64,000 bases of DNA from Asaia bogorensis. GTDB taxonomy: Bacteria > Pseudomonadota > Alphaproteobacteria > Acetobacterales > Acetobacteraceae. This document shows positions 1-64,000 of the stretch, piece by piece. Every line of letters begins with the position of its first letter. Within the stretch, counting starts at the first letter, position 1. The DNA is taken from positions 1-64,000 of the forward strand of contig CAMBMS010000011.1 in assembly GCA_945868845.1 (NCBI GenBank), in the 5' to 3' direction. Under the pieces are notes generated by a model that ran no database searches, was not told where the DNA came from, and worked only from the letters and a program-made list of their open reading frames with translations. The position numbers and the translations under genes are program-made.

Positions 1-75
1 AGCCAATTACTCAGAGCCTTCACCCCAGACGAATGCCATAATTATCTCCAGAACTCTGGTTATGCCCCAACGTAA
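1..75 (+). mobile_element. IS630-type transposase, 3' end fragment
   Basis: The first 75 bases encode 24 codons and a TAA stop. The peptide contains RAFTPDECHNY and ends NSGYAPT, which resembles the extreme C-terminus of IS630-family transposases. The rest lies outside the window, so it cannot be told whether the element is intact. A second IS630-type fragment occurs near 43.6 kb. Confidence 0.55.
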
Positions 76-90
76 AAACATCACGCCCTA

Positions 91-139
91 AGGCGCCTCG
101 CCCTTTAGCGGGGTTCGGGACAGCGCCCCAATCTTACTT
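91..139. repeat. GC-rich intergenic palindrome
   Basis: A GGGG block at 110-113 faces a CCCC block at 126-129 across a short loop containing a GACAGC core. The look is the same as at 17.11, 29.78, 30.49 and 38.83 kb: a G-run, a short purine-rich core and a C-run between genes. It may be a dispersed repeat family or simply transcription terminators. No T-run follows. Confidence 0.4.
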
Positions 140-175
140 TCGGCAGGTCCCGCTCATCAAGACGCGGTATCAGGG

Positions 176-451
176 CTACATTCCGAGGGCGCGGCGGTAC
201 AGATCCAGCAAGGTTTCCTGTTCCTCGATCTCGGCGGCTTCTTGTTTGCGCATGCGGATGAGATGGCGCAGTACTTTTACGTCGAATCCGGCTGATTTCG
301 CCTCAGCATAAATATCCTTGATGTCGTTACCGAGTGCCTTGCGTTCTTCCTCCAACCGCTCAATCCGGTCCACTAGGCTGCGTAGCCGATCGGCGGCAAT
401 ACCACCCACCTGGGTCTCATCGGTCTTCTGGGCGGCAACGGCCATCTTCAT
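176..451 (-). CDS. gapR: GapR-type nucleoid protein (DUF2312)
   Basis: The 91-residue product has the full DUF2312 pattern: a heptad-rich RIERLEEERKAL stretch (about residues 29-40), the conserved IYAEAKSAGFDVKVL block (about 47-61) and a basic RMRKQ segment. In Caulobacter GapR is a small coiled-coil dimer that binds overtwisted AT-rich DNA ahead of forks and polymerases. Length matches the family (about 80-95 aa). A second Met two codons in (MKM) is an alternative start. It stands alone, with a 111-base gap to the glycosyltransferase gene upstream on the same strand. The identification is by sequence pattern; function is by family. Confidence 0.9.
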   Translation of the reverse strand: MKMAVAAQKTDETQVGGIAADRLRSLVDRIERLEEERKALGNDIKDIYAEAKSAGFDVKVLRHLIRMRKQEAAEIEEQETLLDLYRRALGM

Positions 452-562
452 CTCTCCGGGACAACAGGGGAGCGGCGGGATACAGGTCCGCGCGTGGACC
501 GGTCAATGGGCATAGATGCCGGGCTGTTGCCATGGCAGTGCGGACTGAAGGGAGGAATGCTC

Positions 563-1720
563 TTATGTCGCCAGCAATTCGCGATACACACCCATGGTCG
601 CCGCCTGCATTTGGGCGGTGGTGTAATAGAGGCTGACCCAGTTGCGGGCCCGCGCACCCAGCATGCGGCGATCTGCGGGGGTCAAGGCGAGGACATAGGC
701 GATAGCCTCAGCCAGGGCGGCCGGGTCGTTGGGACGGATGCGCCAGCCGGTTTCATCATGGTTGATGGTTTCCACCGCGCCGCCATGATCGGTGGCGATG
801 GTTGGCCGCGCCATGGCCTGCGCCTCGATCACTACGCGACCGAAGGCTTCTGGCGCGGTTGAGGCGCTGACCACCACATCGGCAAGCATCAGGGCGGCGG
901 GCATGTCCTCGCAATCGCCGGGCAGGCGGACGCGCCCCGCGATACCGAGGCGCTGGGCCTGCGCGGTCAGGGCCTTAATCGCGGCGGGCTTGCCGCCGCC
1001 AAGCAGGACACAGACGGCGTCCTGGCGGTCCAGCCTCGCCATAGCGTCGAGCAGCACGGCCTGGCCTTTCCAGCCGGTGAGGCGGCCGGGCAGCATGATC
1101 ACGGGGGCGCCATCGGGCAACCTCCAGGCGCGGGCGAGGCGGGCAATGCGATCGCCCGTGACGGCTGCGGGATCGAACAAGGCGGTATCGACGCCACGCG
1201 GGATGACCCGGATGCGCGCCGCCCCCACGCCGTGGCGCTGGCCGATCAACTCGGCGATGTAGCGGCTGATAGCGATCACCCGATCGCCGCGCGCCATGAT
1301 GGCGTTGTAGCGGCGTTTAAAGGGAAAATCCTCGCCATAAGCTCCGTGATAGGTGGTGGCGAATTTTCGTCCGGTCCGCCGTGCCGCCAGCCAGGCGGAC
1401 CATGCGGGGGCGCGGGAACGGGCATGCACAATGTCCACTCCTTCCGCGCGGATCAGGGCGGCGAGGCGAAAAATATTGCGCCAGGTGGTGAGCGGATTGC
1501 GGCTGTCGAGCGGCAGGGTGATATGGCGGCCGCCGGCGCGCTCCACCTGCGCCGCGCGCGGGCCGCCGGCGCTAGCGACCAGGGCGCACCAGCCGGCCGC
1601 GGTGATGGCCTGGGTCATTTCCACCGTACCGCGCTCTACCCCGCCGGTGCCGAGAGCGGGGAGGACTTGTAGCACTGTAGGGGGTTTGGGAGGAGCCTTA
1701 TCAGTTCTGGCATGCGACAT
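563..1720 (-). CDS. Glycosyltransferase family 4
   Basis: This 385-residue protein is a GT-B fold, retaining glycosyltransferase of the GT4 type. The N-terminal domain opens with VLQVLPALGTGGVERG, the glycine-rich acceptor-side loop. The C-terminal nucleotide-sugar domain carries PGRLTGWKGQ (about 209-218) and the E-x7-E motif PEAFGRVVIE (about 290-299), whose glutamates contact the donor. In related alphaproteobacteria such enzymes add sugars to lipopolysaccharide or exopolysaccharide at the cytoplasmic face of the inner membrane. No polysaccharide genes flank it, so acceptor and donor are unknown. It is divergent from the alpha/beta hydrolase gene, with about 40 bases between the starts. 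Confidence 0.85.
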   Translation of the reverse strand: MSHARTDKAPPKPPTVLQVLPALGTGGVERGTVEMTQAITAAGWCALVASAGGPRAAQVERAGGRHITLPLDSRNPLTTWRNIFRLAALIRAEGVDIVHARSRAPAWSAWLAARRTGRKFATTYHGAYGEDFPFKRRYNAIMARGDRVIAISRYIAELIGQRHGVGAARIRVIPRGVDTALFDPAAVTGDRIARLARAWRLPDGAPVIMLPGRLTGWKGQAVLLDAMARLDRQDAVCVLLGGGKPAAIKALTAQAQRLGIAGRVRLPGDCEDMPAALMLADVVVSASTAPEAFGRVVIEAQAMARPTIATDHGGAVETINHDETGWRIRPNDPAALAEAIAYVLALTPADRRMLGARARNWVSLYYTTAQMQAATMGVYRELLAT

Positions 1721-1761
1721 GGGGTGGCTATATCACGTGCGCGGCGGGCGGGAGAGAGTGC

Positions 1762-2520
1762 ATGGCGGAAGAAACTGGGATGTTAAACCGGGGCGATGGC
1801 GTGGGATTGGCCTGGGCCCGGTTGGCCGGGCGAGGGCCGACAATCGTGTTTTTCCCCGGGTTTAATTCCGACATGGCGGGGTCGAAGGCTAGTTTGCTGG
1901 CAGCATTCTGCGCCGCGCGCGGGCGGGCCTATGTGCGGTTCGATTATTCGGGCCATGGGCGCAGCGGCGGGGCATTTGCTGATGGGACGATCGGCCGGTG
2001 GCGCAAGGATGCGCTGGCGGTGATTGATCGGTTGACGACGGGGAGGGTCTTGTTGGTTGGCTCCTCGATGGGTGGGTGGATCGCGCTACTGGTGGCGTTG
2101 GCGCGGCAGGAATCTGCGGCGGCCATCGTTGGGATCGCGCCGGCACCGGATTTCACCGAGGATCTGATGTGGGAGGCGATGGCACCGGCGGAGCGGAAAA
2201 AACTGCTGAACGAGGGGCATATTTTGGTGCCGAACCCATATGGTGCGCCATATCCTGTGGCTCGCGCCTTGATTGAGGAGGGACGGCAACATTTATTGCT
2301 GCGCGACGAGATCGCTCTCGAATGCCCGGTGAGGTTGCTGCATGGCCTTACGGATCGGGACGTGCCTTGGGAGACGAGCCTGCGGATCGCCAGGCGTCTG
2401 CGCGGGGGCGACGTGAGGCTGTGTCTGGTGAAGGATGGCGATCACCGGCTGTCACGGCCGGAGGATCTTTTATTACTGGAGCAGACCCTTGGCGCGCTCC
2501 TCGATGAGTATGGTGCGTAG
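1762..2520 (+). CDS. Alpha/beta hydrolase
   Basis: The 252-residue protein has a complete serine-hydrolase triad: nucleophile Ser102 in the elbow GSSMGG, an acid at D198 or D200 in LTDRDVP, and His228 in DGDHRLS. An oxyanion-hole segment PGFNSDM lies near residue 32. Overall form resembles small esterase/acyl-protein thioesterase proteins such as ABHD10. There is no signal peptide, so it is probably cytoplasmic. The last 48 bases overlap the 3' end of the convergent epimerase-like gene. The substrate cannot be read from the sequence. Confidence 0.8.
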   Translation: MAEETGMLNRGDGVGLAWARLAGRGPTIVFFPGFNSDMAGSKASLLAAFCAARGRAYVRFDYSGHGRSGGAFADGTIGRWRKDALAVIDRLTTGRVLLVGSSMGGWIALLVALARQESAAAIVGIAPAPDFTEDLMWEAMAPAERKKLLNEGHILVPNPYGAPYPVARALIEEGRQHLLLRDEIALECPVRLLHGLTDRDVPWETSLRIARRLRGGDVRLCLVKDGDHRLSRPEDLLLLEQTLGALLDEYGA

Positions 2521-3339
2521 GCCTTCGCGGTAGCTGGGGTAGCGCCAGCGATAATGAAGCGCGGCCTGGGTTCGATGGGCCGAAACCTTGCGGTTTTCGG
2601 CCCAGAAGCTGCGGGCCATTGGGCTCATGGTTTTCCAGGCTTCGGCGAAGAGCGTTTCTCTGGGCGGGGCGATGCCGAGCAGGGCGGCGGCTTCGGCGAC
2701 GATGGTGGCGGGTTCGGCGGGCTCGTCGTCGGCGAGGTGGAGAATGCGCGGTCCGGGAGGCGAATTTTGTGCCAGCGCAGCGAGGATCGCGCCGGCGATG
2801 TCATCCCGGTGGATGCGCCCAAACGCATGCCCGGGACGGATCACGCGACGGGCGCGGCCGGCACGCAGATCGTCGAAGGCGGAGCGGCCGGGACCGTAAA
2901 TGCCGGCGCAGCGAAAAATGTCCATGGCGCGGCCCTGGCTGACATTCGTCCATGCTATCTCCGCAACGAGCCGGCGGCACGATCTGTCGGCCAGCGGGGC
3001 GGCGGCCGTGGTTTCATCTACCCACTGGCCAGCGCGGTCGCCATACACACCTGTCGTCGACAAATAGCCGATCCAGCGCAAGGCGGGTGCGGCGCGGATC
3101 GCGGCGGCGTGTACGCGCAGGACTGGATCCCCATCCATACCGGGTGGAACTGTGGACAGGATATGGGTGGCGGTGGCGATGGCGGAGGCGGCAGTGGCGA
3201 AAGCGATCGGGATGATTCCCGTCCAGTCGGGCGGAGCGCCGCGGTAAGTGGCCGCGACCGGCCAGCCGGCACGGCGAGCCTCATTGGCAATAGCGGCGCC
3301 GCTGTAGCCAAGGCCAAAAATCAGCAATCGATCCGGCAT
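2473..3339 (-). CDS. NAD(P)-dependent epimerase/SDR-like protein (YeeZ type)
   Basis: The 288-residue product starts with LLIFGLGYSGAAIA, a Rossmann glycine loop of the extended SDR type. It has STTGVYGD near residue 95, the equivalent of the STSAVYG block of sugar-nucleotide epimerases that holds the catalytic Tyr, and PGRSAFDDLRAG followed by IHRDDIAGAI near 190, also an epimerase hallmark. Proteins of this YeeZ-like kind are usually annotated as NAD(P)-dependent oxidoreductases of unknown substrate. Its start codon touches the region upstream of the TPR gene, which is divergent. Its 3' end overlaps the convergent hydrolase gene by 48 bases. Confidence 0.75.
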   Translation of the reverse strand: MPDRLLIFGLGYSGAAIANEARRAGWPVAATYRGAPPDWTGIIPIAFATAASAIATATHILSTVPPGMDGDPVLRVHAAAIRAAPALRWIGYLSTTGVYGDRAGQWVDETTAAAPLADRSCRRLVAEIAWTNVSQGRAMDIFRCAGIYGPGRSAFDDLRAGRARRVIRPGHAFGRIHRDDIAGAILAALAQNSPPGPRILHLADDEPAEPATIVAEAAALLGIAPPRETLFAEAWKTMSPMARSFWAENRKVSAHRTQAALHYRWRYPSYREGLRTILIEERAKGLLQ

Positions 3340-3404
3340 TGTTCGGTTTTGTTCTCGCGTGGCTCGTTTGTCGGTGCGACGGAAGGAATGTTAGACTAAT
3401 CTTC

Positions 3405-4334
3405 ATGAACGGTCGTGTCCTGGTGTTCGGCTTTTTGGCGATACTGGTGCTGGCCGTCGGCTTCGATGTCTGGTGGCAGCTGGATGTCAGTGAGCCGGCC
3501 CGTACAGCGCCAGCGGTTCCGGGGTCTGTCCCGGTCGCCACACCGACCGCGCCGTCCACTGTGCCCGGCGCGCCGTTGGCCGCCGCCAGGTCGGCATTGC
3601 CGGCCCATTCCGCGTCCAACAGCGCCGGGCTGCCGATGCCGCCGCGCATCGGGCAGGGCGCTGAATATGAACGCTGCCTGCGTATGGTGCCAGGCGATCC
3701 GGCGGGTGCGAATGCGCTGGCCTATGCCTGGGAAGCCACCGGCGGCGGCGATGGCGCGACGCATTGCCAAGCGGCGGCGCAGCTCGCCCTGGGCAACACG
3801 GAGACCGGGGCGCGCATACTGGAAAATCTCGCCAAGGCCAGTAAGGCGGCGGCACTGACGCGGGCCTTCGTCTTTGGCCAGGCGACGCAGGCCTGGTTGA
3901 TGGCGGGCGACGCCGCGCGCGCCTACGGTACCGCGACCATGGCACTGGCACTGGCGCCGGACGATATCGACCTGCTGATCGATCGCTCCATCGCCGCCGC
4001 CACCATGGCACGCTATCTGGACGCGATCGATGACCTCAACCTGGTGCTGTCTCGCGATCAGTGGCGGACCGATGCGCTGGTCTTCCGCGCTGCCGCGTGG
4101 CGTCATGAAGGCCAGATAGGACTGGCCAATGACGACGTGAACCGCGCGTTGGCGGTGGACCCTGGTTTCCCAGAAGCCATGCTGGAACGCGGCATCCTGC
4201 ACCAGCGCCGAGGCGACTTGGATGGCGCGCGCGCGGACTGGCAACGGGCCATCGAACTGGCCCCCGATACCGCCATCGCCGACCTGGCGCAGCAGAACCT
4301 TTTCTTGCTCGAAGCCGGGCCGCGATTGCGTTAG
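3405..4334 (+). CDS. Membrane-anchored or exported TPR protein
   Basis: The chosen ATG gives 309 residues opening with MNGRVLVFGFLAILVLAVGF, a basic start plus one hydrophobic segment, so the protein is anchored or exported. A longer reading from 3339 would overlap the divergent epimerase gene start and was rejected. A Pro/Ala/Val-rich linker follows, then helical repeats. The clearest tetratricopeptide units are at about 210-290, with AAWRHEGQIGLANDDVNRAL and DPGFPEAMLERGILHQRRGD followed by GARADWQRAIELAP. Such proteins are periplasmic scaffolds. No partner is suggested by the neighbours. Confidence 0.7.
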   Translation: MNGRVLVFGFLAILVLAVGFDVWWQLDVSEPARTAPAVPGSVPVATPTAPSTVPGAPLAAARSALPAHSASNSAGLPMPPRIGQGAEYERCLRMVPGDPAGANALAYAWEATGGGDGATHCQAAAQLALGNTETGARILENLAKASKAAALTRAFVFGQATQAWLMAGDAARAYGTATMALALAPDDIDLLIDRSIAAATMARYLDAIDDLNLVLSRDQWRTDALVFRAAAWRHEGQIGLANDDVNRALAVDPGFPEAMLERGILHQRRGDLDGARADWQRAIELAPDTAIADLAQQNLFLLEAGPRLR

Positions 4335-4373
4335 GGTCTGCGCGACGCATTCCGCAACAAGACGCTATTTCGA

Positions 4374-5174
4374 CTACCGCAACACGCGCGCGACATCGAC
4401 GGACGGACCGGCAGCAGGCCGTCCTTCGATGTCAGGCCAGAATCCCTGGTCGTCATGCCATATCTGGCACGCCGCACCGAAGGCCGCGAAGATCGCGCGA
4501 CTGGGCAGATCTTCGGCGGTGCGCCATTCCGGATGCCATTGCACGCCTAGTGCAAATCCGGGGGCGCTTTCAACCCGGACGGCCTCCATGATGCCATCAG
4601 GGGCCGTGCCTTCCACGATCAGGCCAGGGGCGAGGGTGTCGATGGCCTGGCCATGCAGGGAGTTCACCATGATTTCCGCGGCGCCAATGATTCGCGCCAG
4701 TCGCCCGGTCAGCGTAACCTTGTGCTTGTGACGATAGCGGTGCTCCTGTGAACCTTCGCCGGCGCGATGGTCCATGAGCCCGGGCAAGGCGTGGACTTGC
4801 TGATGCAAGGTGCCTCCGAGGGCGACATTGAGTTCCTGGATACCGCGGCAGATAGCCAGCAGCGGCAGTCCACGTTCCAACGCGGCGCGGATCATCGGTA
4901 GGGTGGTAGCGTCGCGATCCGGGTCGTGCCAGTCGGGCGTGGCGCTCTCCCCGCCTTTATAGGCGCTGGGATGGACATTGGACGGGCTGCCCGAAAGCAA
5001 TATTCCGTCCAGTCGATCCAGCACCGATAGCTGCGCCTCGCCGACGGGCGGGATAAGGATCGGGATGGCGCCGGCACTTCGCAACAGCGCGGCGCCATAG
5101 CGGGCCGGGGTGGCGTGTTGCGGGTGGCCGCGCACATCAACATTGCAGGCCGGTATTCCGACGATCAGGGCCAT
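4374..5174 (-). CDS. Gamma-glutamyl-gamma-aminobutyrate hydrolase family (peptidase C26, PuuD type)
   Basis: This 266-residue class-I glutamine-amidotransferase-like hydrolase has the nucleophile Cys in LAICRGIQELN (about residue 119) and the catalytic His in GVQWHPEW (about 233), with the acid two residues on. LLSGSPSNVHPSAY near 65 is the PuuD-type loop around the oxyanion hole. PuuD removes glutamate from gamma-glutamyl-GABA in putrescine breakdown. No other puu genes are nearby, so the substrate is uncertain. The start ATG is at 5174. Confidence 0.8.
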   Translation of the reverse strand: MALIVGIPACNVDVRGHPQHATPARYGAALLRSAGAIPILIPPVGEAQLSVLDRLDGILLSGSPSNVHPSAYKGGESATPDWHDPDRDATTLPMIRAALERGLPLLAICRGIQELNVALGGTLHQQVHALPGLMDHRAGEGSQEHRYRHKHKVTLTGRLARIIGAAEIMVNSLHGQAIDTLAPGLIVEGTAPDGIMEAVRVESAPGFALGVQWHPEWRTAEDLPSRAIFAAFGAACQIWHDDQGFWPDIEGRPAAGPSVDVARVLR

Positions 5175-5219
5175 TGTGACAAGGGCATTGTGACAGGCTC
5201 CATGTGAAATGAGGTAAAA

Positions 5220-5600
5220 TCACTCTATCATACATATTTTCCACCGCAGCCGGTCCGTGACCGCGACCCCGAGCGCCGTAGCCAGTATCAGCGCTGCCAT
5301 GCCGCTCAGCGTGCCATCGGTCAACAGGCTGCTGAGCAGGCGGGTGATCGCACCCATGGTGAACTTAAACATGCCCATCAACGCCGACGCCGCCAGGGCA
5401 TGCGTGGCATGGCGCGACAGCGCGCCGACAGCCAGCTAGCACGCGCCGGCCGCCATCATGCTGGTGGAGCCGATGTGCACCACGCGCCGAAGCGCGGCAA
5501 CAGGCGCGGGCTGAGCTGCCCGCACGCCACCGGCCGGCACCCAACAGATACACCCAGTTGACGCGGAACCAGAGGGCGCTTAGATTCTGCTCTCCCAACT
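5220..5600 (-). pseudogene. Wrecked Bcr/CflA-type MFS drug transporter, 3' part
   Basis: Read on the minus strand, three frames join into the C-terminal end of a Bcr/CflA-type major facilitator: a YLLGAGRW segment, then QLSPRLLPRFGAW in a second frame, then VHIGSTSMMAAGAC, a TAG stop, and LAVGALSRHATHALAASALM with GMFKFTMGAITRLL in the third frame. The reading runs to TGA at 5220. At least two frameshifts and one in-frame TAG are needed, and the N-terminal two thirds are missing. It is clearly non-functional. Family assignment is by pattern only. Confidence 0.6.
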
Positions 5601-5745
5601 TTACGCGCGCCCGGTTTTACCCGGCGCAGTCGCCTTGTAACCCCCTCCGCACAGAACCGCACAGAACAATCTGTTCGCCATAGTTGTGCCGCGTCCCCTC
5701 CTCACGATCGTCCCCGGCATAGACCCTATTGAGGCACTCAAGAAC

Positions 5746-7020
5746 ATGCATCTCGCCGAACTGAAGGCAAAGGCGCCGGCCGATCTGCTGAGCCTTGCCG
5801 AATCGCTCCAGGTCGAAAATGCTTCCTCCCTGCGCAAGCAGGACATGATGTTCGCCATCCTGAAGAACCTGGCCGACAGCGATCAGGCGATCTATGGCGA
5901 AGGCACTCTGGAAATCCTGCCCGACGGCTTCGGTTTCCTGCGCAGCGCCCAGGCCAACTATCTGCCGGGTCCCGACGATATCTATATCAGCCCCACCCAG
6001 GTCCGCCGCTTCGGCCTGCGCACCGGCGATACGGTGGAAGGCCAGATCCGCGCCCCCAAGGATGGCGAGCGCTATTTCGCCATGCTGAAGGTTAACACGA
6101 TCAATTTCGAACCACCCGATGCGGTAAAGCACCGGATCAATTTCGACAACCTTACCCCGCTTTATCCAGAACAGCGGCTGAAGATGGAGTTAGAGAATTT
6201 CCAATCCGTTGCTAAGATGGCGGCCAAGGATTTTACTCCGCGCGTGATCGATCTGATCGCGCCGATCGGCATGGGGCAGCGCGCTTTGATCGTGGCGCCG
6301 CCGCGCACCGGCAAGACGGTGATGCTGCAAAACATTGCCACGGCGATTTCTAGCAACCATCCGGAAGTTTTCCTCATCGTTCTGCTCATCGATGAACGGC
6401 CGGAGGAAGTCACTGATATGTCGCGCACCGTGAAGGGCGAGGTTGTCGCCTCCACCTTCGACGAACCGGCGACGCGCCATGTGGCGGTCACGGAAATGGT
6501 GCTGGAAAAGGCCAAACGGCTGGTTGAGCACAAGCGCGACGTGGTAATCCTGTTGGATTCTATCACCCGTTTGGCGCGTGCTTACAATACTGTCGTGCCA
6601 TCCTCGGGCAAGGTGTTGACCGGCGGCGTGGACGCTAATGCATTGCAGCGCCCGAAGCGCTTCTTCGGCGCGGCGCGCAATATCGAGGAAGGTGGTTCGC
6701 TGACGATCATCGCTACCGCCCTGATCGATACTGGCAGCCGCATGGATGAAGTGATCTTCGAGGAATTCAAAGGCACAGGTAATTCGGAAATCATCCTCGA
6801 CCGCAAACTATCGGATAAGCGCACCTTTCCTGCGATCGACATCACTAAATCCGGTACGCGTAAGGAAGAACTGTTGGTTGATAAAGGCACGTTGTCCAAG
6901 ATGTGGGTGCTGCGCCGTATCCTGAACCCGATGGGGACGATGGACGCGATGGAGTTCCTGTTGGACAAATTAAAATACAGCAAGTCCAACCAGGATTTCT
7001 TCGATGCGATGAATACTTGA
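5746..7020 (+). CDS. rho: Transcription termination factor Rho
   Basis: Rho is the hexameric RNA-dependent ATPase that ends transcription at rut sites. From the ATG at 5746 the protein starts [15 protein letters not shown], the standard Rho N-terminal helix, and is 424 residues long. A GTG at 5686 would add 20 residues that do not resemble the family. The cold-shock-like RNA-binding domain holds DGFGFLRS and [16 protein letters not shown]. The ATPase core has the Walker [11 protein letters not shown], the Q-loop region [16 protein letters not shown] and the R-loop region [12 protein letters not shown]. All key elements are intact. ahcY follows 77 bases later. Confidence 0.96.
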
Positions 7021-7043
7021 TCGCACGCCGCCCCTTTACCGTC

Positions 7044-7063
7044 ATGCCCGCACTGGCGGGCAT
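7044..7063. repeat. Short perfect palindrome between rho and ahcY
   Basis: ATGCCCGC (7044-7051) and its exact complement GCGGGCAT (7056-7063) form an 8-bp stem with a 4-base loop. The motif GTCATGCCCGC...GCGGGCATCCA has the look of the REP-like intergenic palindromes found in many proteobacterial genomes. No T-run follows, so it is a weak terminator candidate. No second copy was found in this window. Confidence 0.55.
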
Positions 7064-7097
7064 CCAAGCCTCCCTTCTTTCCAGGACCACACAACCT

Positions 7098-8387
7098 ATG
7101 CATGACTACAAGGTTAAAGACGAATCCCTTGCCGTCTGGGGCCGCAAGGAAATATCGATGGCCGAGGATGAAATGCCCGGCCTGATGGCGGTGCGCGCCG
7201 AATATGGTGCGGCCCAGCCACTGAAGGGCGCGCGCATCGTCGGTTGCCTACATATGACCATCCAGACGGCAGTGTTGATCGAGACCCTCACGGCGCTGGG
7301 CGCCACCGTGCGCTGGTCGTCTTGCAACATTTTCTCCACCCAAGATCATGCCGCCGCCGCCGTGGCCGCCGCCGGAACGCCGGTGTTCGCCTGGAAAGGC
7401 ATGAACGAGGAGGAGTTCTGGTGGTGTATCGAACAGACGGTAAAAGGCCCGGATGGCTGGACACCCAACATGATTCTCGACGATGGCGGCGACGTGACGT
7501 TGCTGATGCACCAGAAATACCCGGCAATGCTGGCCGATGTACGCGGCATCTCGGAAGAAACTACCACCGGCGTGCATCGCCTGCGCGAAATGGCGCGCGA
7601 CGGCAAGCTACTGGTCCCCGCGATCAATGTAAACGACAGCGTGACGAAGTCGAAATTCGATAACCTTTATGGTTGTCGCGAATCTCTGGCCGACGGCATC
7701 CGCCGCGGCACCGACGTAATGATGTCCGGCAAGATTGCCGTCGTGGCCGGCTATGGCGATGTCGGCAAGGGTTCAGCGGCCTCCCTGCGCAACGCCGGCT
7801 GCCGCGTGCTGGTGACCGAGATCGACCCGATCAATGCCTTACAGGCGGCGATGGAAGGTTATGAAGTTGTCACCATGGAGCAGGCCGCACCGCGCGGTGA
7901 TATCTTCGTCACCGCCACCGGCAATATCGATGTCGTCACCATCGACCACATGCGAGCGATGAAACATCGCGCCATCGTCTGCAATATCGGCCATTTCGAT
8001 TCCGAGATTCAGATGGAAGCGCTACGGAATTTTACGTGGGACAATGTGAAGCCGCAGGTGGACGAGGTGATATTCCCCGATGGCAAGCGGTTGATTGTCC
8101 TGTCCGAAGGCCGCCTTGTTAACCTCGGCAACGCCACCGGCCATCCGAGCTTCGTGATGAGCGCGTCCTTCACCAACCAGGTGCTGGCGCAGATCGAGCT
8201 ATGGAACGCGCCGGCGGGTCAGTACGGACGCGAGGTCTACACCCTACCGAAGGCATTGGATGAGAAAGTTGCGGCGCTGCATCTGGCGAAGGTGGGTGCG
8301 ACCCTGACGCGGCTTTCCAGCAAGCAGGCGGAGTATATCGGGGTCGATCCAACTGGGCCGTTCAAGCACGACCTCTATCGGTATTAA
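7098..8387 (+). CDS. ahcY: Adenosylhomocysteinase
   Basis: This enzyme reversibly splits S-adenosylhomocysteine into adenosine and homocysteine, removing the methylation inhibitor. The ATG at 7098 gives a 429-residue protein starting [16 protein letters not shown]. In-frame upstream sequence overlaps rho and was rejected. Visible features are [15 protein letters not shown] (substrate site), [19 protein letters not shown] with the Lys that contacts adenosine, the NAD-binding loop [15 protein letters not shown], and the C-terminal KHDLYRY, whose Lys/Tyr close the neighbouring subunit's NAD site. Length fits the bacterial form. It lies downstream of rho and may share its transcript. Confidence 0.96.
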
Positions 8388-8399
8388 GCAGAAAGCGTC

Positions 8400-8935
8400 G
8401 AGTAGCGGTGTAAAACAGGTCCGACTGATCGATGTGTATGGCGTGGCCAGCGCTACGGATGGCGATCATTGGCGGGAACCACCGGCAGGCGCACATTTGG
8501 TTATGGAAGGCCGCGTAGCGGGACGGGCTGTGCTCGCGCCAGATAAATAGCAAGAACCGGATTGTGCCCCGAATTGGTTGGGTGCCAGGCCCAGCCGATC
8601 AAGGCCTTACCATCCCAGTCCACCACGCCGCCCAGCCAGCGCCATCCGCCCGGCAGGGCAAGCGAGAAAAAATCCAGCGCCGGCCCTACAGCCGGTCAGG
8701 GCGCACCAGCCCTCCGGCGCGATCGTGTCGGCGAGGCCCGCCCAGCTGAGATCCCCTGGCGCCGTGTAGCGCGACAGCACGATCTCCATCGCCGTCACCG
8801 CACCCTCCCAATCGCCAATGCGCCGCCGCCAGGCCGAGCCAAGGATCGCGTACCTCATGCTGGCGGATTTCGAGGTGCTCTATCGCGCTGCCTGGTAGGG
8901 CGAACGCATTCCAGCTCACCAGGGAGCAGGAAAGA
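8400..8935 (-). pseudogene. Decayed coding region, TPR-like with unrecognised C-terminal part
   Basis: Several minus-strand frames read as parts of one protein. A helical segment (HLEIRQHEVRDPWLGLAAAH, then DWEGAVTAMEIVLSRY) resembles tetratricopeptide repeats. It is followed by GDLSWAGLADTIAPEGWCAL and, in another frame, WLGGVVDWDGKALIGWAWHP followed by VLAIYLARAQPVPL. Frameshifts and stops separate the pieces and no start is left. I do not recognise the C-terminal part. It lies between ahcY and the Zur box, so the zinc operon was probably placed beside, or transcribed away from, an older gene. Confidence 0.4.
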
Positions 8936-8950
8936 AACTGGTATCGATAA

Positions 8951-8967
8951 ATGTTATAATATAACAT
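8951..8967. promoter_or_regulatory. Zur-box-like operator
   Basis: The 17-base site ATGTTATAATATAACAT is a perfect palindrome with 8-bp arms around one central A. It matches the TGTTATAnTATAACA form described for alphaproteobacterial Zur sites. It ends only 6 bases before the hisI ATG, so bound Zur would cover the promoter/start region directly. No Shine-Dalgarno sequence fits between site and ATG, which hints at a leaderless or very short-leader mRNA. The site and spacing are seen; the regulator is inferred, as no zur gene is in the window. Confidence 0.8.
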
Positions 8968-8973
8968 CACATT

Positions 8974-9375
8974 ATGGAACACGATGAAAAGCCGACCGCC
9001 CTTCTCGCCGCGATCGTCTGGGACGATGCGGACCTGGTGCCCTGCGTCGCCCAGCAGCACGACACCGGCGAGATTCTGATGATGGCTTGGATGAGCCGCG
9101 CCGCCGTGCTGGAGACTCTGGCGACCGGTCGTGTCTGCTACTATTCGCGCAGCCGCAAGGGCTTGTGGCGCAAGGGAGAAACCTCAGGCCAGCAGCAGAA
9201 CCTGGTGGCGCTGCGCCTGGATTGCGACGGCGACGCGCTGCTGGCACTGGTCGACCAGCGCGGGGTTGCCTGCCACACCGGGCGGTGGTCGTGCTTCTCC
9301 TGGGAAGCCCGCGACGACACCTGGCGCGAGATCGCCACCCCGCGCGTGGACCCTGCGACGCTATACGGGTCGTGA
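8974..9375 (+). CDS. hisI: Phosphoribosyl-AMP cyclohydrolase (HisI)
   Basis: HisI opens the purine ring of phosphoribosyl-AMP in histidine synthesis, using one Zn and one Mg ion. The 133-residue product has the [14 protein letters not shown] start block, [18 protein letters not shown], and the metal site: the acidic LDCDGD motif (Mg ligands plus the first Cys) followed by [12 protein letters not shown] with the other two Zn-binding Cys. All three cysteines are kept. It is the first gene of a Zur-box operon with two COG0523 genes, a context in which hisI copies are known to be zinc-responsive. Its stop overlaps a possible GTG start of the next gene. Confidence 0.92.
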
Positions 9376-9380
9376 CCGCA

Positions 9381-10475
9381 ATGCCGGAGCGCATTCCTGT
9401 CACGGTGCTCACCGGGTTTCTCGGCTCTGGCAAGACAACGCTGTTGAGCCGGCTACTAAAGCACCCGCTAGCGTCGCATACCGCGATCCTGATCAACGAG
9501 TTCGGCGAGGTCGGGCTCGACCACCTGCTGGTCGAGCACCTGGACGACGACACCGTGCTACTGAACGCGGGATGCCTATGTTGCACCATCCGCGGCGATC
9601 TGGTGCGTGCGCTGGCTGGGTTACAGGACCGAATGGCGCAAGGTCATTCGATCGCCCGCGTGGTGATCGAAACGACCGGGCTGGCCGACCCAGCGCCCAT
9701 TCTACAGACACTGATGGCAGACACCCTGGTATTGGGCCAGTTCTTGCTGGATGGCGTGGTGGCAACCGTCGATGCCGTCAATGGCATAGCGACGCTGGAT
9801 GCCCAGTTCGAGGCGGTGCGCCAGGCGGCAGTGGCGGACCGGCTGTTCGTCACCAAAACCGACATCGCCCCGCCCGAAATCGTCGGAGCGCTCGAGGCGC
9901 GGTTGCGGGCCCTGAACCCGGGTGCACCGCTCCACCGAGCCCACCAAGGCTGCGTGGACCCGGCCTTGGTGCTGTCGGCCGGGCCCTATGATCCCTCGGC
10001 GCGGCCCGAGGCGGTGCTACAATGGCTTAACGGCGCAGCGCATCTCCTGGGTCACACGCACCGCCACCATGACGGTCATGCCCACGACCATCATGGCCAC
10101 CACCAGCACGCGCACGACTCCAACCGGCATGACGCCCGGATACATTCGTTCTGCCTCACCTTCGACCAACCGTTGCCACTGACGGCGCTGGCCACATGGC
10201 TCGACATGATCACGTCCACCCGCGGCGACTCCCTGCTGCGGGTCAAGGGTCTGCTCAACCTCATCGGCGAGGACCGCCCGGTGGTGCTGCATGCCGTGCA
10301 GCACGTGTTCCACCCCACCGTGCAGTTGGCGGCTTGGCCCGAGGGTGACGATCGCCGCTCGCGCATTGTCTTCATCGTGCGTGACCTGCCGCGTAGCGCG
10401 ATCGAAGACAGCCTCACTGCCTTCCTGGCGGCCGGTCTCGATGCCGCTGCAGCTTTCCACCCCATTTCCACCTGA
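9381..10475 (+). CDS. COG0523/CobW-type GTPase with His-rich tail domain (first copy)
   Basis: This G3E-family P-loop GTPase is a putative metal-inserting chaperone. The ATG at 9381 gives 364 residues; a GTG at 9372, overlapping the hisI stop, is also possible. Motifs in order: Walker [16 protein letters not shown] (about 12-26), the metal-binding CxCC in [10 protein letters not shown] (about 62-71), the [11 protein letters not shown] switch (about 97-107), and the guanine-specificity element in FVTKTD, where the usual NKxD has T in place of N. A linker of about 30 residues between the GTPase and CobW_C domains is dominated by His ([20 protein letters not shown]), typical of zinc-handling members. 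It probably feeds Zn to a client enzyme when zinc is scarce. Confidence 0.88.
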
Positions 10476-10487
10476 GGAGACACGCCC

Positions 10488-11462
10488 ATGGACGCACCCG
10501 CCCCGATCCCCGTCACGGTGCTCACCGGCTATCTTGGCGCCGGTAAGACCACGCTGCTGAACCGCATCCTGACTGGTAACCATGGCCGCAAGTATGCCGT
10601 GGTGATCAACGAGTTCGGCGAACTCGGCGTGGACAACGACCTCGTCGTCGATGTCGACGAGGAGGTGTTCGAGATGAACAACGGCTGCATCTGCTGCACC
10701 GTACGCGGCGACCTGATCCGCATCGTCGGCAGCCTAATCAAGCGCCGGGGGCTGGACGGCATCATCATCGAGACCACCGGCCTGGCCGATCCCGCCCCGG
10801 TGGCGCAGACCTTCTTCGTCGACGAGACGGTGCGCGAACGCACGAGGCTCGACGCCATCATCACCGTGGTCGATGCCAAGCACCTGTTGGCCCGGCTGGA
10901 GGACAGCCACGAGGCGGAGGAGCAAGTGGCCTTCGCCGACGTGATCGTGCTGAACAAGACCGATCTCGTCAGCGCCGATGAACTCGCCGCCGTCGAGCGC
11001 CGCATCCGGTCCATCAATCCGCATGCAACCGTCCACCTCGCGCAGCACGGCGCGGTCCCGATCACGGAACTGCTCGACCGCGGCGCCTTCGACCTCAACC
11101 GGGTGCTGGAGATGGAGCCCGCCTTTCTCTCCGGTGGGAATGAGCACGAGCATGACGACGCGATCCATTCGGTGAGCCTGGAGGCGGAGCGGCCGCTCGA
11201 CCAGCAGCGGTTCCAGGAGTGGATCGGCGAACTGCTGATGACCAAGGGCGGCGACCTGCTGCGCACGAAGGGTATCCTCGATTTCGCCGGCGAAAATGAG
11301 CGCTTCGTGTTTCAGGCAGTGCACATGATCGCCGATGGCGACTTCGTCGGCCCGTGGCGCGACGGGGCGCCGAGGCGGTCTAAGCTGGTTTTCATCGGGC
11401 GCAGCCTCAACCGGCCGCAGTTACGCCGCGGCTTCGAGGCCTGCCTGGCCACGCAAGGCTGA
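10488..11462 (+). CDS. COG0523/CobW-type GTPase (second copy)
   Basis: A second G3E-family metallochaperone follows 12 bases after the first, with a GAGGAGA ribosome site ahead of its ATG. It has 324 residues with Walker A GYLGAGKTTLLNRIL, CxCC in [24 protein letters not shown] and a canonical NKTD. Unlike its neighbour, it has only a short His/Glu stretch (NEHEHDDAIHS) before the CobW_C domain, so metal buffering should differ. The two proteins clearly share a family but differ throughout, so they are old paralogs, not a recent duplication. Zur control is inferred from the operon's site. Confidence 0.9.
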   Translation: MDAPAPIPVTVLTGYLGAGKTTLLNRILTGNHGRKYAVVINEFGELGVDNDLVVDVDEEVFEMNNGCICCTVRGDLIRIVGSLIKRRGLDGIIIETTGLADPAPVAQTFFVDETVRERTRLDAIITVVDAKHLLARLEDSHEAEEQVAFADVIVLNKTDLVSADELAAVERRIRSINPHATVHLAQHGAVPITELLDRGAFDLNRVLEMEPAFLSGGNEHEHDDAIHSVSLEAERPLDQQRFQEWIGELLMTKGGDLLRTKGILDFAGENERFVFQAVHMIADGDFVGPWRDGAPRRSKLVFIGRSLNRPQLRRGFEACLATQG

Positions 11463-11499
11463 GCCGCCGAGGCGCCGCTTGCCGAGCCGACCGCCCACG

Positions 11500-11524
11500 C
11501 TACCCGGCGACGCGGGCTTTTTTT
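11500..11524 (+). terminator. Probable intrinsic terminator of the hisI-cobW operon
   Basis: A short GC stem (CCCG at 11503-11506 with CGGG at 11513-11516) is followed directly by a run of seven T (11518-11524). The stem is only 4 bp as drawn, so efficiency is uncertain. It lies 38 bases after the second GTPase gene and before the convergent hemW. Confidence 0.55.
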
Positions 11525-11568
11525 CGTCGTCCGCTCCACGGTAAGCCGTACCGCATCGTCACGTTTGG

Positions 11569-12729
11569 TCACCGGACCAAGGCCCCCAGCAAGGCATCCA
11601 GCCGCAATCTGCCTTCCGGCGTGGCCCGTAAAATTTCCTCGGTGTGAATGAGATATCCCTCCGCTATCGCGCGGGCTAAAATATCCGCGTCCAATGTGGC
11701 GGCGAGAGAGAGGCCCGTCCGCGTGGCAAGCCGGGCAAGGTCAATCCCCTCGGTCAGGCGCAGGCCCATCAGCAGCATTTCCCGCGCCCGGTCCTCGGGC
11801 GACAGGTTTTCCTCAGCCGTGCTACCATGGCCCTGGCGTTCCACAAGATCTGCCCAGGGTTCTGGCGCGCGATGGCGGCGCGTGGCGATCAGCTTGCCAT
11901 CCAGGCTCAAACGCCCATGCGCACCGGGGCCGATGCCGGCATAATCGACGTACCGCCAATAGGCGAGATTGTGCCGGCTTTCCGCGCCGACCCGTGCGTA
12001 GTTCGACACTTCATACGGAAGCAAACCAAATTTTTCCGCTTCTTCACCGGTTGCTTCATACAAACCCGCTGCCATCTCTGGATCAGGGAGTACAAGGTCG
12101 CCACGGCGCTGCAACGCCGCATAGGCCGTACCCGGTTCGATGGTCAGTTGGTAGAGCGAAAGATGATCGGCCGCCAGCGTCAGCGCCTGATGCAGTTCCG
12201 CTCGCCAATTGGCGAGCGTATGCCCGGGCCGGGCATAGATAAGGTCGAAGGACAGACGGGGGAAAATTTTTCGGCCCGTCTCCAGCGCCTTGATCGCCTG
12301 CGCCGCCGAATGTTCGCGGCCCAGCCCGACCAAAGCCGCGTCATCCAGACTTTGCACGCCGATGGAAACGCGATTCACCCCGGCTTCGCGAAATGCCATG
12401 AACCGCCCGGCCTCCACGCTGGTCGGGTTGGCTTCCAGGGTGATTTCGAGCGCCGGCACCGGGTCGAATAATTTTGTCGCGTCGTCAATCAGAGCCGCCA
12501 CCGTCTCCGGTTCCATCAGGCTGGGCGTGCCGCCGCCGAAGAAAATCGAGGTGAGGCGGCGCCGGCCCGAGAGGGCATTGCTTCGTGCTGCCTCCCAGGC
12601 CAGTTCGCGCCGCAACGCAGCGCGAAACCGCGCTTGCGGGATGCGCGCGCGCACATGCGAGTTGAAATCGCAATACGGACACTTGGCTAGACAAAACGGC
12701 CAGTGGATATAAAGCGCCAGGGACTCCAT
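11569..12729 (-). CDS. hemW: Radical SAM heme chaperone HemW
   Basis: HemW binds heme and passes it to membrane respiratory proteins. It resembles oxygen-independent coproporphyrinogen oxidase but lacks that activity in tested members. From ATG 12729 the 386-residue product starts MESLALYIHWPFC. The cluster motif C-x3-C-x2-C is FCLAKCPYCDF, and the SAM-binding FFGGGTPSL follows. RHNLAYW contains the HNxxYW motif that separates HemW from true HemN. A GTG at 12747 would add six residues; it abuts the start of the divergent ybaK remnant. Confidence 0.93.
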   Translation of the reverse strand: MESLALYIHWPFCLAKCPYCDFNSHVRARIPQARFRAALRRELAWEAARSNALSGRRRLTSIFFGGGTPSLMEPETVAALIDDATKLFDPVPALEITLEANPTSVEAGRFMAFREAGVNRVSIGVQSLDDAALVGLGREHSAAQAIKALETGRKIFPRLSFDLIYARPGHTLANWRAELHQALTLAADHLSLYQLTIEPGTAYAALQRRGDLVLPDPEMAAGLYEATGEEAEKFGLLPYEVSNYARVGAESRHNLAYWRYVDYAGIGPGAHGRLSLDGKLIATRRHRAPEPWADLVERQGHGSTAEENLSPEDRAREMLLMGLRLTEGIDLARLATRTGLSLAATLDADILARAIAEGYLIHTEEILRATPEGRLRLDALLGALVR

Positions 12730-12747
12730 TGCCCAGGGATACACCAC

Positions 12748-13257
12748 ATGACGCCTAAATCAGAGGGTAACGCTATATCAGGGAGCAACTCCACCGGACG
12801 CGTGCGCGCAGCATTGCTGGCGGCCAGCCATCGGGGAACGATCCTGGCGTTTCCCAATGGCACCCGCACTTCTGCCGGTGCCGCCGCCGCGGTGGGCTGC
12901 AATGTTGCACAGATCGCCCAATCAATGGTTTTCCCTACGCGCGATACAGATCCGTCGCGCCTGGTCCTGGCGCTGACCTCGGACGCCAACTAGGTGGACG
13001 CGCACGTTGCCGCCGCGATCGGTGCCCCCGTTGAACGCCGGGATGCCGACTGGGTGTGCGATGTGACTAGCTTCGCCACTAGCGGCGTTTCCCCTGTCCG
13101 CCTGCGCACCACGACGATGACGCTACTGCACGAAGACCTGTTGGCGCTGGACCCGATCTTGGCCGCCACCGGATCGCCGCATCACGTCTTTCGCACCAGC
13201 TGCGCGGAGACGCTAAGGCTGACCGGCGCCCGGGTGGCGGCGGTGCGGGTTACGTGA
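12748..13257 (+). pseudogene. YbaK/EbsC-family aminoacyl-tRNA deacylase, broken by one TAG
   Basis: From the ATG at 12748 the reading is in frame for 170 codons except for a single TAG at 12991-12993. Before it lie LAFPNGTRTSAGAAAAVGCN and VAQIAQSMVF; after it VDAHVAAAIGAPVERRDADW, SGVSPVRL and LLHEDLLALDPI. This is the trans-editing deacylase fold that clears misacylated tRNA. The family's usual Lys in the KSLVF-type motif is Gln here (QSMVF), and the GGVPPVGH-type loop has become SGVSPVRL. Loss of key residues as well as the stop supports a dead gene. No other frameshift was found, so decay seems recent. Confidence 0.75.
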
Positions 13258-13268
13258 CCCGCAAGGGA

Positions 13269-14096
13269 TCAACGTCCGATTGCGGTCTCAGCCAGGAAAG
13301 CAGCCAGCAACGCAGCACAAGTCGTGGCGTGGGAGAAGGGTAAGCCGTGCTTGGCGTTGCCGACCACGTGCAGTCGAGCATGGGGCAAGGCATTGCGGAA
13401 ATCCGCCATCAGGGAGACTGGGATAAACGGCGAAGCATCTGGGTGCAGTAGCAGAACCGGGATCTCGAGGCCGGCCAAGCGCGGACGCGTGTCGGCGCCA
13501 ACCAGGGCACGCATGCCGCGCAACAGCACATCCGGGGCGCAGGCGGCTTGCTGACTTTCGTACCAGTGCCAGGCCGCCTCGCTGATGGCGCCGCGATGAA
13601 AACGCTGGTCCATCATATGGGCGGACCAAGCGGCGGCGCTGTCCGTGCTCAGGAGCGGCTGCCAGCTCTCTACCGCTTGAATGCTAGCCCCGACATGGGC
13701 GCCATTGCTGACTGTTAGGCTGTGGAAACGTTCCGGGGCGCGCAGGGCGACATGCAGCGCGATGGTGCCACCGATGGACTCGCCCACCAGATGTGCCCGC
13801 TCGGTCCCGGTCGCATCCAGCACGGCAAAGACGTCATCGGTCAGCGTGTCGAGATCCAGTCGGCTATTGGGGCCGGGATGGGAAGACGCGCCATGCCCGC
13901 GCATATCGAAGGTGACAATGCGGTAGCGGCTCAACAGGGCAGGTAACCAGCCACGCCAGATTTCCTGGGTCGAGCCGAGGCCATGGTGGAACAGGATTGT
14001 CTCCGGTACCGGCGCCCAGGGTGGAGAACGCCAGGGCGGGGTAAGATCGACGATGTCATAATTTAGCATGTAGCCGGAAACGGAAAACTGGGGCAT
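13269..14096 (-). CDS. Alpha/beta hydrolase (lactonase/esterase-like)
   Basis: The 275-residue protein has HHGLGSTQEIW (HG oxyanion motif, about 38-48), DMRGHGASSHPG (about 70-81), the nucleophile elbow VGESIGGTI (Ser near 106), an acid in LLHPDASPF (about 222) and a C-terminal His in NAKHGLPFSH. This arrangement is like 3-oxoadipate enol-lactonase and related esterases. No pathway neighbours fix the substrate. It faces the ybaK remnant tail to tail with an 11-base gap. Confidence 0.8.
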   Translation of the reverse strand: MPQFSVSGYMLNYDIVDLTPPWRSPPWAPVPETILFHHGLGSTQEIWRGWLPALLSRYRIVTFDMRGHGASSHPGPNSRLDLDTLTDDVFAVLDATGTERAHLVGESIGGTIALHVALRAPERFHSLTVSNGAHVGASIQAVESWQPLLSTDSAAAWSAHMMDQRFHRGAISEAAWHWYESQQAACAPDVLLRGMRALVGADTRPRLAGLEIPVLLLHPDASPFIPVSLMADFRNALPHARLHVVGNAKHGLPFSHATTCAALLAAFLAETAIGR

Positions 14097-14120
14097 CGCG
14101 GGACTTTCAGCAGCAGCCTG

Positions 14121-14735
14121 TCAGGCGGGGTGAGTGGTGTGGGGCGCGCGCAGTTGCAGATTGTCAAAGCGGGGATTGCGCGGCTGATACAGGGCGGTTT
14201 GCGGTGCCCAGGCCAGATCCCGTTTTTCGGCCTCACCTAACGCGCGGGCGATTTCCTGGCGGCGAACGCGGATGGTGAACAGCAAGGCGGAAACACGGGC
14301 AGTACGTTCCTGCAGCACGACATTCAGCCAACCGGGTTGCAGGTGCCGCGCGGTGCATTTCCCATTCGGGCCCATCTGCACGATGCTGAGCCTGGAGGGG
14401 GAGAGAGCCAGCAACTCGCTGTGCCGCATGCCGCGCAGATGCACGGCGAACAGAATGAGAAAAGGCCCGATTTCCAGCGCCGCAAAGATCGCCACCGGCC
14501 AGTCGCCCAAGAGCCAGAAGCGCAACACCGTCAACCCGGTCGCCCCCAGCAGGCCGAGCACCAGCCAGCACCAACCGCGCGCGGTGAGGTTACGATGCGG
14601 CACAATCAACGCCTCGAATAGATTTTCTTCCGTGGCTTCCGCGTGCATGGCGGAAATGGAACGCGCAAGTACTGGCATTGTCCAGCGGAAACGGGGCTTG
14701 CGGCCGGGACCATGGCTGGAGGACAAAGGCGTCAT
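14121..14735 (-). CDS. DUF2244 membrane protein
   Basis: The 204-residue reading starts at ATG 14735 (MTPLSSSHGPGRKPRF). A longer upstream frame only shadows nth. The body fits DUF2244: ALIVPHRNLTARG, two adjacent membrane segments (WLVLGLLGATGLTVLRFWLL and AIFAALEIGPFLILFAVHL), then a soluble C-terminal domain with ERTARVSALLFTIRVRRQEI and AREIARALGEAE-like features. The family is found across alphaproteobacteria beside nth, often downstream of cox genes, and its function is not established. Its ATG overlaps an upstream in-frame ATG of the divergent nth gene (shared CATG), so the two genes share their 5' region. Confidence 0.75.
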   Translation of the reverse strand: MTPLSSSHGPGRKPRFRWTMPVLARSISAMHAEATEENLFEALIVPHRNLTARGWCWLVLGLLGATGLTVLRFWLLGDWPVAIFAALEIGPFLILFAVHLRGMRHSELLALSPSRLSIVQMGPNGKCTARHLQPGWLNVVLQERTARVSALLFTIRVRRQEIARALGEAEKRDLAWAPQTALYQPRNPRFDNLQLRAPHTTHPA

Positions 14736-14787
14736 GGTAGTCTCGGCAGATTGCAAACCACCACGAAAACCCCGGCATCCAAGCAAA

Positions 14788-15438
14788 ATGCCGGCGGCGG
14801 ATGTGAAAAAATTTATTGCCGCCCTGGCGGCGGTCAATCCCAATCCGCAAACCGAGTTGATATACGAAACACCCTTCACCTTGCTGGTGGCGGTGGTGTT
14901 GTCGGCACAGGCGACCGATGTCTCGGTTAATAAGGCGACACGCACCCTGTATGCTGAAGCCGCTACGCCGGAAGCTATGCTGGCCCTCGGTGTGAAGGGG
15001 GTTGCGCGGCATATCCGTTCCATCGGGCTGTGGCAGGGCAAAGCCCGCAATGTGGTCGCATTATCACACATCCTACTGGAGCAGCATGGCGGAGAGGTTC
15101 CGCATGACCGCGCCGCGCTGGAGGCATTACCCGGCGTCGGGCGCAAGACGGCCAATGTCGTGCTGAATGTCGCTTTTGGCGAGCCAACTATGGCGGTGGA
15201 TACGCATATCTTTCGCATCGGCAACCGCACCGGCCTGGCACCCGGTAAAACACCGCGCGCGGTGGAGGATGGGCTTGTGGCGCGCCTGCCGGCGGCAACG
15301 ATGGGCGATGCGCATCACTGGCTGATCCTGCATGGCCGCTATACTTGTACCGCGCGTCGCCCTGCCTGTTTTCGCTGCGTCGCCGCAGCCTGGTGTCGAT
15401 ATCCTGATAAGACTGAGCAGAGTGAACCGATAGGCTGA
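14788..15438 (+). CDS. nth: Endonuclease III
   Basis: This base-excision-repair glycosylase/AP lyase removes oxidised pyrimidines. The 216-residue product (from ATG 14788; 14734 would add 18 residues) has VLSAQATDVSVNKAT, the helix-hairpin-helix LPGVGRKTANVVL with the catalytic Lys, VDTHIFRIGNR with the catalytic Asp, and a C-terminal [4Fe-4S] site with exact C-x6-C-x2-C-x5-C spacing (CTARRPACFRCVAAAWC). All active-site parts are present. It is divergent from the DUF2244 gene. Confidence 0.95.
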   Translation: MPAADVKKFIAALAAVNPNPQTELIYETPFTLLVAVVLSAQATDVSVNKATRTLYAEAATPEAMLALGVKGVARHIRSIGLWQGKARNVVALSHILLEQHGGEVPHDRAALEALPGVGRKTANVVLNVAFGEPTMAVDTHIFRIGNRTGLAPGKTPRAVEDGLVARLPAATMGDAHHWLILHGRYTCTARRPACFRCVAAAWCRYPDKTEQSEPIG

Positions 15439-15728
15439 AATATGAATTTCATACATTTTTATACAAAATATATCTAAGACAATTCTTGGCCAAACCGATG
15501 GCATCGTCGCCAATCTCACGAACTAGCGATAATCAGAAAGAAATCATGCTGTTCGTCGAGTTAGAGATTATCTTCGAGAGTCTTTAGAGAACTAAACGGA
15601 TTTTTAGTTTGTTCCATCTATAATGAAAGTAAATTATGGATGCATATAATTTTTTCATTAATTACTACGCACTTGATTGGGGGCTAACCGCCCTGGCTTT
15701 GACCAGGGCCGGCGGAAAAGAGTGAGAC
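15439..15728. other. AT-rich intergenic stretch with a stem-loop
   Basis: This stretch between nth and trpS is much richer in A and T than its surroundings, especially 15440-15660, and holds no credible gene. A small inverted repeat (GAAAT/ATTTC) lies at 15437-15450. A 6-bp GC stem, CCCTGG (15691-15696) with CCAGGG (15703-15708) and loop CTTTGA, sits just upstream of the cold-shock-like stub. Such AT-rich DNA is a natural landing place for GapR or silencing proteins, or a trace of transfer; neither can be shown here. Confidence 0.5.
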
Positions 15729-15788
15729 ATGATGGCAGCTCGTGCTGTGCAGTGGTTCAACTCTGATACTGTCGGTCTGGCGGTTTAG
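15729..15788 (+). pseudogene. Cold-shock-protein-like stub
   Basis: A 19-codon reading MMAARAVQWFNSDTVGLAV ends in TAG. AVQWFNSDTVGLAV looks like the CspA start TVKWFNxxKGFGFI with the RNP-1 half damaged. A stem-loop and a purine-rich stretch (AAAAGAGTGAGAC) lie just upstream, as in csp leaders. It is most likely the decayed 5' end of a csp gene. A real micropeptide is possible but less likely. Confidence 0.35.
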
Positions 15789-15869
15789 AAAGCCTAAATG
15801 CATTTAAAGTCGTGGCATCGTCATAGGCCACTATATTTTGTGTAAAATTTCGCATTTTAGGATTTCGCC

Positions 15870-16868
15870 CTACGTGCGCAGGAACCCGACCAGGCGCTCG
15901 GCTTCCGCGACGATGGGATCGGCGATGGCGGCGGCCCGGTGGGCACCGTCGCGTAGTACCGCATCGATCGCCGCAGGATCAGCCAGCAATCTGCGGGTCT
16001 CCTCTGCGATCGGCGCCAGCTTCGCCACCATCAGATCGGCCAGTACCTGCTTGAAGGCGCCAAAGCCCTTACCCCCGTGCTCGGCCAGCACGCCCTGATG
16101 GTCGGTCCCCGCGAGAGCGGCATAGATCCCCACCAGATTGCGCGCCTCCGCTCGCCCCTCCAAACCGGGCAGTTCCGAGGGTAACGGGTTAGGATCCGTC
16201 TTCGCCCGACGGATCTTCAGGGCGATGGTGTCGGCATCGTCGTTCAGATTGATCCGGCTCTGCTCCGACGGGTCGGATTTCGACATTTTCTTCGTCCCGT
16301 CTCGCAAGCTCATCACCCGCGCCCCCGGGCCTAGGATCAGCGGCTCGATATTGGGGAAGAAATTCACCCCGTAATCGTGGTTAAATTTTTGCGCGATGTC
16401 GTTGGCGAGTTCCAAATGCTGCTTCTGGTCGTCCCCCACCGGCACGCGGGTCGCGTGATAGGCATGGATGTCCGCGGCCATCAGGTTCGGATAGACATAG
16501 AGACCCGTGGACGCGGCCTCCCGGTCCTTACCGGCCTTGTCCTTGAACTGCGTCATCCGGTTCAGCCAGCCCAAGCGGGCCACACAATTGAAGACCCAGG
16601 CCAGCTGTGCGTGAGCGCGCACCTGCGATTGCAGGAACAGAATATGCTTACGCGCATCCACCCCGCAGGCCAGCAGAACCGCCGCCATCTCCCGCGTTTG
16701 CTGCGCCAGCTCCGCCGGATTCTGCCAGACCGTGATGGCGTGCAAATCGACCACGCACCAAATGCATTCATGAGTAACCTGCAAATCCACCCAATTGCGG
16801 ATCGCGCCCAGGTAATTGCCGAGCGTGGGAATGCCTGAAGGCTGGATGCCAGAAAAAATGCGCTGCAT
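15870..16868 (-). CDS. trpS: Tryptophanyl-tRNA synthetase
   Basis: This class-I synthetase charges tRNA-Trp. The ATG at 16868 gives 332 residues starting [20 protein letters not shown], which contains the HIGH-equivalent TLGN. Further upstream in-frame codons do not fit the family. The catalytic loop KMSKS is seen in [12 protein letters not shown] (about 195). LDLHAIT-type (VVDLHAIT) and MTQFKDKAG blocks are typical of bacterial TrpRS. Length is normal. No leader peptide or T-box-like structure was evident upstream. Confidence 0.96.
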
Positions 16869-17020
16869 GGGAACCCGGTATGATTGAAGCGTGCTGTCAT
16901 TCCGCCGAACCACGCGCGCGGTCAAGTGCCTACGCCGGGGGATAAGTGGGAAGCAATCACGATCGGGAGCTCTGCCCCTGAACTTCGCCAAGGCCAGGGT
17001 CCCTGGAACCGGTCCGTTTG

Positions 17021-17097
17021 GGCAGAAGGAAGCAGGAGCCTATCAAGGCTGTACAACGACCGTACAACGGCCGTGTGGGCTCCTGCTTCCTTCTGCC
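17021..17097. repeat. Perfect 20-bp inverted repeat with a repeated core
   Basis: GGCAGAAGGAAGCAGGAGCC (17021-17040) is exactly complementary to 17078-17097. The 37-base loop contains two near-identical units, GTACAACGACC and GTACAACGGCC (17051-17072). Transcribed from either strand this would fold into a long stable hairpin. It lies between trpS and the TcuA-like gene, both leftward. It could be a terminator, a small non-autonomous element or an integration site. There is no T-run after either arm. Confidence 0.8.
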
Positions 17098-17111
17098 TGC
17101 ATGAATAGCTC

Positions 17112-17156
17112 TAAGGGGCCTCACCCCTTGGCGAGTCCAGGGCAGAGCCCTGGCCT
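17112..17156. repeat. GC-rich intergenic palindromes
   Basis: Two nested pairings are visible: AAGGGG with CCCCTT (17113-17130) and CCAGGGC with GCCCTGG (17137-17153, around an AGA core). The same general pattern (G-run, short core, C-run, then CCTT) recurs in other intergenic gaps of the window. It sits directly downstream of the TcuA-like gene and may serve as its terminator. Confidence 0.5.
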
Positions 17157-17169
17157 TGCTTTCTTCCAC

Positions 17170-18654
17170 CTATCCCCGAGCGTAAATCCCCGCGGCGCCG
17201 CCCGAAAGCCGTCCGAAGACAGAGCCTGACATCAGGCCCGATCCACCCAGATAGTTACCATAGAAGATGCCCCCGACCAGTTCTCCAGCGGCATAAAGGC
17301 CAGGGATAGTTTTTTCCGTGATATCCTGCACCTCCCCCTTGGTGTTGATGCGCAGGCCGCCGAAGGTGAAGGTAATACCGCAGGTAACGACGAAGCCGGA
17401 GTAAGGCGGCTCGTTGATCGGAAGCGCCCAGTTGGATTTCGGTGGCATAATGCCGTCGGTGTGCACGCCATCCAGGATGGAGGGGTTGTATTCGCCTGGC
17501 CGACAGGCTGCGTTGAATTCGGCCACTGTCTTCGCGAGGCCCACCGGGTTGATATCCAGTTGCCGGGCCAGTTCCGCTAGCGTGTTGGCGGTGGCTTTGG
17601 TCACCTGACGGATGCGGTACTCATCGCGTACCATGGCGATAGTCTTATTGTCGAAGATCTGAATTGCCGTGCGCGATGGCTGCTTCATCACCTCACGGCC
17701 GTATTTGGCATAGGTGTGGTTGCGAATATCAGCGCCCTCGTCGACAAAACGCTCGCCATTTAAGTTAACAATAATGCCGATCGGATAGGAATGCTTCTGG
17801 AAATTATCCAGTACTACCCGGTCGCCATAGGGCGGTGCAGAGATATCCCACTGCACTGCATGGCACGTGGACCAGCCGCCGAAGGGCTGTGCGCCGATAT
17901 CGAGTGCCGCGCGGATACCATCGCCGGTGTTGTGCCGTGTGCCGCGCACACGGCAGAGCTCCCAACCCGGGCCGAGATAGCGCACGCGCATTTCCGGATT
18001 AGCTTCAAAGCCGCCGCAGGCAAGCACTACCGATTTGGCGTAGATATCGGCATAGCCATCCGGGCCTTTCACATGTACCCCAGTGACATTGCCTTTTTGG
18101 TCCTGCAGCAGGCGGCGTAGGCCCGTTTCATACTGGACCTTGATGCCGAGACGGGCGCATTCCTTCAGGTGAAAATCCACCAGCCCGAAGCCGCCGCCGA
18201 CGGCCTCGATATTTACTCCACCATAGAAATGGTGCTTGCCGTTCAGTACATAAGATTGCCTACCAAACATTGGGATGAAACGTACGCCATGGTTTTTCAT
18301 CCAGCGCATCGTGTCGCGCGAATTGCCGATCAGGATATTAGCGAGTTCCTCGCAGGTTTCGCCTTCCGTGACGCGCATCAGATCGCTCATGAAGGTATCG
18401 AAGCGTTGCACCGGCAGCACGGTCTGATCGGCTTCGCTTTCCGAAAGATCAGCGAGCACGTCCTGGCGCAGATCGTCTAGCCCGTCATGTACGAAGCGAA
18501 AACCACCGGCGGTGAACAGTGAGTTGCCACCCCGCTCCTCATAATCAGCCTTTTCTAGCACTAGCACGCGGGCGCCTCGTTCGTGCGCGGAAATGGCGGC
18601 GCAAAGCGCGGCATTCCCGGCGCCGACGACAATGACATCGAATTTTTCGGACAT
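17170..18654 (-). CDS. FAD-dependent dehydrogenase, tricarballylate dehydrogenase (TcuA) type
   Basis: The 494-residue flavoprotein belongs to the fumarate reductase/succinate dehydrogenase flavoprotein superfamily. It has the dinucleotide loop VVGAGNAALCAAISAHERGA (about 7-26), LEKADYEERGGNSLFTAGG that fits around FAD, a middle capping domain, and the C-terminal FAD block GLYAAGELVGGIFYGNYLGG with SGLMSGSVFGR. GITFTFGGLRI matches the substrate-side region of TcuA, which oxidises tricarballylate to cis-aconitate. No tcuB or tcuC partner is nearby. Instead it leads into two AtuA-type genes upstream on the same strand, so the substrate is probably another polycarboxylate or branched acid. Confidence 0.8.
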   Translation of the reverse strand: MSEKFDVIVVGAGNAALCAAISAHERGARVLVLEKADYEERGGNSLFTAGGFRFVHDGLDDLRQDVLADLSESEADQTVLPVQRFDTFMSDLMRVTEGETCEELANILIGNSRDTMRWMKNHGVRFIPMFGRQSYVLNGKHHFYGGVNIEAVGGGFGLVDFHLKECARLGIKVQYETGLRRLLQDQKGNVTGVHVKGPDGYADIYAKSVVLACGGFEANPEMRVRYLGPGWELCRVRGTRHNTGDGIRAALDIGAQPFGGWSTCHAVQWDISAPPYGDRVVLDNFQKHSYPIGIIVNLNGERFVDEGADIRNHTYAKYGREVMKQPSRTAIQIFDNKTIAMVRDEYRIRQVTKATANTLAELARQLDINPVGLAKTVAEFNAACRPGEYNPSILDGVHTDGIMPPKSNWALPINEPPYSGFVVTCGITFTFGGLRINTKGEVQDITEKTIPGLYAAGELVGGIFYGNYLGGSGLMSGSVFGRLSGGAAGIYARG

Positions 18655-18671
18655 GATACTCTCCGGAAAGC

Positions 18672-18977
18672 TTAGGGCGTGATTTCGAGATCGAGCAACG
18701 CATAGCTTAGGGATTTTCCATGCGCATCCATCGCCAGAGAGCGCGTGACACCGCCGCCGAGCGCGGCATGCATGACAAAGTTGAGCGCGTGGATATTGGG
18801 CAGTTCGTAGCGTTCTACCGCGCCATGCACGATGCCGGAAAAATGCGCTTTCACCCGTTCGGCGGTCACCTCGCGTAGCAGAACGGGGAAATCGTCCCGC
18901 CTATAGGCGATGACGGAAATGCAGGAGATATCGCCCTTGTCGCCGGCGCGGGCATGGGCAACAGCGGAAAGTTTCAT
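18672..18977 (-). CDS. AtuA-like C-terminal-domain protein
   Basis: This 101-residue protein matches the separate AtuA-type C-terminal domain often encoded next to AtuA. It opens with VAHARAGDKGDISCISVIAY, where ARAGDKG is the conserved signature, and later has LPNIHALNFVMHAALGGGVT. In longer AtuA proteins this domain is fused. Here it is a separate gene whose start lies one base from the preceding AtuA stop, so the two are surely co-translated. The molecular role of the domain is not established. An 18-base gap separates it from the TcuA-like gene. Confidence 0.8.
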   Translation of the reverse strand: MKLSAVAHARAGDKGDISCISVIAYRRDDFPVLLREVTAERVKAHFSGIVHGAVERYELPNIHALNFVMHAALGGGVTRSLAMDAHGKSLSYALLDLEITP

Positions 18978-18978
18978 C

Positions 18979-20319
18979 TCAGCTCTCCATCATGCGCACC
19001 GTGTGGCGCACCTGATCACGTGGCAGCAGAACCGACAGAACGGCGAGAATCTCGCGGGCATATTTGCGCGCGCCGCTGCCACCGGCCGGCCCGTTGACCC
19101 ATAATGTCTCGACTTCCTCGCCGATCACCTGCGCATCCGCCATGCTGGACGTGCGCGCGGCGACGCGCAGGCGGACCTCGCGCGGTTCTGGCGCCTGGGC
19201 CGAAATTTTTTCGCCGTGCAGACTATCGACGCCGATCAGGTCAAAGCGGATTTCATCGTATTGCGCGCCAGTGAGGCGTAGGCGTTCGCGCACGATCTCA
19301 CGCGCCAGTTGGCCGCGCGTCAGGGCGTTAGTGCCGGCATAGGAGATTTCACCCTCACCAATAAAACCATCCATGTAACCCACCGTCACTTTCAGCGTAT
19401 CGGTACGCGGATGCCCATCCCCACCCTCGATCAGTACCCGATCCGGCCCAACCTCGGTCACGACAATCCGGGAAAAATCCGCCACCACATCGGGCTGAAA
19501 ATATTTCCGCGGATCGTGCACTTCGTAGAGCAATTGCTCCTTGCAGGTCTCAGCACTGACCCGCCCACCCGATCCCACCACCTTGGTGATGATGGCCGTG
19601 CCATCCTCACGCACCTCCGCCAGCGGGAAGCCGAGGCGGGCCATGTCCGGCACATCCTTCACTCCCGGTTCGGCGAAATAACCACCGGTGATCTGTCCGC
19701 CGCATTCCAGCAAATGCCCCACCGCGGTGCCGCGCCCCAATCGTGTCCAGTCATCCATTGACCAGTTGAATTCGTGGATTAGCGGCGCCAGGAATAGTGC
19801 CGGATCGGCGATGCGCCCGGCGATCACCACATCGGCACCAGCGGCCAGCGCCTCCACGATCGGCTTCGCCCCCAGATAGGCGTTGGCAGAGACCATGCGG
19901 TTGTCGAATGATTTCACTGGCTCATCTGTATCCAGGCTGCGATGGCCGCTACCCTTCACCTGATCCAGCACATCATCGCCCGTGATGGCAGCGATCTTGA
20001 GGCCGGGCAGCCCCATGGCGCAGGCAATTTGGCGGGTTTTTTCGGCCGCGCTTTCCGGATTGGCGGCGCCCATGTTGGTGATGATGCGGATCTTCTGGCC
20101 TGCACACAGCGCCAGCACGGCCCGCATCCGCTTCTCCAGCAGCGGGTCGTAGCCGCCCATGGGATCGCGCCGGCGCGCTTGCTGGGCCAGGGCGATGGTG
20201 CGCTCGGCCAAGCATTCGAAAACCAAATAGTCCAGCTTTCCATCACGGGCCAATTCCACCGCCGGCTCTACCCGGTCCCCGGAATAGGCGGCCCCGGCGC
20301 CGATGCGGATATTCTTCAT
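18979..20319 (-). CDS. AtuA family protein (DUF1446)
   Basis: AtuA is required for growth on acyclic terpenes such as citronellol and geraniol in Pseudomonas; its chemistry is unknown. The 446-residue product starts at ATG 20319 (MKNIRIGAGAAYSGDRVEPA), with GAGAAYSGDR the family signature. GADVVIAGRIADPALFLAPL and VGHLLECGGQITGGYFAEPG follow. An upstream ATG at 20346 adds nine residues. It heads a three-gene leftward operon (AtuA, AtuA C-domain, TcuA-like). The other atu genes (biotin carboxylase and carboxyltransferase) are absent, so terpene breakdown should not be assumed. Confidence 0.82.
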   Translation of the reverse strand: MKNIRIGAGAAYSGDRVEPAVELARDGKLDYLVFECLAERTIALAQQARRRDPMGGYDPLLEKRMRAVLALCAGQKIRIITNMGAANPESAAEKTRQIACAMGLPGLKIAAITGDDVLDQVKGSGHRSLDTDEPVKSFDNRMVSANAYLGAKPIVEALAAGADVVIAGRIADPALFLAPLIHEFNWSMDDWTRLGRGTAVGHLLECGGQITGGYFAEPGVKDVPDMARLGFPLAEVREDGTAIITKVVGSGGRVSAETCKEQLLYEVHDPRKYFQPDVVADFSRIVVTEVGPDRVLIEGGDGHPRTDTLKVTVGYMDGFIGEGEISYAGTNALTRGQLAREIVRERLRLTGAQYDEIRFDLIGVDSLHGEKISAQAPEPREVRLRVAARTSSMADAQVIGEEVETLWVNGPAGGSGARKYAREILAVLSVLLPRDQVRHTVRMMES

Positions 20320-20448
20320 GCCTCGCATGTCTCCTTTGTGTCGCACGAAAGGATAGGCCAGCGAGGCCGCAATTCAAACCCACGCCCCGATTGGCCGCTC
20401 GGTTCAAGCGTGCATACTGTCCCCAACAATAGACGGGGAGACACCATT

Positions 20449-21633
20449 ATGAGGCCATTGGAAAAACTGCTGGTGATCGACACGAGTCGCATCCTAGCCG
20501 GGCCTTACTGTGGACAGTTTTTTGCCGATCATGGCGCGGAGGTCATCAAGATCGAGCCGCCGGAGGGCGATATCAACCGCGCCTGGCCGGTGGTGACGGA
20601 TGGTGCCAGCGCAAATTACCACTCCGTCAATCGTGGCAAGAAGTGCATCACGCTCAATCTGCACAAGCCCGAGGCGCGTGACATCCTGCACGCCTTGATT
20701 CGCAAAGCCGATGTGCTGATCCACAACTATCTACCGGACACAGCAGAAAAACTCGGTGTCGGCCAGAAAATGCTGGATACACTGAACGAAAACCTGATCC
20801 AGGTGGTGGTGAGTGGCTATGGCGCGCGCGGCCCCCTGGCGGCAAAGCCGGGGTTCGACGTGATGCTGACGGCGTTTGCCGGCATCATGTCGCTGACCGG
20901 CGAGAAGGACCGTCCGCCCGTGCGGCCGGGTATATCGGGCATCGATATGTCCACTGGTATGCTCGCATTCGGCGCGGCGATGACGGCGCTGTATGCGCGT
21001 GCTACCGGCGGGGCGAAGGGTCAACGGGTCGATCTTTCGTTGTTGCAAACGGCGGTATCCCTGCTCGGCTATCACGGGCTGAACTATCTCATGGCCGGTG
21101 TGGTGGGTGGACGCGCAGGGGCGGATTTTCCCGGCCTCGTTCCGTATGGCCGCTACCGTGCCAAGGACGGGGATCTGATGATCGCCACGCCGTCGGTGCC
21201 CGCCTGGCAGCGACTATGCGAGGTGCTGAACATGCAATGGATGGCCAGCGATCCGCGCTTTGCCAACAATGAGGCACGGGTGAATAACGAGACCGAGTTC
21301 CGCGGCGCGTTCGAGAAAGTGCTATCAGCTCATACGGTGCGCGAGGTCGCAGCCATCCTTGACCGGGCCGGCCTCGCCAACAGCCCAGTGCAGGACGTGG
21401 GCCAGGCGCTGACGCATGAGCAGGTGCTGGCCAATGACCTGGTGATGGAGACGCAATCGTCCGACGGCACCAAACGCCGCGTGCTAGGGCTGCCTTTCCA
21501 GATGTCCGCGACACCCGGTGCGATCGGCCCGGCGGCGCCAGAGCTGGGCGAGCATACGGCGGAGATTCTCGAGCGCCATCTAGGGATCGATGCGGCGCGT
21601 GTGGTTGAATTGCGAGCGTTGGGTGCAGTTTAA
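20449..21633 (+). CDS. CaiB/BaiF family III CoA-transferase (first copy)
   Basis: The ATG at 20449 follows GACGGGGAGA and gives 394 residues. LLVIDTSRILAGPYCGQFFA is the family N-terminal block, and VNRGKKCITLNLHKPEARDI the CoA-binding segment. The catalytic Asp of the acyl-aspartyl intermediate is in GISGIDMSTGML (about 165). GQRVDLSLLQTAVSLLGYH follows as usual. Family III enzymes move CoA between carboxylates inside interlocked dimers. It is divergent from the AtuA operon, which suggests joint control from the 130-base gap between them. Its stop overlaps that of the convergent MetY fusion gene by four bases. Confidence 0.88.
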   Translation: MRPLEKLLVIDTSRILAGPYCGQFFADHGAEVIKIEPPEGDINRAWPVVTDGASANYHSVNRGKKCITLNLHKPEARDILHALIRKADVLIHNYLPDTAEKLGVGQKMLDTLNENLIQVVVSGYGARGPLAAKPGFDVMLTAFAGIMSLTGEKDRPPVRPGISGIDMSTGMLAFGAAMTALYARATGGAKGQRVDLSLLQTAVSLLGYHGLNYLMAGVVGGRAGADFPGLVPYGRYRAKDGDLMIATPSVPAWQRLCEVLNMQWMASDPRFANNEARVNNETEFRGAFEKVLSAHTVREVAAILDRAGLANSPVQDVGQALTHEQVLANDLVMETQSSDGTKRRVLGLPFQMSATPGAIGPAAPELGEHTAEILERHLGIDAARVVELRALGAV

Positions 21634-23441
21634 CTTTCTACGCCACGTGTGCTCAATGCCTGCTTTAAGTCCCGGATCAGATCGACTGCACTTTCCAATC
21701 CGATCGATAGGCGAATCACTTCCGGTCCCGCGCCAGCGGCGATGCGCTGTTCATCGGTCAATTGCCGATGCGTCGTGGAGGCCGGATGTAAAATCAGGCT
21801 GCGCGTATCCCCAATATTAGCTAGATGGGAGAAGAGCCGTACATTTTCTACCAATCTCAATCCTGCTTCATATCCTCCCTTAACGCCAAAAGTAAAAACG
21901 GCACCGGCACCTTTTGGAAGATATTTTTTCGCCAGTGCGTAATATTTATTTTCCGGCAGACCGGCATAGGACACCCATGCCACCTGAGGATCGCCAGCCA
22001 AAAATTCCGCCACTTTCTGTGCATTGGCCACATGCCGGTCCATACGCACATGCAGGGTCTCGATGCCGGTAATGGTGAGGAACGCATTCATCGGTGCCAT
22101 GGTCGGACCGAAATCGCGTAGGCCGACCGCGCGCGCCTTGGTCGTGAACGCGAAGTCACCAAAATTCTCATAGAATTTTAGGCCGTGATAGGCTGGTTCC
22201 GGCTCCGTCATAGACGGAAATTTTCCTCCGTTCGCCCAATCGAATTTTCCTGACTCAACGATGATACCGCCAACCGAATTGCCGTGTCCGTCGAGGAATT
22301 TCGTCGTCGAATGGGTGATCAGGTCTGCGCCCCACTCGAATGGTCGGCAGAGGTACGGGGTCGCCAATGTGTTATCGACAATCAATGGAATGCCGGCTTC
22401 GTGTGCGATCTTGGCAATCGCTTCGATATCCATCACCACGCCGCCCGGATTGGCTAGGCTTTCGATAAAGATCGCTTTGCATTTCGGCGTCAGCGCACGG
22501 CGAAAATTCTCGGGATCGTTCGGATCGACAAAATGGCAATGCCAGCCCAATTTCTTGAATGACAACCCAAACTGCGTCAGAGATCCACCATACAACGCAC
22601 GCGATGCTAGAAATTCATCACCGGGTTCCATCAAGGTCTGGAACACCAGAAACTGCGCAGCATGGCCGGATGCGGTCGCGACAGCGGCCCGGCCGTTCTC
22701 CAATGTCGCGACCCTTTCTTCTAGCACGGAAACCGTGGGGTTGGTCAGGCGCGAATAAATATAGCCGAAATTATGCAGGTTAAACAAAGATGCCGCATGA
22801 TCCGCGTCCTGGAATACATAGGATGTGGTTTGATAGATTGGCGTCGTACGTGCCCCAGTGGTCGGATCCGGCGCAGCACCAGCGTGTACGGCACGCGTTT
22901 CAAACCCGTATTCGATATTCTGCTGCGGCAGGCTGCGCGGCTTGGTGTTGCGTTGCGTCGGCGCCTCGGGCGGGGTGTTGCGAATGATCCCCGAATTGAC
23001 GCCACTCCAAGAAAGTTCACCGCCCAGCCGGCCATATTCAATTTTCGGACAGCGATTCATGATCACTTCGATACCCGCGCCCGTGGCCTTGGCGGCGGCA
23101 ATGTCGTTGCGCACGCCCAATTGCATCCACACGACCTTCGCGGCGATGGCGATGGCGTCGTCCACCACCGGCCCCACCTGGTCGGACGCGCGAAAAATCT
23201 GCACCATGTCGATCTTGTTAGGAATATCGGTCAGGCGAGCATAGACGCGCTCGCCCAGCATGTCTTTGCCGGCATTTCCCGGATTCACCGGGATCACGCG
23301 ATAGCCTTTGCCTTGCAGATATTTCATCACGAAATAGCTGGGCCGGTTCCAGTTGCTGGACGCGCCGACGAGGGCGATGGTTTGCACCGTAGACAGGATA
23401 CGGCGGATTTTTGCGTCGGTATACGGAATGGGTTCCAGCAT
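21630..23441 (-). CDS. CoA-binding domain fused to O-acetylhomoserine sulfhydrylase (MetY)
   Basis: One 603-residue frame joins two proteins. Residues 1-140 form a YccU-type CoA-binding Rossmann domain: TIALVGASSNWNRPSYFVMK, VIPVNPGNAGKDMLGE, WMQLGVRND and IMNRCPKIEYGRL. A linker of about 30 residues leads to a complete MetY: FETRAVHAGAAPDPTTGART (about 180), YSRLTNPTVSVLEER, ASGHAAQF, and the PLP lysine in THSTTKFLDGHGNSVGG (about 380). MetY makes homocysteine from O-acetylhomoserine and sulfide. There is no stop or frameshift at the junction, and neighbours do not explain it. In many alphaproteobacteria these are separate adjacent genes. Confidence 0.88.
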   Translation of the reverse strand: MLEPIPYTDAKIRRILSTVQTIALVGASSNWNRPSYFVMKYLQGKGYRVIPVNPGNAGKDMLGERVYARLTDIPNKIDMVQIFRASDQVGPVVDDAIAIAAKVVWMQLGVRNDIAAAKATGAGIEVIMNRCPKIEYGRLGGELSWSGVNSGIIRNTPPEAPTQRNTKPRSLPQQNIEYGFETRAVHAGAAPDPTTGARTTPIYQTTSYVFQDADHAASLFNLHNFGYIYSRLTNPTVSVLEERVATLENGRAAVATASGHAAQFLVFQTLMEPGDEFLASRALYGGSLTQFGLSFKKLGWHCHFVDPNDPENFRRALTPKCKAIFIESLANPGGVVMDIEAIAKIAHEAGIPLIVDNTLATPYLCRPFEWGADLITHSTTKFLDGHGNSVGGIIVESGKFDWANGGKFPSMTEPEPAYHGLKFYENFGDFAFTTKARAVGLRDFGPTMAPMNAFLTITGIETLHVRMDRHVANAQKVAEFLAGDPQVAWVSYAGLPENKYYALAKKYLPKGAGAVFTFGVKGGYEAGLRLVENVRLFSHLANIGDTRSLILHPASTTHRQLTDEQRIAAGAGPEVIRLSIGLESAVDLIRDLKQALSTRGVES

Positions 23442-23584
23442 GGTCAGGCGCTCCGGATGGCCAAAGAGGGGTCGCGGCAGGGCGGATCATCACGGCTGCG
23501 CCATGGCGACGCAAGCTTTCACAATTGGTTGCAGCCATGCCCGGTTCGCGGCCATGATCGTACACCTACGGAAGGGGAGTTCCG

Positions 23585-24484
23585 ATGCTGGCAGAAAAAG
23601 TGCGGCAATACCCGACTAACGTGCTGACTGAGGCGCAGCGGTTGCAATATTTCCGGGATGGTTTCCTCATCCTGCCGGATTACGTGCCTGGGGCCTGGAT
23701 TGCGCGCCAGAAGGCGGCCTTGGCGGAATTGATGGAACGTAGTCGCGCTGTCACCCAGACCGATGAAATTTTCATTCTTGAAGACGGCCATTCGGCTGCC
23801 ATGCCGCGGCTGCACCGGATCACGAGCCCACAGGACCGCCACCCGACCTTCTGGGAGTTTTTCACTGATCCGGTGATGACGGAGCTGGCGGCCGATGTGG
23901 TCGGCCCCGACGTGAAATTCCATCACGCCAAGCTGAACGTGAAGTCGGAGATGGGCACGCGTGGTTTCAAATGGCACCAGGATATCCAGGGCTGGCCGCA
24001 TACGGATTTTTCCCCGGTAACCTTCGGCATCTATATCGATGGCTGCGACGCCGATCAGGGCCCGATCGCCTTCATGCGCGGCACTCATGAGGGTCCACTC
24101 TTTTCCATGTACGACGATACCGGAAAATTCGTCGTCTGCGTGTCCGACCGCGATCTAGAATCGTTGCAAGGCAAGGAAATCGTGCCGGCCATCGGCGGGC
24201 CGGGCACGGTGGTCCTGCTGAACTGCCGCACCGTGCATGGCTCGGTGGAAAATCGTTCGACAAAGGCACGGCCGCTATTGCTGCCAGTATACTCCTCCGC
24301 CGATTCTTTTCCCTACACCACCAACGCCATCCCCAGCCCGCATCAGGGCGATATCGTGCGCGGTAAGCCGGCTCTGTTCGCTAGTTTTGACACCACGCCC
24401 TGCCAGGTGCCGCCCGATTTCCGCGCCGGCTATCGTCCGCCCTGGATGATGCAAAAAGAACAAGAACCCAGTCCCGCCCAATGA
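23585..24484 (+). CDS. Phytanoyl-CoA dioxygenase (PhyH) family protein
   Basis: This 299-residue protein fits the Fe(II)/2-oxoglutarate dioxygenases of the PhyH family. The two-residue part of the iron site is HQD in GFKWHQDIQGW (about 140), the distal His is in CRTVHGSVENRS (about 218), and a following Arg would hold 2-oxoglutarate. LTEAQRLQYFRDGFLILPDY is the typical N-terminal block. PhyH enzymes 2-hydroxylate acyl-CoAs, but many bacterial members act on small metabolites. Its stop overlaps the start of the next flavoprotein gene (ATGA), so they are co-translated. GGAAGGGGAG precedes the ATG. Confidence 0.85.
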   Translation: MLAEKVRQYPTNVLTEAQRLQYFRDGFLILPDYVPGAWIARQKAALAELMERSRAVTQTDEIFILEDGHSAAMPRLHRITSPQDRHPTFWEFFTDPVMTELAADVVGPDVKFHHAKLNVKSEMGTRGFKWHQDIQGWPHTDFSPVTFGIYIDGCDADQGPIAFMRGTHEGPLFSMYDDTGKFVVCVSDRDLESLQGKEIVPAIGGPGTVVLLNCRTVHGSVENRSTKARPLLLPVYSSADSFPYTTNAIPSPHQGDIVRGKPALFASFDTTPCQVPPDFRAGYRPPWMMQKEQEPSPAQ

Positions 24485-25896
24485 TTTCTCCACGCGCCGA
24501 TCTGATCTGCGTTGGCGGCGGCATCGCCGGCCTGGTGGCTGGGCTGCGCGCCGCCGAGCGTGGCTTGCGCGTGACGGTGCTGGAGAAAGGCGCCGGCACC
24601 CGCTACCCCTGCAACGCCCGCTGGTCCGGTGGCATTCTGCACATCGCCTATGCCGATCCAAAGGACGCTGCCGAAACCCTGCGTGCCGCCATCGCGCGCA
24701 ATACCGAAGGCGCCACGGACCCGGAATTGGCCGAGGTGCTGGTGCAGCACGTCTCCCCCACCATTGACTGGCTGCGCGATCAGGGCGCGCGCTTCATCCG
24801 CGCCGGCCTCGCCACCTGGCAGAACTGGATGCTGGCGCCGCCACGCCCGCTGGTGGGCGGCATCGACTGGCAGGGCCGCGGGCCGGATGTCCTACTCCGA
24901 TTGCTGGGCGAAAAACTGGCGGCGTGCGGTGCGACCTTGCGCCTCGGCGCGCGCGCGGTGGCCTTGCGCATGGATGGCGCGCGCTGCACCGGCGTGGAGC
25001 TGGAAGGCGGCGAATTTTTGGCCGCGCGCGCGGTGGTCATCGCCGATGGCGGCTTCCAATCCAATTTTTCCCTTTTGCGCCAGCATATCACCGCGTGGCC
25101 GGAAAAAATCAAACAACGCGGTGCCGCGACCGGGATGGGCGATGGCCTTGCCATGGCGCTGGCGGCGGGCGCCGCGGTAACGGAACTGGATAAATTCTAC
25201 GGCCACCTGCTTTCGCGCGACGCGATGACCGGTAACGACAAGGTCTGGCCCTATCCGGAGCTGGACGGCGTCGCCACGGCCGGGATCCTCGTCAATGAAT
25301 CCGGGATACGTTTTACCAATGAAGGGTTAGGCGGAGTTGCCATGGCGAACGCACTGGCGCGCGCCGACAACCCTTTGGGTGCGGCCATTATCTGCGACAG
25401 CACGATCTGGGACGGACCCGGAAAATCGGCGCGCATCCCCGCCAATCCGCAAGTGGAGCGCGGCGGGGGCACCATCCACCGCGCGGACACAATTTCCGAC
25501 CTTGCCACCAAAGCCGGGCTGTCGGCGCCGGCCTTGGAACAGACTGTAGCCGCCTATAACATGGCCTGCGCGGAACAGCGTTTGGCGGAGCTGGTGCCGG
25601 GGCGAACGGATAAGAAACACCAGCCAATGCCTATCTTACGCGCACCCTTCCTGGCTATTCCGGTCTGCGCCGGCATCACCTACACCATGGGCGGCATCGC
25701 GATCGACGGCCATGCGCGGGTGAAGCACCGCGCTGGCGGCGTGGTTGAGGGGCTGTATGCGGCGGGTTCCGCCACGGGCGGGATCGAAGGCGGCCCTCTG
25801 GCGGGCTATATCGGCGGACTAAGCAAGGCTGCAACTTTCGGCTTCCGCGCGGCCGAGCACGCGGCGGATTCGGTGAAACAGGGGCATATGACGTGA
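24481..25896 (+). CDS. FAD-dependent dehydrogenase, TcuA type (second copy)
   Basis: The 471-residue flavoprotein has the FAD loop CVGGGIAGLVAGLRAAERGL (about 10-29), LEKGAGTRYPCNARWSGGIL, VVIADGGFQSN, a capping domain, and the C-terminal block GLYAAGSATGGIEGGPLAGY. GITYTMGGIAIDG parallels the TcuA-like protein at 17.2 kb. It most likely oxidises a C-C bond beside a carboxylate. Translational coupling to the PhyH gene suggests successive oxidations of one substrate. The two TcuA-like genes are divergent enough not to be a fresh duplication. Confidence 0.82.
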   Translation: MISPRADLICVGGGIAGLVAGLRAAERGLRVTVLEKGAGTRYPCNARWSGGILHIAYADPKDAAETLRAAIARNTEGATDPELAEVLVQHVSPTIDWLRDQGARFIRAGLATWQNWMLAPPRPLVGGIDWQGRGPDVLLRLLGEKLAACGATLRLGARAVALRMDGARCTGVELEGGEFLAARAVVIADGGFQSNFSLLRQHITAWPEKIKQRGAATGMGDGLAMALAAGAAVTELDKFYGHLLSRDAMTGNDKVWPYPELDGVATAGILVNESGIRFTNEGLGGVAMANALARADNPLGAAIICDSTIWDGPGKSARIPANPQVERGGGTIHRADTISDLATKAGLSAPALEQTVAAYNMACAEQRLAELVPGRTDKKHQPMPILRAPFLAIPVCAGITYTMGGIAIDGHARVKHRAGGVVEGLYAAGSATGGIEGGPLAGYIGGLSKAATFGFRAAEHAADSVKQGHMT

Positions 25897-26231
25897 TGCG
25901 GGGATGTCCAGGTTTTAGTTGGAGTTAACCAGACTGGCGGCACCGCGACGGGAAGTTATGCTGTGACGAGTTTGCGACTAAGATCCCAATTAAGATTCCG
26001 ATTAAGATCTGGCCTGACTGGGTGCCTGGCGGTATGAGCGGTCGAGGCGGCCTTGAGGATCGGTAATTTCCGATGGACTTAGAGGCGCCGGAGCAGCGTG
26101 TTATTCGTGGAAGACCCATCGGGTGCCGGTCATTCAACCAGGATCGTCGGCACCAACGACGTGACTATTTTTGCCGTAGGCGTGTCCGATGCCGCACCAA
26201 GTGGGCATCTTCCGCGCGAGGGAGAGAAAGC
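25897..26231. other. Intergenic stretch with a short tandem repeat
   Basis: No credible gene lies here. Two adjacent 12-base units, CCAATTAAGATT (25986-25997) and CCGATTAAGATC (25998-26009), are preceded by another AAGATC. The repeat is too short and too few to be a CRISPR or iteron array. It could be an operator for the downstream CoA-transferase operon. A GCGAGGGAGAGAAAGC ribosome site ends the stretch. Confidence 0.45.
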
Positions 26232-26756
26232 ATGATCTACATGGTCGAAATGGGCTTTTCCGCACTCGGTCTGCGGAAAAAATGGGACGAATGGTACCTC
26301 TCTCACATGAAGATGCTAATCACCATCCCGGGCATCCATGCCACGCAACGGTTCGAGGCTTTGCACGATCACATCCAGCCCTTCGTCGCCCTGCATGAAG
26401 TGACGGGACCGGATGTATTAACCTCCGACGCCTACAAGGCTAAGGCCGGTCCGGCCAGCACCGGAGAATGGCGGACTCTGCACAAACATTGGGTGCGCAA
26501 CGTCTATGACGGCATGGACCAGACACCGGACGTGCCGATGAATGCCTTCCTATTGATCGCCGAAGCGGGTGCCGAGGGGGATTTTCCCCCAGATGCGACA
26601 CCGCGTGACCTGCGCTCCGTCGGGTTGGATCGGGATCCGCCCCGGCGCGTAGTGGCAGTGACGGGTCAATCATCTTCCGCCATGCGTATGATCGGCCAGA
26701 AGGGCATCCGCGTGTTGAAACCACTGACACCGCGGCTGGTCGCCGGTACCGACTGA
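26232..26756 (+). CDS. Small alpha/beta-barrel-like protein (EthD/DUF4286-like)
   Basis: From ATG 26232 the product has 174 residues. The pattern WDEWYLSHMKMLITIPGIHA followed by TQRFEAL and ALHEVTGPDVLTSDAYKA resembles the dimeric ferredoxin-like EthD/DUF4286 group: a Trp-rich helix, PG, a RF/RY strand and a V-x-PDVL-x-S-x-Y turn. Such proteins often sit in catabolic clusters and have no agreed function. It lies between the PhyH/FAD pair and the CoA-transferase/TPP pair, all rightward, so it probably belongs to the same pathway. The last 40 residues are not recognised. Confidence 0.55.
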   Translation: MIYMVEMGFSALGLRKKWDEWYLSHMKMLITIPGIHATQRFEALHDHIQPFVALHEVTGPDVLTSDAYKAKAGPASTGEWRTLHKHWVRNVYDGMDQTPDVPMNAFLLIAEAGAEGDFPPDATPRDLRSVGLDRDPPRRVVAVTGQSSSAMRMIGQKGIRVLKPLTPRLVAGTD

Positions 26757-26843
26757 GCGAAAGCAACGAGCGGTCTAGGCGGCCGGGCCGTGCTGTCCTA
26801 GCATCCCCGCCTTGCTGCGGACTTTATCGGAGGAAACAAAAAA

Positions 26844-28082
26844 ATGGATGCCAACCCAGCTGCGACCAGCGCTAATCCCGCCTGTCTGACCGGTATCCGT
26901 ATTCTGGACCTGACACAGTTCGAGGCTGGACCCTCCTGCACCGAGGCACTCGGCTGGCTGGGTGCCGATGTGGTTAAGGTAGAAAACCCCGGTGTAGGCG
27001 ACCCCGGCCGCGCGCTGGGTGGGCAGAAGGGGGTAGATGATCCGTATTTCCTGTTGTTTAACGCCAACAAGCGCTCCATCACCATCAATCTGAAAGACCC
27101 AAAAGGATTGCAACTGGTAAAGGACATGGCGGTGAAAGCCGATGTGTTTGTGGAGAATTTTGCACCCGGCGCCATTGAGCGTCTTGGCCTCGGCGCCGAT
27201 GTGATCCGCGCCATCAACCCCAAAATCATCTACTGCCAGGTAAAGGGTTTCGGCGAAGGCAGCCCGTATGAGAAGAATCTTGCTTTTGACATGATCGCTC
27301 AGGCCTGCGGCGGTACGATGTCCATTACCGGAGAGCGTGACGGGCGTCCTTTGAAGCCTGGCCCGTCGCTCGGAGATACCGGCACTGGCATGCTGCTGGC
27401 GGTTTCCATCCTGGGCGCACTGCTGCGCCGGGCCAATACCGGCACAGGTGAACACCTACAAGTAGCGATGCAGGATGCGATGCTGCATTACATCCGCATT
27501 GCCTTCGCCGCGCAGTACCGCACCGGCAAGCCGGCGCAACGCGCTGCGGACAGTTCAGTCAGCGGTGCCAACCCGCCGATGGGAACGTTCCCATGCAAGG
27601 GCGGCGGGCTGAATGATTACGTCTATGTTTTCACCAGCCGCACCAATCCCGAACATTGGAATCGCTTACTGCGCGTCATCGGACGGGAAGACCTGATCGG
27701 TGATGAGCGCTTCAGCAGCCCCAGCGCGCGCGCCGAGCGCGCCGACGAAGTGAATGAGATGGTATCCGCCTGGACGCGTCGGCACACCAAGCATGAAGCG
27801 ATGGAAATCATCGGCGCCGCCGGTATTCCGGCCGGCGCGGTGCTGGATACGATGGAACTAACAAACGACCGCACCTTTGAGGATCGCGGCATCTTCCAAA
27901 CCATCCAGCATCCCGTCGTGGGCGAATTCCGTATGCCGTCCTGGCCAGTGCGTTTCGGCGGTAAGCCGCCGACCGTAACACCCGCGCCGTTGCTGGGCCA
28001 GCACACGCAGGATGTGTTGCAAGACTGGCTGGGGCTAGATGCGGCCACCACGGACAGCCTGAAGCAGGCGCGCGTCGTTTAA
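26844..28082 (+). CDS. Family III CoA-transferase, formyl-CoA-transferase-like (second copy)
   Basis: The 412-residue product follows a strong TCGGAGGAAAC ribosome site. It tracks formyl-CoA:oxalate CoA-transferase closely: GIRILDLTQFEAGPSCTE at the N-terminus, NANKRSITINLKDPKGLQLV, VFVENFAPGAIERLG, the catalytic Asp in PSLGDTGTGM (about 178), HLQVAMQDAMLHYIRI, a glycine loop in CKGGGLNDYVY and a C-terminal APLLGQHTQDVL. The VAMQDA motif is the best sign of Frc relatives. It is followed after 27 bases by an oxalyl-CoA-decarboxylase/2-hydroxyacyl-CoA-lyase-like gene, the same pairing as frc-oxc. The acceptor acid is unknown. Confidence 0.86.
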   Translation: MDANPAATSANPACLTGIRILDLTQFEAGPSCTEALGWLGADVVKVENPGVGDPGRALGGQKGVDDPYFLLFNANKRSITINLKDPKGLQLVKDMAVKADVFVENFAPGAIERLGLGADVIRAINPKIIYCQVKGFGEGSPYEKNLAFDMIAQACGGTMSITGERDGRPLKPGPSLGDTGTGMLLAVSILGALLRRANTGTGEHLQVAMQDAMLHYIRIAFAAQYRTGKPAQRAADSSVSGANPPMGTFPCKGGGLNDYVYVFTSRTNPEHWNRLLRVIGREDLIGDERFSSPSARAERADEVNEMVSAWTRRHTKHEAMEIIGAAGIPAGAVLDTMELTNDRTFEDRGIFQTIQHPVVGEFRMPSWPVRFGGKPPTVTPAPLLGQHTQDVLQDWLGLDAATTDSLKQARVV

Positions 28083-28109
28083 TTTTCAGACAAAGTAAGG
28101 AATACAAAA

Positions 28110-29762
28110 ATGGCGGAACTCACCGGCTCGGAAATCCTGGCGCGCTGCCTGAAACTGGCGGGCATCGAGGATGTTTTCTACATCATGGGCGGCCCGATGC
28201 TGCTGGCGGAATCCAGCTGTATCAAGGAAGGCATCCGTATGATCGACGTGCGCCACGAACAGGCAGCGGCGTTTGCCTGTCAGGCTTATTCGCGCCTGCG
28301 GCAGACCCCAAGCGTTTGCATGGCGGCCTCCGGTCCTGGCGTGACCAACCTGATTACTGGCCTCGCCAATGCGCTGGTCGATTGCTGCCCGGTGGTGGCA
28401 TTTGGCGGGTCCTCGCCGATCAGCCAGTTCGGCCGGCAGGTGTTCCAGGAAATCGATCAGCTCGAAATGCTGCGCGGCGCCTGTAAGGCGGTGGATCGCG
28501 TCTATAACGTAAGGCGCATTCCCCAGCAGGTCGCCTTCGCCCTGCAACGCGCGATGTCCGGCAAGCCTGGCCCAGTCTATGTCGATATGCCCGGTGACAT
28601 CCTCTATCAGAAGATCGAAGAGAGCCAGATCGACTGGAGCCCGTGCGAGCGCCCGATGATGGAAAGCCGTTCGATGGGCGATCCTAACCAAGTGGCTGAA
28701 CTAGTGAAGGCGCTGGTGGCAGCTAAGAAGCCGTTGATCGTCTCCGGCTCCGGCGTCATCTGGTCTCGCGCCTGGGGCGAGATGCAGGCCTTTGTCGAGG
28801 CCGCCGGTATTCCTTTCTACACCACTCCGCAAGGCCGTGGCGTGGTGCCCGACGATCATCCTTACTCCTACCTGACAATGCGTAATTCTGCGTTCGCCGA
28901 TTCCGACCTGATCATCGTGCTCGGCACGCGGATGAATTACATCATCGGCCACGCGGCGCCGCCCCGCTTCGGCGGCAGTGCGAAAATCGCGCGCATTGAT
29001 GTTGATGCAACGGAGATTGCCACCGCGGCACGACACGTGGACATTCCCATCGTGGGTGATTGCAAGGCGGTGCTGAACCAGTTACTGAACGGCATCAAGG
29101 GCAAAGTCAGCCTGGATAACTATAAGGATTGGCGCGACAAGCTGCACACCGGGGAAATGGCCAAGCGTGCTTCCGCCGGTGCTAATAAATATGACAGCGA
29201 TGGCGATATCCATCCGGTGCGTATGCTGGAAGAAGTAAAAAACTTCATGAAGCGCGACGCTATCCTGTGTGTCGACGGTCAGGAAACCCTAAACTTCGGG
29301 CGACAGACTATACCGACCTTCGCGCCCGGCCATCGCCTGAATTCCGGTCCGTTCGGCACCATGGGTGTCGGCATGCCCTTCGGCGTCGGCGCCAAGGTTG
29401 CCTGCCCGGACAAGCAGGTGATCGTGGTGCATGGCGACGGCTCCATGGGACTGAACGCGATGGAAATAGATACCGCCATCCGCCACAACATTCCCATCCT
29501 GATCGTCATCAGCTTGAATGGCGGCTGGACCGGCGATCCGAAGCGCGAAAAGCCCGGCCGCGACCTCGGCTACACGCGCTATGATAAGATTTGCGAGGCG
29601 CTGGGTGGCTACGGCGAATATGTCGACAAGCCGGAGGATATCCGTCCGGCGCTGGAACGCGCGCAGGCGAAGGTCGACCAGGGCATGGTCGCGCTGGTAA
29701 ATGTGCGTACCGATTATCGCGCGCGCTATGGCGGCGTGGCGTTCTCCGACTACTCGACCTGA
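28110..29762 (+). CDS. TPP-dependent 2-hydroxyacyl-CoA lyase/oxalyl-CoA decarboxylase-like enzyme
   Basis: The 550-residue protein has three TPP-enzyme domains. The activating Glu is in DVRHEQAAAFAC (about 50). GGSSPISQFGRQVFQEIDQ fits the HACL/Oxc branch better than acetolactate synthase. SGPFGTMGVGMPFGVGAKVA and the Mg/TPP motif start HGDGSMGLNAMEIDTAIRHN lead to the closing SLNGGWTG. Oxc and HACL both split a CoA thioester to release, or via, formyl-CoA. With the Frc-like gene just upstream, formyl-CoA chemistry is the best guess; a generic decarboxylase or carboligase role is not excluded. Confidence 0.82.
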   Translation: MAELTGSEILARCLKLAGIEDVFYIMGGPMLLAESSCIKEGIRMIDVRHEQAAAFACQAYSRLRQTPSVCMAASGPGVTNLITGLANALVDCCPVVAFGGSSPISQFGRQVFQEIDQLEMLRGACKAVDRVYNVRRIPQQVAFALQRAMSGKPGPVYVDMPGDILYQKIEESQIDWSPCERPMMESRSMGDPNQVAELVKALVAAKKPLIVSGSGVIWSRAWGEMQAFVEAAGIPFYTTPQGRGVVPDDHPYSYLTMRNSAFADSDLIIVLGTRMNYIIGHAAPPRFGGSAKIARIDVDATEIATAARHVDIPIVGDCKAVLNQLLNGIKGKVSLDNYKDWRDKLHTGEMAKRASAGANKYDSDGDIHPVRMLEEVKNFMKRDAILCVDGQETLNFGRQTIPTFAPGHRLNSGPFGTMGVGMPFGVGAKVACPDKQVIVVHGDGSMGLNAMEIDTAIRHNIPILIVISLNGGWTGDPKREKPGRDLGYTRYDKICEALGGYGEYVDKPEDIRPALERAQAKVDQGMVALVNVRTDYRARYGGVAFSDYST

Positions 29763-29782
29763 TATCGACCGCCGTTCGGAAC

Positions 29783-29807
29783 GGTCAGGGGGCAGCGCCC
29801 CCTGACC
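29783..29807. terminator. Perfect 11-bp palindrome between convergent genes
   Basis: GGTCAGGGGGC (29783-29793) pairs exactly with GCCCCCTGACC (29797-29807) around an AGC loop. It lies between the TPP-enzyme gene and the convergent thioesterase gene and overlaps the last codons of the latter. Position and stability suit a bidirectional terminator, though no T-run follows. Its G-run/core/C-run form matches other intergenic palindromes of the window. Confidence 0.6.
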
Positions 29808-30240
29808 CAACCGACAATCCCTCCAATCGCGCCCGCGTCATCGCGGGGATCGGTACCGGGCGCTGGTTACCGCGTTGGACAAAGACATGTACGAAATACC
29901 CCTCGGCGGAGGCGGTATCTTCACCATTACGGAAAATCGCCAACTCATAGCGGATCGAGCTTGTACCTAGCCGCGCAACGCGCAGCCCCACCGTGATCTT
30001 GTCTGGAAACGCCACCGAGGCGTGATAGCGACACTGCACCTCCGCGACCACGCAATGCACTGCGCCATCCACCAGATCAACGCCGCCTTCCATCAACTCC
30101 CAGTAGGTCACGGCGGTATCGAAAAAACTAAAATACACCACATTATTCACATGGCGGAACGCGTCATTGTCCATCCAACGTGTGGTGATTAGGTGAAAAT
30201 AGCGGTATTCGGCGCGGGTGCCTGGCTTGGGACGGGTCAT
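29785..30240 (-). CDS. Acyl-CoA thioesterase (4-hydroxybenzoyl-CoA thioesterase-like hotdog)
   Basis: The 151-residue reading starts at ATG 30240 (MTRPKPGTRAEYRYFHLITT); an ATG at 30252 adds four residues. TTRWMDNDAFRHVNNVVYFS is the hotdog-fold active-site block, with the Asp of the D-x-D-x-x-x-HVNN type and the following long helix. VVAEVQCRYHASVAFPDKIT and TASAEGYFVHVFV complete the fold. These enzymes hydrolyse acyl- or aroyl-CoA. Its place at the end of a CoA-based catabolic block suits removal of CoA from the product. The C-terminal tail (VGSGGAAP) is made by the intergenic palindrome. Confidence 0.85.
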   Translation of the reverse strand: MTRPKPGTRAEYRYFHLITTRWMDNDAFRHVNNVVYFSFFDTAVTYWELMEGGVDLVDGAVHCVVAEVQCRYHASVAFPDKITVGLRVARLGTSSIRYELAIFRNGEDTASAEGYFVHVFVQRGNQRPVPIPAMTRARLEGLSVGSGGAAP

Positions 30241-30396
30241 GATACTCGGCATACTGGGGGCGAGAGTAAAAACTACCGCATGTCCATCTGCATGGACAGA
30301 GGACGGGCAGCGAGTTAGATCGCCGGACCATGCACATTTCCCATCGCCGCCTGTATGGGCTGTAGCGGCTTCAGGTACGCTGTTGTGGGGGCGCAA

Positions 30397-30531
30397 GCGA
30401 GCGGTGATGGACGATTTTACGCGCGAATGCCTGCACGATGGGCGTGATAGAAACCCAAGACTCTACTTTTGACTGGAGAGAACTTGGGGCCCCGGTCAGA
30501 CCGGGCAAAAGCCCTGGTTAGCTATTCGACG
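30397..30531. other. Intergenic stretch with palindrome
   Basis: CCGGTCAGACCGGG and GCCCTGGTT motifs at 30495-30523 resemble the other GC-rich intergenic palindromes. The central CCGGTC/GACCGG pair shares an A (30495-30507). No gene is visible here. Confidence 0.35.
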
Positions 30532-31860
30532 CTACAGGCCCGAATCGGGAACTAGCCGGGTACCGTCCACCATGCGGCTGTAGCGGAACGGGTGCGGATC
30601 AACGATGGGGGTGGCGCCGGTCATCAGGTCGGCAACAAGGCGGCCGGCGGCGGGGCCGATGCCGAAACCGTGGCCGGAAAAGCCGGTAGCAAGGAAGAAA
30701 CCGGATAGTTTTTCGACCGAGGAAATAACGGGAACGGCGTCGGGGGTGGCGTCAATCATGCCGCCCCAGCTTTCGGTCGCGGTGATGTTTTGCAAGGCCG
30801 GAAAACGCTCGCGCAGATTGGCCAGCGAGATGTTGATCAATTCGGGGTCGGGATCAGGATCCAGGATGCGGGTTTTTTCGAACGGCGAGGGCGCGTCCAG
30901 TTTCCAATCCGTGGGTGTGCGCCAGGCATCGAGGAAGGCGCGGCCCAGGCGCAATTTCAGTTTTTTACGGCGTTGCAGATAGGTCGGCCAGAACTGGCGG
31001 AGATAGCGGAAGGCATCCGGGGTGAGGAGGAACGTGCCGCGGCCCGCAAATGCGATGGTGAGGCCGCCATCCTCGCGCCGGCGCAGGCAGATCGTGTCGG
31101 TGCCGATGGCGCCGTCGGTGACCCCCTCCACCGGGCCGGTGCGCAGAACAGAGGCGCGGACGGAGAGTTGCGGCAGGTCGATGCCATGGCGGCGGCAGAA
31201 TAGGGAAGACCAGGCTCCGCCGGCGCAGAGGACTAGGCGGGTTCTGATCATGCCGCGCTCGGTGACGACGGCGCTGATTGCTCCGGCCTGGGTTTCCAGG
31301 CCGCGCGCGGCGCAGTTCTGATGCAGGGTCGCACCCGCCTGGTGCGCTGCCCGGGCGATGGCGGGGGCAACTCGGGAAGGTTCGGCCCGGCCGTCGCTCG
31401 GAGTGTGCAGACCGGCGAGCCAGCGGACAGAACTGCCGGGAGTGAGAGCCATGGTTTGCGCGGCGGTGAGGATGCGGCTGTCGAGCTGGTAGTCCCGCGC
31501 AAAGCCGAGCCAGCGTTCCCAGCGCGCAACCTCCGTCGGATCGTTTGTGACAAACAGCACTCCGCGGCGCCGGAAGCCGACATCGATGCCCGTGGTCTCC
31601 GCCATGCCGTCCCACAAACCCATGGCGTGTTTGATGAGCGGGATTTCACCCCGGTCGCGGCCTTGCTGGCGGCACCAACCCCAGTTGCGGCTGGATTGCT
31701 CGGCGCCGACATGAGCTTTTTCAACGAGGGCGACCGAGAGGCCTTTTTTCGCCAGTTCGAGCGCGGCGGCGCAGCCGACGATGCCGGCGCCGATCACCAC
31801 CGCATCGGCGACCGCTGGCAAAGCCGGGTCCGATTCGATGCGATCGACCGGGGGGGACAT
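30532..31860 (-). CDS. FAD-dependent oxidoreductase, DAO family
   Basis: The 442-residue protein is a D-amino-acid-oxidase-fold flavoprotein (PF01266). The FAD loop ADAVVIGAGIVGCAAALELA begins about residue 18, followed by ALVEKAHVGAEQSSRNWGWC, where SSRNWGWCRQQGRD is a recognisable block of a subgroup acting on amines or amino acids. GGMIDATPDAVPVISSV and ATGFSGHGFGIGPAAGRLVA form the C-terminal substrate/FAD region. There is no Cys pair for covalent FAD that I can identify. It is encoded leftward, separate from the thioesterase by about 290 bases. Substrate unknown. Confidence 0.82.
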   Translation of the reverse strand: MSPPVDRIESDPALPAVADAVVIGAGIVGCAAALELAKKGLSVALVEKAHVGAEQSSRNWGWCRQQGRDRGEIPLIKHAMGLWDGMAETTGIDVGFRRRGVLFVTNDPTEVARWERWLGFARDYQLDSRILTAAQTMALTPGSSVRWLAGLHTPSDGRAEPSRVAPAIARAAHQAGATLHQNCAARGLETQAGAISAVVTERGMIRTRLVLCAGGAWSSLFCRRHGIDLPQLSVRASVLRTGPVEGVTDGAIGTDTICLRRREDGGLTIAFAGRGTFLLTPDAFRYLRQFWPTYLQRRKKLKLRLGRAFLDAWRTPTDWKLDAPSPFEKTRILDPDPDPELINISLANLRERFPALQNITATESWGGMIDATPDAVPVISSVEKLSGFFLATGFSGHGFGIGPAAGRLVADLMTGATPIVDPHPFRYSRMVDGTRLVPDSGL

Positions 31861-31931
31861 CAGATCCGATCTCGCTTAAGCGGCATCGCTGGCGATGTAG
31901 CGAGCGGGCGAATCGGGTCTGCAACCGTGGT

Positions 31932-32489
31932 TTAACTGCGCAGGCGCAGGGTCCAGTTACGCAGGGCTTCTAGCTGCGCGCGGATCATGCCTTGTGTGGT
32001 CTCATCTGTCAGGGTGCCGTTGGCATCGAAGCGCGCAGCTGCGGAGCCGATCATGACTTCTGGCTTGTTCAGCACATGCCCGTTCAGGAACAGGAAGCAT
32101 TGGCGCAGATGATATTGCGCACGCGCCGTCCCGAGCAGGCCGCCCGATACGCCCATGATCGCAATCGGCTTGTCATCGAACGGTTGTTCGGGGGGGCGCG
32201 AGGCCCAGTCGATGGCGTTCTTGAGCACGCCGGAGATAGAAAAATTATATTCAGGGGAGGCGATCAACACCGCGTCGGCGATCTTGATCGCATCGCGCAG
32301 GGCCTGCACGGATGGCGGCAAACCCCGCGCCTTCACGTCTTCGTTGTAGAGCGGCAGATCGGCGATGGAAAAAATAGTGATCTGCATGCCCGCAGGCGCT
32401 AGGTCACGCGCGGCGCGCAGGGCAGCGGTGTTGAAGGAGGCCGCGCGTAAACTGCCGGAGATGCCCAGAACGTTCAGGGTTTCGCTCAT
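31932..32489 (-). CDS. NADPH-dependent FMN reductase
   Basis: The 185-residue flavodoxin-fold protein has the FMN phosphate loop GISGSLRAASFNTAALRAA (about 9-27) and SPEYNFSISGVLKNAIDWAS (about 79-98), the block typical of the ChrR/azoreductase/NQO-like reductases. GVSGGLLGTARAQYHLRQ completes the second FMN loop. These enzymes reduce quinones, chromate or azo dyes with NAD(P)H. It is the third in a leftward row with a nitroreductase and an NfuA-type gene upstream, and could share a transcript with them. Confidence 0.88.
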   Translation of the reverse strand: MSETLNVLGISGSLRAASFNTAALRAARDLAPAGMQITIFSIADLPLYNEDVKARGLPPSVQALRDAIKIADAVLIASPEYNFSISGVLKNAIDWASRPPEQPFDDKPIAIMGVSGGLLGTARAQYHLRQCFLFLNGHVLNKPEVMIGSAAARFDANGTLTDETTQGMIRAQLEALRNWTLRLRS

Positions 32490-32545
32490 GGAAGTTAACT
32501 TTCAGGGTAGGAAGTGGACCGGTGCCGGATTTGTAAAATAATCTA

Positions 32546-33136
32546 TTACATCAAGACACAAACGTCGTCGAAATCAAAGCGTGGAGGGCGCGGTTTTAGG
32601 ATCGAGGGATCGCCCACGCCGAGCGCCAGCAGGAAGTTGGATTTCCAGCCGCGATCGGTGAGAAAAATATCATCCACCAAGGCATTGTTAAACCCAGACA
32701 TCGGCCCGCAATCGAGGCCCAGCGCGCGCGCCGCTATGATCAGATAGGCACCTTGCAAGGTGGCGTTGCGCACCATCGTGGTCTCAGTGAGGTTATAATC
32801 GGAGGTGAACCAGGATTTCGCACTCGGGTTCTGTGGAAACAGGCGCGGCAGATGGTCGTGAAATTTTGGATCCTGCGCGACGATCACTACTACCGGGGCG
32901 GTAATCGTTTTGTCCGTATTGGCTTTGGACAGCGCCGGGCGGAGGCGTTCCTTCGCGTCGTCAGTGCGTAAAAAGAGAAATCGCGCCGGTGAGCAATTGG
33001 CCGAGGTGGGACCGTATTTCAGGACTTCGAATAACGCCCGCAAGGTATCGTCGGGCACCGGGGTATCGGTCCATTTGTCGTGCGCGCGCGCAGCTCCGAA
33101 TATCTGGTCGATCGCAGGCTGAGCGAAGGCCAGCAC
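32546..33136 (-). CDS. Malonic semialdehyde reductase RutE-type nitroreductase
   Basis: The 196-residue flavoprotein follows the RutE/HadB subgroup of the nitroreductase family: FEVLKYGPTSANCSPARFLF (about 36-55), FTSDYNLTETTMVRNATLQG (about 109-128) and ALGLDCGPMSGFNNALVDD. RutE reduces malonic semialdehyde from pyrimidine breakdown. No other rut gene is in the window, so an antioxidant or general reductase role is possible. It starts 10 bases after the NfuA-type gene stop, so the two are likely one operon. Confidence 0.87.
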   Translation of the reverse strand: MLAFAQPAIDQIFGAARAHDKWTDTPVPDDTLRALFEVLKYGPTSANCSPARFLFLRTDDAKERLRPALSKANTDKTITAPVVVIVAQDPKFHDHLPRLFPQNPSAKSWFTSDYNLTETTMVRNATLQGAYLIIAARALGLDCGPMSGFNNALVDDIFLTDRGWKSNFLLALGVGDPSILKPRPPRFDFDDVCVLM

Positions 33137-33146
33137 CGGCGCTTCC

Positions 33147-33707
33147 TTAGAAATCGACCTGCTCGACGGCCTGTACTTCCGGCACGTAGTGACGCAGCAT
33201 GTTCTCGATGCCGTGCTTGAGGGTGGCGCTCGAGGACGGGCAACCGGAGCAGGCGCCCTGCATATGCAGACGCACCACGCCGTCGCGGAAACCGCGGAAG
33301 ACGATGTCGCCGCCGTCGCCGGCTACGGCCGGGCGGACGCGGGTGTCCAGAAGCTCCTTGATCTGTTCGACGATTTCCGCGTCGGCGGGATCAACATCCT
33401 CGTCCTGTGCGGCATCGGCGGTCCCTTCGATCACCGGCAGGCCGGCGACGAAATGCTCCATCAGCACGGCGAGGATTTGCGGCTTCAGCGCCGGCCAGCC
33501 GATTTCTTCCCCTTTGGTGATGGTGACGAAATCGCCGCCAAAAAAGACGCGGGCGACGCCGGGCAGATCGAACAAGGCACGCGCCAACGGGCTACGCGCG
33601 GCGGCGGATACGGCTGCGAAATCGGCGGTGCCAGCGGCCATGACCTCGCGGCCCGGGAGGAATTTCAGGGTCGCGGGATTGGGCGTACCTTCGGTCTCAA
33701 TGAACAT
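33147..33707 (-). CDS. NfuA/NifU-like Fe-S cluster protein
   Basis: The ATG at 33707 gives 186 residues starting MFIETEGTPNPATLKFLPGR, the Nfu N-terminal domain signature; an ATG at 33722 adds five residues. The C-terminal NifU domain has LDTRVRPAVAGDGGDIVFRG and the cluster-binding C-x2-C in QGACSGCPSSSATLKHGI. It carries [4Fe-4S] clusters to target proteins. Domain order and length match alphaproteobacterial and mitochondrial NFU1. Another Fe-S carrier gene, apbC, lies at 49.4 kb. Confidence 0.93.
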   Translation of the reverse strand: MFIETEGTPNPATLKFLPGREVMAAGTADFAAVSAAARSPLARALFDLPGVARVFFGGDFVTITKGEEIGWPALKPQILAVLMEHFVAGLPVIEGTADAAQDEDVDPADAEIVEQIKELLDTRVRPAVAGDGGDIVFRGFRDGVVRLHMQGACSGCPSSSATLKHGIENMLRHYVPEVQAVEQVDF

Positions 33708-33828
33708 GATATCAGCCTCCACAGGGTGAATGAGGACTGGCGGGGTCCTGTCTAGTTCTTACATTGGTCGAATTCTTGCTCGTGACAAGGGGGAGCGAGA
33801 AGGTGTCTGACAAATCAGACATCCAGGG

Positions 33829-35280
33829 ATGGGGCTTTCCCCGGCGCGGATCAGGGTCGATGCTGCGCGCATGGCGGAAAATTCCCACCGGACCAGCGCG
33901 CATACCAGGCTGACGGCCTCCATCGTTGCCTGTGCGTTTTTCATGCAGAATTTGGACAGTACCGTGATCGCCACGGCCCTGCCCACCATGGCGAAGGCGT
34001 TTGGCTCCGATCCCATCCACATGAATATCGCGCTCACAGCCTATCTGCTGTCCCTGGCCGTGTTCATTCCCTCGTCGGGCTGGATGGCCGACCGGTTCGG
34101 CACGTGCGTGATCTTTCGCGCCGCCATCGCGGTCTTCACCTTGGGCTCGATCTTGTGCGGCTTGTCAGAAAGCCTGCCGGCCTTGGTGGGCGCGCGCATC
34201 CTGCAAGGGGCCGGCGGGGCAATGATGGTGCCCGTCGGACGCATGCTTATTCTGCGCACCACGCCGAAGCATGAGCTGATCGCGGCCATGGCCTGGCTGA
34301 CCACGCCGGCCTTGATAGGACCGGTGCTGGGCCCGCCCATTGGTGGCTTCATCGTGACGTATTTTTCCTGGCGCTGGATTTTCTACATCAATGTGCCGTT
34401 TGGTGTGCTGGGTATGATCCTGGTCAGCCTGTTCGTGGAGAACGTGAAGGAGCCAGGAGGCGGGGCGCTGGACTGGCGTGGGCAGATCCTCTGTGGCATC
34501 GGCCTCGCCGGATTGATGTTCGGGCTGCAAACGGTCGGGCGGGGTGTGATCGCACCGGAAATCACCGCCTTGCTGCTGATATCGGGCGCGTTGGCGACCG
34601 GGGCGTTCATCTGGCACGCCAATTGCCATACGGCGCCGCTGATGGATTTTTCCCTACTGCGCGACAAGACCTATGCCACCGCGATGTACGCTATGTTCCT
34701 GTTTCGCATCGGCATCGGCGCCATTCCGTTCCTGCTGCCGTTGATGCTGCAACTGGCCTTCGGTGAAACCGCGGTTCAGAGCGGTCTTATTACCTTTGCA
34801 TCATCCGCCGGTGCCCTGGTGATGAAGCCCGTCGCGCAGCGCGCGCTGCGCTGGTGGGGGTTCCGCGACACGTTGTTCTGGAACGCGCTGCTGTCCGCCA
34901 TTCTGCTGGGTGCCTGCGCAAGTTTCCGGCCGACCTGGCCAGCCGCCGCGATCTTTGCCGTGCTGCTGGTGGGCGGGTTCTTCCGGTCGCTGCAATTCAC
35001 CGCCTATAACACGCTGGCCTATGCCGATATCGCGCGCCCGCGCATCAGCGCCGCGACCAGCATGTACAGCACCATCCAACAAGTGGCGCTGACCGCTGGC
35101 GTGGCGATTGGCGCGACCACCCTCGAACTCGCCATGCTCATCGCCCACCACGATTCGCCAGAGCCAATGGATTTCTCCATCGCCTTTCTCGTGATCGCCG
35201 GTTTCTGCGCCGCCGCCGCGCCCTTCGCTCGCCTGCTGCCGCGCGACGCCGGGGCCGCGCTGACAGGGCGGGCGGGGTAA
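33829..35280 (+). CDS. DHA2-family MFS drug exporter
   Basis: The 483-residue membrane protein fits the 14-helix DHA2 (EmrB/QacA) proton-antiport group. NLDSTVIATALPTMAKAFG is the first-helix block with the conserved Asp (motif D1), GWMADRFGTCVIFR is motif A, LVGARILQGAGGAMMVPVGR is motif B, and GPVLGPPIGGFIVTYFSWRW with IFYINVPFGVLGM is the antiporter motif C region. The frame opens at an ATG at 33829. An in-frame ATG at 33871 (MAENSHRTSAHTR) gives a start closer to the first helix. Substrate unknown. A matching HlyD/EmrA adaptor occurs at 59.9 kb but is unlinked. Confidence 0.88.
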   Translation: MGLSPARIRVDAARMAENSHRTSAHTRLTASIVACAFFMQNLDSTVIATALPTMAKAFGSDPIHMNIALTAYLLSLAVFIPSSGWMADRFGTCVIFRAAIAVFTLGSILCGLSESLPALVGARILQGAGGAMMVPVGRMLILRTTPKHELIAAMAWLTTPALIGPVLGPPIGGFIVTYFSWRWIFYINVPFGVLGMILVSLFVENVKEPGGGALDWRGQILCGIGLAGLMFGLQTVGRGVIAPEITALLLISGALATGAFIWHANCHTAPLMDFSLLRDKTYATAMYAMFLFRIGIGAIPFLLPLMLQLAFGETAVQSGLITFASSAGALVMKPVAQRALRWWGFRDTLFWNALLSAILLGACASFRPTWPAAAIFAVLLVGGFFRSLQFTAYNTLAYADIARPRISAATSMYSTIQQVALTAGVAIGATTLELAMLIAHHDSPEPMDFSIAFLVIAGFCAAAAPFARLLPRDAGAALTGRAG

Positions 35281-35285
35281 CGGAG

Positions 35286-35320
35286 AAAAAGGCCAGGGCG
35301 CGAAGCCCGCCGCCTTTTTT
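35286..35320. terminator. Bidirectional intrinsic terminator
   Basis: AAAAA (35286-35290), a GC stem with GGGC (35296-35299) and GCCC (35305-35308), flanked by GGC and GCC, and then TTTTTT (35315-35320) make a symmetrical hairpin between convergent genes. It would end both the exporter gene and clpB. Confidence 0.85.
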
Positions 35321-35326
35321 CCCCGG

Positions 35327-37906
35327 CTACGCCGCTTCCGCCAACCGGCCGTTGATGGTGAGGCCGGTGCGATCGGCCGAGATGCGGACGATTTCGCCTT
35401 CCTTCACCGCGCCCTCCAGGATTAGGCCGGCTAGCGTGTTTTGCAGGCTGCGCTGGATGACGCGTTTCAGCGGGCGCGCGCCGTAGGTGGCATCGTAGCC
35501 TTCTTCGGCCAGCCATTTCGTCGCGGCTTCATCCAGATCGAGCACGATCTTCCGGTCGTCCAGTAACTTGCGGAGACGGAAAAGCTGGATGTCGACGATA
35601 TAGGCCATGTCGGCGCGTTGCAGGCGGCGGAACAGAATCGTCTCGTCTAGGCGGTTGAGGAATTCCGGACGGAAATGCTGGCGCACCACCGCCATCACCG
35701 GGCCGTAGACGGCGCTCGCCGGCTCGCCTTCTGGCTGGGCGGCAAGGATGTCGCTGCCCATGTTAGAAGTTAAGACGATAATGGTGTTCTTAAAGTCCAC
35801 GGTGCGGCCCTGGCCATCGGTGAGGCGGCCATCATCGAGAACTTGCAATAAAACATTGAAGATGTCTTCGTGGGCTTTCTCCACCTCGTCGAACAGGATG
35901 ACCTGATAAGGGCGGCGGCGGACGGCTTCGGTAAGTACGCCGCCTTCATCGTAGCCGACATAGCCGGGCGGGGCCCCGATCAGACGTGAGACAGAATGCT
36001 TTTCCATAAACTCGCTCATGTCGATGCGAACCATAGCGCGTTCGTCGTCGAACAGGAACTCGGCCAGTGCTTTTGTGAGTTCCGTCTTACCGACACCCGT
36101 TGGACCGAGAAAGAGAAACGAACCGATTGGGCGGTTCGGGTCTTGCAGGCCGGCGCGGGCGCGGCGGACGGCGTTGGAAACCGCTTTCAGTGCGTCTTCC
36201 TGGCCGATCACGCGCCTGCGTAACTGCTCCTCCATGCGCAGAAGTTTCGTCCGCTCGCCTTCCAGCATCTTGTCTACCGGCACGCCAGTCCAGCGTGACA
36301 CGATGGCGGCAATGCTTTGTTCCGTGACCGCTTCGCTGACCAATTTACCGTCGGATTCCTCGGTGATTTTTTTCTCCAGCGCTGGGATGACGCCATAAAG
36401 CAGTTCGGATGCCTGCCCGAGATCACCGCGACGTTGCGCGATTTCCACATCGCTGCGCGCACGATCGAGTAACTCCTTGTATTTCTGGGTTTCCGCGACT
36501 TTTTCCTTCTCCGCACTCCAGGCTACGGTCATGGCCGTGGATTTTTCTTCTAGGGACGCTAGTTCGATTTCCAGTTTGGCGAGGCGGTCCTTGGACGCGG
36601 GATCGGCTTCCTTTTTCAGCGCCTCGCGCTCGATCTTTAGGCGCATGAGGTCGCGGTCGATTTCGTCCAGTTCCTCGGGCTTGGAATCGACCTCCATGCG
36701 CAGGCGCGACGAAGCTTCATCCATCAGATCAATCGCCTTGTCGGGCAGGAAGCGATCGGTGATATAGCGGCTCGAAAGAGTGGCCGCGGCGACCAGAGCG
36801 CTGTCCGTGATACGAACGCCATGATGCAGTTCGTATTTTTCCTTGATGCCACGCAGGATGGAAATCGTATCCTGGATACTGGGTTCCCCCACGAAGACAG
36901 ATTGAAAACGACGCGCCAAAGCCGCGTCTTTTTCGACGTGCTTTCGATATTCATCAAGTGTGGTGGCACCGACGCAATGCAAGGTGCCACGCGCCAATTC
37001 GGGTTTTATCAGGTTGGATGCATCCATGGCGCCATCAGCCTTGCCCGCGCCGACCAAGGTGTGCATTTCGTCGATAAAGAGGATAATTTCACCGGCGGCG
37101 GATTCGATTTCCTTGAGCACGCCTTTTAGGCGTTCCTCGAATTCACCGCGATATTTTGCCCCCGCCACCATAGCCCCGAGATCGAGGGCTAGGAGTTTTT
37201 TACTTTTTAGCGCCTCCGGCACATCGCCATTGATGATGCGCAGCGCAAGGCCCTCAACGATCGCAGTCTTACCGACACCGGGCTCACCGATCAGGACGGG
37301 GTTGTTCTTGGTGCGTCGCGCCAGCACCTGGATGGTGCGGCGAATCTCCTCGTCGCGGCCGATCACCGGATCGAGTTTCCCCTCCCGCGCCAGTTGCGTG
37401 ACATCGCGGGCATATTTCTTCAGCGCGTCGAAGCTGGCCTCGGCGTTCTCGCTGGTAACTTTTCGGCCCTTGCGTACATCAAGGACAGCTTTTTCCAGTG
37501 TCTGCGTATTGGCGCCGGCGCTTTGCAGGGCGCGGCCGGCCGGTTGATCGGAGGAGGCGAGGGCAACCAGCAGTCGGTCCTGCGCTACATATTCATCGCC
37601 GGCTTTCTGCGCAGCCTGCGCGGCGGCATCGAGCACGCGCACCAGTTCCGATGTTATTTGCGGCTGGCCGGCGCCGGAACCCTGGACTTTCGGGATGCGT
37701 GCAACCTCTGCATCGACGGACAATTTAGCAGCTTGCGGGTTACCCCCGGCGGCCCTGATCAAGCCGGACGCGGAGCCTTGATCGTCATCCAGCAGGGCCT
37801 TCAGCAGATGCTCTGGCGTGATGCGCTGATGGAATTCGCGAATAGCGATGGTGCTGGCGGCCTGGATGAATCCCCGGGCGCGTTCGGTTAGTTTTTCGAA
37901 ATCCAT
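35327..37906 (-). CDS. clpB: ATP-dependent disaggregase ClpB
   Basis: ClpB is the hexameric AAA+ chaperone that pulls proteins out of aggregates with DnaK. The ATG at 37906 ([20 protein letters not shown]) gives 859 residues, a normal length; the open frame starts further upstream. The N-domain is followed by NBD1 with [14 protein letters not shown] and the arm [10 protein letters not shown], the coiled-coil middle domain unique to ClpB (about 410-520, with [13 protein letters not shown]), and NBD2 with [16 protein letters not shown] and the pore loop [11 protein letters not shown]. The C-terminus has [15 protein letters not shown]. All Walker and pore motifs are intact. Confidence 0.97.
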
Positions 37907-37983
37907 GTTCTGTCCCTCTACTCGGGCGACTTGCCCGCCTGAGCCCCTCCATGAGGCGACAAAGACGCGACCTTCGCAATTCC

Positions 37984-38013
37984 ACATGGTAAAGTAGGGG
38001 GGTCTGCTTCAAG
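37984..38013 (-). promoter_or_regulatory. Possible sigma-32-type promoter of clpB
   Basis: On the minus strand CTTGAA (38013-38008) is followed, 18 bases on, by CCATGT (37989-37984), about 75 bases before the clpB ATG. This loosely fits the heat-shock pattern CTTGAA...CCCATNT. The match is partial and the spacing is long, so it is only a candidate. clpB is normally under heat-shock control. Confidence 0.3.
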
Positions 38014-38026
38014 GGGGCTTTCGAAC

Positions 38027-38785
38027 GTGCGCATCGAATATCTGTATCGCTACCCAGTAAAAGGCCTGACGGCCGAGGCGTTGGAATGGGCGGAGGTGGC
38101 GCCGGGGGGCTGTATTCCGTGGGACCGGGCCTTTGCCCTGGCGCAAGGCGATTCGGAGTTCGATCCGGAAAAGCCGGAATGGCGGCAAAAATCTAATTTC
38201 ATGTGTTTGAAGGAAAACGCGCGTATCGCCGCCCTGCGCTCCTCCTTCGATCCGCGCTCCGGCTTGCTGGCGATTCGGGCACCGGGTGGGATCGGCGTGT
38301 CGGCCAACGTGCTCTACCCGGAAGGCCGGGGGAAGATTTCGGCGTTCCTGATCGAATATCTCGGGGCGGAAGTGCGCGGGCGGCCGGAATTCCATTTTGT
38401 ACCCGGCCATAGTTTCTGCGATCAGCGCAGCCAGGTGGTGAGCCTCATCAGCCTGGAGAGCCTAGCCGACTACGAAGCGAAGGCCGGCGGACGACGACAT
38501 CGGCGGCGGTTTCGCAGCAATATCTGGTTTTCGGGCGCCCCCCCTTGGGCGGAGTTCGATTGGGTGGGCCGGGAAATACAGGTCGGCGGCGCGACCCTAC
38601 GGGTGACCAAACGGACGGTGCGCTGCCCGGCAACGGAAGTGAACCCGGAAACGGCCACGCGCGATATCAACCCGGTGGCGGAGCTGCGTGCGTTGTATGG
38701 CCATGCCGACCTGGGCATCCATGCCGAGGTGATTGTTGGTGGAAAATTTACCGCGCGGGATTCGATTGAATTGATGCCCGCGTGA
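38027..38785 (+). CDS. MOSC-domain protein
   Basis: The 252-residue product starts at GTG 38027 (reads RIEYLYRYPVKGL). The N-terminal beta-barrel block YRYPVKGLTAEALEWAEVAP and the MOSC core with RFRSNIWFSG and RTVRCPATEVNPETATRDIN are clear. The Cys in VRCPATEVNP is the conserved MOSC cysteine that binds sulfur or molybdenum cofactor in relatives such as mARC and YcbX. Those reduce N-hydroxylated compounds. No partner reductase is adjacent. It is divergent from clpB, with starts 120 bases apart. Confidence 0.88.
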   Translation: MRIEYLYRYPVKGLTAEALEWAEVAPGGCIPWDRAFALAQGDSEFDPEKPEWRQKSNFMCLKENARIAALRSSFDPRSGLLAIRAPGGIGVSANVLYPEGRGKISAFLIEYLGAEVRGRPEFHFVPGHSFCDQRSQVVSLISLESLADYEAKAGGRRHRRRFRSNIWFSGAPPWAEFDWVGREIQVGGATLRVTKRTVRCPATEVNPETATRDINPVAELRALYGHADLGIHAEVIVGGKFTARDSIELMPA

Positions 38786-38834
38786 TGGGGTGGGTCGCAA
38801 GAAAGGCCACGCGGCTTTGCCTCCTGCACCCCCA

Positions 38835-38854
38835 CCAAGGGCGGAGCCCCTTGG
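38835..38854. repeat. GC-rich intergenic palindrome
   Basis: CCAAGGG (38835-38841) pairs with CCCTTGG (38848-38854) around a CGGAGC core, in the gap between the convergent MOSC and argB genes. It matches the general form of other palindromes in this window and may serve as terminator for both genes. Confidence 0.5.
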
Positions 38855-38872
38855 CCTTCCTTTACGCCTCCC

Positions 38873-39772
38873 TTATCGCGTGATCAAAGTGCCGAACCCG
38901 GCTTCGGCGAACAATTCGAGCAGGCACGCATGGGGAACGCGGCCATCGAGGATGACGGCGCCCTTGACGCCGCGTTGCACGGCATCAACACAGTTTTCGA
39001 CTTTCGGGATCATACCGCCGGTGATGACGCCGTCGGCGATGCCTTTTTGCACCGCCGCGATGGAAAGTTCGGGGATGAGGTTTTTGTTGGCATCCAGTAC
39101 GCCGGGGACATCGGTCAGCATCAGTAGTCGCGCGGCGCCAAGGGCTCCGGCCACCGCGCCGGCTACCGTGTCGGCGTTGATGTTATAGGTCTGGCCATCG
39201 GCGCCGACGCCAACCGGGGCAATGACGGGGATCAGCCCGGCGCCGGTCAACGCATGGATCACCCGCACATCCACATGCTCCGGCTCGCCCACGAAGCCCA
39301 GATCGAGCACCTGCTCGATACGGCTGCCCGGATCTATTTTCGTGCGGATGAGTTTTTTGGCACGGATCATGCCGCCATCCTTGCCGCAGACGCCGACCGC
39401 GAGCGCGCCGGCCTGGGTGATCAGGTTAGCGACCTGTTTGTTGACGGTGCCAGCAAGGACCATTTCCACTACCTCGACCATCGCTGCGTCAGTCACGCGC
39501 AGCCCGTCGATGAAGTTCGACTGGATGGAGAGACGCTTCAGCATGGCATTGATCTGCGGCCCGCCGCCATGCACAACCACGGGGTTCACGCCTACCTGCT
39601 TTAGCAGCGCAATATCGCGGCCGAATTCGGCGGCCAGGGATTCCTCGCCCATGGCGTGGCCGCCATATTTCACCACGATGGTGGCGCCGGCATAGCGGCG
39701 CAGATAGGGCAGGGCCTGAGCAAGAATCTTAGCTCGTTCGGTCGCGTTGTCGATAGCGGTGGGATCGGTCAT
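38873..39772 (-). CDS. argB: Acetylglutamate kinase
   Basis: ArgB phosphorylates N-acetylglutamate, the second step of arginine synthesis. The 299-residue enzyme has [14 protein letters not shown] (nucleotide-binding Lys, about 30-43), [17 protein letters not shown] (about 65-81), the sensor block [20 protein letters not shown], and [20 protein letters not shown]. The N-terminal helical extension (about 25 residues) is the kind seen in arginine-inhibited hexameric forms. It stands alone here, away from argH at 51.6 kb. Confidence 0.95.
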
Positions 39773-39887
39773 GTGCGTTCTCCGGCTACCCCGCGCGTGT
39801 AGCGGCCGTGGGCAAGCAGGGTCAAGGCGGGCGGGTTGCCGGCCGCTCCGTCCGCCCTATCATCAGCACAACCACGGAGGAACTGCG

Positions 39888-40676
39888 ATGACCACGGACC
39901 AGATTTTGCTGCGCGAGGACCGCGAGGGCGGGCTGCGCATTCTTACCCTCAACCGCCCGGAGCGGCGCAATGCCCTAAATCCGGAATTGCAGACAGCACT
40001 GGTGGAACAGTTCGTGGAGGCGAACGCCGACCCCACCGTGCGGCTGGTGATCCTCACCGGCACCGGCGATGCCGCCTTCTGCGCTGGCGCCGATCTGAAG
40101 GCGCGCAAGGATGAGGACGACGCTGGCAAGCCATTCCAGGGCGTGATGGCACGCACGCAACGTAACCTGTTTGAGGTAGTGCTGGAGACGTTCAAACCCA
40201 CCATTGCGGCGATCAACGGTCCGGCGGTGGCGGGCGGGTTCGAGCTGTCACTCGCCTGCGACATCCGCATCGCGGCGGACCATGCGGTGTTCGGCCTGCC
40301 GGAAGCGAAGCGCGGCATGGGGGCGCATTTTGGCACCGTGATGCTGCCGCGACTGATGCCGATGGGGATTGCGCTGGAGATCCTCTATACCGGCGATTAT
40401 ATTGGCGCGGAGCAGGCACATCGCTTCGGGCTGGTCAATCGCGTGGTGCCTAAGGGCCAGGCCCTGGCCGGAGCGCTGGAATTGGCGGCGAAGATTTTGG
40501 ATAACGCTCCGGTGACGGTACGCCGGCAGAAGGAGACCGCGATCAAGTCCTGGGGTATGCCGACTGCCACCGCCTTGCGGCTGAACGAGGGCATCAGTCC
40601 ATATGAAAGCGATGATCGGGTGGAAGGTATTCGTGCCTTCGTGGAAAAGCGCAAGCCAGTGTGGAGAAATCGCTGA
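39888..40676 (+). CDS. Enoyl-CoA hydratase/isomerase family protein
   Basis: The ATG at 39888 after ACGGAGGA gives 262 residues. Crotonase-fold blocks are clear: LTLNRPERRNALNPEL, the CoA/oxyanion segment AFCAGADLKARKD, and INGPAVAGGFELSLACDIRI with FGLPEAKRGMG, the place of the first catalytic Glu in classical hydratases. FGLVNRVVPKGQAL follows. The Glu in the LPEAKRG segment is present; the other one near IAAINGPAVAGGFELSL is E in GFEL. It overlaps the next gene by one base (TGATG), so it heads a three-gene catabolic operon. Confidence 0.88.
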   Translation: MTTDQILLREDREGGLRILTLNRPERRNALNPELQTALVEQFVEANADPTVRLVILTGTGDAAFCAGADLKARKDEDDAGKPFQGVMARTQRNLFEVVLETFKPTIAAINGPAVAGGFELSLACDIRIAADHAVFGLPEAKRGMGAHFGTVMLPRLMPMGIALEILYTGDYIGAEQAHRFGLVNRVVPKGQALAGALELAAKILDNAPVTVRRQKETAIKSWGMPTATALRLNEGISPYESDDRVEGIRAFVEKRKPVWRNR

Positions 40677-41611
40677 TGGCAAAAATTAAACCGCTTCCGG
40701 ATGATGATCTGCCCATCGTCGATGCGCATCATCATCTGTGGGATCTTTCCGGCGCGCTAAAATACCCCTGGCTGCTTAGTACGGAGCACGGCTATCTGGG
40801 CGATTATACGCGTCTGGCGCGTAGCTATATGCCCGACGAATTCCGCCGTGATTCAGCGCTGCATAATGTGATCGGCACCGTGCATATCGAGGCCGAGTGC
40901 GAGCGCAATTCTGTCGCGCAGGTTGGGGAGACGGCATGGCTGACGGAAATCGCCGCGCAATATGGCATGCCGAACGCGATCGTGGGGCATGCGTGGATCG
41001 ATACGCCGGACGCGGAAGAAGTGCTGGCCCAGCATAAGAAATTCTCGCTGATGCGCGGCATTCGTACCAAGCCGGTGACGGCGTCCGTGCCGGATCAAAG
41101 CGTCGCTGGGCAGCCACGCTCCATCCAAGATCCGAAATGGCGTGCCGGACTCGCATTGCTGACGAAATATGATCTTTCCTGGGATTTACGCGTGCCCTGG
41201 TGGCATCTGGAGGAAGTCTCTGGCGTTGTCGCCGAACATCCCAACATGCGGATCGTGCTGAACCACACGGGGTATCCACTACATCGTACGCCGGAAGCTT
41301 TGGCCGGGTGGCGGCGAGGGATGGAAAAACTCGCAGTGCATCCGAACGTGCATTGCAAAATCTCCGGCCTGACGGTGTATGGCGCCGCCTGGACGTTGGA
41401 GGCCAATGCGCCGATCATCCGCGACACGATTGCGATTTTTGGAGTAGAGCGCTGCATGTTCGCCTCCAACTTTCCGGTCGATGGCGTAAAGGGGAGCTGG
41501 GACCATATTTTTTCCAGTTTTAAGCGTGCCGTCGCGGATCGGCCGCTCGCCGATCGGAAGAAATTATTCGCCGATAACGCCATCGCTTTCTATCGTATGC
41601 AACTGCCATGA
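40676..41611 (+). CDS. Amidohydrolase family protein (PF04909, lactonase-like)
   Basis: The 311-residue protein starts at the ATG in TGATG (40676). PIVDAHHHLWDLSG carries the H-x-H metal pair (about 22-24), IVLNHTGYPLHR the strand-6 His and CMFASNFPVDG the strand-8 Asn/Asp position (SNFP, where relatives have SDxP or SNFP). This pattern matches 2-pyrone-4,6-dicarboxylate hydrolase and L-fuconolactonase-like enzymes that open lactones or decarboxylate. It lies between an enoyl-CoA hydratase and an SDR, so probably acts on a small cyclic or lactone intermediate. Confidence 0.85.
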   Translation: MAKIKPLPDDDLPIVDAHHHLWDLSGALKYPWLLSTEHGYLGDYTRLARSYMPDEFRRDSALHNVIGTVHIEAECERNSVAQVGETAWLTEIAAQYGMPNAIVGHAWIDTPDAEEVLAQHKKFSLMRGIRTKPVTASVPDQSVAGQPRSIQDPKWRAGLALLTKYDLSWDLRVPWWHLEEVSGVVAEHPNMRIVLNHTGYPLHRTPEALAGWRRGMEKLAVHPNVHCKISGLTVYGAAWTLEANAPIIRDTIAIFGVERCMFASNFPVDGVKGSWDHIFSSFKRAVADRPLADRKKLFADNAIAFYRMQLP

Positions 41612-42406
41612 ATGGGAAAAACTATGGACCTAAATCTGCGTGGGCGTAGTGCGCTGATCACCGGCGCATCGAAGGGGATTGGATTGGCATCGGCCGAACT
41701 GCTGGCGGAGGAAGGCTGCAACGTTATCCTCGTCTCCCGCACCCAGGCCGACCTGGACGCGGCACGCAGCAAAATCCTCTTCCGTTTTAATGTCGGTGTG
41801 ACGGTGTACGCGCTGGACCTGTCGAAATCCGCCTCGATTGACACGCTGGCGGCGCTGCATGGCGATGTCGATATTTTGGTAAACAATGCGGGGGCGATTC
41901 CGGCTGGTAATTTGCAGGAAGTCCAGGAAGCACGCTGGCGCGAGGCGTGGGATCTAAAAGTGTTCGGCTACATCAATATGTGTCGCGCATTCTATGCAAA
42001 ATTCGCCGCACGCCGGCGTGGCGTGATCATCAATATCGTCGGCACTGGCGGGGAAAAGGTCGATAGCGCTTATATCGCCGGGGCCGCCGGCAATGCCAGC
42101 CTGATGGCGTTTACCCGTGCGCTGGGTGGCTCGGCCAGCAATGACAATCTGCGCGTGGTGGGCATCAACCCCGGCCCCGTCGCCACCGACCGGCTGGTGA
42201 CGATGATGCGGAAAATCGCTCAGGACCGGCTGGGCGATTCGTCGCGTTGGGAAGAACTGACCAAACCCATGCCCTATGGCCGCGCCGCCACGGCCGAGGA
42301 AATCGCAAACATGGTCGCATTCCTCGCATCGGACCGCTCCGCATATACCAGCGGCACCATCATCACCATCGACGGCGGTGCGGTGAATAGGACGACGGTG
42401 TTCTGA
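41612..42406 (+). CDS. Short-chain dehydrogenase/reductase lacking the usual catalytic Lys
   Basis: The 264-residue protein abuts the amidohydrolase stop; an internal ATG four codons in (41624) is also possible. The cofactor loop TGASKGIGLA (about 18-27) and NNAG (about 91-94) are canonical. At the active site the usual S-x12-Y-x3-K is altered. The Tyr is in SAYIAGAAGNASLMAF, but the Lys position four residues on is Ala, and the Ser position is Gly in IVGTGGEK. The rest, including INPGPVATDRLV and YTSGTIITIDGGA, is well preserved. Either a distinct SDR subgroup or a catalytically changed member. Confidence 0.86.
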   Translation: MGKTMDLNLRGRSALITGASKGIGLASAELLAEEGCNVILVSRTQADLDAARSKILFRFNVGVTVYALDLSKSASIDTLAALHGDVDILVNNAGAIPAGNLQEVQEARWREAWDLKVFGYINMCRAFYAKFAARRRGVIINIVGTGGEKVDSAYIAGAAGNASLMAFTRALGGSASNDNLRVVGINPGPVATDRLVTMMRKIAQDRLGDSSRWEELTKPMPYGRAATAEEIANMVAFLASDRSAYTSGTIITIDGGAVNRTTVF

Positions 42407-42422
42407 GCAGAAAGCAAGACTC

Positions 42423-43076
42423 CTATCGCGTTAATCGCCGCAGATCGTCGGCGATCTGTTCGCCAGATCCATCGGCACGTACCGGCGCGATGAACCGGCC
42501 GTCGGGGCCCATCAGGTAAAGGATGCTGCTGTGGTCCAGCGTGTAATCGTCGGTGTTGGTGCCAGTTCGTCGTTCTGCGTAATAGACCCGGAACGCTCGT
42601 GCCACCTGGCCGATCTGCTCCGCATTTCCTGTCAGCCCGACTAGGTGCGGGGAAAACGCGGCGGTGAATATCTTGACCACCTCCGGCGTGTCACGCTTCG
42701 GATCGACGGTAATGAAAACCGGCACGATGCGACCCGCCTGCCCGCCCAAGCTTTCCATCGCCTCGGCGACCTGGTTCAGCGTCGTCGGGCAGACATCAGG
42801 GCAGAATGTGTAGCCGAAGAAAACCAGTATATATTTGCCGTGGAAGGTTTTCTCCGTCACCAGCCGGCCGTCGCCGTCCACCAGGTTGAACGCGCCGCCA
42901 ACCCCCAGCGCCGCATTCGGCCTCTGCGTCAGCCAGAAGAGCGCCCCTACCCCCATCAAGCAGAGCGCCACAATCGCCCCACCCAGGCCCAGCAGTAATA
43001 CTGAACGGCGCGATGCCTCCGCCGGTTCCGCTACAGGCGGATCCCCGGAGGGCTGTGGATCAGGTAATGCGGGCAT
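42423..43076 (-). CDS. SCO1/SenC family copper chaperone
   Basis: The ATG at 43076 gives 217 residues; the longer open frame upstream has no family features. One N-terminal membrane segment (VLLLGLGGAIVALCLMGVGA) anchors a periplasmic thioredoxin-fold domain. The copper site is FGYTFCPDVCPTTLNQV (C-x3-C) plus His in TLDHSSILYLM (about 190). SCO proteins load Cu into the CuA site of cytochrome c oxidase. No cox genes are in the window. The gene faces the SDR gene tail to tail, 16 bases apart. Confidence 0.92.
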   Translation of the reverse strand: MPALPDPQPSGDPPVAEPAEASRRSVLLLGLGGAIVALCLMGVGALFWLTQRPNAALGVGGAFNLVDGDGRLVTEKTFHGKYILVFFGYTFCPDVCPTTLNQVAEAMESLGGQAGRIVPVFITVDPKRDTPEVVKIFTAAFSPHLVGLTGNAEQIGQVARAFRVYYAERRTGTNTDDYTLDHSSILYLMGPDGRFIAPVRADGSGEQIADDLRRLTR

Positions 43077-43134
43077 CCGATACTCCTTCACTGGCGATAA
43101 TATACTGATGCTTCGCGGCTGACACGAGGCCATC

Positions 43135-43529
43135 ATGCGAATGATAATCCTGGCGTTGTTAGCGATCCTCACTCCGTTCCCACGTGTCCGGGGCGGGGCG
43201 GAGGAGCGCAAATTCATAGTCCACATTCTGCCCAACGGCGCAGACATCGCCATCTCCGGCCCCTTCACGCAGGGCCTCAGCGCAGCGTTCCACGCTTCTC
43301 TCGACCGGGCGCCGAAAGCGCGGCTGGTGCGGCTGGGAAGCAGTGGCAGAGAATCCTGGACGTGGCAATGGACCTCTATCCCGCGATTTGAGCGCATGGG
43401 CTAGATACAGCCAAGCAAAGGCTTTGCTCGACCGCCTGCACCCTCGGGTTCATGGCCGGCCAGCGTCGCAGCGCCACGCCCGCCGCACGGCTGGGCTTTC
43501 GCAGTGCCGCTTGGCTCCGGCCCACATAA
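43135..43529 (+). pseudogene. COG3904-type periplasmic ClpP-like protein, broken
   Basis: The first frame (from ATG 43135) has a signal-like start MRMIILALLAILTPF and HILPNGADIAISGPFTQGLS followed by FHASLDRAPKARLVRLGSSG. After a frameshift near 43350 the reading goes on as VAMDLYPAI, a TGA, AHGLDTAKQRLCSTACTLGF and MAGQRRSATPAARLGFRSAA. Together these follow the periplasmic ClpP-class proteins of COG3904 (strand-helix block, then the C-x-S-A-C-T nucleophile region). It is cut off at about 43529 by an IS630-type fragment. Confidence 0.55.
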
Positions 43530-43799
43530 TTTCCACTCGCCAATTTCATGGTGCGCGGCCGCGCCGGCGGTACGTGCCTACTGGCTCACCGTCTAGTGGT
43601 TGCAAAGTATGCGCCGCAACTGAACAACATCGAACGGGACAACGTCGAACGGGTCTGGCACGACCTCAAGCCACATCATCTTGCGAATCGGACGTTCGCC
43701 GATCTCGATGTTCTTAAAACGGCAATCCACTACGCCGTCCATGCACGCAATCAGCAGAGCGGAGCAGAGACGTTGGACGAGATACCAAGGTCCGCTTAA
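43530..43799 (+). mobile_element. IS630-family transposase, 3' fragment
   Basis: The reading KYAPQLNNIE...ERVWHDLKPHHLANRTFADL with VLKTAIHYAVHARNQQS is the C-terminal end of an IS630/DDE transposase, around the third acidic residue in LNxIERVW. A 15-base imperfect direct duplication at 43626-43655 (AACATCGAACGGGAC/AACGTCGAACGGGTC) puts an extra DNVER into that motif. The 5' part is missing or frameshifted. It ends the COG3904-type remnant and marks an old insertion. Confidence 0.6.
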
Positions 43800-43832
43800 A
43801 GTACGAGCGGATCTTCGGAAAGGATTTCTGCC

Positions 43833-44672
43833 ATGGACGTCAGCACTACAGCCGCCAACACCAAGCGCGACGCGCTCGCGCAGCGCTATGGCGAAAATTT
43901 CATCCCCGCTGCCGGGCCATGGAACGACGTAATTGCCTGCCTGCTCGATCATCGCTCCACTCGCGGTTTTTTGCGTGACGCCTTGCCGGAAGGCACGCTA
44001 GAAACCTTAATCGCGGCGGCACAGTCAGCCGCCACCAGTTCGAATCTGCAAACCTGGTCGGCAGTGGCGGTGACGGACCCGGCGGTGAAGGCGGAAATCG
44101 CTCAGATCGCCAACAATCAGCAGCATATCGTCGAATGCCCGATCTTCCTGGTCTGGTGCGCCGATATTTCCCGCCTGCAACGCATTAGCGCCGACGTAAA
44201 GATGGAATTCGAGGCCCTGCCCTGGTTTGAAACCTTCCTCGTCGCCGCGATCGACGCTGCCCTGGCGGCGCAGAACGCCTCCGTCGCCGCCGAATCGCTC
44301 GGCCTCGCGAACGTCTATATCGGTGCACTGCGCAACAATCCGCAGCGCGTGGCGGAGCTGTTGAAACTACCGCAGGGCGTGATGGGCGTGTTTGGCCACT
44401 GCATCGGCTATGCGAAGCCAGAAGCGAAAACGGAAGTCAAACCACGACTGCCTCAATCCGTCATTCTCAGCCACGACATCTATAACGTGGGTGATGAGAC
44501 GAAGAACCGCGAGCAATACGACGCCGTATTGCTCGAATTCTCAAAACGCAACGAAATGGCCGCCGGCACGTGGACTGAGCGCCTGATAGGTCGCGCCGCC
44601 AAACTGGCGGGCATGAGCGGCCGCCACCAGATGGTTGGCTGGCTGCGCTCCCTGGGCTTGCCGGTGAAGTAG
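43833..44672 (+). CDS. NADPH-dependent nitroreductase (NfsA/FRP type)
   Basis: The 279-residue FMN protein follows the NfsA/flavin-reductase P subgroup: DVIACLLDHRSTRGFLRDAL (HRSxR FMN-phosphate block, about 32-51), AAAQSAATSSNLQTWSAVAV (about 66-85), GLANVYIGALRNNPQRVAELLKLP region, and MGVFGHCIGYAKPE with the GxxVG-like loop. Such enzymes reduce nitro compounds or free flavins with NADPH. It is upstream of, and partly overlaps in sequence space, a GT87 remnant on the other strand. Three reductases of this kind occur within 12 kb. Confidence 0.85.
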   Translation: MDVSTTAANTKRDALAQRYGENFIPAAGPWNDVIACLLDHRSTRGFLRDALPEGTLETLIAAAQSAATSSNLQTWSAVAVTDPAVKAEIAQIANNQQHIVECPIFLVWCADISRLQRISADVKMEFEALPWFETFLVAAIDAALAAQNASVAAESLGLANVYIGALRNNPQRVAELLKLPQGVMGVFGHCIGYAKPEAKTEVKPRLPQSVILSHDIYNVGDETKNREQYDAVLLEFSKRNEMAAGTWTERLIGRAAKLAGMSGRHQMVGWLRSLGLPVK

Positions 44673-45365
44673 GATCGGGGCGTTTTTTGGCAGGCAAGGA
44701 CTGGGCCATATCAACCCTGCCCGGTAGTGCCCAGACTTGACGAGCCATCACCGCGAACCAGGCGAGCAACGAGACGGAAATCACGAGCAGGTTGGCGCTA
44801 TCCGCGAATATGGATAGCGGCACAAGCAGCGGCAGCAGGACCCCCCAGTTCGATGCCGGGAAGCCCCTCATCCAGCGCCTGGTGCGATTAGAGAAACAGC
44901 AGCGCGCCGCACATCGCAGCCGGCAGATCGTAGGGGAACGCATAGGGCGTGACGAGAAACGTGCCAACCAACGTCGCCGCGCGTGCGAGAGCATTCATCG
45001 CTGACGCTTAGTCGGCACCGGCCCGGCTGCAAGCGATCCAGATCCTGGCACAGACCGCCAGCGCGACCCCCAATTTTTCCAACTGCGCTAACAGAATCCG
45101 CCCCCCAGCAAGCGCCCGCCCACCGCGACGGCGCCATGATGGGTAGCAACTGGTGCTGGCTGTCGGCGATCTGTGCTGCATGGCCAGTGATCTTGTGCAG
45201 TCAGTCCCCCCAGAAAGACTGCCGCTCCATCAGCATCAAGGTGCAAGCATCAGCGCACCGGATAGAAACCCGGTCTGGCCGTAAACCGCGTTCAGCACGA
45301 CCGCGAGCGCCAGCAGCAGCGTCAGCAGCCAGAGCGGATGGTGCAGCAGACGATACGCTGTCCAC
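44673..45365 (-). pseudogene. GT87 (DUF2029) mannosyltransferase-like remnant
   Basis: On the minus strand a membrane-protein reading appears in pieces: YRLLHHPLWLLTLLLALAVV and LNAVYGQTGFLSGALML (45360-45245), where GQTGFLSGALML is a hallmark of the DUF2029 glycosyltransferases. After a damaged gap comes LARAATLVGTFLVTPYAFPY with DLPAAMCGALLFL, then LPLLVPLSIFADSANLLVIS in another frame. N-terminal and central parts, including the donor site, are gone. Enzymes of this family add mannose or arabinose from lipid donors to surface polymers. Confidence 0.6.
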
Positions 45366-45457
45366 CGGAAACCCTCGTCGGAGGGGCCACGAAGCCACAC
45401 TCCCCGCTGGGATTGTGCGTAAAGCCACGTTCCCCGCGGTTCATCGCGGTAAGGGCG

Positions 45458-47023
45458 TTAGCCGGGCTGGCGTCGCGGGCCAGCCCCCGCCGTCAGCGGC
45501 AACGGCACCCAGTGGCGGGCTTCGCGGCTTTGGATCAGCAGCAGCACGGTCCGGCGGCTCTGCTGCTTTCGCAGCGTCTCCAGCCGCTTCTGCGCGTCGG
45601 CGGGCGAATTGACCTCCTCCTGCTGCATTTCCATGATCACGTCACCCGGCTTCAACCCGCGCTCCGCGGCGGCGGAGCCGGCAGTGACCTCGGTGATCAC
45701 CACGCCTTTCAGGTCGTCGGCGAGCTGAAATTTCTCCCGCATGGCGGCGCTGATTGGCGCCACCAGCAGCCCGAGGCCCGTCAGTTCGGTGCCGCGTGTG
45801 TCGTCCTCGCGCTTTTTCGGCGCGGCGGACTGCTGGTCGACGGGAAGTTCACCGATGACGATCGGCAGCGTGATCTCCTTGCCGTCACGCCAGACGGTGA
45901 CGGGCACTTGCTGGCCGATCACAGTTTCGGCGACGACACGGGGCAAGTTGCGCATTTCCTTCACATCCTGGTTGTTAAACCGAATGACGATGTCGCCGGG
46001 ACGGATCTTACCCTTGTCGGCGGGGCCGCCCTCATTGGTGCCGGCGATCATCGCGCCAATGGCTTCCTTTAGCCCGACGCTTTCGGCGATTTCCGCCGTC
46101 ACCTGTTGGATACGCACACCCAGCCAGCCGCGTCGCGCCTGGCCGAATTCGCGCAGCTGCGCGATCACATTCTTGGCCAAGTTGGCGGGCACCGCGAAGC
46201 CGATGCCGATGGAACCGCCGGAGCGCGAATAAATTGCCGTGTTGATGCCGATCACCTCGCCTTTCATGTTGAACAGGGGCCCGCCCGAGTTCCCCTGGTT
46301 GATGGGGGCATCGGTCTGGATGAACTCGTCATAGGGGCCGGAGCGGATATCGCGCTGCAAGGCGGAGACGATGCCCGCCGTGACGGTGCCGCCCAGGCCG
46401 AACGGATTGCCGATCGCCAGAACCCAGTCGCCGACGCGCGCGGTGGCGCTGTCGGCGAATGCCACGGCGGTGAGCGGCTTTTCCGGGGTCACGCGCAGCA
46501 GCGCCAGATCCAGCCGCTCATCGCGACCGACTAATTTGGCCTTGAGCTTGGTGTTGTCCGATAGGATCACGGTGATCTCGTCGGCGCCATCGATAACATG
46601 GTTATTCGTTACGATCAGCCCGGCGGTATCGATCACGAAGCCGGAGCCGAGGCTTTGTGACCGCCGTTCGGGGGTTTCGGGACGCTCCCCTCGCCCAGGA
46701 GACTCCCCGCGTGGCGCAGGCCGGGAGCCGGGCGGGCGATTGCGCTCCATGAACTCCTTAAAGAATTGCTCAAACGGGGAGCCGGGCGGCAGGCCCGGCA
46801 GCTCCGGCCCGCCGGCGCGCGCCTGGCCATTGGTGGCGGTCGAGATATTGACCACAGCGGGCAGCAATTTCGCCGCCAGGTCGGCAAAGCTTTCCGGCGC
46901 GCCGCGCGCCAGGGCCGGGCCAGGGCCGATGGCCGTAAGACCCGGCACGACCAGCGCGGCGGCCAGAGCCGTGGAGATAGCCAGCAGGGAGCCACGCAGG
47001 GTGCGGGACGGAAGCAGGCGCAT
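45458..47023 (-). CDS. degP: Periplasmic serine endopeptidase DegP/HtrA (Do family)
   Basis: The 521-residue protease has a cleavable-type signal (LLAISTALAAALVVPGL, ending at ALA-RGA about residue 40). The trypsin-like domain has the complete triad: His in IVTNNHVIDGAD, Asp in RDERLDLALLRV and Ser in INQGNSGGPLFN (about 230). Two PDZ domains follow, one with RGWLGVRIQQVTAEIAESVG and one with ITEVTAGSAAAERGLKPGDV. A Pro/Gly/Arg-rich loop between N-terminus and core (PPGSRPAPRGESPGR) is the LA-loop position. It lies immediately downstream of hflK-hflC, the usual alphaproteobacterial order. Confidence 0.95.
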   Translation of the reverse strand: MRLLPSRTLRGSLLAISTALAAALVVPGLTAIGPGPALARGAPESFADLAAKLLPAVVNISTATNGQARAGGPELPGLPPGSPFEQFFKEFMERNRPPGSRPAPRGESPGRGERPETPERRSQSLGSGFVIDTAGLIVTNNHVIDGADEITVILSDNTKLKAKLVGRDERLDLALLRVTPEKPLTAVAFADSATARVGDWVLAIGNPFGLGGTVTAGIVSALQRDIRSGPYDEFIQTDAPINQGNSGGPLFNMKGEVIGINTAIYSRSGGSIGIGFAVPANLAKNVIAQLREFGQARRGWLGVRIQQVTAEIAESVGLKEAIGAMIAGTNEGGPADKGKIRPGDIVIRFNNQDVKEMRNLPRVVAETVIGQQVPVTVWRDGKEITLPIVIGELPVDQQSAAPKKREDDTRGTELTGLGLLVAPISAAMREKFQLADDLKGVVITEVTAGSAAAERGLKPGDVIMEMQQEEVNSPADAQKRLETLRKQQSRRTVLLLIQSREARHWVPLPLTAGAGPRRQPG

Positions 47024-47164
47024 CTAGGTTAGGCTCCTGAAACGCAAGGCATGAGCGGGATACGCAGTCGGCCTTTGTCGACGATATGGGGATGGCGGTT
47101 ACCGCCGGCAAACTAATTCGTGGTCATGATTCAGTCGCCGGGCGGTAACCTTGGTCGCGGCCGT

Positions 47165-48043
47165 TCAACGTGTCTCCGCCGTGGGTGCCGTGCGCAGGAA
47201 TTTCAGGAAATCCGCCTCCGGACTCAGGATCATGCGCGTGGCGCCATTGCCCATCGCCTCCCGATAGGCCTGCATGGTGCGCCAGGCGACAAAGAAATTC
47301 TGGTCCGCGCCGAAGGCTTTGTTATAGATTCGCGTCGCGTCCCCCTCGCCCTCGCCGCGCAGCCGCTCGGCATTCGCATTGGCCTCGGCGAGCAGGATCG
47401 TGCGATCAAGCTCAGCATCGGCGCGGACGCGCTGCGCGCCCTCCGCCCCTTCTGCGCGCGCCTGGCGGGCAATACGCTCGCGTTCCGATTGCATGCGCGC
47501 CAGGATCGCCTGCGTGTTGCCTTCCGGCAGATCGGCGCGACGGATGCGCACATCGTCCACCACGATGCCGAAGACTTTCATCTCCTCGTTTACCTGTGCG
47601 CGGACCGTCGTCATGATGCGCGTGCGATCGTTCGACAGCACCGAGAGCAGGGCGCTATTGCCCAGCACCCGGCGTAGGCTGGAGGAGACGACGGAGTTTA
47701 ACCGCGCCCGGATGCCGGCTTCCGTGCCGCCCACCGACTGGTAATATTGCAGCGGGTTGGTGATGCGGAACACGGTGAAGCTATCGACGATCAACCGACG
47801 CTGATCACCCAGGATCACTTCCTCGCCGGGCAATTCGATGGTGAGGGCTCGGCGATCGAAGCTGAGCACGTTCTGGATGAACGGAATTTTCGTATGAAGG
47901 CCGGGCTGGTCGATCGGACGCACGGGGCGGCCCAGCTGTACGATGAGAACCTGTTCGGTCATACCTACGGTGAACAAGCTCTGGGTGAGCGTGGCGGTCC
48001 CCAGGCCAAGCAACACGATCAGGGCGGCGAGGGCGCGGTTCAT
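47165..48043 (-). CDS. hflC: FtsH modulator HflC
   Basis: HflC and HflK form the periplasm-facing SPFH cage around the FtsH membrane protease. The 292-residue protein has one N-terminal membrane helix (ALAALIVLLGLGTATLTQSLF) and an SPFH domain with VLIVQLGRPVRPIDQPGLHT, QNVLSFDRRALTIELPGEEV and VDSFTVFRITNPLQYYQSVG. The C-terminal coiled coil with AEANANAERLRGEGEGDATR is typical. Its start overlaps the hflK stop by four bases, so the two are co-translated. Confidence 0.94.
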   Translation of the reverse strand: MNRALAALIVLLGLGTATLTQSLFTVGMTEQVLIVQLGRPVRPIDQPGLHTKIPFIQNVLSFDRRALTIELPGEEVILGDQRRLIVDSFTVFRITNPLQYYQSVGGTEAGIRARLNSVVSSSLRRVLGNSALLSVLSNDRTRIMTTVRAQVNEEMKVFGIVVDDVRIRRADLPEGNTQAILARMQSERERIARQARAEGAEGAQRVRADAELDRTILLAEANANAERLRGEGEGDATRIYNKAFGADQNFFVAWRTMQAYREAMGNGATRMILSPEADFLKFLRTAPTAETR

Positions 48044-49296
48044 CGGTTGCCTCCGCGCTGTTGTTGCGGTTGGGGTTGCGCTGGCGGCTGTCGTGCCGGC
48101 GCGGCAGGGCGGGCACCATCGCCCAGCGGCAGGAAGGGCACCAGCCCGCGCACATTATCATCCACTACCACGGTCTGCGAATTTGCCAGCACGTCCTGCA
48201 TTGTCTCGATATACATCCGTTTTAAGGTCAGATCCTTCGCATCCTGATAGGCTTTCAGCACACTGGTGAAACGCTGCGCCTGGCCAGTGGCCTGGGCAAC
48301 AGTGGACTGACGGAATCCCTCGGCCTCGGCCATGATACGCGCGACATCGCCGCGCGCGCGCGGGATGATGTCATTGCGGTAAGACTCGGCTTCGTTGCGC
48401 AGCCGCTCGGAATCGGTATTCGCGCGCTGCACGTCGCGGAAGCTGTCGATCACCGCAACCGGCGGATCCACTTTCTGCAGCTGCACCTGGGTGATTTCCA
48501 CGCCGGTTTTGTACTGATCCAAATTCTGCTGAGTTTCCTTCAACACTTCTGTCTCAATCTGCTGGCGTAATTCGGTCAGTGCGCTTTGGATGGGCGTGCG
48601 CCCGATCACTTCGCGCATGGCGCTTTCCGCCACCGCCTTCACCAGCCCGGCCGGACTGCGCGTGTTGAACAGATATTCGGGCGCGGTGCGGATGCGCCAG
48701 AACACAGCGAAATCGATATCGACGATGTTCTCATCGCCGGTCAGCATCAGGCTTTCTTCGGGCACATTGCGATCTGCCATGTCGCGGCCTGCTTGCTGGA
48801 TACGTGTGTCGGCGCCAACCGAGCGATAGCCGACTTCGGTGCGGTTCACGCGGGTAACGGGTGGCTTCAGCACATCTTCGACTGGCCAGGGGAAACGGTA
48901 ATTCAGGCCGGGGCCGACCTGCCGGTCGAAGGCCCCGAAGCGCAGCACGATGCCCAACTCATCCGGCTGGACACGAAAAAATCCTGAAGACAGCCACAGC
49001 ACGACCGCGCCAATGCCGAGCAGCGCCAACCCCCGCGCGCCACCCGCACCACCCGGTAGCAGGCGGCGAATGAACGCCTGTGCCTGGGCGATGACCTGAT
49101 CCAGATCGGGCATTTGCTGGCCACCCGGGCCGCGCGGCCCGGACCCGCCAGGGCCAGGGCCTTGGCCCCACGGCCCGCCCGAAGGTCCACCGGGACGCTG
49201 GCCGCCGCCATTGCCGCCACCAGATGAGCCGCCACCTTGCTGCCCGCCGGGGGGCGTGCCCCAGGGTCCGTGACCGCCATGATTATCCGAAGGCAT
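48040..49296 (-). CDS. hflK: FtsH modulator HflK
   Basis: The ATG at 49296 gives 418 residues starting MPSDNHGGHGPWGTPPGG; a longer frame from 49368 is unlikely. A cytoplasmic Gly/Pro/Gln-rich tail of about 55 residues is followed by the membrane helix (GLALLGIGAVVLWLSSGFF) and the SPFH domain with VQPDELGIVLRFGAFDRQVG and PGLNYRFPWPVEDV. MLTGDENIVDIDFAVFWRI and the late coiled coil are also standard. The C-terminus is a low-complexity Pro/Gln stretch ending RGGNR. hflK-hflC-degP form one leftward operon. Confidence 0.94.
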   Translation of the reverse strand: MPSDNHGGHGPWGTPPGGQQGGGSSGGGNGGGQRPGGPSGGPWGQGPGPGGSGPRGPGGQQMPDLDQVIAQAQAFIRRLLPGGAGGARGLALLGIGAVVLWLSSGFFRVQPDELGIVLRFGAFDRQVGPGLNYRFPWPVEDVLKPPVTRVNRTEVGYRSVGADTRIQQAGRDMADRNVPEESLMLTGDENIVDIDFAVFWRIRTAPEYLFNTRSPAGLVKAVAESAMREVIGRTPIQSALTELRQQIETEVLKETQQNLDQYKTGVEITQVQLQKVDPPVAVIDSFRDVQRANTDSERLRNEAESYRNDIIPRARGDVARIMAEAEGFRQSTVAQATGQAQRFTSVLKAYQDAKDLTLKRMYIETMQDVLANSQTVVVDDNVRGLVPFLPLGDGARPAAPARQPPAQPQPQQQRGGNR

Positions 49297-49415
49297 TGGG
49301 TAGATTGCTCCTATGGTCAGCCCGGCGTTAGCGGGGCAGTGGTTGGCGTGGCCATGCTTATGCGCCATATCCAGGCGCGCCGCATCATCACGGTCTTTAG
49401 AAAGTTTGCAACCGC

Positions 49416-50558
49416 ATGGTCAATGCACCCCCCCCTACCACGCAAATCCTGCGCGACGCCCTGCGCAAGATCATCGATCCGGCTTCCGGTCAGGATATCG
49501 TCACTGCCGGGCTGGTCGAGGGGGTCGAGTTGCGCAATGGCCTCGTGCAGGTCGCGCTGCTAACGGATCGCGCCCAGGCGGCGGCAATGGAGCCCGTGTG
49601 CAGGGAAGTAGAGCTGCTGCTGGCCGGCGTGCCCGGCGTCACCAATGCCACCGCCGTACTGACCGCGCACAAGACCGCCCCCACGAAGCCCAACGCCCCC
49701 GCGGCCGGGCACGCGCATGCCCCGGGCCACGCGCACACCCCGAAGGCCCCGCTGTTAATGGAAGGTGTGCGCGCCATTGTCGCTGTCGCTTCGGGCAAGG
49801 GCGGCGTCGGAAAATCCACCGTGGCGGTCAATCTCGCCGTCGCGCTGGCGCGCCAGGGTCGCAGCGTCGGGCTGCTGGACGCCGATATATACGGCCCGTC
49901 CTTGCCCCGCATGCTGGGCCTGAACCGTAAGCCGCAGATCAAGGACGGCAAAATGATCCCCCTCGCCGCCTGGGGGCTGAAGGCCATGTCCATCGGTTTT
50001 TTAGTAGAGGAGGAAACCCCGATGATCTGGCGCGGCCCGATGGTGATGGGAGCGCTGGAACAAATGCTTGGTCAGGTGGATTGGGGTGTGCTGGACATTC
50101 TGATCGTCGACATGCCCCCCGGGACCGGGGACGCGCAATTGACAATGTCGCAGCGCGTGGCACTGACCGGCGCGGTGATCGTCTCCACGCCGCAGGACAT
50201 CGCTCTGATTGATGCCCGCCGGGCGGTGAAAATGTTTGAAAAAGTCCACGTGCCCACGCTCGGACTGGTGGAAAACATGTCGTTCTATTGCTGTCCCAAT
50301 TGCGGCCATCGCGTTGAATTGTTCGGCCATGGCGGCGCACGGCAGGAAGCGCATCGCATGGGCGCGCCCTTCCTCGGTGCCGTGCCGCTGCTGCTGGAGA
50401 TCCGCGCCACGTCGGACGCTGGTACTCCCGTCGTTGCCGCGGCCCCGGATGGCGAGGCCGCCCGCGCCTTCGCCGATCTGGCCGACAATGTATGGTTGCA
50501 GGTGGAACGTAAGCGCAGCACCGCCGCGCTCGGTCCCCGTATCGTCATTAACGAATAG
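49416..50558 (+). CDS. apbC: Mrp/ApbC Fe-S cluster carrier ATPase
   Basis: ApbC (Mrp) transfers [4Fe-4S] clusters to apo-enzymes with ATP hydrolysis. The 380-residue product has an N-terminal DUF59 (MIP18-like) domain with LRKIIDPASGQDIVTAGLVE, a His/Ala/Pro-rich linker (AGHAHAPGHAHTPKAP, about 91-106), the deviant Walker A VASGKGGVGKSTVAVNLA (about 121-138) and the cluster-binding C-x2-C in MSFYCCPNCGHRVELFG (about 288-304). Walker B is in ILIVDMPPGTGD. It is divergent from hflK. Confidence 0.94.
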   Translation: MVNAPPPTTQILRDALRKIIDPASGQDIVTAGLVEGVELRNGLVQVALLTDRAQAAAMEPVCREVELLLAGVPGVTNATAVLTAHKTAPTKPNAPAAGHAHAPGHAHTPKAPLLMEGVRAIVAVASGKGGVGKSTVAVNLAVALARQGRSVGLLDADIYGPSLPRMLGLNRKPQIKDGKMIPLAAWGLKAMSIGFLVEEETPMIWRGPMVMGALEQMLGQVDWGVLDILIVDMPPGTGDAQLTMSQRVALTGAVIVSTPQDIALIDARRAVKMFEKVHVPTLGLVENMSFYCCPNCGHRVELFGHGGARQEAHRMGAPFLGAVPLLLEIRATSDAGTPVVAAAPDGEAARAFADLADNVWLQVERKRSTAALGPRIVINE

Positions 50559-51033
50559 AGGCCTTGTCGCTGATGCTCGGTCACGGCGCCGGCCCGCTCT
50601 CTTACCCGAGAAATGAATAATCGCGCTTTATGACGGACCGGACACAACTTGGCTGTCCCCCACAGGCGATGATTTTCAAACGGATACGAAAGACCATAGT
50701 GTCCAGGGACCGATCCGCCGGATCGCCGTCACGATGCAGCACAGAGCAGGACTAGGGCGTTGCGATCCATGGGCTCCTCAGGATTTTTCATCAGCAGGAA
50801 TAGGACCCCGTATGCCGCAGCGGTCAGCCCCACCGCCTTGCCATCGGCGTTCAGGAGATCCCAGCGCCATGCAATCCTTCGGTGGCAGCATCAGCGCGGT
50901 CAACGGTAAGAACGGCGCGGTGTTTATCCTGAAATTCCGTACGGGTAAGGCGACCGACCAAAAATCCGACGCCGGAATTCAGATGGGCAGTCCAGTCGAA
51001 AACCAACCGGCTCTCAGAAACCAGGAGGCACCC
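50559..51033. other. Gap without a recognised gene
   Basis: About 475 bases separate apbC from tlpA. A minus-strand reading with WDLLNADGKAVGLTAAAYGV followed by LFLLMKNPEEPMDRNALVLL (about 50870-50740) looks like a membrane-protein fragment, but it has no start, is interrupted, and I cannot assign a family. No tRNA, terminator with T-run or repeat was seen. Most likely another decayed gene. Confidence 0.35.
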
Positions 51034-51579
51034 TCATCCCACCAACCGCAGAATCCGTTGCGCTACTGCTGGGCGGGACCAGTCCGCCGCGCCATCCAGC
51101 CGGGCGCATTGGCGGCCCTGCCTGTCGATGACCACCGTCGCCGGAATGCCCTTCACATCGAACGCCCGCGCTGCCGCCCCCTTCGGGTCCAGCAACACAG
51201 GCAGGCCGGAGATCGCGTGCCCCTCGTAAAACCGCCGCACCGCCGCAATCCCGCCGCGATCGGACGATAATGGCATCACTGCGACATCATGCGGCGCCAG
51301 CGTGCGCGCCAACGCGGCCAGTGCCGGCATCTCGGCGACGCACGGCGCGCACCAAGTAGCCCAAAAATTCAGCACCATGCCGCGGCCCTTGAATTCGCCC
51401 AGGCGGCGCTCCGTGCCGTTCTGCTGGGTGAAGGCAATATCCGGTGGGGTAACGGGCGGCATCAGCTGGGTCAGGTCCGCGTCCGGCAGTTCGTCCGCGG
51501 CCAAAAGTTTGCGCGCGATCAACGGTGAAGCTAGGCTTCCGCAACCCGCCAGGGCCGCCCGGCGGGTCAGCACGCGCAT
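51034..51579 (-). CDS. tlpA: TlpA-like thiol-disulfide reductase
   Basis: The ATG at 51579 gives 181 residues. The start [20 protein letters not shown] resembles a Tat/lipoprotein-type signal: twin Arg and a Cys in LAGCGS. The thioredoxin domain has [20 protein letters not shown] (C-x2-C at about 79-82), [38 protein letters not shown] and the cis-Pro in GIPATVVID. TlpA keeps periplasmic thiols reduced, chiefly for cytochrome oxidase and c-type cytochromes. Divergent from argH with starts 15 bases apart, the order common in alphaproteobacteria. Confidence 0.9.
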
Positions 51580-51594
51580 AACGGATTTTCTCCA

Positions 51595-53019
51595 GTGACC
51601 GACGCTCCTGAACGCCGAAACGTCGCCGCCAACGTCCAATGGGGCGGGCGCTTTGCTGCCGGGCCGGCGGCGATCATGCAGGAGATCAACGCCTCCATCG
51701 GCTTCGACCGGGAACTGTGGCGGCAGGACATTCGCGGCTCCCTCGCCCATGCGGCGATGCTGGCAAAGATCGGGTTGCTGTCCCCGGAAGATGAGCGTGC
51801 GATCCGCGCCGGTCTAGGGGCGATTGCCGAGGAAATCGAGGCCGGGCGCTTTCCCTTCGTGGAAGCGCTGGAGGACATCCACATGAATATCGAGGCGCGC
51901 CTGTCGGAACGCATTGGCGAGGCCGGCAAGCGTTTACACACCGCGCGCAGCCGCAACGATCAGGTGGCGGTGGATTTTCGTCTCTGGGTACGCGATGCGA
52001 TCGACGGAATTTCGGCGCAGATCACCGATGTGATGGATGCGCTGGTAACCCGCGCGGAGGCCCATACGGCGGACCCGATGCCCGGCTTTACCCATCTGCA
52101 AACGGCGCAGCCTGTCACTTTCGGTCATCACCTGCTCGCCTATGTGGAAATGCTTGCCCGCGATCGCTCCCGTCTTGCCGATTGCCGCAAGCGGCTGAAT
52201 GAATCGCCGCTCGGTTCGGCGGCGCTGGCCGGTACTTCTTTCCCGATCGACCGCGACGCGACGGCCGCCGCGCTCGGCTTCGACCGTCCCACCGCCAATT
52301 CGATGGACGCGGTGTCGGATCGGGATTTTGCCCTGGAATATCTCTCGGCGACGGCAATCTCGGCCATGCACCTGTCCCGTTTGGCGGAAGAAATCATCAT
52401 CTGGTGCAGTGCGCCGTTCGGCTTTATCCGTCTTTCCGATGCCTTCACCACCGGCAGTTCCATCATGCCGCAAAAGAAAAACCCGGATGCGGCGGAGCTG
52501 GTGCGCGGCAAGACCGGCCGTATCACAGGCGCGCTGGTCGGTTTGCTGATGGTGATGAAAGGCCTGCCCATGGCCTATTCCAAGGATATGCAGGAGGACA
52601 AGGAGCCGGTCTTCGACGCGACGAAAGCCTGGGCACTTTCTCTCGCCGCCATGGCCGGCATGGTGCGCGACATGATGCCCGATACCGAACGCATGCGCCA
52701 ATGCGCCGGCGCCGGCTTTGCCACCGCGACGGATCTGGCCGACTGGCTGGTGCGGGTGCTGAAACTGCCGTTCCGCGACGCCCATCACGTGACCGGTCGG
52801 CTGGTCGCGCTGGCGGAGGGCAAGGGCGTTGATCTCGCCGGGCTGAGCCTGGCAGAAATGCAGGCGGTGGAAGCGGGGATCACGGCCGATATTTTTTCAG
52901 CCCTGACGGTCGATGCTTCCGTCGCCTCACGCACCAGCTACGGCGGCACGGCGCCTGCACGCGTGGCCGCTCAGGCCGCGCGGTGGCGTGCGATTCTGGC
53001 GAAGGAGTCCAGCACATGA
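51595..53019 (+). CDS. argH: Argininosuccinate lyase
   Basis: ArgH makes arginine and fumarate, the last step of arginine synthesis. The 474-residue enzyme starts at a GTG (51595). [20 protein letters not shown] is the N-terminal block, [20 protein letters not shown] carries the first conserved region, and [20 protein letters not shown] the catalytic His. The superfamily signature is [20 protein letters not shown] (about 285-304), with the catalytic Ser in its loop. Complete. Its stop overlaps the ATG of the small lipoprotein gene. Confidence 0.96.
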
Positions 53020-53144
53020 AAATCTTACTCGCACTGGCCCTGCTGAGTGTGCTGAGCCTGTCGGCCTGCGGCAAGAAAGGTGCGCCCAGCCCAGCCGGCC
53101 CGGTTGAGAATATTTCCTACCCGCGCACCTATCCGGCGCGCTGA
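53016..53144 (+). CDS. lptM: Small lipoprotein, LptM/YifL type
   Basis: A 42-residue gene starts in an ATGA overlap with argH. The sequence has a lipoprotein signal [18 protein letters not shown] with lipobox LSAC and a short mature part starting [20 protein letters not shown]-x-KG-x-P is the signature of LptM/YifL proteins, which help LptD assemble at the outer membrane. It is followed after 15 bases by lysA, the usual argH-lipoprotein-lysA order. Short enough to be missed by most callers. Confidence 0.88.
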
Positions 53145-53159
53145 CAGGCGCCGCGTCCC

Positions 53160-54494
53160 ATGGCCACACCCACGCCCGTTTCCGACCAACCCGATCCCGA
53201 TACGAGCGCGCTGATCGCCGCGCGGGCGCATCTGTCGCTGCATGCGCATGACGGGCTTTGCCTGGAGGATGTGCCGCTAGCGCAGATCGCGCGCGAGCTC
53301 GGCACGCCGACCTGGGTCTATGGCGCCGGCACCATCCGCATGCGCCTCGCCACCTTGCAAGCCGCGCTGAAAGCCGCCGCTCTGGACGCGCAGGTGCATT
53401 ACGCGGTGAAAGCCAACGACCATCTCGCTGTGCTGCGCGTGATGGCGGTCGGTGGCGCTGGTGCCGATGTGGTCAGCGCCGGTGAATTTCTGCGCGCCCG
53501 CGAGGCTGGAATTACGGCCGATCACATCGTCTTTTCCGGCGTCGGCAAAAGTGCGTCGGAACTGCGCCTCGCGCTGGAACACGACATCGCGCAGATCAAT
53601 GTCGAAAGCGCTGAGGAGTTGGACATGCTATCGGAGATCGCCGCCGGCATGGGTCGGGTGGCGCGCGTGGCGCTGCGGGTGAACCCCGATGTCGATGCCG
53701 GCACGCATGCGAAGATCAGCACCGGGCGCGCGCAAGACAAATTCGGTATTTCGTATGTGGATATCCCGTCCCTATACGCCCACGCGGCGAGCTTGCCTGG
53801 TATTCGCCCGGTGGGCATCGCTACCCATATCGGCAGCCAGATTCTTTCCCTTGCCCCGTATCGCGCCGCCTATGCGCGGATGGCCGATCTCGTCCGCGCG
53901 TTGCGGGCGGCGGGGCAAACGGTCGAAAGCGTCGATTGCGGCGGTGGCCTGGGCATTTGCTACCGCGATGAGCCTGGCCTGAACCCGGCCGCCCTGGCCG
54001 GCGCGCTGCGGGCCAGTTTCGGCGATCTCGGCGTGACGCTGATCCTGGAACCAGGCCGCTGGCTGGTGGGCCCGGCTGGCGTGCTGCTGGCCACCGTGGT
54101 GCTGGTCAAGCAGGCACAAGGCACACGCTTCGTTGTGCTGGACGCGGCGATGAACGATCTGGTGCGCCCGGCGATGTATGACGCCTGGCATGCCATCCTG
54201 CCGCTGTCGCCGGTCAGCGCGCTGGGGCCGACAAGCCCTGTCGATATCGTGGGCCCGGTCTGCGAAACGGGCGATACCTTTGCGCGCTCCCGCGCTATGG
54301 CGGGGGTGGCGGCGGGGGATTTCGTGGCCTTGCTTGACGCGGGGGCATATGGTGCGGTCATGAGCTCAACCTACAATGCGCGGCCCCTGGCGGCGGTGGC
54401 GATGGTGGATGGGGCGCGCTGGGCGGTGATCCGTCCGCGGCAATCCCACCGTGACCTCTGGGCGCAGGAGTCACTGCCAAATTTCCTGTCATGA
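53160..54494 (+). CDS. lysA: Diaminopimelate decarboxylase
   Basis: LysA makes L-lysine from meso-diaminopimelate with PLP. The 444-residue fold-type III enzyme has the PLP lysine in VHYAVKANDHLAVLRVM (about 82-98), GADVVSAGEFLRAREAG, the His of the PLP face in GIATHIGSQILSL (about 220-232), ESVDCGGGLGICY as the phosphate loop, and the dimer-completing Cys/Asp in GPVCETGDTFA (about 364). Complete. It heads into a DUF4175 remnant whose ATG overlaps its stop. Confidence 0.95.
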   Translation: MATPTPVSDQPDPDTSALIAARAHLSLHAHDGLCLEDVPLAQIARELGTPTWVYGAGTIRMRLATLQAALKAAALDAQVHYAVKANDHLAVLRVMAVGGAGADVVSAGEFLRAREAGITADHIVFSGVGKSASELRLALEHDIAQINVESAEELDMLSEIAAGMGRVARVALRVNPDVDAGTHAKISTGRAQDKFGISYVDIPSLYAHAASLPGIRPVGIATHIGSQILSLAPYRAAYARMADLVRALRAAGQTVESVDCGGGLGICYRDEPGLNPAALAGALRASFGDLGVTLILEPGRWLVGPAGVLLATVVLVKQAQGTRFVVLDAAMNDLVRPAMYDAWHAILPLSPVSALGPTSPVDIVGPVCETGDTFARSRAMAGVAAGDFVALLDAGAYGAVMSSTYNARPLAAVAMVDGARWAVIRPRQSHRDLWAQESLPNFLS

Positions 54495-54735
54495 ACCGCG
54501 TGGGTGACAAGACGGATCGCCTGCTGCGCCAGCTTGGGATGAAGCCTACCCTCGCCCGATCGGCGATCGCGTTCGAGCTTGCCTAGCAGGCGCTGTGGCC
54601 GGTGTTCGGCGTGCTCGGCGGTTTCGCCGTATTGGCCCTGGTGGACGGGTTCCGCTCGTCGCTGCCCTCGCTACATCTGGGCTTGCTGGTTTTGACGGCC
54701 GCGACCCCCATGCGTGCTCTGGCCTGGGCCGACCG
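54491..54735 (+). pseudogene. DUF4175 (TIGR02302 type) gene, N-terminal remnant
   Basis: The ATG overlaps the lysA stop (ATGA), as expected for the intact gene in relatives. The reading DKTDRLLRQLGMKPTLARSA and IAFELA stops at a TAG (54584-54586), then continues in frame as QALWPVFGVLGGFAVLALVD and LHLGLLVLTAATPMRALAWA before dissolving. This matches the two-helix start of the large DUF4175 membrane proteins (about 800 aa). The other 90 percent is gone, replaced by the promoter region of the TRAP operon. Confidence 0.65.
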
Positions 54736-54827
54736 CGACTGCCTATTGTTCTACCCTCCACCCTCCGCTACAGGGGCGTGATACGGCCGGTGTGCAGCCG
54801 GCGACGCAAAAGCACGAACGCAACAAA

Positions 54828-55961
54828 ATGATCAGATCGGGGTCCCACACAATGACACGCCAGATCACCACGCAACGCCGTCGCTTCCTCGCCACCGCGG
54901 CCGTCGCCGCCGCTGCCGCGCCGCTCGCTACCCCCGCCATCGCCCAGGGCAAGATCGAGTGGAAGATGGTGACCACCTGGCCCAAGAACTTTCCTGGCCT
55001 CGGCACTGGCGCCAACCGCTTCGCAGAATCCGTCACTGCCGCCACCGCCGGTCGCCTCACCATCAAGGTCTTCGCCGCCGGCGAATTGGTGCCCCCGTTC
55101 GAAAGCTTCGATGCCGTCACCCGCGGCGCAGCCGACCTGATGCATGCCGCCCCCTATTACTGGCCGAACAAGAACAAGGGCCTGCAATTCTTCTCCGCCG
55201 TCCCCTTCGGCATGACCGCGACCGAAACCCAGGCCTGGATGCAGTTCGGTGGTGGGCAGGAAATCTGGGATAAGATCCTCGACCCGTTCGGCCTGAAAGG
55301 CTTTCACGGCGGCTCTACCGGCGTACAAATGGCTGGCTGGTTCAACAAGGAAATCACCAGCGTCGAAAGCGTGAAGGGCCTGAAAATGCGGATCCCGGGC
55401 CTGGGCGGGGACGCGTTGAAGAAACTGGGCGTGATCGTCGTCAACCTGCCAGGTGGGGAGATTTTCGCGGCTCTACAATCCGGCGCGATCGACGCCACCG
55501 AATGGGTTGGCCCCTATAACGACCTGGCCTTCGGCTTCTACAAGGTGGCGAAATACTATTACTGGCCGGGCATGCATGAGCCAGGCACGACGCTGGAAAT
55601 CACGGTGGACAAGAAAAAATTCACCGCCCTGCCGGCCGATTTGCAGCGCATCTTTACCGAATGCGCTCGCGCCGAGTCCGACAAGCTGCTGGCGGAGTTC
55701 AACGCTCGTAATGGCCAGGCGTTGGAAACCTTGGTGCGCACGCACAATGTGCAGCTTCGCCGCCTGCCGAACGAGTTCCTGCAGGCTTACGGCACCGCCG
55801 CGGGCGAGGTGATCCAGGAGCTGCTCGATACCGGAGATCCGCTGACCAAGGAAACCGCGCTCTCCTACCTCAAGGCGCGCCGGGAATTGCTGGCCTGGAA
55901 CCGCATCGCCGAGCAGGGCTACATGAACGCCCGCCTGCTCGACTATAAGTTCCCGGGCTAA
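54828..55961 (+). CDS. TRAP transporter solute-binding protein (TakP-like DctP)
   Basis: The 377-residue product (ATG 54828; ATG 54852 gives 369) begins with a Tat signal: TQRRRFLATAAVAAAAAPLA then TPAIAQG. The mature part follows the TakP-type DctP proteins: WKMVTTWPKNFPGLGTGANR, AAPYYWPNKNKGLQFFSAVP, GLKMRIPGLGGDALKKLGV (the Arg that grips the substrate carboxylate) and LPGGEIFAALQSGAIDATEW. TakP members bind 2-oxo acids such as pyruvate, often with a cation. First gene of a complete TRAP set. Confidence 0.9.
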   Translation: MIRSGSHTMTRQITTQRRRFLATAAVAAAAAPLATPAIAQGKIEWKMVTTWPKNFPGLGTGANRFAESVTAATAGRLTIKVFAAGELVPPFESFDAVTRGAADLMHAAPYYWPNKNKGLQFFSAVPFGMTATETQAWMQFGGGQEIWDKILDPFGLKGFHGGSTGVQMAGWFNKEITSVESVKGLKMRIPGLGGDALKKLGVIVVNLPGGEIFAALQSGAIDATEWVGPYNDLAFGFYKVAKYYYWPGMHEPGTTLEITVDKKKFTALPADLQRIFTECARAESDKLLAEFNARNGQALETLVRTHNVQLRRLPNEFLQAYGTAAGEVIQELLDTGDPLTKETALSYLKARRELLAWNRIAEQGYMNARLLDYKFPG

Positions 55962-55971
55962 CCTCTCGCCC

Positions 55972-56520
55972 ATGCAAGGACTTGCCCGCTTTATACGCGG
56001 TGCCGAAGCGGTGAATGAACAGGTCGGCCGCCTAGTGTCGTGGCTCACCCTGGCTACGGTTCTGATCTGCGCCACGGTGGTGTTCAACCGCTACGCCTTG
56101 CAGATCGGCTTTGTCTGGATGCAAGAACTCTATGTCTGGACTCACGCCGCCGCCTTCATGCTCGGTGCCGGCTACACGCTGATGGCGAATAAGCACGTGC
56201 GCGTGGATGTGCTCTACGCGCGGGCCAGCCCGCGCACCCAGACCTGGCTCGATCTCGTTTCCACTCTGGTGTTCTTATTTCCCTGGATTGGCGTGCTGGT
56301 ATGGTTCGGCTGGCCATACGTGGCGACGTCGGTATCGATGCTCGAGACATCCGCGCAGTCTGGCGGTATGCCGGGTCTGTTCGTGCTCAAGACTATCATC
56401 CTTATTTTTACTGGGTTGATGACTTTGCAGGGTCTGAGCGAGTGCGCGCGCGCCATCCTGGTGCTAAACGGGCATGGCGATTTGGCGCCGCGGCCGGTTA
56501 TTGCGGGCCTAGGCGAATAG
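55972..56520 (+). CDS. TRAP transporter small permease (DctQ)
   Basis: The 182-residue membrane protein has four predicted helices, among them LTLATVLICATVVFNRYALQ, AAFMLGAGYTLMANKHVRVD and LVFLFPWIGVLVWFGWPYVA. WMQELYVWTHAAAFMLGAGY followed by NKHVRVDVLYAR is a DctQ hallmark. It starts 10 bases after the binding-protein gene. It bridges the binding protein and DctM. Confidence 0.9.
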   Translation: MQGLARFIRGAEAVNEQVGRLVSWLTLATVLICATVVFNRYALQIGFVWMQELYVWTHAAAFMLGAGYTLMANKHVRVDVLYARASPRTQTWLDLVSTLVFLFPWIGVLVWFGWPYVATSVSMLETSAQSGGMPGLFVLKTIILIFTGLMTLQGLSECARAILVLNGHGDLAPRPVIAGLGE

Positions 56521-56530
56521 GGCGACTAAC

Positions 56531-58069
56531 ATGTTGGCTATCCTAACTACCGGCGACATACTTGCCATCCTCTTGTTCGGCGCAGTACTGGCCACGCTCC
56601 TCATCGGCTATTCTATCGGCATCACGCTCGCGGGTCTTTCGCTAATCTTCGCGTTCATTGGCCATTTTCTGGGCGTGTTCGATGTCTCTATGCTGAACGG
56701 ACTACCCTCGCGCTATCTCGGTGCTATGACGAACGAGGTACTTGTCGCCGTCCCCCTGTTCATCTTCATGGGCTTCGTGCTGCAAAAATCTGGCATCGCG
56801 GAGGCCCTCCTCACCACCATGGGTCAGCTCTTTGGCCGTCTGCGTGGCGGGCTGGCCTATTCGGTGATCATCGTCGGCGCCCTGCTCGCCGCTTCCACCG
56901 GCGTGGTCGGCGCGACCGTCGTCACCATGGGGCTGATCAGCCTGCCAGCGATGCTGCGCGCCGGCTACGATCCGCGCCTCGCTACCGGCACCGTCGCCGC
57001 CTCCTCAACCCTCGCCCAGCTCATCCCGCCCTCTACCGTGCTTATCTTCGTGGGCGACATCATGGCCGGAGTGAACCAGGCGGCGCAGCTTAAGATGGGC
57101 AATTTCACGCCAGAGCCGGTATCGGTGGGCGATCTCTTTGCCGGCGCCATGCTGCCGGGTCTAATGATGGTGTGTATCTTCCTGGCCTACATTGCCTGGA
57201 ACGCTATTGTCCATCCAGCGCGCGTGCCCGCTCTACACATGACCCCCGCGGAACGCGCCGGCCTGCCACGCCGCGTAGTCTCCGCGCTCGTCCCACCCCT
57301 GTTGCTGATCATCGCGGTGCTAGGCTCCATCCTGGCAGGCTTCGCCACACCCACTGAATCCGCCTCGGTCGGCGGCATTGGCGCGATGATTCTGGCCGCG
57401 CTGAACGGCAAGCTGAACATAGACATAGTGCGCTACGCCGCGCGCAACACCATGGTCACCACGTCCATCATCTTCGTCATCCTGTTGGCGGCCTCCCTAT
57501 TCTCGCTGGTGTTCCGCGGCCTCGGTGGGGAGCATTTGGTGGAGGAAGCGCTAAAGGGCATGCCGGGCGGGGCATTCGGCGCAATGTTCGCGGTGATGGC
57601 GATCATGTTCGTCCTCGGCTTTTTCCTCGATACGTTCGAGATCATCCTGATCATGCTACCAATCTGCGGTGCACCACTGATCATGCTCGGCCTCGATCCG
57701 CTCTGGATCGGCGTGATGATCGGGGTGAATTTGCAGACCAGCTTCCTCACCCCGCCCTTCGGCTACACGCTGTTCTATCTGCGCAGTATCGCGCCGGCAT
57801 CCGTCACCACGGGCCAGATTTGGGCCGGCGCCGTTCCCTATGTGATCATGCAACTCCTCGTGCTGACCTTGGTCTGGGTTCTGCCGGCCACCGCCACCTG
57901 GCTGCCGCGCACGCTTTTCCGCACCACACCCGTCGCCGCTGGCCCCGCCAGCCCAGGCCAGGCACCTAGCCTGGGGAACACATCGGTGGGCGGGCAGGGG
58001 GCCAAGGTGAACGAGGATGGCATCCCGCAGGAGGAGGACGATCCCACGGGCCTGTCGCGTCGGCGATAG
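56531..58069 (+). CDS. TRAP transporter large permease (DctM)
   Basis: The 512-residue transporter begins 10 bases after dctQ. DctM features are clear: VLVAVPLFIFMGFVLQKSGI, LLAASTGVVGATVVTMGLIS, LIPPSTVLIFVGDIMAGVNQ, the second half with GFATPTESASVGGIGAMILA, and LGFFLDTFEIILIMLPICGA. About 12 helices are visible. It drives uptake of the carboxylate by the sodium gradient. A hydrophilic tail of 50 residues ends the protein. The transporter may feed acids to enzymes elsewhere. Confidence 0.92.
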   Translation: MLAILTTGDILAILLFGAVLATLLIGYSIGITLAGLSLIFAFIGHFLGVFDVSMLNGLPSRYLGAMTNEVLVAVPLFIFMGFVLQKSGIAEALLTTMGQLFGRLRGGLAYSVIIVGALLAASTGVVGATVVTMGLISLPAMLRAGYDPRLATGTVAASSTLAQLIPPSTVLIFVGDIMAGVNQAAQLKMGNFTPEPVSVGDLFAGAMLPGLMMVCIFLAYIAWNAIVHPARVPALHMTPAERAGLPRRVVSALVPPLLLIIAVLGSILAGFATPTESASVGGIGAMILAALNGKLNIDIVRYAARNTMVTTSIIFVILLAASLFSLVFRGLGGEHLVEEALKGMPGGAFGAMFAVMAIMFVLGFFLDTFEIILIMLPICGAPLIMLGLDPLWIGVMIGVNLQTSFLTPPFGYTLFYLRSIAPASVTTGQIWAGAVPYVIMQLLVLTLVWVLPATATWLPRTLFRTTPVAAGPASPGQAPSLGNTSVGGQGAKVNEDGIPQEEDDPTGLSRRR

Positions 58070-58123
58070 AAAATCTATCGCTTGGTAAAATCTACCGTAC
58101 AGGTATGGCATAGGATTAATATT

Positions 58124-58358
58124 TGAACCGCCCCCGGTTTGTCGGAGGCTCCAACTCCTGAGAAAATGGAGCGATGATGAGCAGGACGACGAACAAATAT
58201 TCTCCTGCAGTTCGTGCCCGGGCGTTGCGGCTGTTTCTGGATCACGAGAGCGAGCACCCATCTCGCTGGACTGCGGTCTCGTCGATGTCGGTGAAGATCG
58301 GCTGTTCGGCGCATACTCTGCATCGAGAGCACGTGCACGCGGTGAACATCCCTTCCTA
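58124..58358 (+). mobile_element. IS3-family remnant with truncated orfA
   Basis: TGAACCGCCCCCGGTTTGTC begins an IS left end of the IS3 type, followed by GGAGGCTCCAACTCCTGAG and a leading ATGATG. The orfA product [20 protein letters not shown] and [20 protein letters not shown] with [13 protein letters not shown] is the N-terminal helix-turn-helix of an IS3 orfA. It is cut after about 60 codons. orfB and the right end are missing. It sits directly after the TRAP operon. Confidence 0.65.
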
Positions 58359-58764
58359 ATTATCAAGCGGATCTTTGGGTTTATCCATATCCGCTATCAT
58401 GGGTTGGCGAAAAACAGGACCCATTTCGAGGTTGCCTGTGCACTCGCCAGTCTTTAGCTCAAGCGCCGCATTCTGTTGCGGCACTGTCACGTGTGACGGG
58501 CGAACTGCCCCTGAAATCTGTCAATGCACAAGATTAAGGCCCCAAAAGGTCACGGAATCAATCAAAGCTCAAGAAAATCCGATCAAACCCATCCTTCTAG
58601 CAAAGAACAACGCGATCGCTCGTTGATCAGAATTTCCATCAAGCCCTTACAAATCATCAGACGCGCGAGGCATACGAAAAATCAAAAAATATATGCGGTT
58701 TGAAAAAGATATTCCACTTTTCATTGAAAAAATTCTGGAGTAATTTATGCTAGTACATAGGCTA
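58359..58764. other. Intergenic stretch, no gene seen
   Basis: About 400 bases with mixed composition. A more AT-rich part (58620-58750) with TTCATTGAAAAAATTCTGGAG and similar runs precedes the candidate operator of the cupin gene. No coding signature was recognised on either strand. Confidence 0.4.
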
Positions 58765-58777
58765 CTGACCAGGTCAG
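58765..58777. promoter_or_regulatory. Palindromic operator candidate upstream of the cupin gene
   Basis: CTGACC (58765-58770), a central A, and GGTCAG (58772-58777) form a perfect 13-base palindrome about 90 bases before the cupin ATG. It is followed by CCGGTCGG, another partial repeat. Size and position suit a dimeric repressor such as GntR or TetR types. The regulator is unknown and none is encoded adjacent. Confidence 0.4.
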
Positions 58778-58865
58778 CCGGTCGGTTGTTCGCCTGGAAA
58801 ATCCCTGCAAGGGGCGGCAAACCACCGCTCCCGGGAGCTGCATATAAGAAAGACAGGAGAGAATC

Positions 58866-59276
58866 ATGAACGACATCGCCACAGTGAAACAGCAAATCGC
58901 TGTCGCCACGGCCGACAACCCAACGGTCATTCCGGGTCGTCGGGAATTCTTTAGCTATGCTGATCTGGGCGTCGCCGAAGCCTCTAACGGCGCGATGAAG
59001 GCGCAGATCATGCGCTCGGATCAGGGGCTAACCTCGCCGACCGGCTGGCACTATCATGTGTGCGAACAGCAGTTCATTCACGTGCTCAAGGGCTGGGTCG
59101 ATCTGTCGTTCGAGGATGGCCGCAAGCTTCGGCTGAAGCAGGGTGATTCGATGATGATCCCCGGCGGAACCCGGCACAATGAAACCGGAACCTCGAGCGA
59201 ACTAGAAATCCTTGAGGTGAACACGCCGGCTCAGTTCGGTACCGTCGCCTGTGACGCGCCCGCGGGCATGGCCTGA
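58866..59276 (+). CDS. Cupin-domain protein
   Basis: The ATG at 58866 follows GACAGGAGAGA and gives 136 residues. The double-stranded beta helix has motif 1 in TGWHYHVCEQQFIHVLKGW (H-x-H...E, about 58-76) and motif 2 in GDSMMIPGGTRHNETG (about 96-111), so the 3-His/1-Glu metal site is plausible. Single-domain cupins of this form act as dioxygenases, isomerases or sensors. No pathway neighbours are left: the upstream side holds an IS remnant. Function unknown. Confidence 0.82.
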   Translation: MNDIATVKQQIAVATADNPTVIPGRREFFSYADLGVAEASNGAMKAQIMRSDQGLTSPTGWHYHVCEQQFIHVLKGWVDLSFEDGRKLRLKQGDSMMIPGGTRHNETGTSSELEILEVNTPAQFGTVACDAPAGMA

Positions 59277-59283
59277 ACATGAT

Positions 59284-59321
59284 CCAGGGCACCCCCACCG
59301 CGTTTGGCGGGAGTGCCCTGG
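59284..59321 (+). terminator. Long hairpin after the cupin gene
   Basis: CCAGGGCAC (59284-59292) pairs with GTGCCCTGG (59313-59321), and inside it CCGC (59298-59301) pairs with GCGG (59307-59310). The 38-base structure starts 8 bases after the cupin stop. No U-run follows, so termination efficiency is uncertain. Confidence 0.7.
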
Positions 59322-59727
59322 AAGATAGTTCGATTGTCACGGCCGATGAGGCTAAGTTAATGACGGTGAGTGGCTTGCACTGACTTGTGCTCGACAGCGC
59401 TTAAATAAGCGGGCCATCTAGTAAATCTCACCCTTTCATGCTTGCTCTCAAGAAGTAATGGGAAAGCTGAACGGCACATCAGCCATTACCTGTTCCAGTC
59501 GAGTAAGGCGAACTCCTACCATTCCCCGACGTTGTACCTGACTCATCGTGCTGGCGCCGATATCTGCTTCGGGTCGGGAGGCCGGGAGTGGTCAAGAGTT
59601 GAGAAGCGGATTTAAATCAGTGCATTTTTTGACGTGCCGCTGACAGGTCCTTGGGAATCGCCCGACGCCGGCACCCCCCCCCCCCTGGGGTTCGTTGCCC
59701 TGGGGTCTATGGCGCTGCAGAGGGGGG
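59322..59727. other. Gap without a gene, with a 12-base C tract
   Basis: About 400 bases between the cupin hairpin and tRNA-Gly. No reading frame of credible composition was found. A homopolymer of 12 C lies at 59674-59685, directly followed by TGGGG; such a tract is unusual in this window and could vary in length or be a sequencing artefact. Confidence 0.5.
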
Positions 59728-59798
59728 AGCGGGTGGGGGGAATCGAACCCCCATAGCCAGCTTGGAAGGCTGGGACTCTACCATTGAGCTACACCCGC
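59728..59798 (-). tRNA. tRNA-Gly (anticodon TCC)
   Basis: Read on the minus strand, GCGGGTG (59798-59792) pairs with CACCCGC (59735-59729) as acceptor stem, with T as discriminator base. The D arm GCTCAATGGTAGAGT, the anticodon arm CCAGCCTTCCAAGCTGG with anticodon TCC, and the T arm GGGGGTTCGATTCCCCC are all in place. It reads Gly codons GGA and GGG. The 3' CCA is not encoded. It is unpaired with other tRNAs and lies between a long gene-free stretch and the HlyD gene. Confidence 0.95.
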
Positions 59799-59891
59799 TT
59801 ATCGGAAATCTGTACGTTAAACGCTTCGTATTTTACTCTTTTTCTGCTCTTTGCGCATCATTGCTGATCGTCCGCCAGAAGTAGATAACCG

Positions 59892-61025
59892 TCACTGCGG
59901 CCATAAGTCGTTAAGTGTGCGTTTGTGGGTGGTGTCGATTTTGGCGATCACGCTCATGCCAGCGCGCAAGTCTGGGTCGTCCGGTTTGCGGTCGATGCAG
60001 ACACGCAGCGGAATGCGCTGGACGACCTTGACCCAGTTTCCCGACGTATTTTGGGCCGGCAGGATAGAGAATTCCGAACCGCTATTTGGGCTAATGGAAC
60101 AGACCGTGCCGAACCAGACGCGGCCGGGATAGGTATCCACCGTGACTTTTACTTTATGGTCCAGCCGGACATGGGTGATTTCGGTTTCCTTCGGGCTGGC
60201 ATCGATCCAGACCCGTTCGGTGGAGATGATGCCGAAGGCGGCGGTGGCGGCGGCGAGATACATGCCGGGTTGCACGCTATCAACGTGTGTTACGATACCT
60301 TCGAAGGGGGCGGTGATGACGCTTTGACCAAGCTGGCGGCGCGCTTCATCCACTTGCGCCAGGGCCTGGCGATAGAGCGCGCTTTCGCGCGGATCGAGAT
60401 CGGCCTTGTTGTTAAGTTTTGCCAGCTGCACGTCGGCCTGTGTGCGCAGTGCCTCTACGGCTGCCAGATCGGCCTGCACGGCGAAGCGCGCGGCATCGTA
60501 TTGCGCGCGACTGTTGGCGCCGCTGCCGACCAGGGTACTGGCGCGCTCGAGGATGGATTGGTTGTTGGCCTGCTGAGCCTGGCGAACCTCGATATCACGC
60601 AGCATGCGGTGATAGTCGCGCTTCATGGACTCGATGGTGAGCACAGCCTGCGCCTGGTTGGCGAGCGCGCCATCGAGGGCAATCTGGAATTTGCGCGCAT
60701 CGAGGCGGAGCACCACGTCCCCTTTTTTGACCCGCTGGCCCTCGCGTACCGCCACCTCCATGACGATGCCGGAGACATCAGTGGAGAGTGAGAGCTTGGC
60801 GGCGCGGACATAGGCGTTGTCGATGGAGACATGCCGCCCGCCCAGCATCCAAAACGTGAGCGAGCCCACCGCGACAACGGCAATCCCGCCTAGCATCAGC
60901 ACAGCACGCAACAGCCGCCGTCGCGCCTGCGAGCGGGAGCGGCCGGGCGCGGCAGCTTCCGCAACGCGCGGGTTGGGTGGGTCTCCGGCCCGTGCGGTGG
61001 TTGGGCCGGTAGTGGCTTGCGACAT
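59892..61025 (-). CDS. HlyD/EmrA-type membrane fusion protein
   Basis: The 377-residue adaptor has a basic Pro/Arg/Ala-rich cytoplasmic start, one membrane helix (VLMLGGIAVVAVGSLTFWML), and then the lipoyl/hairpin parts: SIDNAYVRAAKLSLSTDVSG and VREGQRVKKGDVVLRLDARK, then a coiled-coil hairpin, closed by ITAPFEGIVTHVDSVQPGMY. This is the EmrA/VceA kind that links a DHA2 pump to an outer-membrane channel. No emrB is adjacent; the only DHA2 gene in the window is 25 kb away. It is leftward, 30 bases from nothing recognisable on its 3' side except the tRNA. Confidence 0.87.
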   Translation of the reverse strand: MSQATTGPTTARAGDPPNPRVAEAAAPGRSRSQARRRLLRAVLMLGGIAVVAVGSLTFWMLGGRHVSIDNAYVRAAKLSLSTDVSGIVMEVAVREGQRVKKGDVVLRLDARKFQIALDGALANQAQAVLTIESMKRDYHRMLRDIEVRQAQQANNQSILERASTLVGSGANSRAQYDAARFAVQADLAAVEALRTQADVQLAKLNNKADLDPRESALYRQALAQVDEARRQLGQSVITAPFEGIVTHVDSVQPGMYLAAATAAFGIISTERVWIDASPKETEITHVRLDHKVKVTVDTYPGRVWFGTVCSISPNSGSEFSILPAQNTSGNWVKVVQRIPLRVCIDRKPDDPDLRAGMSVIAKIDTTHKRTLNDLWPQ

Positions 61026-61132
61026 TAGGCAATCTCCGGCCTCATCACGTGAGGCTCAGCAAAGGACGAGTTTATCTCGGATGACCATAGGCCTAGCGGT
61101 GGGCAACGACTAGTGGAAGGGGAAGAGGGCAG

Positions 61133-61516
61133 TTGGAACGGTGGGGCATGTACGGGGCGGTGGCGCTGGGCGGCGCACTGGGCAGCGTGGGGCGGGCCTG
61201 GCTGGGCGGCGTGATCGGCGGCGCGATGGGGCCAGGATTTCCGTGGGGAACCCTGGCGATCAACGTGCTGGGCTCCTTCGTGATGGGCTGGTTCGCGGCG
61301 ATCACGGAGGTGGGCGCGCGTGCGGAGGCGGCGGCGCAGTGGCAGGTGTTCGTGATGGTGGGGCTGTGTGGCGGGTTTACCACCTTCTCAGCGTTCAGCC
61401 TGCAGACGTTGGAATTGCTGCGTGCCGGGGCGATGGGGTGGGCAGGGGCGTATGTGGCGGGCTCCGTGCTGCTGTGCCTGGTGGGGGTATGGACGGGGGT
61501 AGTGCTGGGGCGGTAA
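61133..61516 (+). CDS. crcB: Fluoride channel CrcB/Fluc
   Basis: The 127-residue protein starts at TTG 61133 after GGAAGAGGGCAG; an ATG at 61148 gives 122 residues. Four membrane helices are visible. GALGSVGRAWLGG, the pore block WGTLAINVLGSFVMGWF (the Asn is strictly conserved), and GGFTTFSAFSLQTLEL (with the phenylalanine box and the Na-site TTF) all match Fluc. Fluc is a dual-topology dimer that lets fluoride out. No fluoride riboswitch was found ahead of it. Confidence 0.94.
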   Translation: MERWGMYGAVALGGALGSVGRAWLGGVIGGAMGPGFPWGTLAINVLGSFVMGWFAAITEVGARAEAAAQWQVFVMVGLCGGFTTFSAFSLQTLELLRAGAMGWAGAYVAGSVLLCLVGVWTGVVLGR

Positions 61517-61656
61517 CTGGCCCGGGGAGGGGTGCCCTTGATCCGTGACGCGGTTTGACAACATACGATACGCGATCGATTGGCTGGGCGTGGTCCGCTT
61601 GGCCCGGATTTTGCGAAGCTTGTTTTGGCAAGGCCGATTTTTGCAAGGAGCATGCG

Positions 61657-61839
61657 ATGCGGATGGGGCTTTGGATCGGGCTGGTGATGACGGCGCTGGG
61701 GGTAAGCGGCTGCGTGTATGTGCCGCCCAGTCCTTATGGCCCGGGTTATTACGCGCCGGTCGCGGTGGCGCCGGCACCGGTGTATGTGATGCCGCGGCCG
61801 CATTATTATTACCGGCCCCGCTACTATTACCGATATTGA
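61657..61839 (+). CDS. Small Tyr/Pro-rich lipoprotein
   Basis: The ATG at 61657 follows a CAAGGAG ribosome site and gives 60 residues. MRMGLWIGLVMTALGVSGC is a lipoprotein signal with lipobox VSGC. The mature part is low complexity: VYVPPSPYGPGYYAPVAVAP and YVMPRPHYYYRPRYYYRY, with about 14 Tyr in 42 residues. Such small proteins are frequent in Rhodospirillales and have no assigned role. It is probably attached to a membrane and could bind surfaces or stain-like aromatic ligands; this is a guess. Confidence 0.6.
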   Translation: MRMGLWIGLVMTALGVSGCVYVPPSPYGPGYYAPVAVAPAPVYVMPRPHYYYRPRYYYRY

Positions 61840-62113
61840 ACCGTTCTGCATCGTAATGGCGTGGCGCAAAAAGCGCCGCGCGCTGCTTGGGGCGAACATC
61901 TGTGCCGCTCAGCGTAAGCGACGAATACTTTAGATCCGCCTGATCCCACTTTCGGGCCCGACTATTCGGTCCACTACTGGTCGTGCTCGGGCAAGCTGCT
62001 GCTCACGGGGGATCAGAGAGACATGCGTTAAGAAGGAAATGCATCCCGGTCCATCTCTTTGATGCGCGAGGGTGATTTAGACGCCCGGCGATTCCCCCTC
62101 CAGTCATCACGCT
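61840..62113. other. Gap with a possible coding remnant
   Basis: A short plus-strand frame (61925-62031) reads DPTFGPDYSVHYWSCSGKLL and LTGDQRDMR before TAA. Its composition is protein-like but there is no start and no family was recognised. It may be the 3' end of a lost gene. Nothing else is seen. Confidence 0.3.
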
Positions 62114-63397
62114 CTAGAAGAACACATAAGCTCGGACCACGACATTTTTGCGGCAGCGGGCGTCGAGCGGCACGGTCGGGTCGATACAAGCGGTATGAAA
62201 AGACCAGCGCGAGACGGAGCCGTCGGTTACCGAATCATAGCATTTCAGCATGGAAACCTCGGTGGGTGTCTGCCGGGGGAACCAGTACCATTCATGGTCG
62301 GGGCGGTAGGTAAAGCGGGTGGTCTCACCAACGCGGTCGTCATAGATCCGGTAATTAGTAATGTAGGGTTGATCCGCGAAGGAGGGCCAGGCGCAGAGCA
62401 CGAAGGGAAACTGTTCGACCGTCTCCATCGGCTTGGCAAGATTAATCGACATGAACCGCCGCGTCATCTTCTGATCGGCCTCTTCCTCCGTGTAATGCTG
62501 CTCGCGGCCGAAATTACGCAGGTTCCGGGTGAGCAGCTCGCGGCAGCGCACACGCCCGCTATTGTCGTTCAAATCGTTATGCACGAGCGTGGCGTAGCGG
62601 GCGTTCACACCTGGGTTCTTATTGTCCTGATCTTCGGTGCGGTCACCCGCGTAATCCTTATCAAAGACGTCATGGTTATAAACCAGCGCATCAGTCGCGC
62701 CCGGGAAGAAATCGAGGAGCAGACTCTCGATCTCGGGGTAGAATACGCATTCTACCGCTGCTGGATCATAGAAATTCTCGCATTTGGACTCGAGGTGCGC
62801 CAGCGAGACACCTAGCTTGTCCATGCATTCGGGGCTGCTGGGCGAGAGGCCGGGATAATATTCGCCGATCCGCCGGGCATCGCGCATCACCTGTGGGAAC
62901 CAAAGATCACGCCGACGGCTATCTTCCTCGTTCTTGCGTAAGATCTTCGCCGCGTCGGCACGCGCCGGGTCGCGCCAAACGGAGTTTGACGGGACCACAG
63001 AGTAGGTCGGCCGCTCATAGACCGTATAAGGCATCGGCAGTGCTAGGCCGCCCGGGGGGGCCTCGATAGAATTATTGCGGCGGATATGGTCCATGCATTC
63101 GTCGTATTTCCGGAACCCAACCCCCCATTTTGTCTTGATCGGCGCGCCTGGGAGGGCGCTCTGGATCATGTCGGTCACGCGCTGACCCTCGCCGTCCGCG
63201 ATCTGGGCAAGCGCACCGTCAAGCGCCGCCGCGGTGCCCCCGTCGCCGTCCCGGGTGAACGCCATATAGGACAGGCCGTCATTCGCAGCGATCGGCGGCG
63301 GCTGTCCCGCAGTACGCTGGAGCGGCGGCACATAGGCCGCCCAGATTTTCTCCGACTCCGCCGCGGCGTTTTGGTTGGTGATGTCGAGCCGGCTCAT
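62114..63397 (-). CDS. CmcJ/NvfI-family oxidoreductase
   Basis: The 427-residue protein fits the family that includes CmcJ (cephamycin 7-methoxylation) and the fungal NvfI/AsaB proteins. Markers are LVYNHDVFDKDY (the H-x-D-like metal pair, about 240-251), ATLVHNDLNDNSGRVRCREL, FMSINLAKPMETVEQFPFVL with CAWPS, and PDHEWYWFPRQTPTEVSMLK followed by CYDS. HTACIDPTVPLDARCRKNVV ends the domain. It is longer than the typical 270-residue member, with an extra N-terminal part of about 110 residues that I do not recognise. It is next to a leftward SDR gene and could form one pathway with it. Confidence 0.75.
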   Translation of the reverse strand: MSRLDITNQNAAAESEKIWAAYVPPLQRTAGQPPPIAANDGLSYMAFTRDGDGGTAAALDGALAQIADGEGQRVTDMIQSALPGAPIKTKWGVGFRKYDECMDHIRRNNSIEAPPGGLALPMPYTVYERPTYSVVPSNSVWRDPARADAAKILRKNEEDSRRRDLWFPQVMRDARRIGEYYPGLSPSSPECMDKLGVSLAHLESKCENFYDPAAVECVFYPEIESLLLDFFPGATDALVYNHDVFDKDYAGDRTEDQDNKNPGVNARYATLVHNDLNDNSGRVRCRELLTRNLRNFGREQHYTEEEADQKMTRRFMSINLAKPMETVEQFPFVLCAWPSFADQPYITNYRIYDDRVGETTRFTYRPDHEWYWFPRQTPTEVSMLKCYDSVTDGSVSRWSFHTACIDPTVPLDARCRKNVVVRAYVFF

Positions 63398-63533
63398 TGT
63401 GCATCTCCGGTGATTTCGATCTTACGGTGCCACATAGGCCGAGCGGTTTCCAGACCGTGATTTTCGGCCGCGCGGCCACGTACCGCGCTTGCCCCGACCG
63501 AAAGGTGTGATTGGCCCCCCAAAGGACGCCGTT

Positions 63534-64000
63534 TCAATAGATCGTGACGCCGCTGTCCACGCTCATGATCTGGCCTGTGGTGATCTCGCTCTCGTCCGAG
63601 GCCAAATACAGTGCCATGTTAGCGATATGAACCGGCTGGCCGGGGCCGAGCAGATGGGCTTCCGCCAATTTTCGGACCGCATCGCCGAACACACCACTGT
63701 CCTCGAATTGTTTTTTTACCCTGGCCGTCAGAGTCATCGACGGCGCGATGGCGTTCACCCGGATTTTGTGCGGCGCATACTCAACCGCCATCGAGCGGGT
63801 CAGCGACGCAATCGCCCCTTTGGCCGCCGTGTAGCAGTCGCGTCCCGGCAGCGCCATTAGCGCCACGTTCGAGGACATGTTGATCACCGAGCCACCACCC
63901 GCCTTGATAATCTCCGGGATGCCGTATTTGCTGCACAGAAAAGTGCCGAACACATCGACCGTCATGCAGCGCCAGAATTCAGAATCGGGCGCCTCGGTGA
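63534..64000 (-). CDS. Short-chain dehydrogenase/reductase, 5' end outside the window
   Basis: The open frame runs to the window edge, so the cofactor-binding N-terminus is missing here. Visible are EFWRCMTVDVFGTFLCSKYG, the catalytic Ser in GGGSVINMSSNVALMA, the complete Y-x3-K in RDCYTAAKGAIASLTRSMAV, and NAIAPSMTLTARVKKQF. The C-terminus has SDESEITTGQIMSVDSGVTI. All visible active-site residues are canonical. The gene continues leftward in sense from beyond 64000 and its stop is at 63534. Confidence 0.85.
   Translation of the reverse strand, partial: TEAPDSEFWRCMTVDVFGTFLCSKYGIPEIIKAGGGSVINMSSNVALMALPGRDCYTAAKGAIASLTRSMAVEYAPHKIRVNAIAPSMTLTARVKKQFEDSGVFGDAVRKLAEAHLLGPGQPVHIANMALYLASDESEITTGQIMSVDSGVTIY

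Follow-up and report, generated by a model that had tools for sequence, protein, structure and literature searches.

The closest described relatives of the element reported here are the REP, BIME, and REPIN sequences, which the cited part of PMC3116915 characterizes as dispersed, extragenic, palindromic, multicopy inverted doublets with a variable folding spacer; compensatory changes in the spacers of REPINs are also reported in that part. In the Acetobacteraceae, CGTC repeats are missing according to the relevant passage of PMC3733652, and putative REPs identified with RepRanger in Lichenicola cladoniae, a member of the same family, comprise many extragenic palindromes (PMC12306157, in the excerpt cited here). 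Template switching at quasipalindromes, as outlined in the cited portions of PMC8794818 and PMC8604942, predicts homogenization of the arms and inversion of the spacer. We describe a composite palindrome and the repeat family to which it belongs, of which no description was found in the open-access literature searched. The window is the whole stretch of DNA analyzed (64 kb).

Structure and position of the palindrome

A sequence-only reading of the window had pointed out a perfect 20-bp inverted repeat with two copies of GTACAACGRCC in its loop, and had stated that no gene or known terminator explains it. The arms are indeed exact and enclose a loop of 37 bases (Table 1). They form the sole perfect inverted repeat in the 64 kb with arms of ≥12 bp and a loop of ≤100 bases, and none of 100 dinucleotide-preserving shuffles of the window gave a pair with arms of ≥20 bp (mean, 0; shuffle means for arms of ≥12, ≥14, and ≥16 bp, 0.81, 0.08, and 0.02, respectively). 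RNA folding of positions 16990 to 17130 yielded −79.3 kcal/mol (z = −6.8). The two GTACAACGRCC copies (GTACAACGACC and GTACAACGGCC in the loop) form an 11-bp tandem duplication in the hairpin tip, which corresponds to a 10-column insertion relative to 26 other copies (alignment A2).

Diverged symmetry, not noted in the sequence-only reading, extends outward of the hairpin, first as an exact 11-bp pair (16989 to 16999 and 17148 to 17158) and then as the pair of outermost arms. The hairpin is the center of a composite palindrome of ~250 bases (about 16931 to 17184), in which a half unit (two small hairpins), a central hairpin module (94 bp; 83 bp without the duplication), and an inverted half unit follow each other. 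The statement on terminators needs qualification, because the outer half has a terminator-like hairpin and tail. Two open reading frames cross the hairpin (16884 to 17108 and 16891 to 17229), with no evidence of coding.

The element is located behind the stop codon of a gene for an FAD-dependent oxidoreductase, and both neighboring genes are on the minus strand. The trpS gene on the opposite flank has an orthologue in G008 (85% identical); the closest TrpS among named genomes (87% identical) is from an uncultured member of the Acetobacteraceae. Positions 1 to 149 of the window are identical to positions 1 to 149 of contig C40, and since these shared 149 bp contain a half unit, the assembly evidently broke at the repeat.

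Table 1. Features of the palindrome, its neighboring genes, and further half units in the window
Feature	Position	Strand	Remarks
Further half unit of the family, contig end	83..143	+	R1 model
trpS, tryptophanyl-tRNA synthetase	15870..16877	-	PF00579, E = 4.4e-65; opposite flank of element
Left outermost arm	16931..16949	.	Specific to this locus; nearly an inverted copy of the FAD gene 3' end; local flank score, 13; 84% complementary to 17166-17184 over 19 nt
Left half unit (dispersed two-hairpin repeat, diverged copy)	16951..17011	-	R1, E = 1.1e-6 (whole genome)
Central hairpin module (payload)	17012..17105	+	R3 (window excluded from model), E = 1.5e-9 at 17012-17106
Left 20-bp arm	17021..17040	+	
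11-bp tandem duplication GTACAACGRCC, hairpin tip	17051..17072	+	
Right 20-bp arm	17078..17097	+	
Right half unit, top-scoring copy of the genome	17106..17165	+	R1, E = 2.8e-18; itself among the 35 sequences used to build R1
Terminator-like hairpin, then CCTTGCTTTC	17137..17153	+	Tail conserved in 64 halves
Right outermost arm	17166..17184	.	Overlaps the FAD gene at its final codons and stop
FAD-dependent oxidoreductase gene	17170..18654	-	PF00890, E = 1.1e-43; stop 5 bp from element
Further half unit of the family, flanked by convergent genes	38795..38859	-	R1, E = 5.3e-4

A repeat family in Acetobacteraceae genomes

The sequence-only reading had proposed a search for further copies of the 77-base unit. 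The exact unit is present as a single copy in its own genome, but the element is multicopy by profile, with 20 central hairpins and at least 67 outer halves; the single exact copy is therefore misleading as an argument against mobility. The stretch from 16955 to 17172 matches many places in relatives, almost always via its ends rather than its center and often as inverted pairs. The end unit is a two-hairpin structure of ~60 bp (alignment A1, 35 copies), from which a covariance model of the half unit (R1) was built. With this model, the own genome contains at least 67 halves at E ≤ 0.01 and at least 80 at E ≤ 1, all copy numbers per genome being lower bounds, since no more than 137 to 150 candidates were scored in each. 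R1 matches were obtained in 17 of 24 Acetobacteraceae genomes (own included) and in 1 of 16 genomes outside the family (E = 0.0078). A model of the central module that includes the window (R2) detected 20 separate sites in the own genome, 19 of which abut a half. Across the 40 genomes searched, R2 matched only 4 (G000, G001, G021, and, with one weak match, G005) and none outside the Acetobacteraceae. The model R3, made from 26 other copies with the window left out, recovered the window hairpin as its sole match on the two strands of the 64 kb.

Paired halves are separated either by a short gap (~8 to 50 bp) or by a hairpin-folding module, typically of 81 to 102 bp; modules of 132 to 186 bp occur in some G015 copies, and centers overall span about 75 to 190 bp. 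We infer from their appearance that the short-gap forms have lost the module by deletion at short repeats. At two orthologous sites in the two species of the genus, the element occupies the same position with a different center: that of L139/L257 looks inverted and of another subtype, and that of L256/L283 is of another subtype. Given that full-length copies of ~240 bp, mostly 78 to 88% alike, occur at unrelated places in G005, the units spread or convert each other.

Several further forms were observed. Central hairpins with very long arms are present in G015 (L058 323-447, L148, and L152), the first with 60 perfect base pairs around GATCG. Foreign inserts of a few hundred base pairs, one AT-rich and one with an open reading frame of ~100 codons, lie in the central-hairpin tip of L248 (2118-2652) and L249 (2118-2654). 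Just outside some halves of the own genome (e.g., C6:58585, C1:160915, and C5:41920), there is an additional shared motif, roughly GGTCATGCCCC...TTGGTATTAG, as if it were one more nested module. Two loci, L245 (G001:C59) and L267 (G000:C34), share 4,194 bp at 99.7% identity, while other aligned stretches are ~66 to 90% identical; this near-identity reflects either a recent transfer or a mixed-up assembly.

The layout is best read as that of a REP/REPIN-like mosaic palindrome family for which no RAYT was detected. The repeats are palindromic, high in copy number, and often arranged as inverted doublets, and none of the 50 own-genome elements lies within a called gene. No GTAG/CGTC tag was noticed at the stem foot in the A1 half consensus. 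The RAYT/Y1 HUH transposase (PF01797) was found in 0 of 15 family genomes searched, a set that included the own genome and G005 and from which the copy-rich G015, G019, and G021 were left out; the same search was positive in 5 of 14 control genomes. A RAYT-driven REP was rejected on the basis of this absence from the 15 genomes.

Of the three sequence-only guesses (RNA element, MITE-like relic, and recombination site), that of a dispersed repeat came closest. A classical MITE is not supported: the family could not be tied to any transposase, and no direct repeats were seen in the flanks of 48 elements (score, 4.35 versus 4.39 between loci), which gives no sign of a target-site duplication. An interval of 1193 bp between two halves on contig C9, considered as a parent transposon, contains an ordinary gene. 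Mapping of two G001 stretches (10.1 and 7.5 kb) on the own genome revealed no clean empty site; one element adjoins a stretch of ~1.1 kb for which the own genome has no counterpart, and the matches flanking this stretch are separated there by 28 bp. The single observation that bears on the suggested recombination site comes from the G001 element L250 (2033-2242), the flanks of which find their matches on two contigs of the own genome; this synteny break is possibly a rearrangement point.

A nonautonomous REPIN or MITE mobilized by a transposase of the HUH or DDE type, with the stop-codon position representing the survivors of selection, would suit the high copy number, the similarity of the G005 copies, and the REPIN-like layout, including the compensatory changes known from REPINs (cited part of PMC3116915). 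We regard this explanation as rather doubtful in view of the PF01797 result for the 15 genomes, the flanks devoid of direct repeats, and a locus-specific symmetry that continues beyond the repeat.

Stem covariation and symmetric flanks

Two-sided changes in a stem are usually taken as proof of a working RNA, and selection on RNA pairing should favor G-U. All 15 stem pairs have two-sided changes. The cells with such changes numbered 89 versus 27.4 in shuffles (score, 0.640 versus 0.196; slid versions, 0.13 to 0.19), and 93.0% of the cells were paired, compared with 68.5% in shuffled and 47 to 55% in slid versions. The arms are 88% matched inside one copy, while left arms are 59% identical across copies. 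With regard to the suggested RNA element, the covariation of the stem is real, but equal numbers of G-U and A-C mismatches speak against an RNA strand being under selection. Among the non-Watson-Crick stem positions of 23 tandem elements in transcript orientation, 160 were G-U, 160 were A-C, and 245 were other combinations, a count that presumes read-through of these elements from the upstream gene; the aligned central stem had 19 G-U and 17 A-C. A payload-oriented count (G-U, 41; A-C, 71) was not used because the arms were loosely aligned and consensus positions were counted repeatedly.

A selected RNA (a hairpin of the 3'-UTR or small RNA type whose role is to protect the ends of mRNAs or to bind a protein and which is maintained by compensatory mutation in the transcript) would be in keeping with the very strong folding, the strong covariation, and the position immediately behind stop codons. 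The equal counts along the transcript make it unlikely, as does a model that fits the two strands alike (44.4 and 44.3 bits); furthermore, nothing in Rfam scored above the gathering threshold, the best matches being miRNA models far below it (e.g., 36.5 versus 100 bits).

Symmetry is not confined to the repeat. In the 25 bp outside 48 paired elements, the inverted score was 9.56, compared with 5.44 between loci, and the sequence differed from locus to locus. A score of ≥9 was reached by 31 of the 48 elements (1.9 expected), and the symmetry was down to the background level at 60 bp. The right arm of the window element enters the FAD gene at its last codons, which the left arm mirrors. When the flanks of convergent pairs were anchored at the stop codons, the symmetry was weaker than when anchored at the element edges: scores of ≥8 were found for 8 of 19 pairs with both halves (4.1 expected), 7 of 21 with one half (3.0 expected), and 2 of 14 with no half (0.8 expected). 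The corresponding numbers for the coding sides were 1 of 19, 2 of 21, and 4 of 14 (2.2, 1.1, and 1.5 expected). Together, the equality of G-U and A-C and the symmetric, locus-specific flanks suggest homogenization of the arms at the DNA level rather than RNA selection.

According to this proposal, the arms would stay matched mainly through self-correction of the DNA, by template switching within the palindrome and by exchange between copies. Such correction would explain the flipped or swapped centers and the symmetric flanks that end at coding sequence. Template switching is inferred from these patterns, and gene conversion between copies or selection at the cruciform level would leave similar traces; symmetric flanks could likewise arise from the insertion of a mobile unit into the loop of a preexisting palindrome. 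We tentatively raise the less probable idea that these are palindromes, not transposons, that grow and renew in place, with the repeat family as the seed and coding constraint as the limit. If so, template switching would copy an arm together with adjacent unique sequence across, as far as the stop codons, and whole intergenic regions would become locus-specific mirror images. With strong stem covariation, a mismatch spectrum in which G-U is not favored over A-C, and symmetry that reaches into unique flanks, this natural family is a test case for deciding, in bacteria, between selection on RNA and the copying of arms at the DNA level.

Terminator-like ends and comparison with known systems

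Gene context rests on calls by a simple, purpose-written codon-usage gene finder, so that gene ends are approximate. The 50 elements of the own genome comprised 32 in convergent and 17 in tandem positions, 0 in divergent positions, 0 in genes, and 1 undetermined, while 8,294 of 44,766 bp of intergenic DNA were divergent. A stop codon was present within 50 bp of 44 of 49 elements (median distance, 15 bp). The 28 elements of G001 were convergent (12), tandem (14), divergent (1), or overlapped by an open reading frame in an insert inside the element (1), and all 12 in G021 were tandem. The outward end of the half carries a conserved CCTTnCTTYC (in 64 halves, two of its positions are T at frequencies of 0.97 and 0.89). 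A loose terminator test was passed by 19 of 64 halves outward and by 4 of 64 inward, compared with 1.6% of random sequences; the tail falls short of a true U run.

Judging from these sequence patterns, we propose that the element acts as a double-ended terminator or barrier at 3' ends, the arms of which are matched largely by DNA-level copying (probability, roughly 0.6). The outward-facing end hairpins with their CCTTnCTTYC tail would form a weak, double-ended terminator or 3'-end barrier, such that a transcript of either strand would meet several hairpins and a pyrimidine-rich tail ahead of the neighboring gene. The element may accordingly constitute a terminator system in a bacterial family that reportedly lacks CGTC repeats and in which RAYT was not found here.

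Two other explanations fall well behind. A leader that regulates the tryptophanyl-tRNA synthetase is highly improbable: the element does lie ~75 bp upstream of trpS, but none of the 41 other trpS loci examined has an element near the gene, and the same element stands behind many unrelated genes, a distribution that contradicts this role. A chance hairpin, for which only the single occurrence of the exact 77-mer speaks, is refuted by the shuffles and the independent R3 match.

The element resembles bidirectional Rho-independent terminators in lying between convergent genes and in having a GC-rich hairpin followed by a pyrimidine tail; it differs from them in its weak U tract, its several nested hairpins, its length of 200 to 250 bp, and its membership in a repeat family. 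The arm homogenization and spacer inversion described for quasipalindrome correction are both suggested in this family, whereas the cited portions of PMC8794818 and PMC8604942 treat that correction as a mutation process and do not place it in a dispersed bacterial repeat family. The putative REPs of Lichenicola cladoniae are short palindromes (≤32 nt; loops of ≤11), and the excerpt of PMC12306157 describes neither a composite element, nor a gene context, nor a family. With REP, BIME, and REPIN sequences, the element has in common all of the features listed at the outset, and it is set apart from them by the lack of a detected RAYT, a modular center of ~75 to 190 bp, and locus-specific symmetric flanks.
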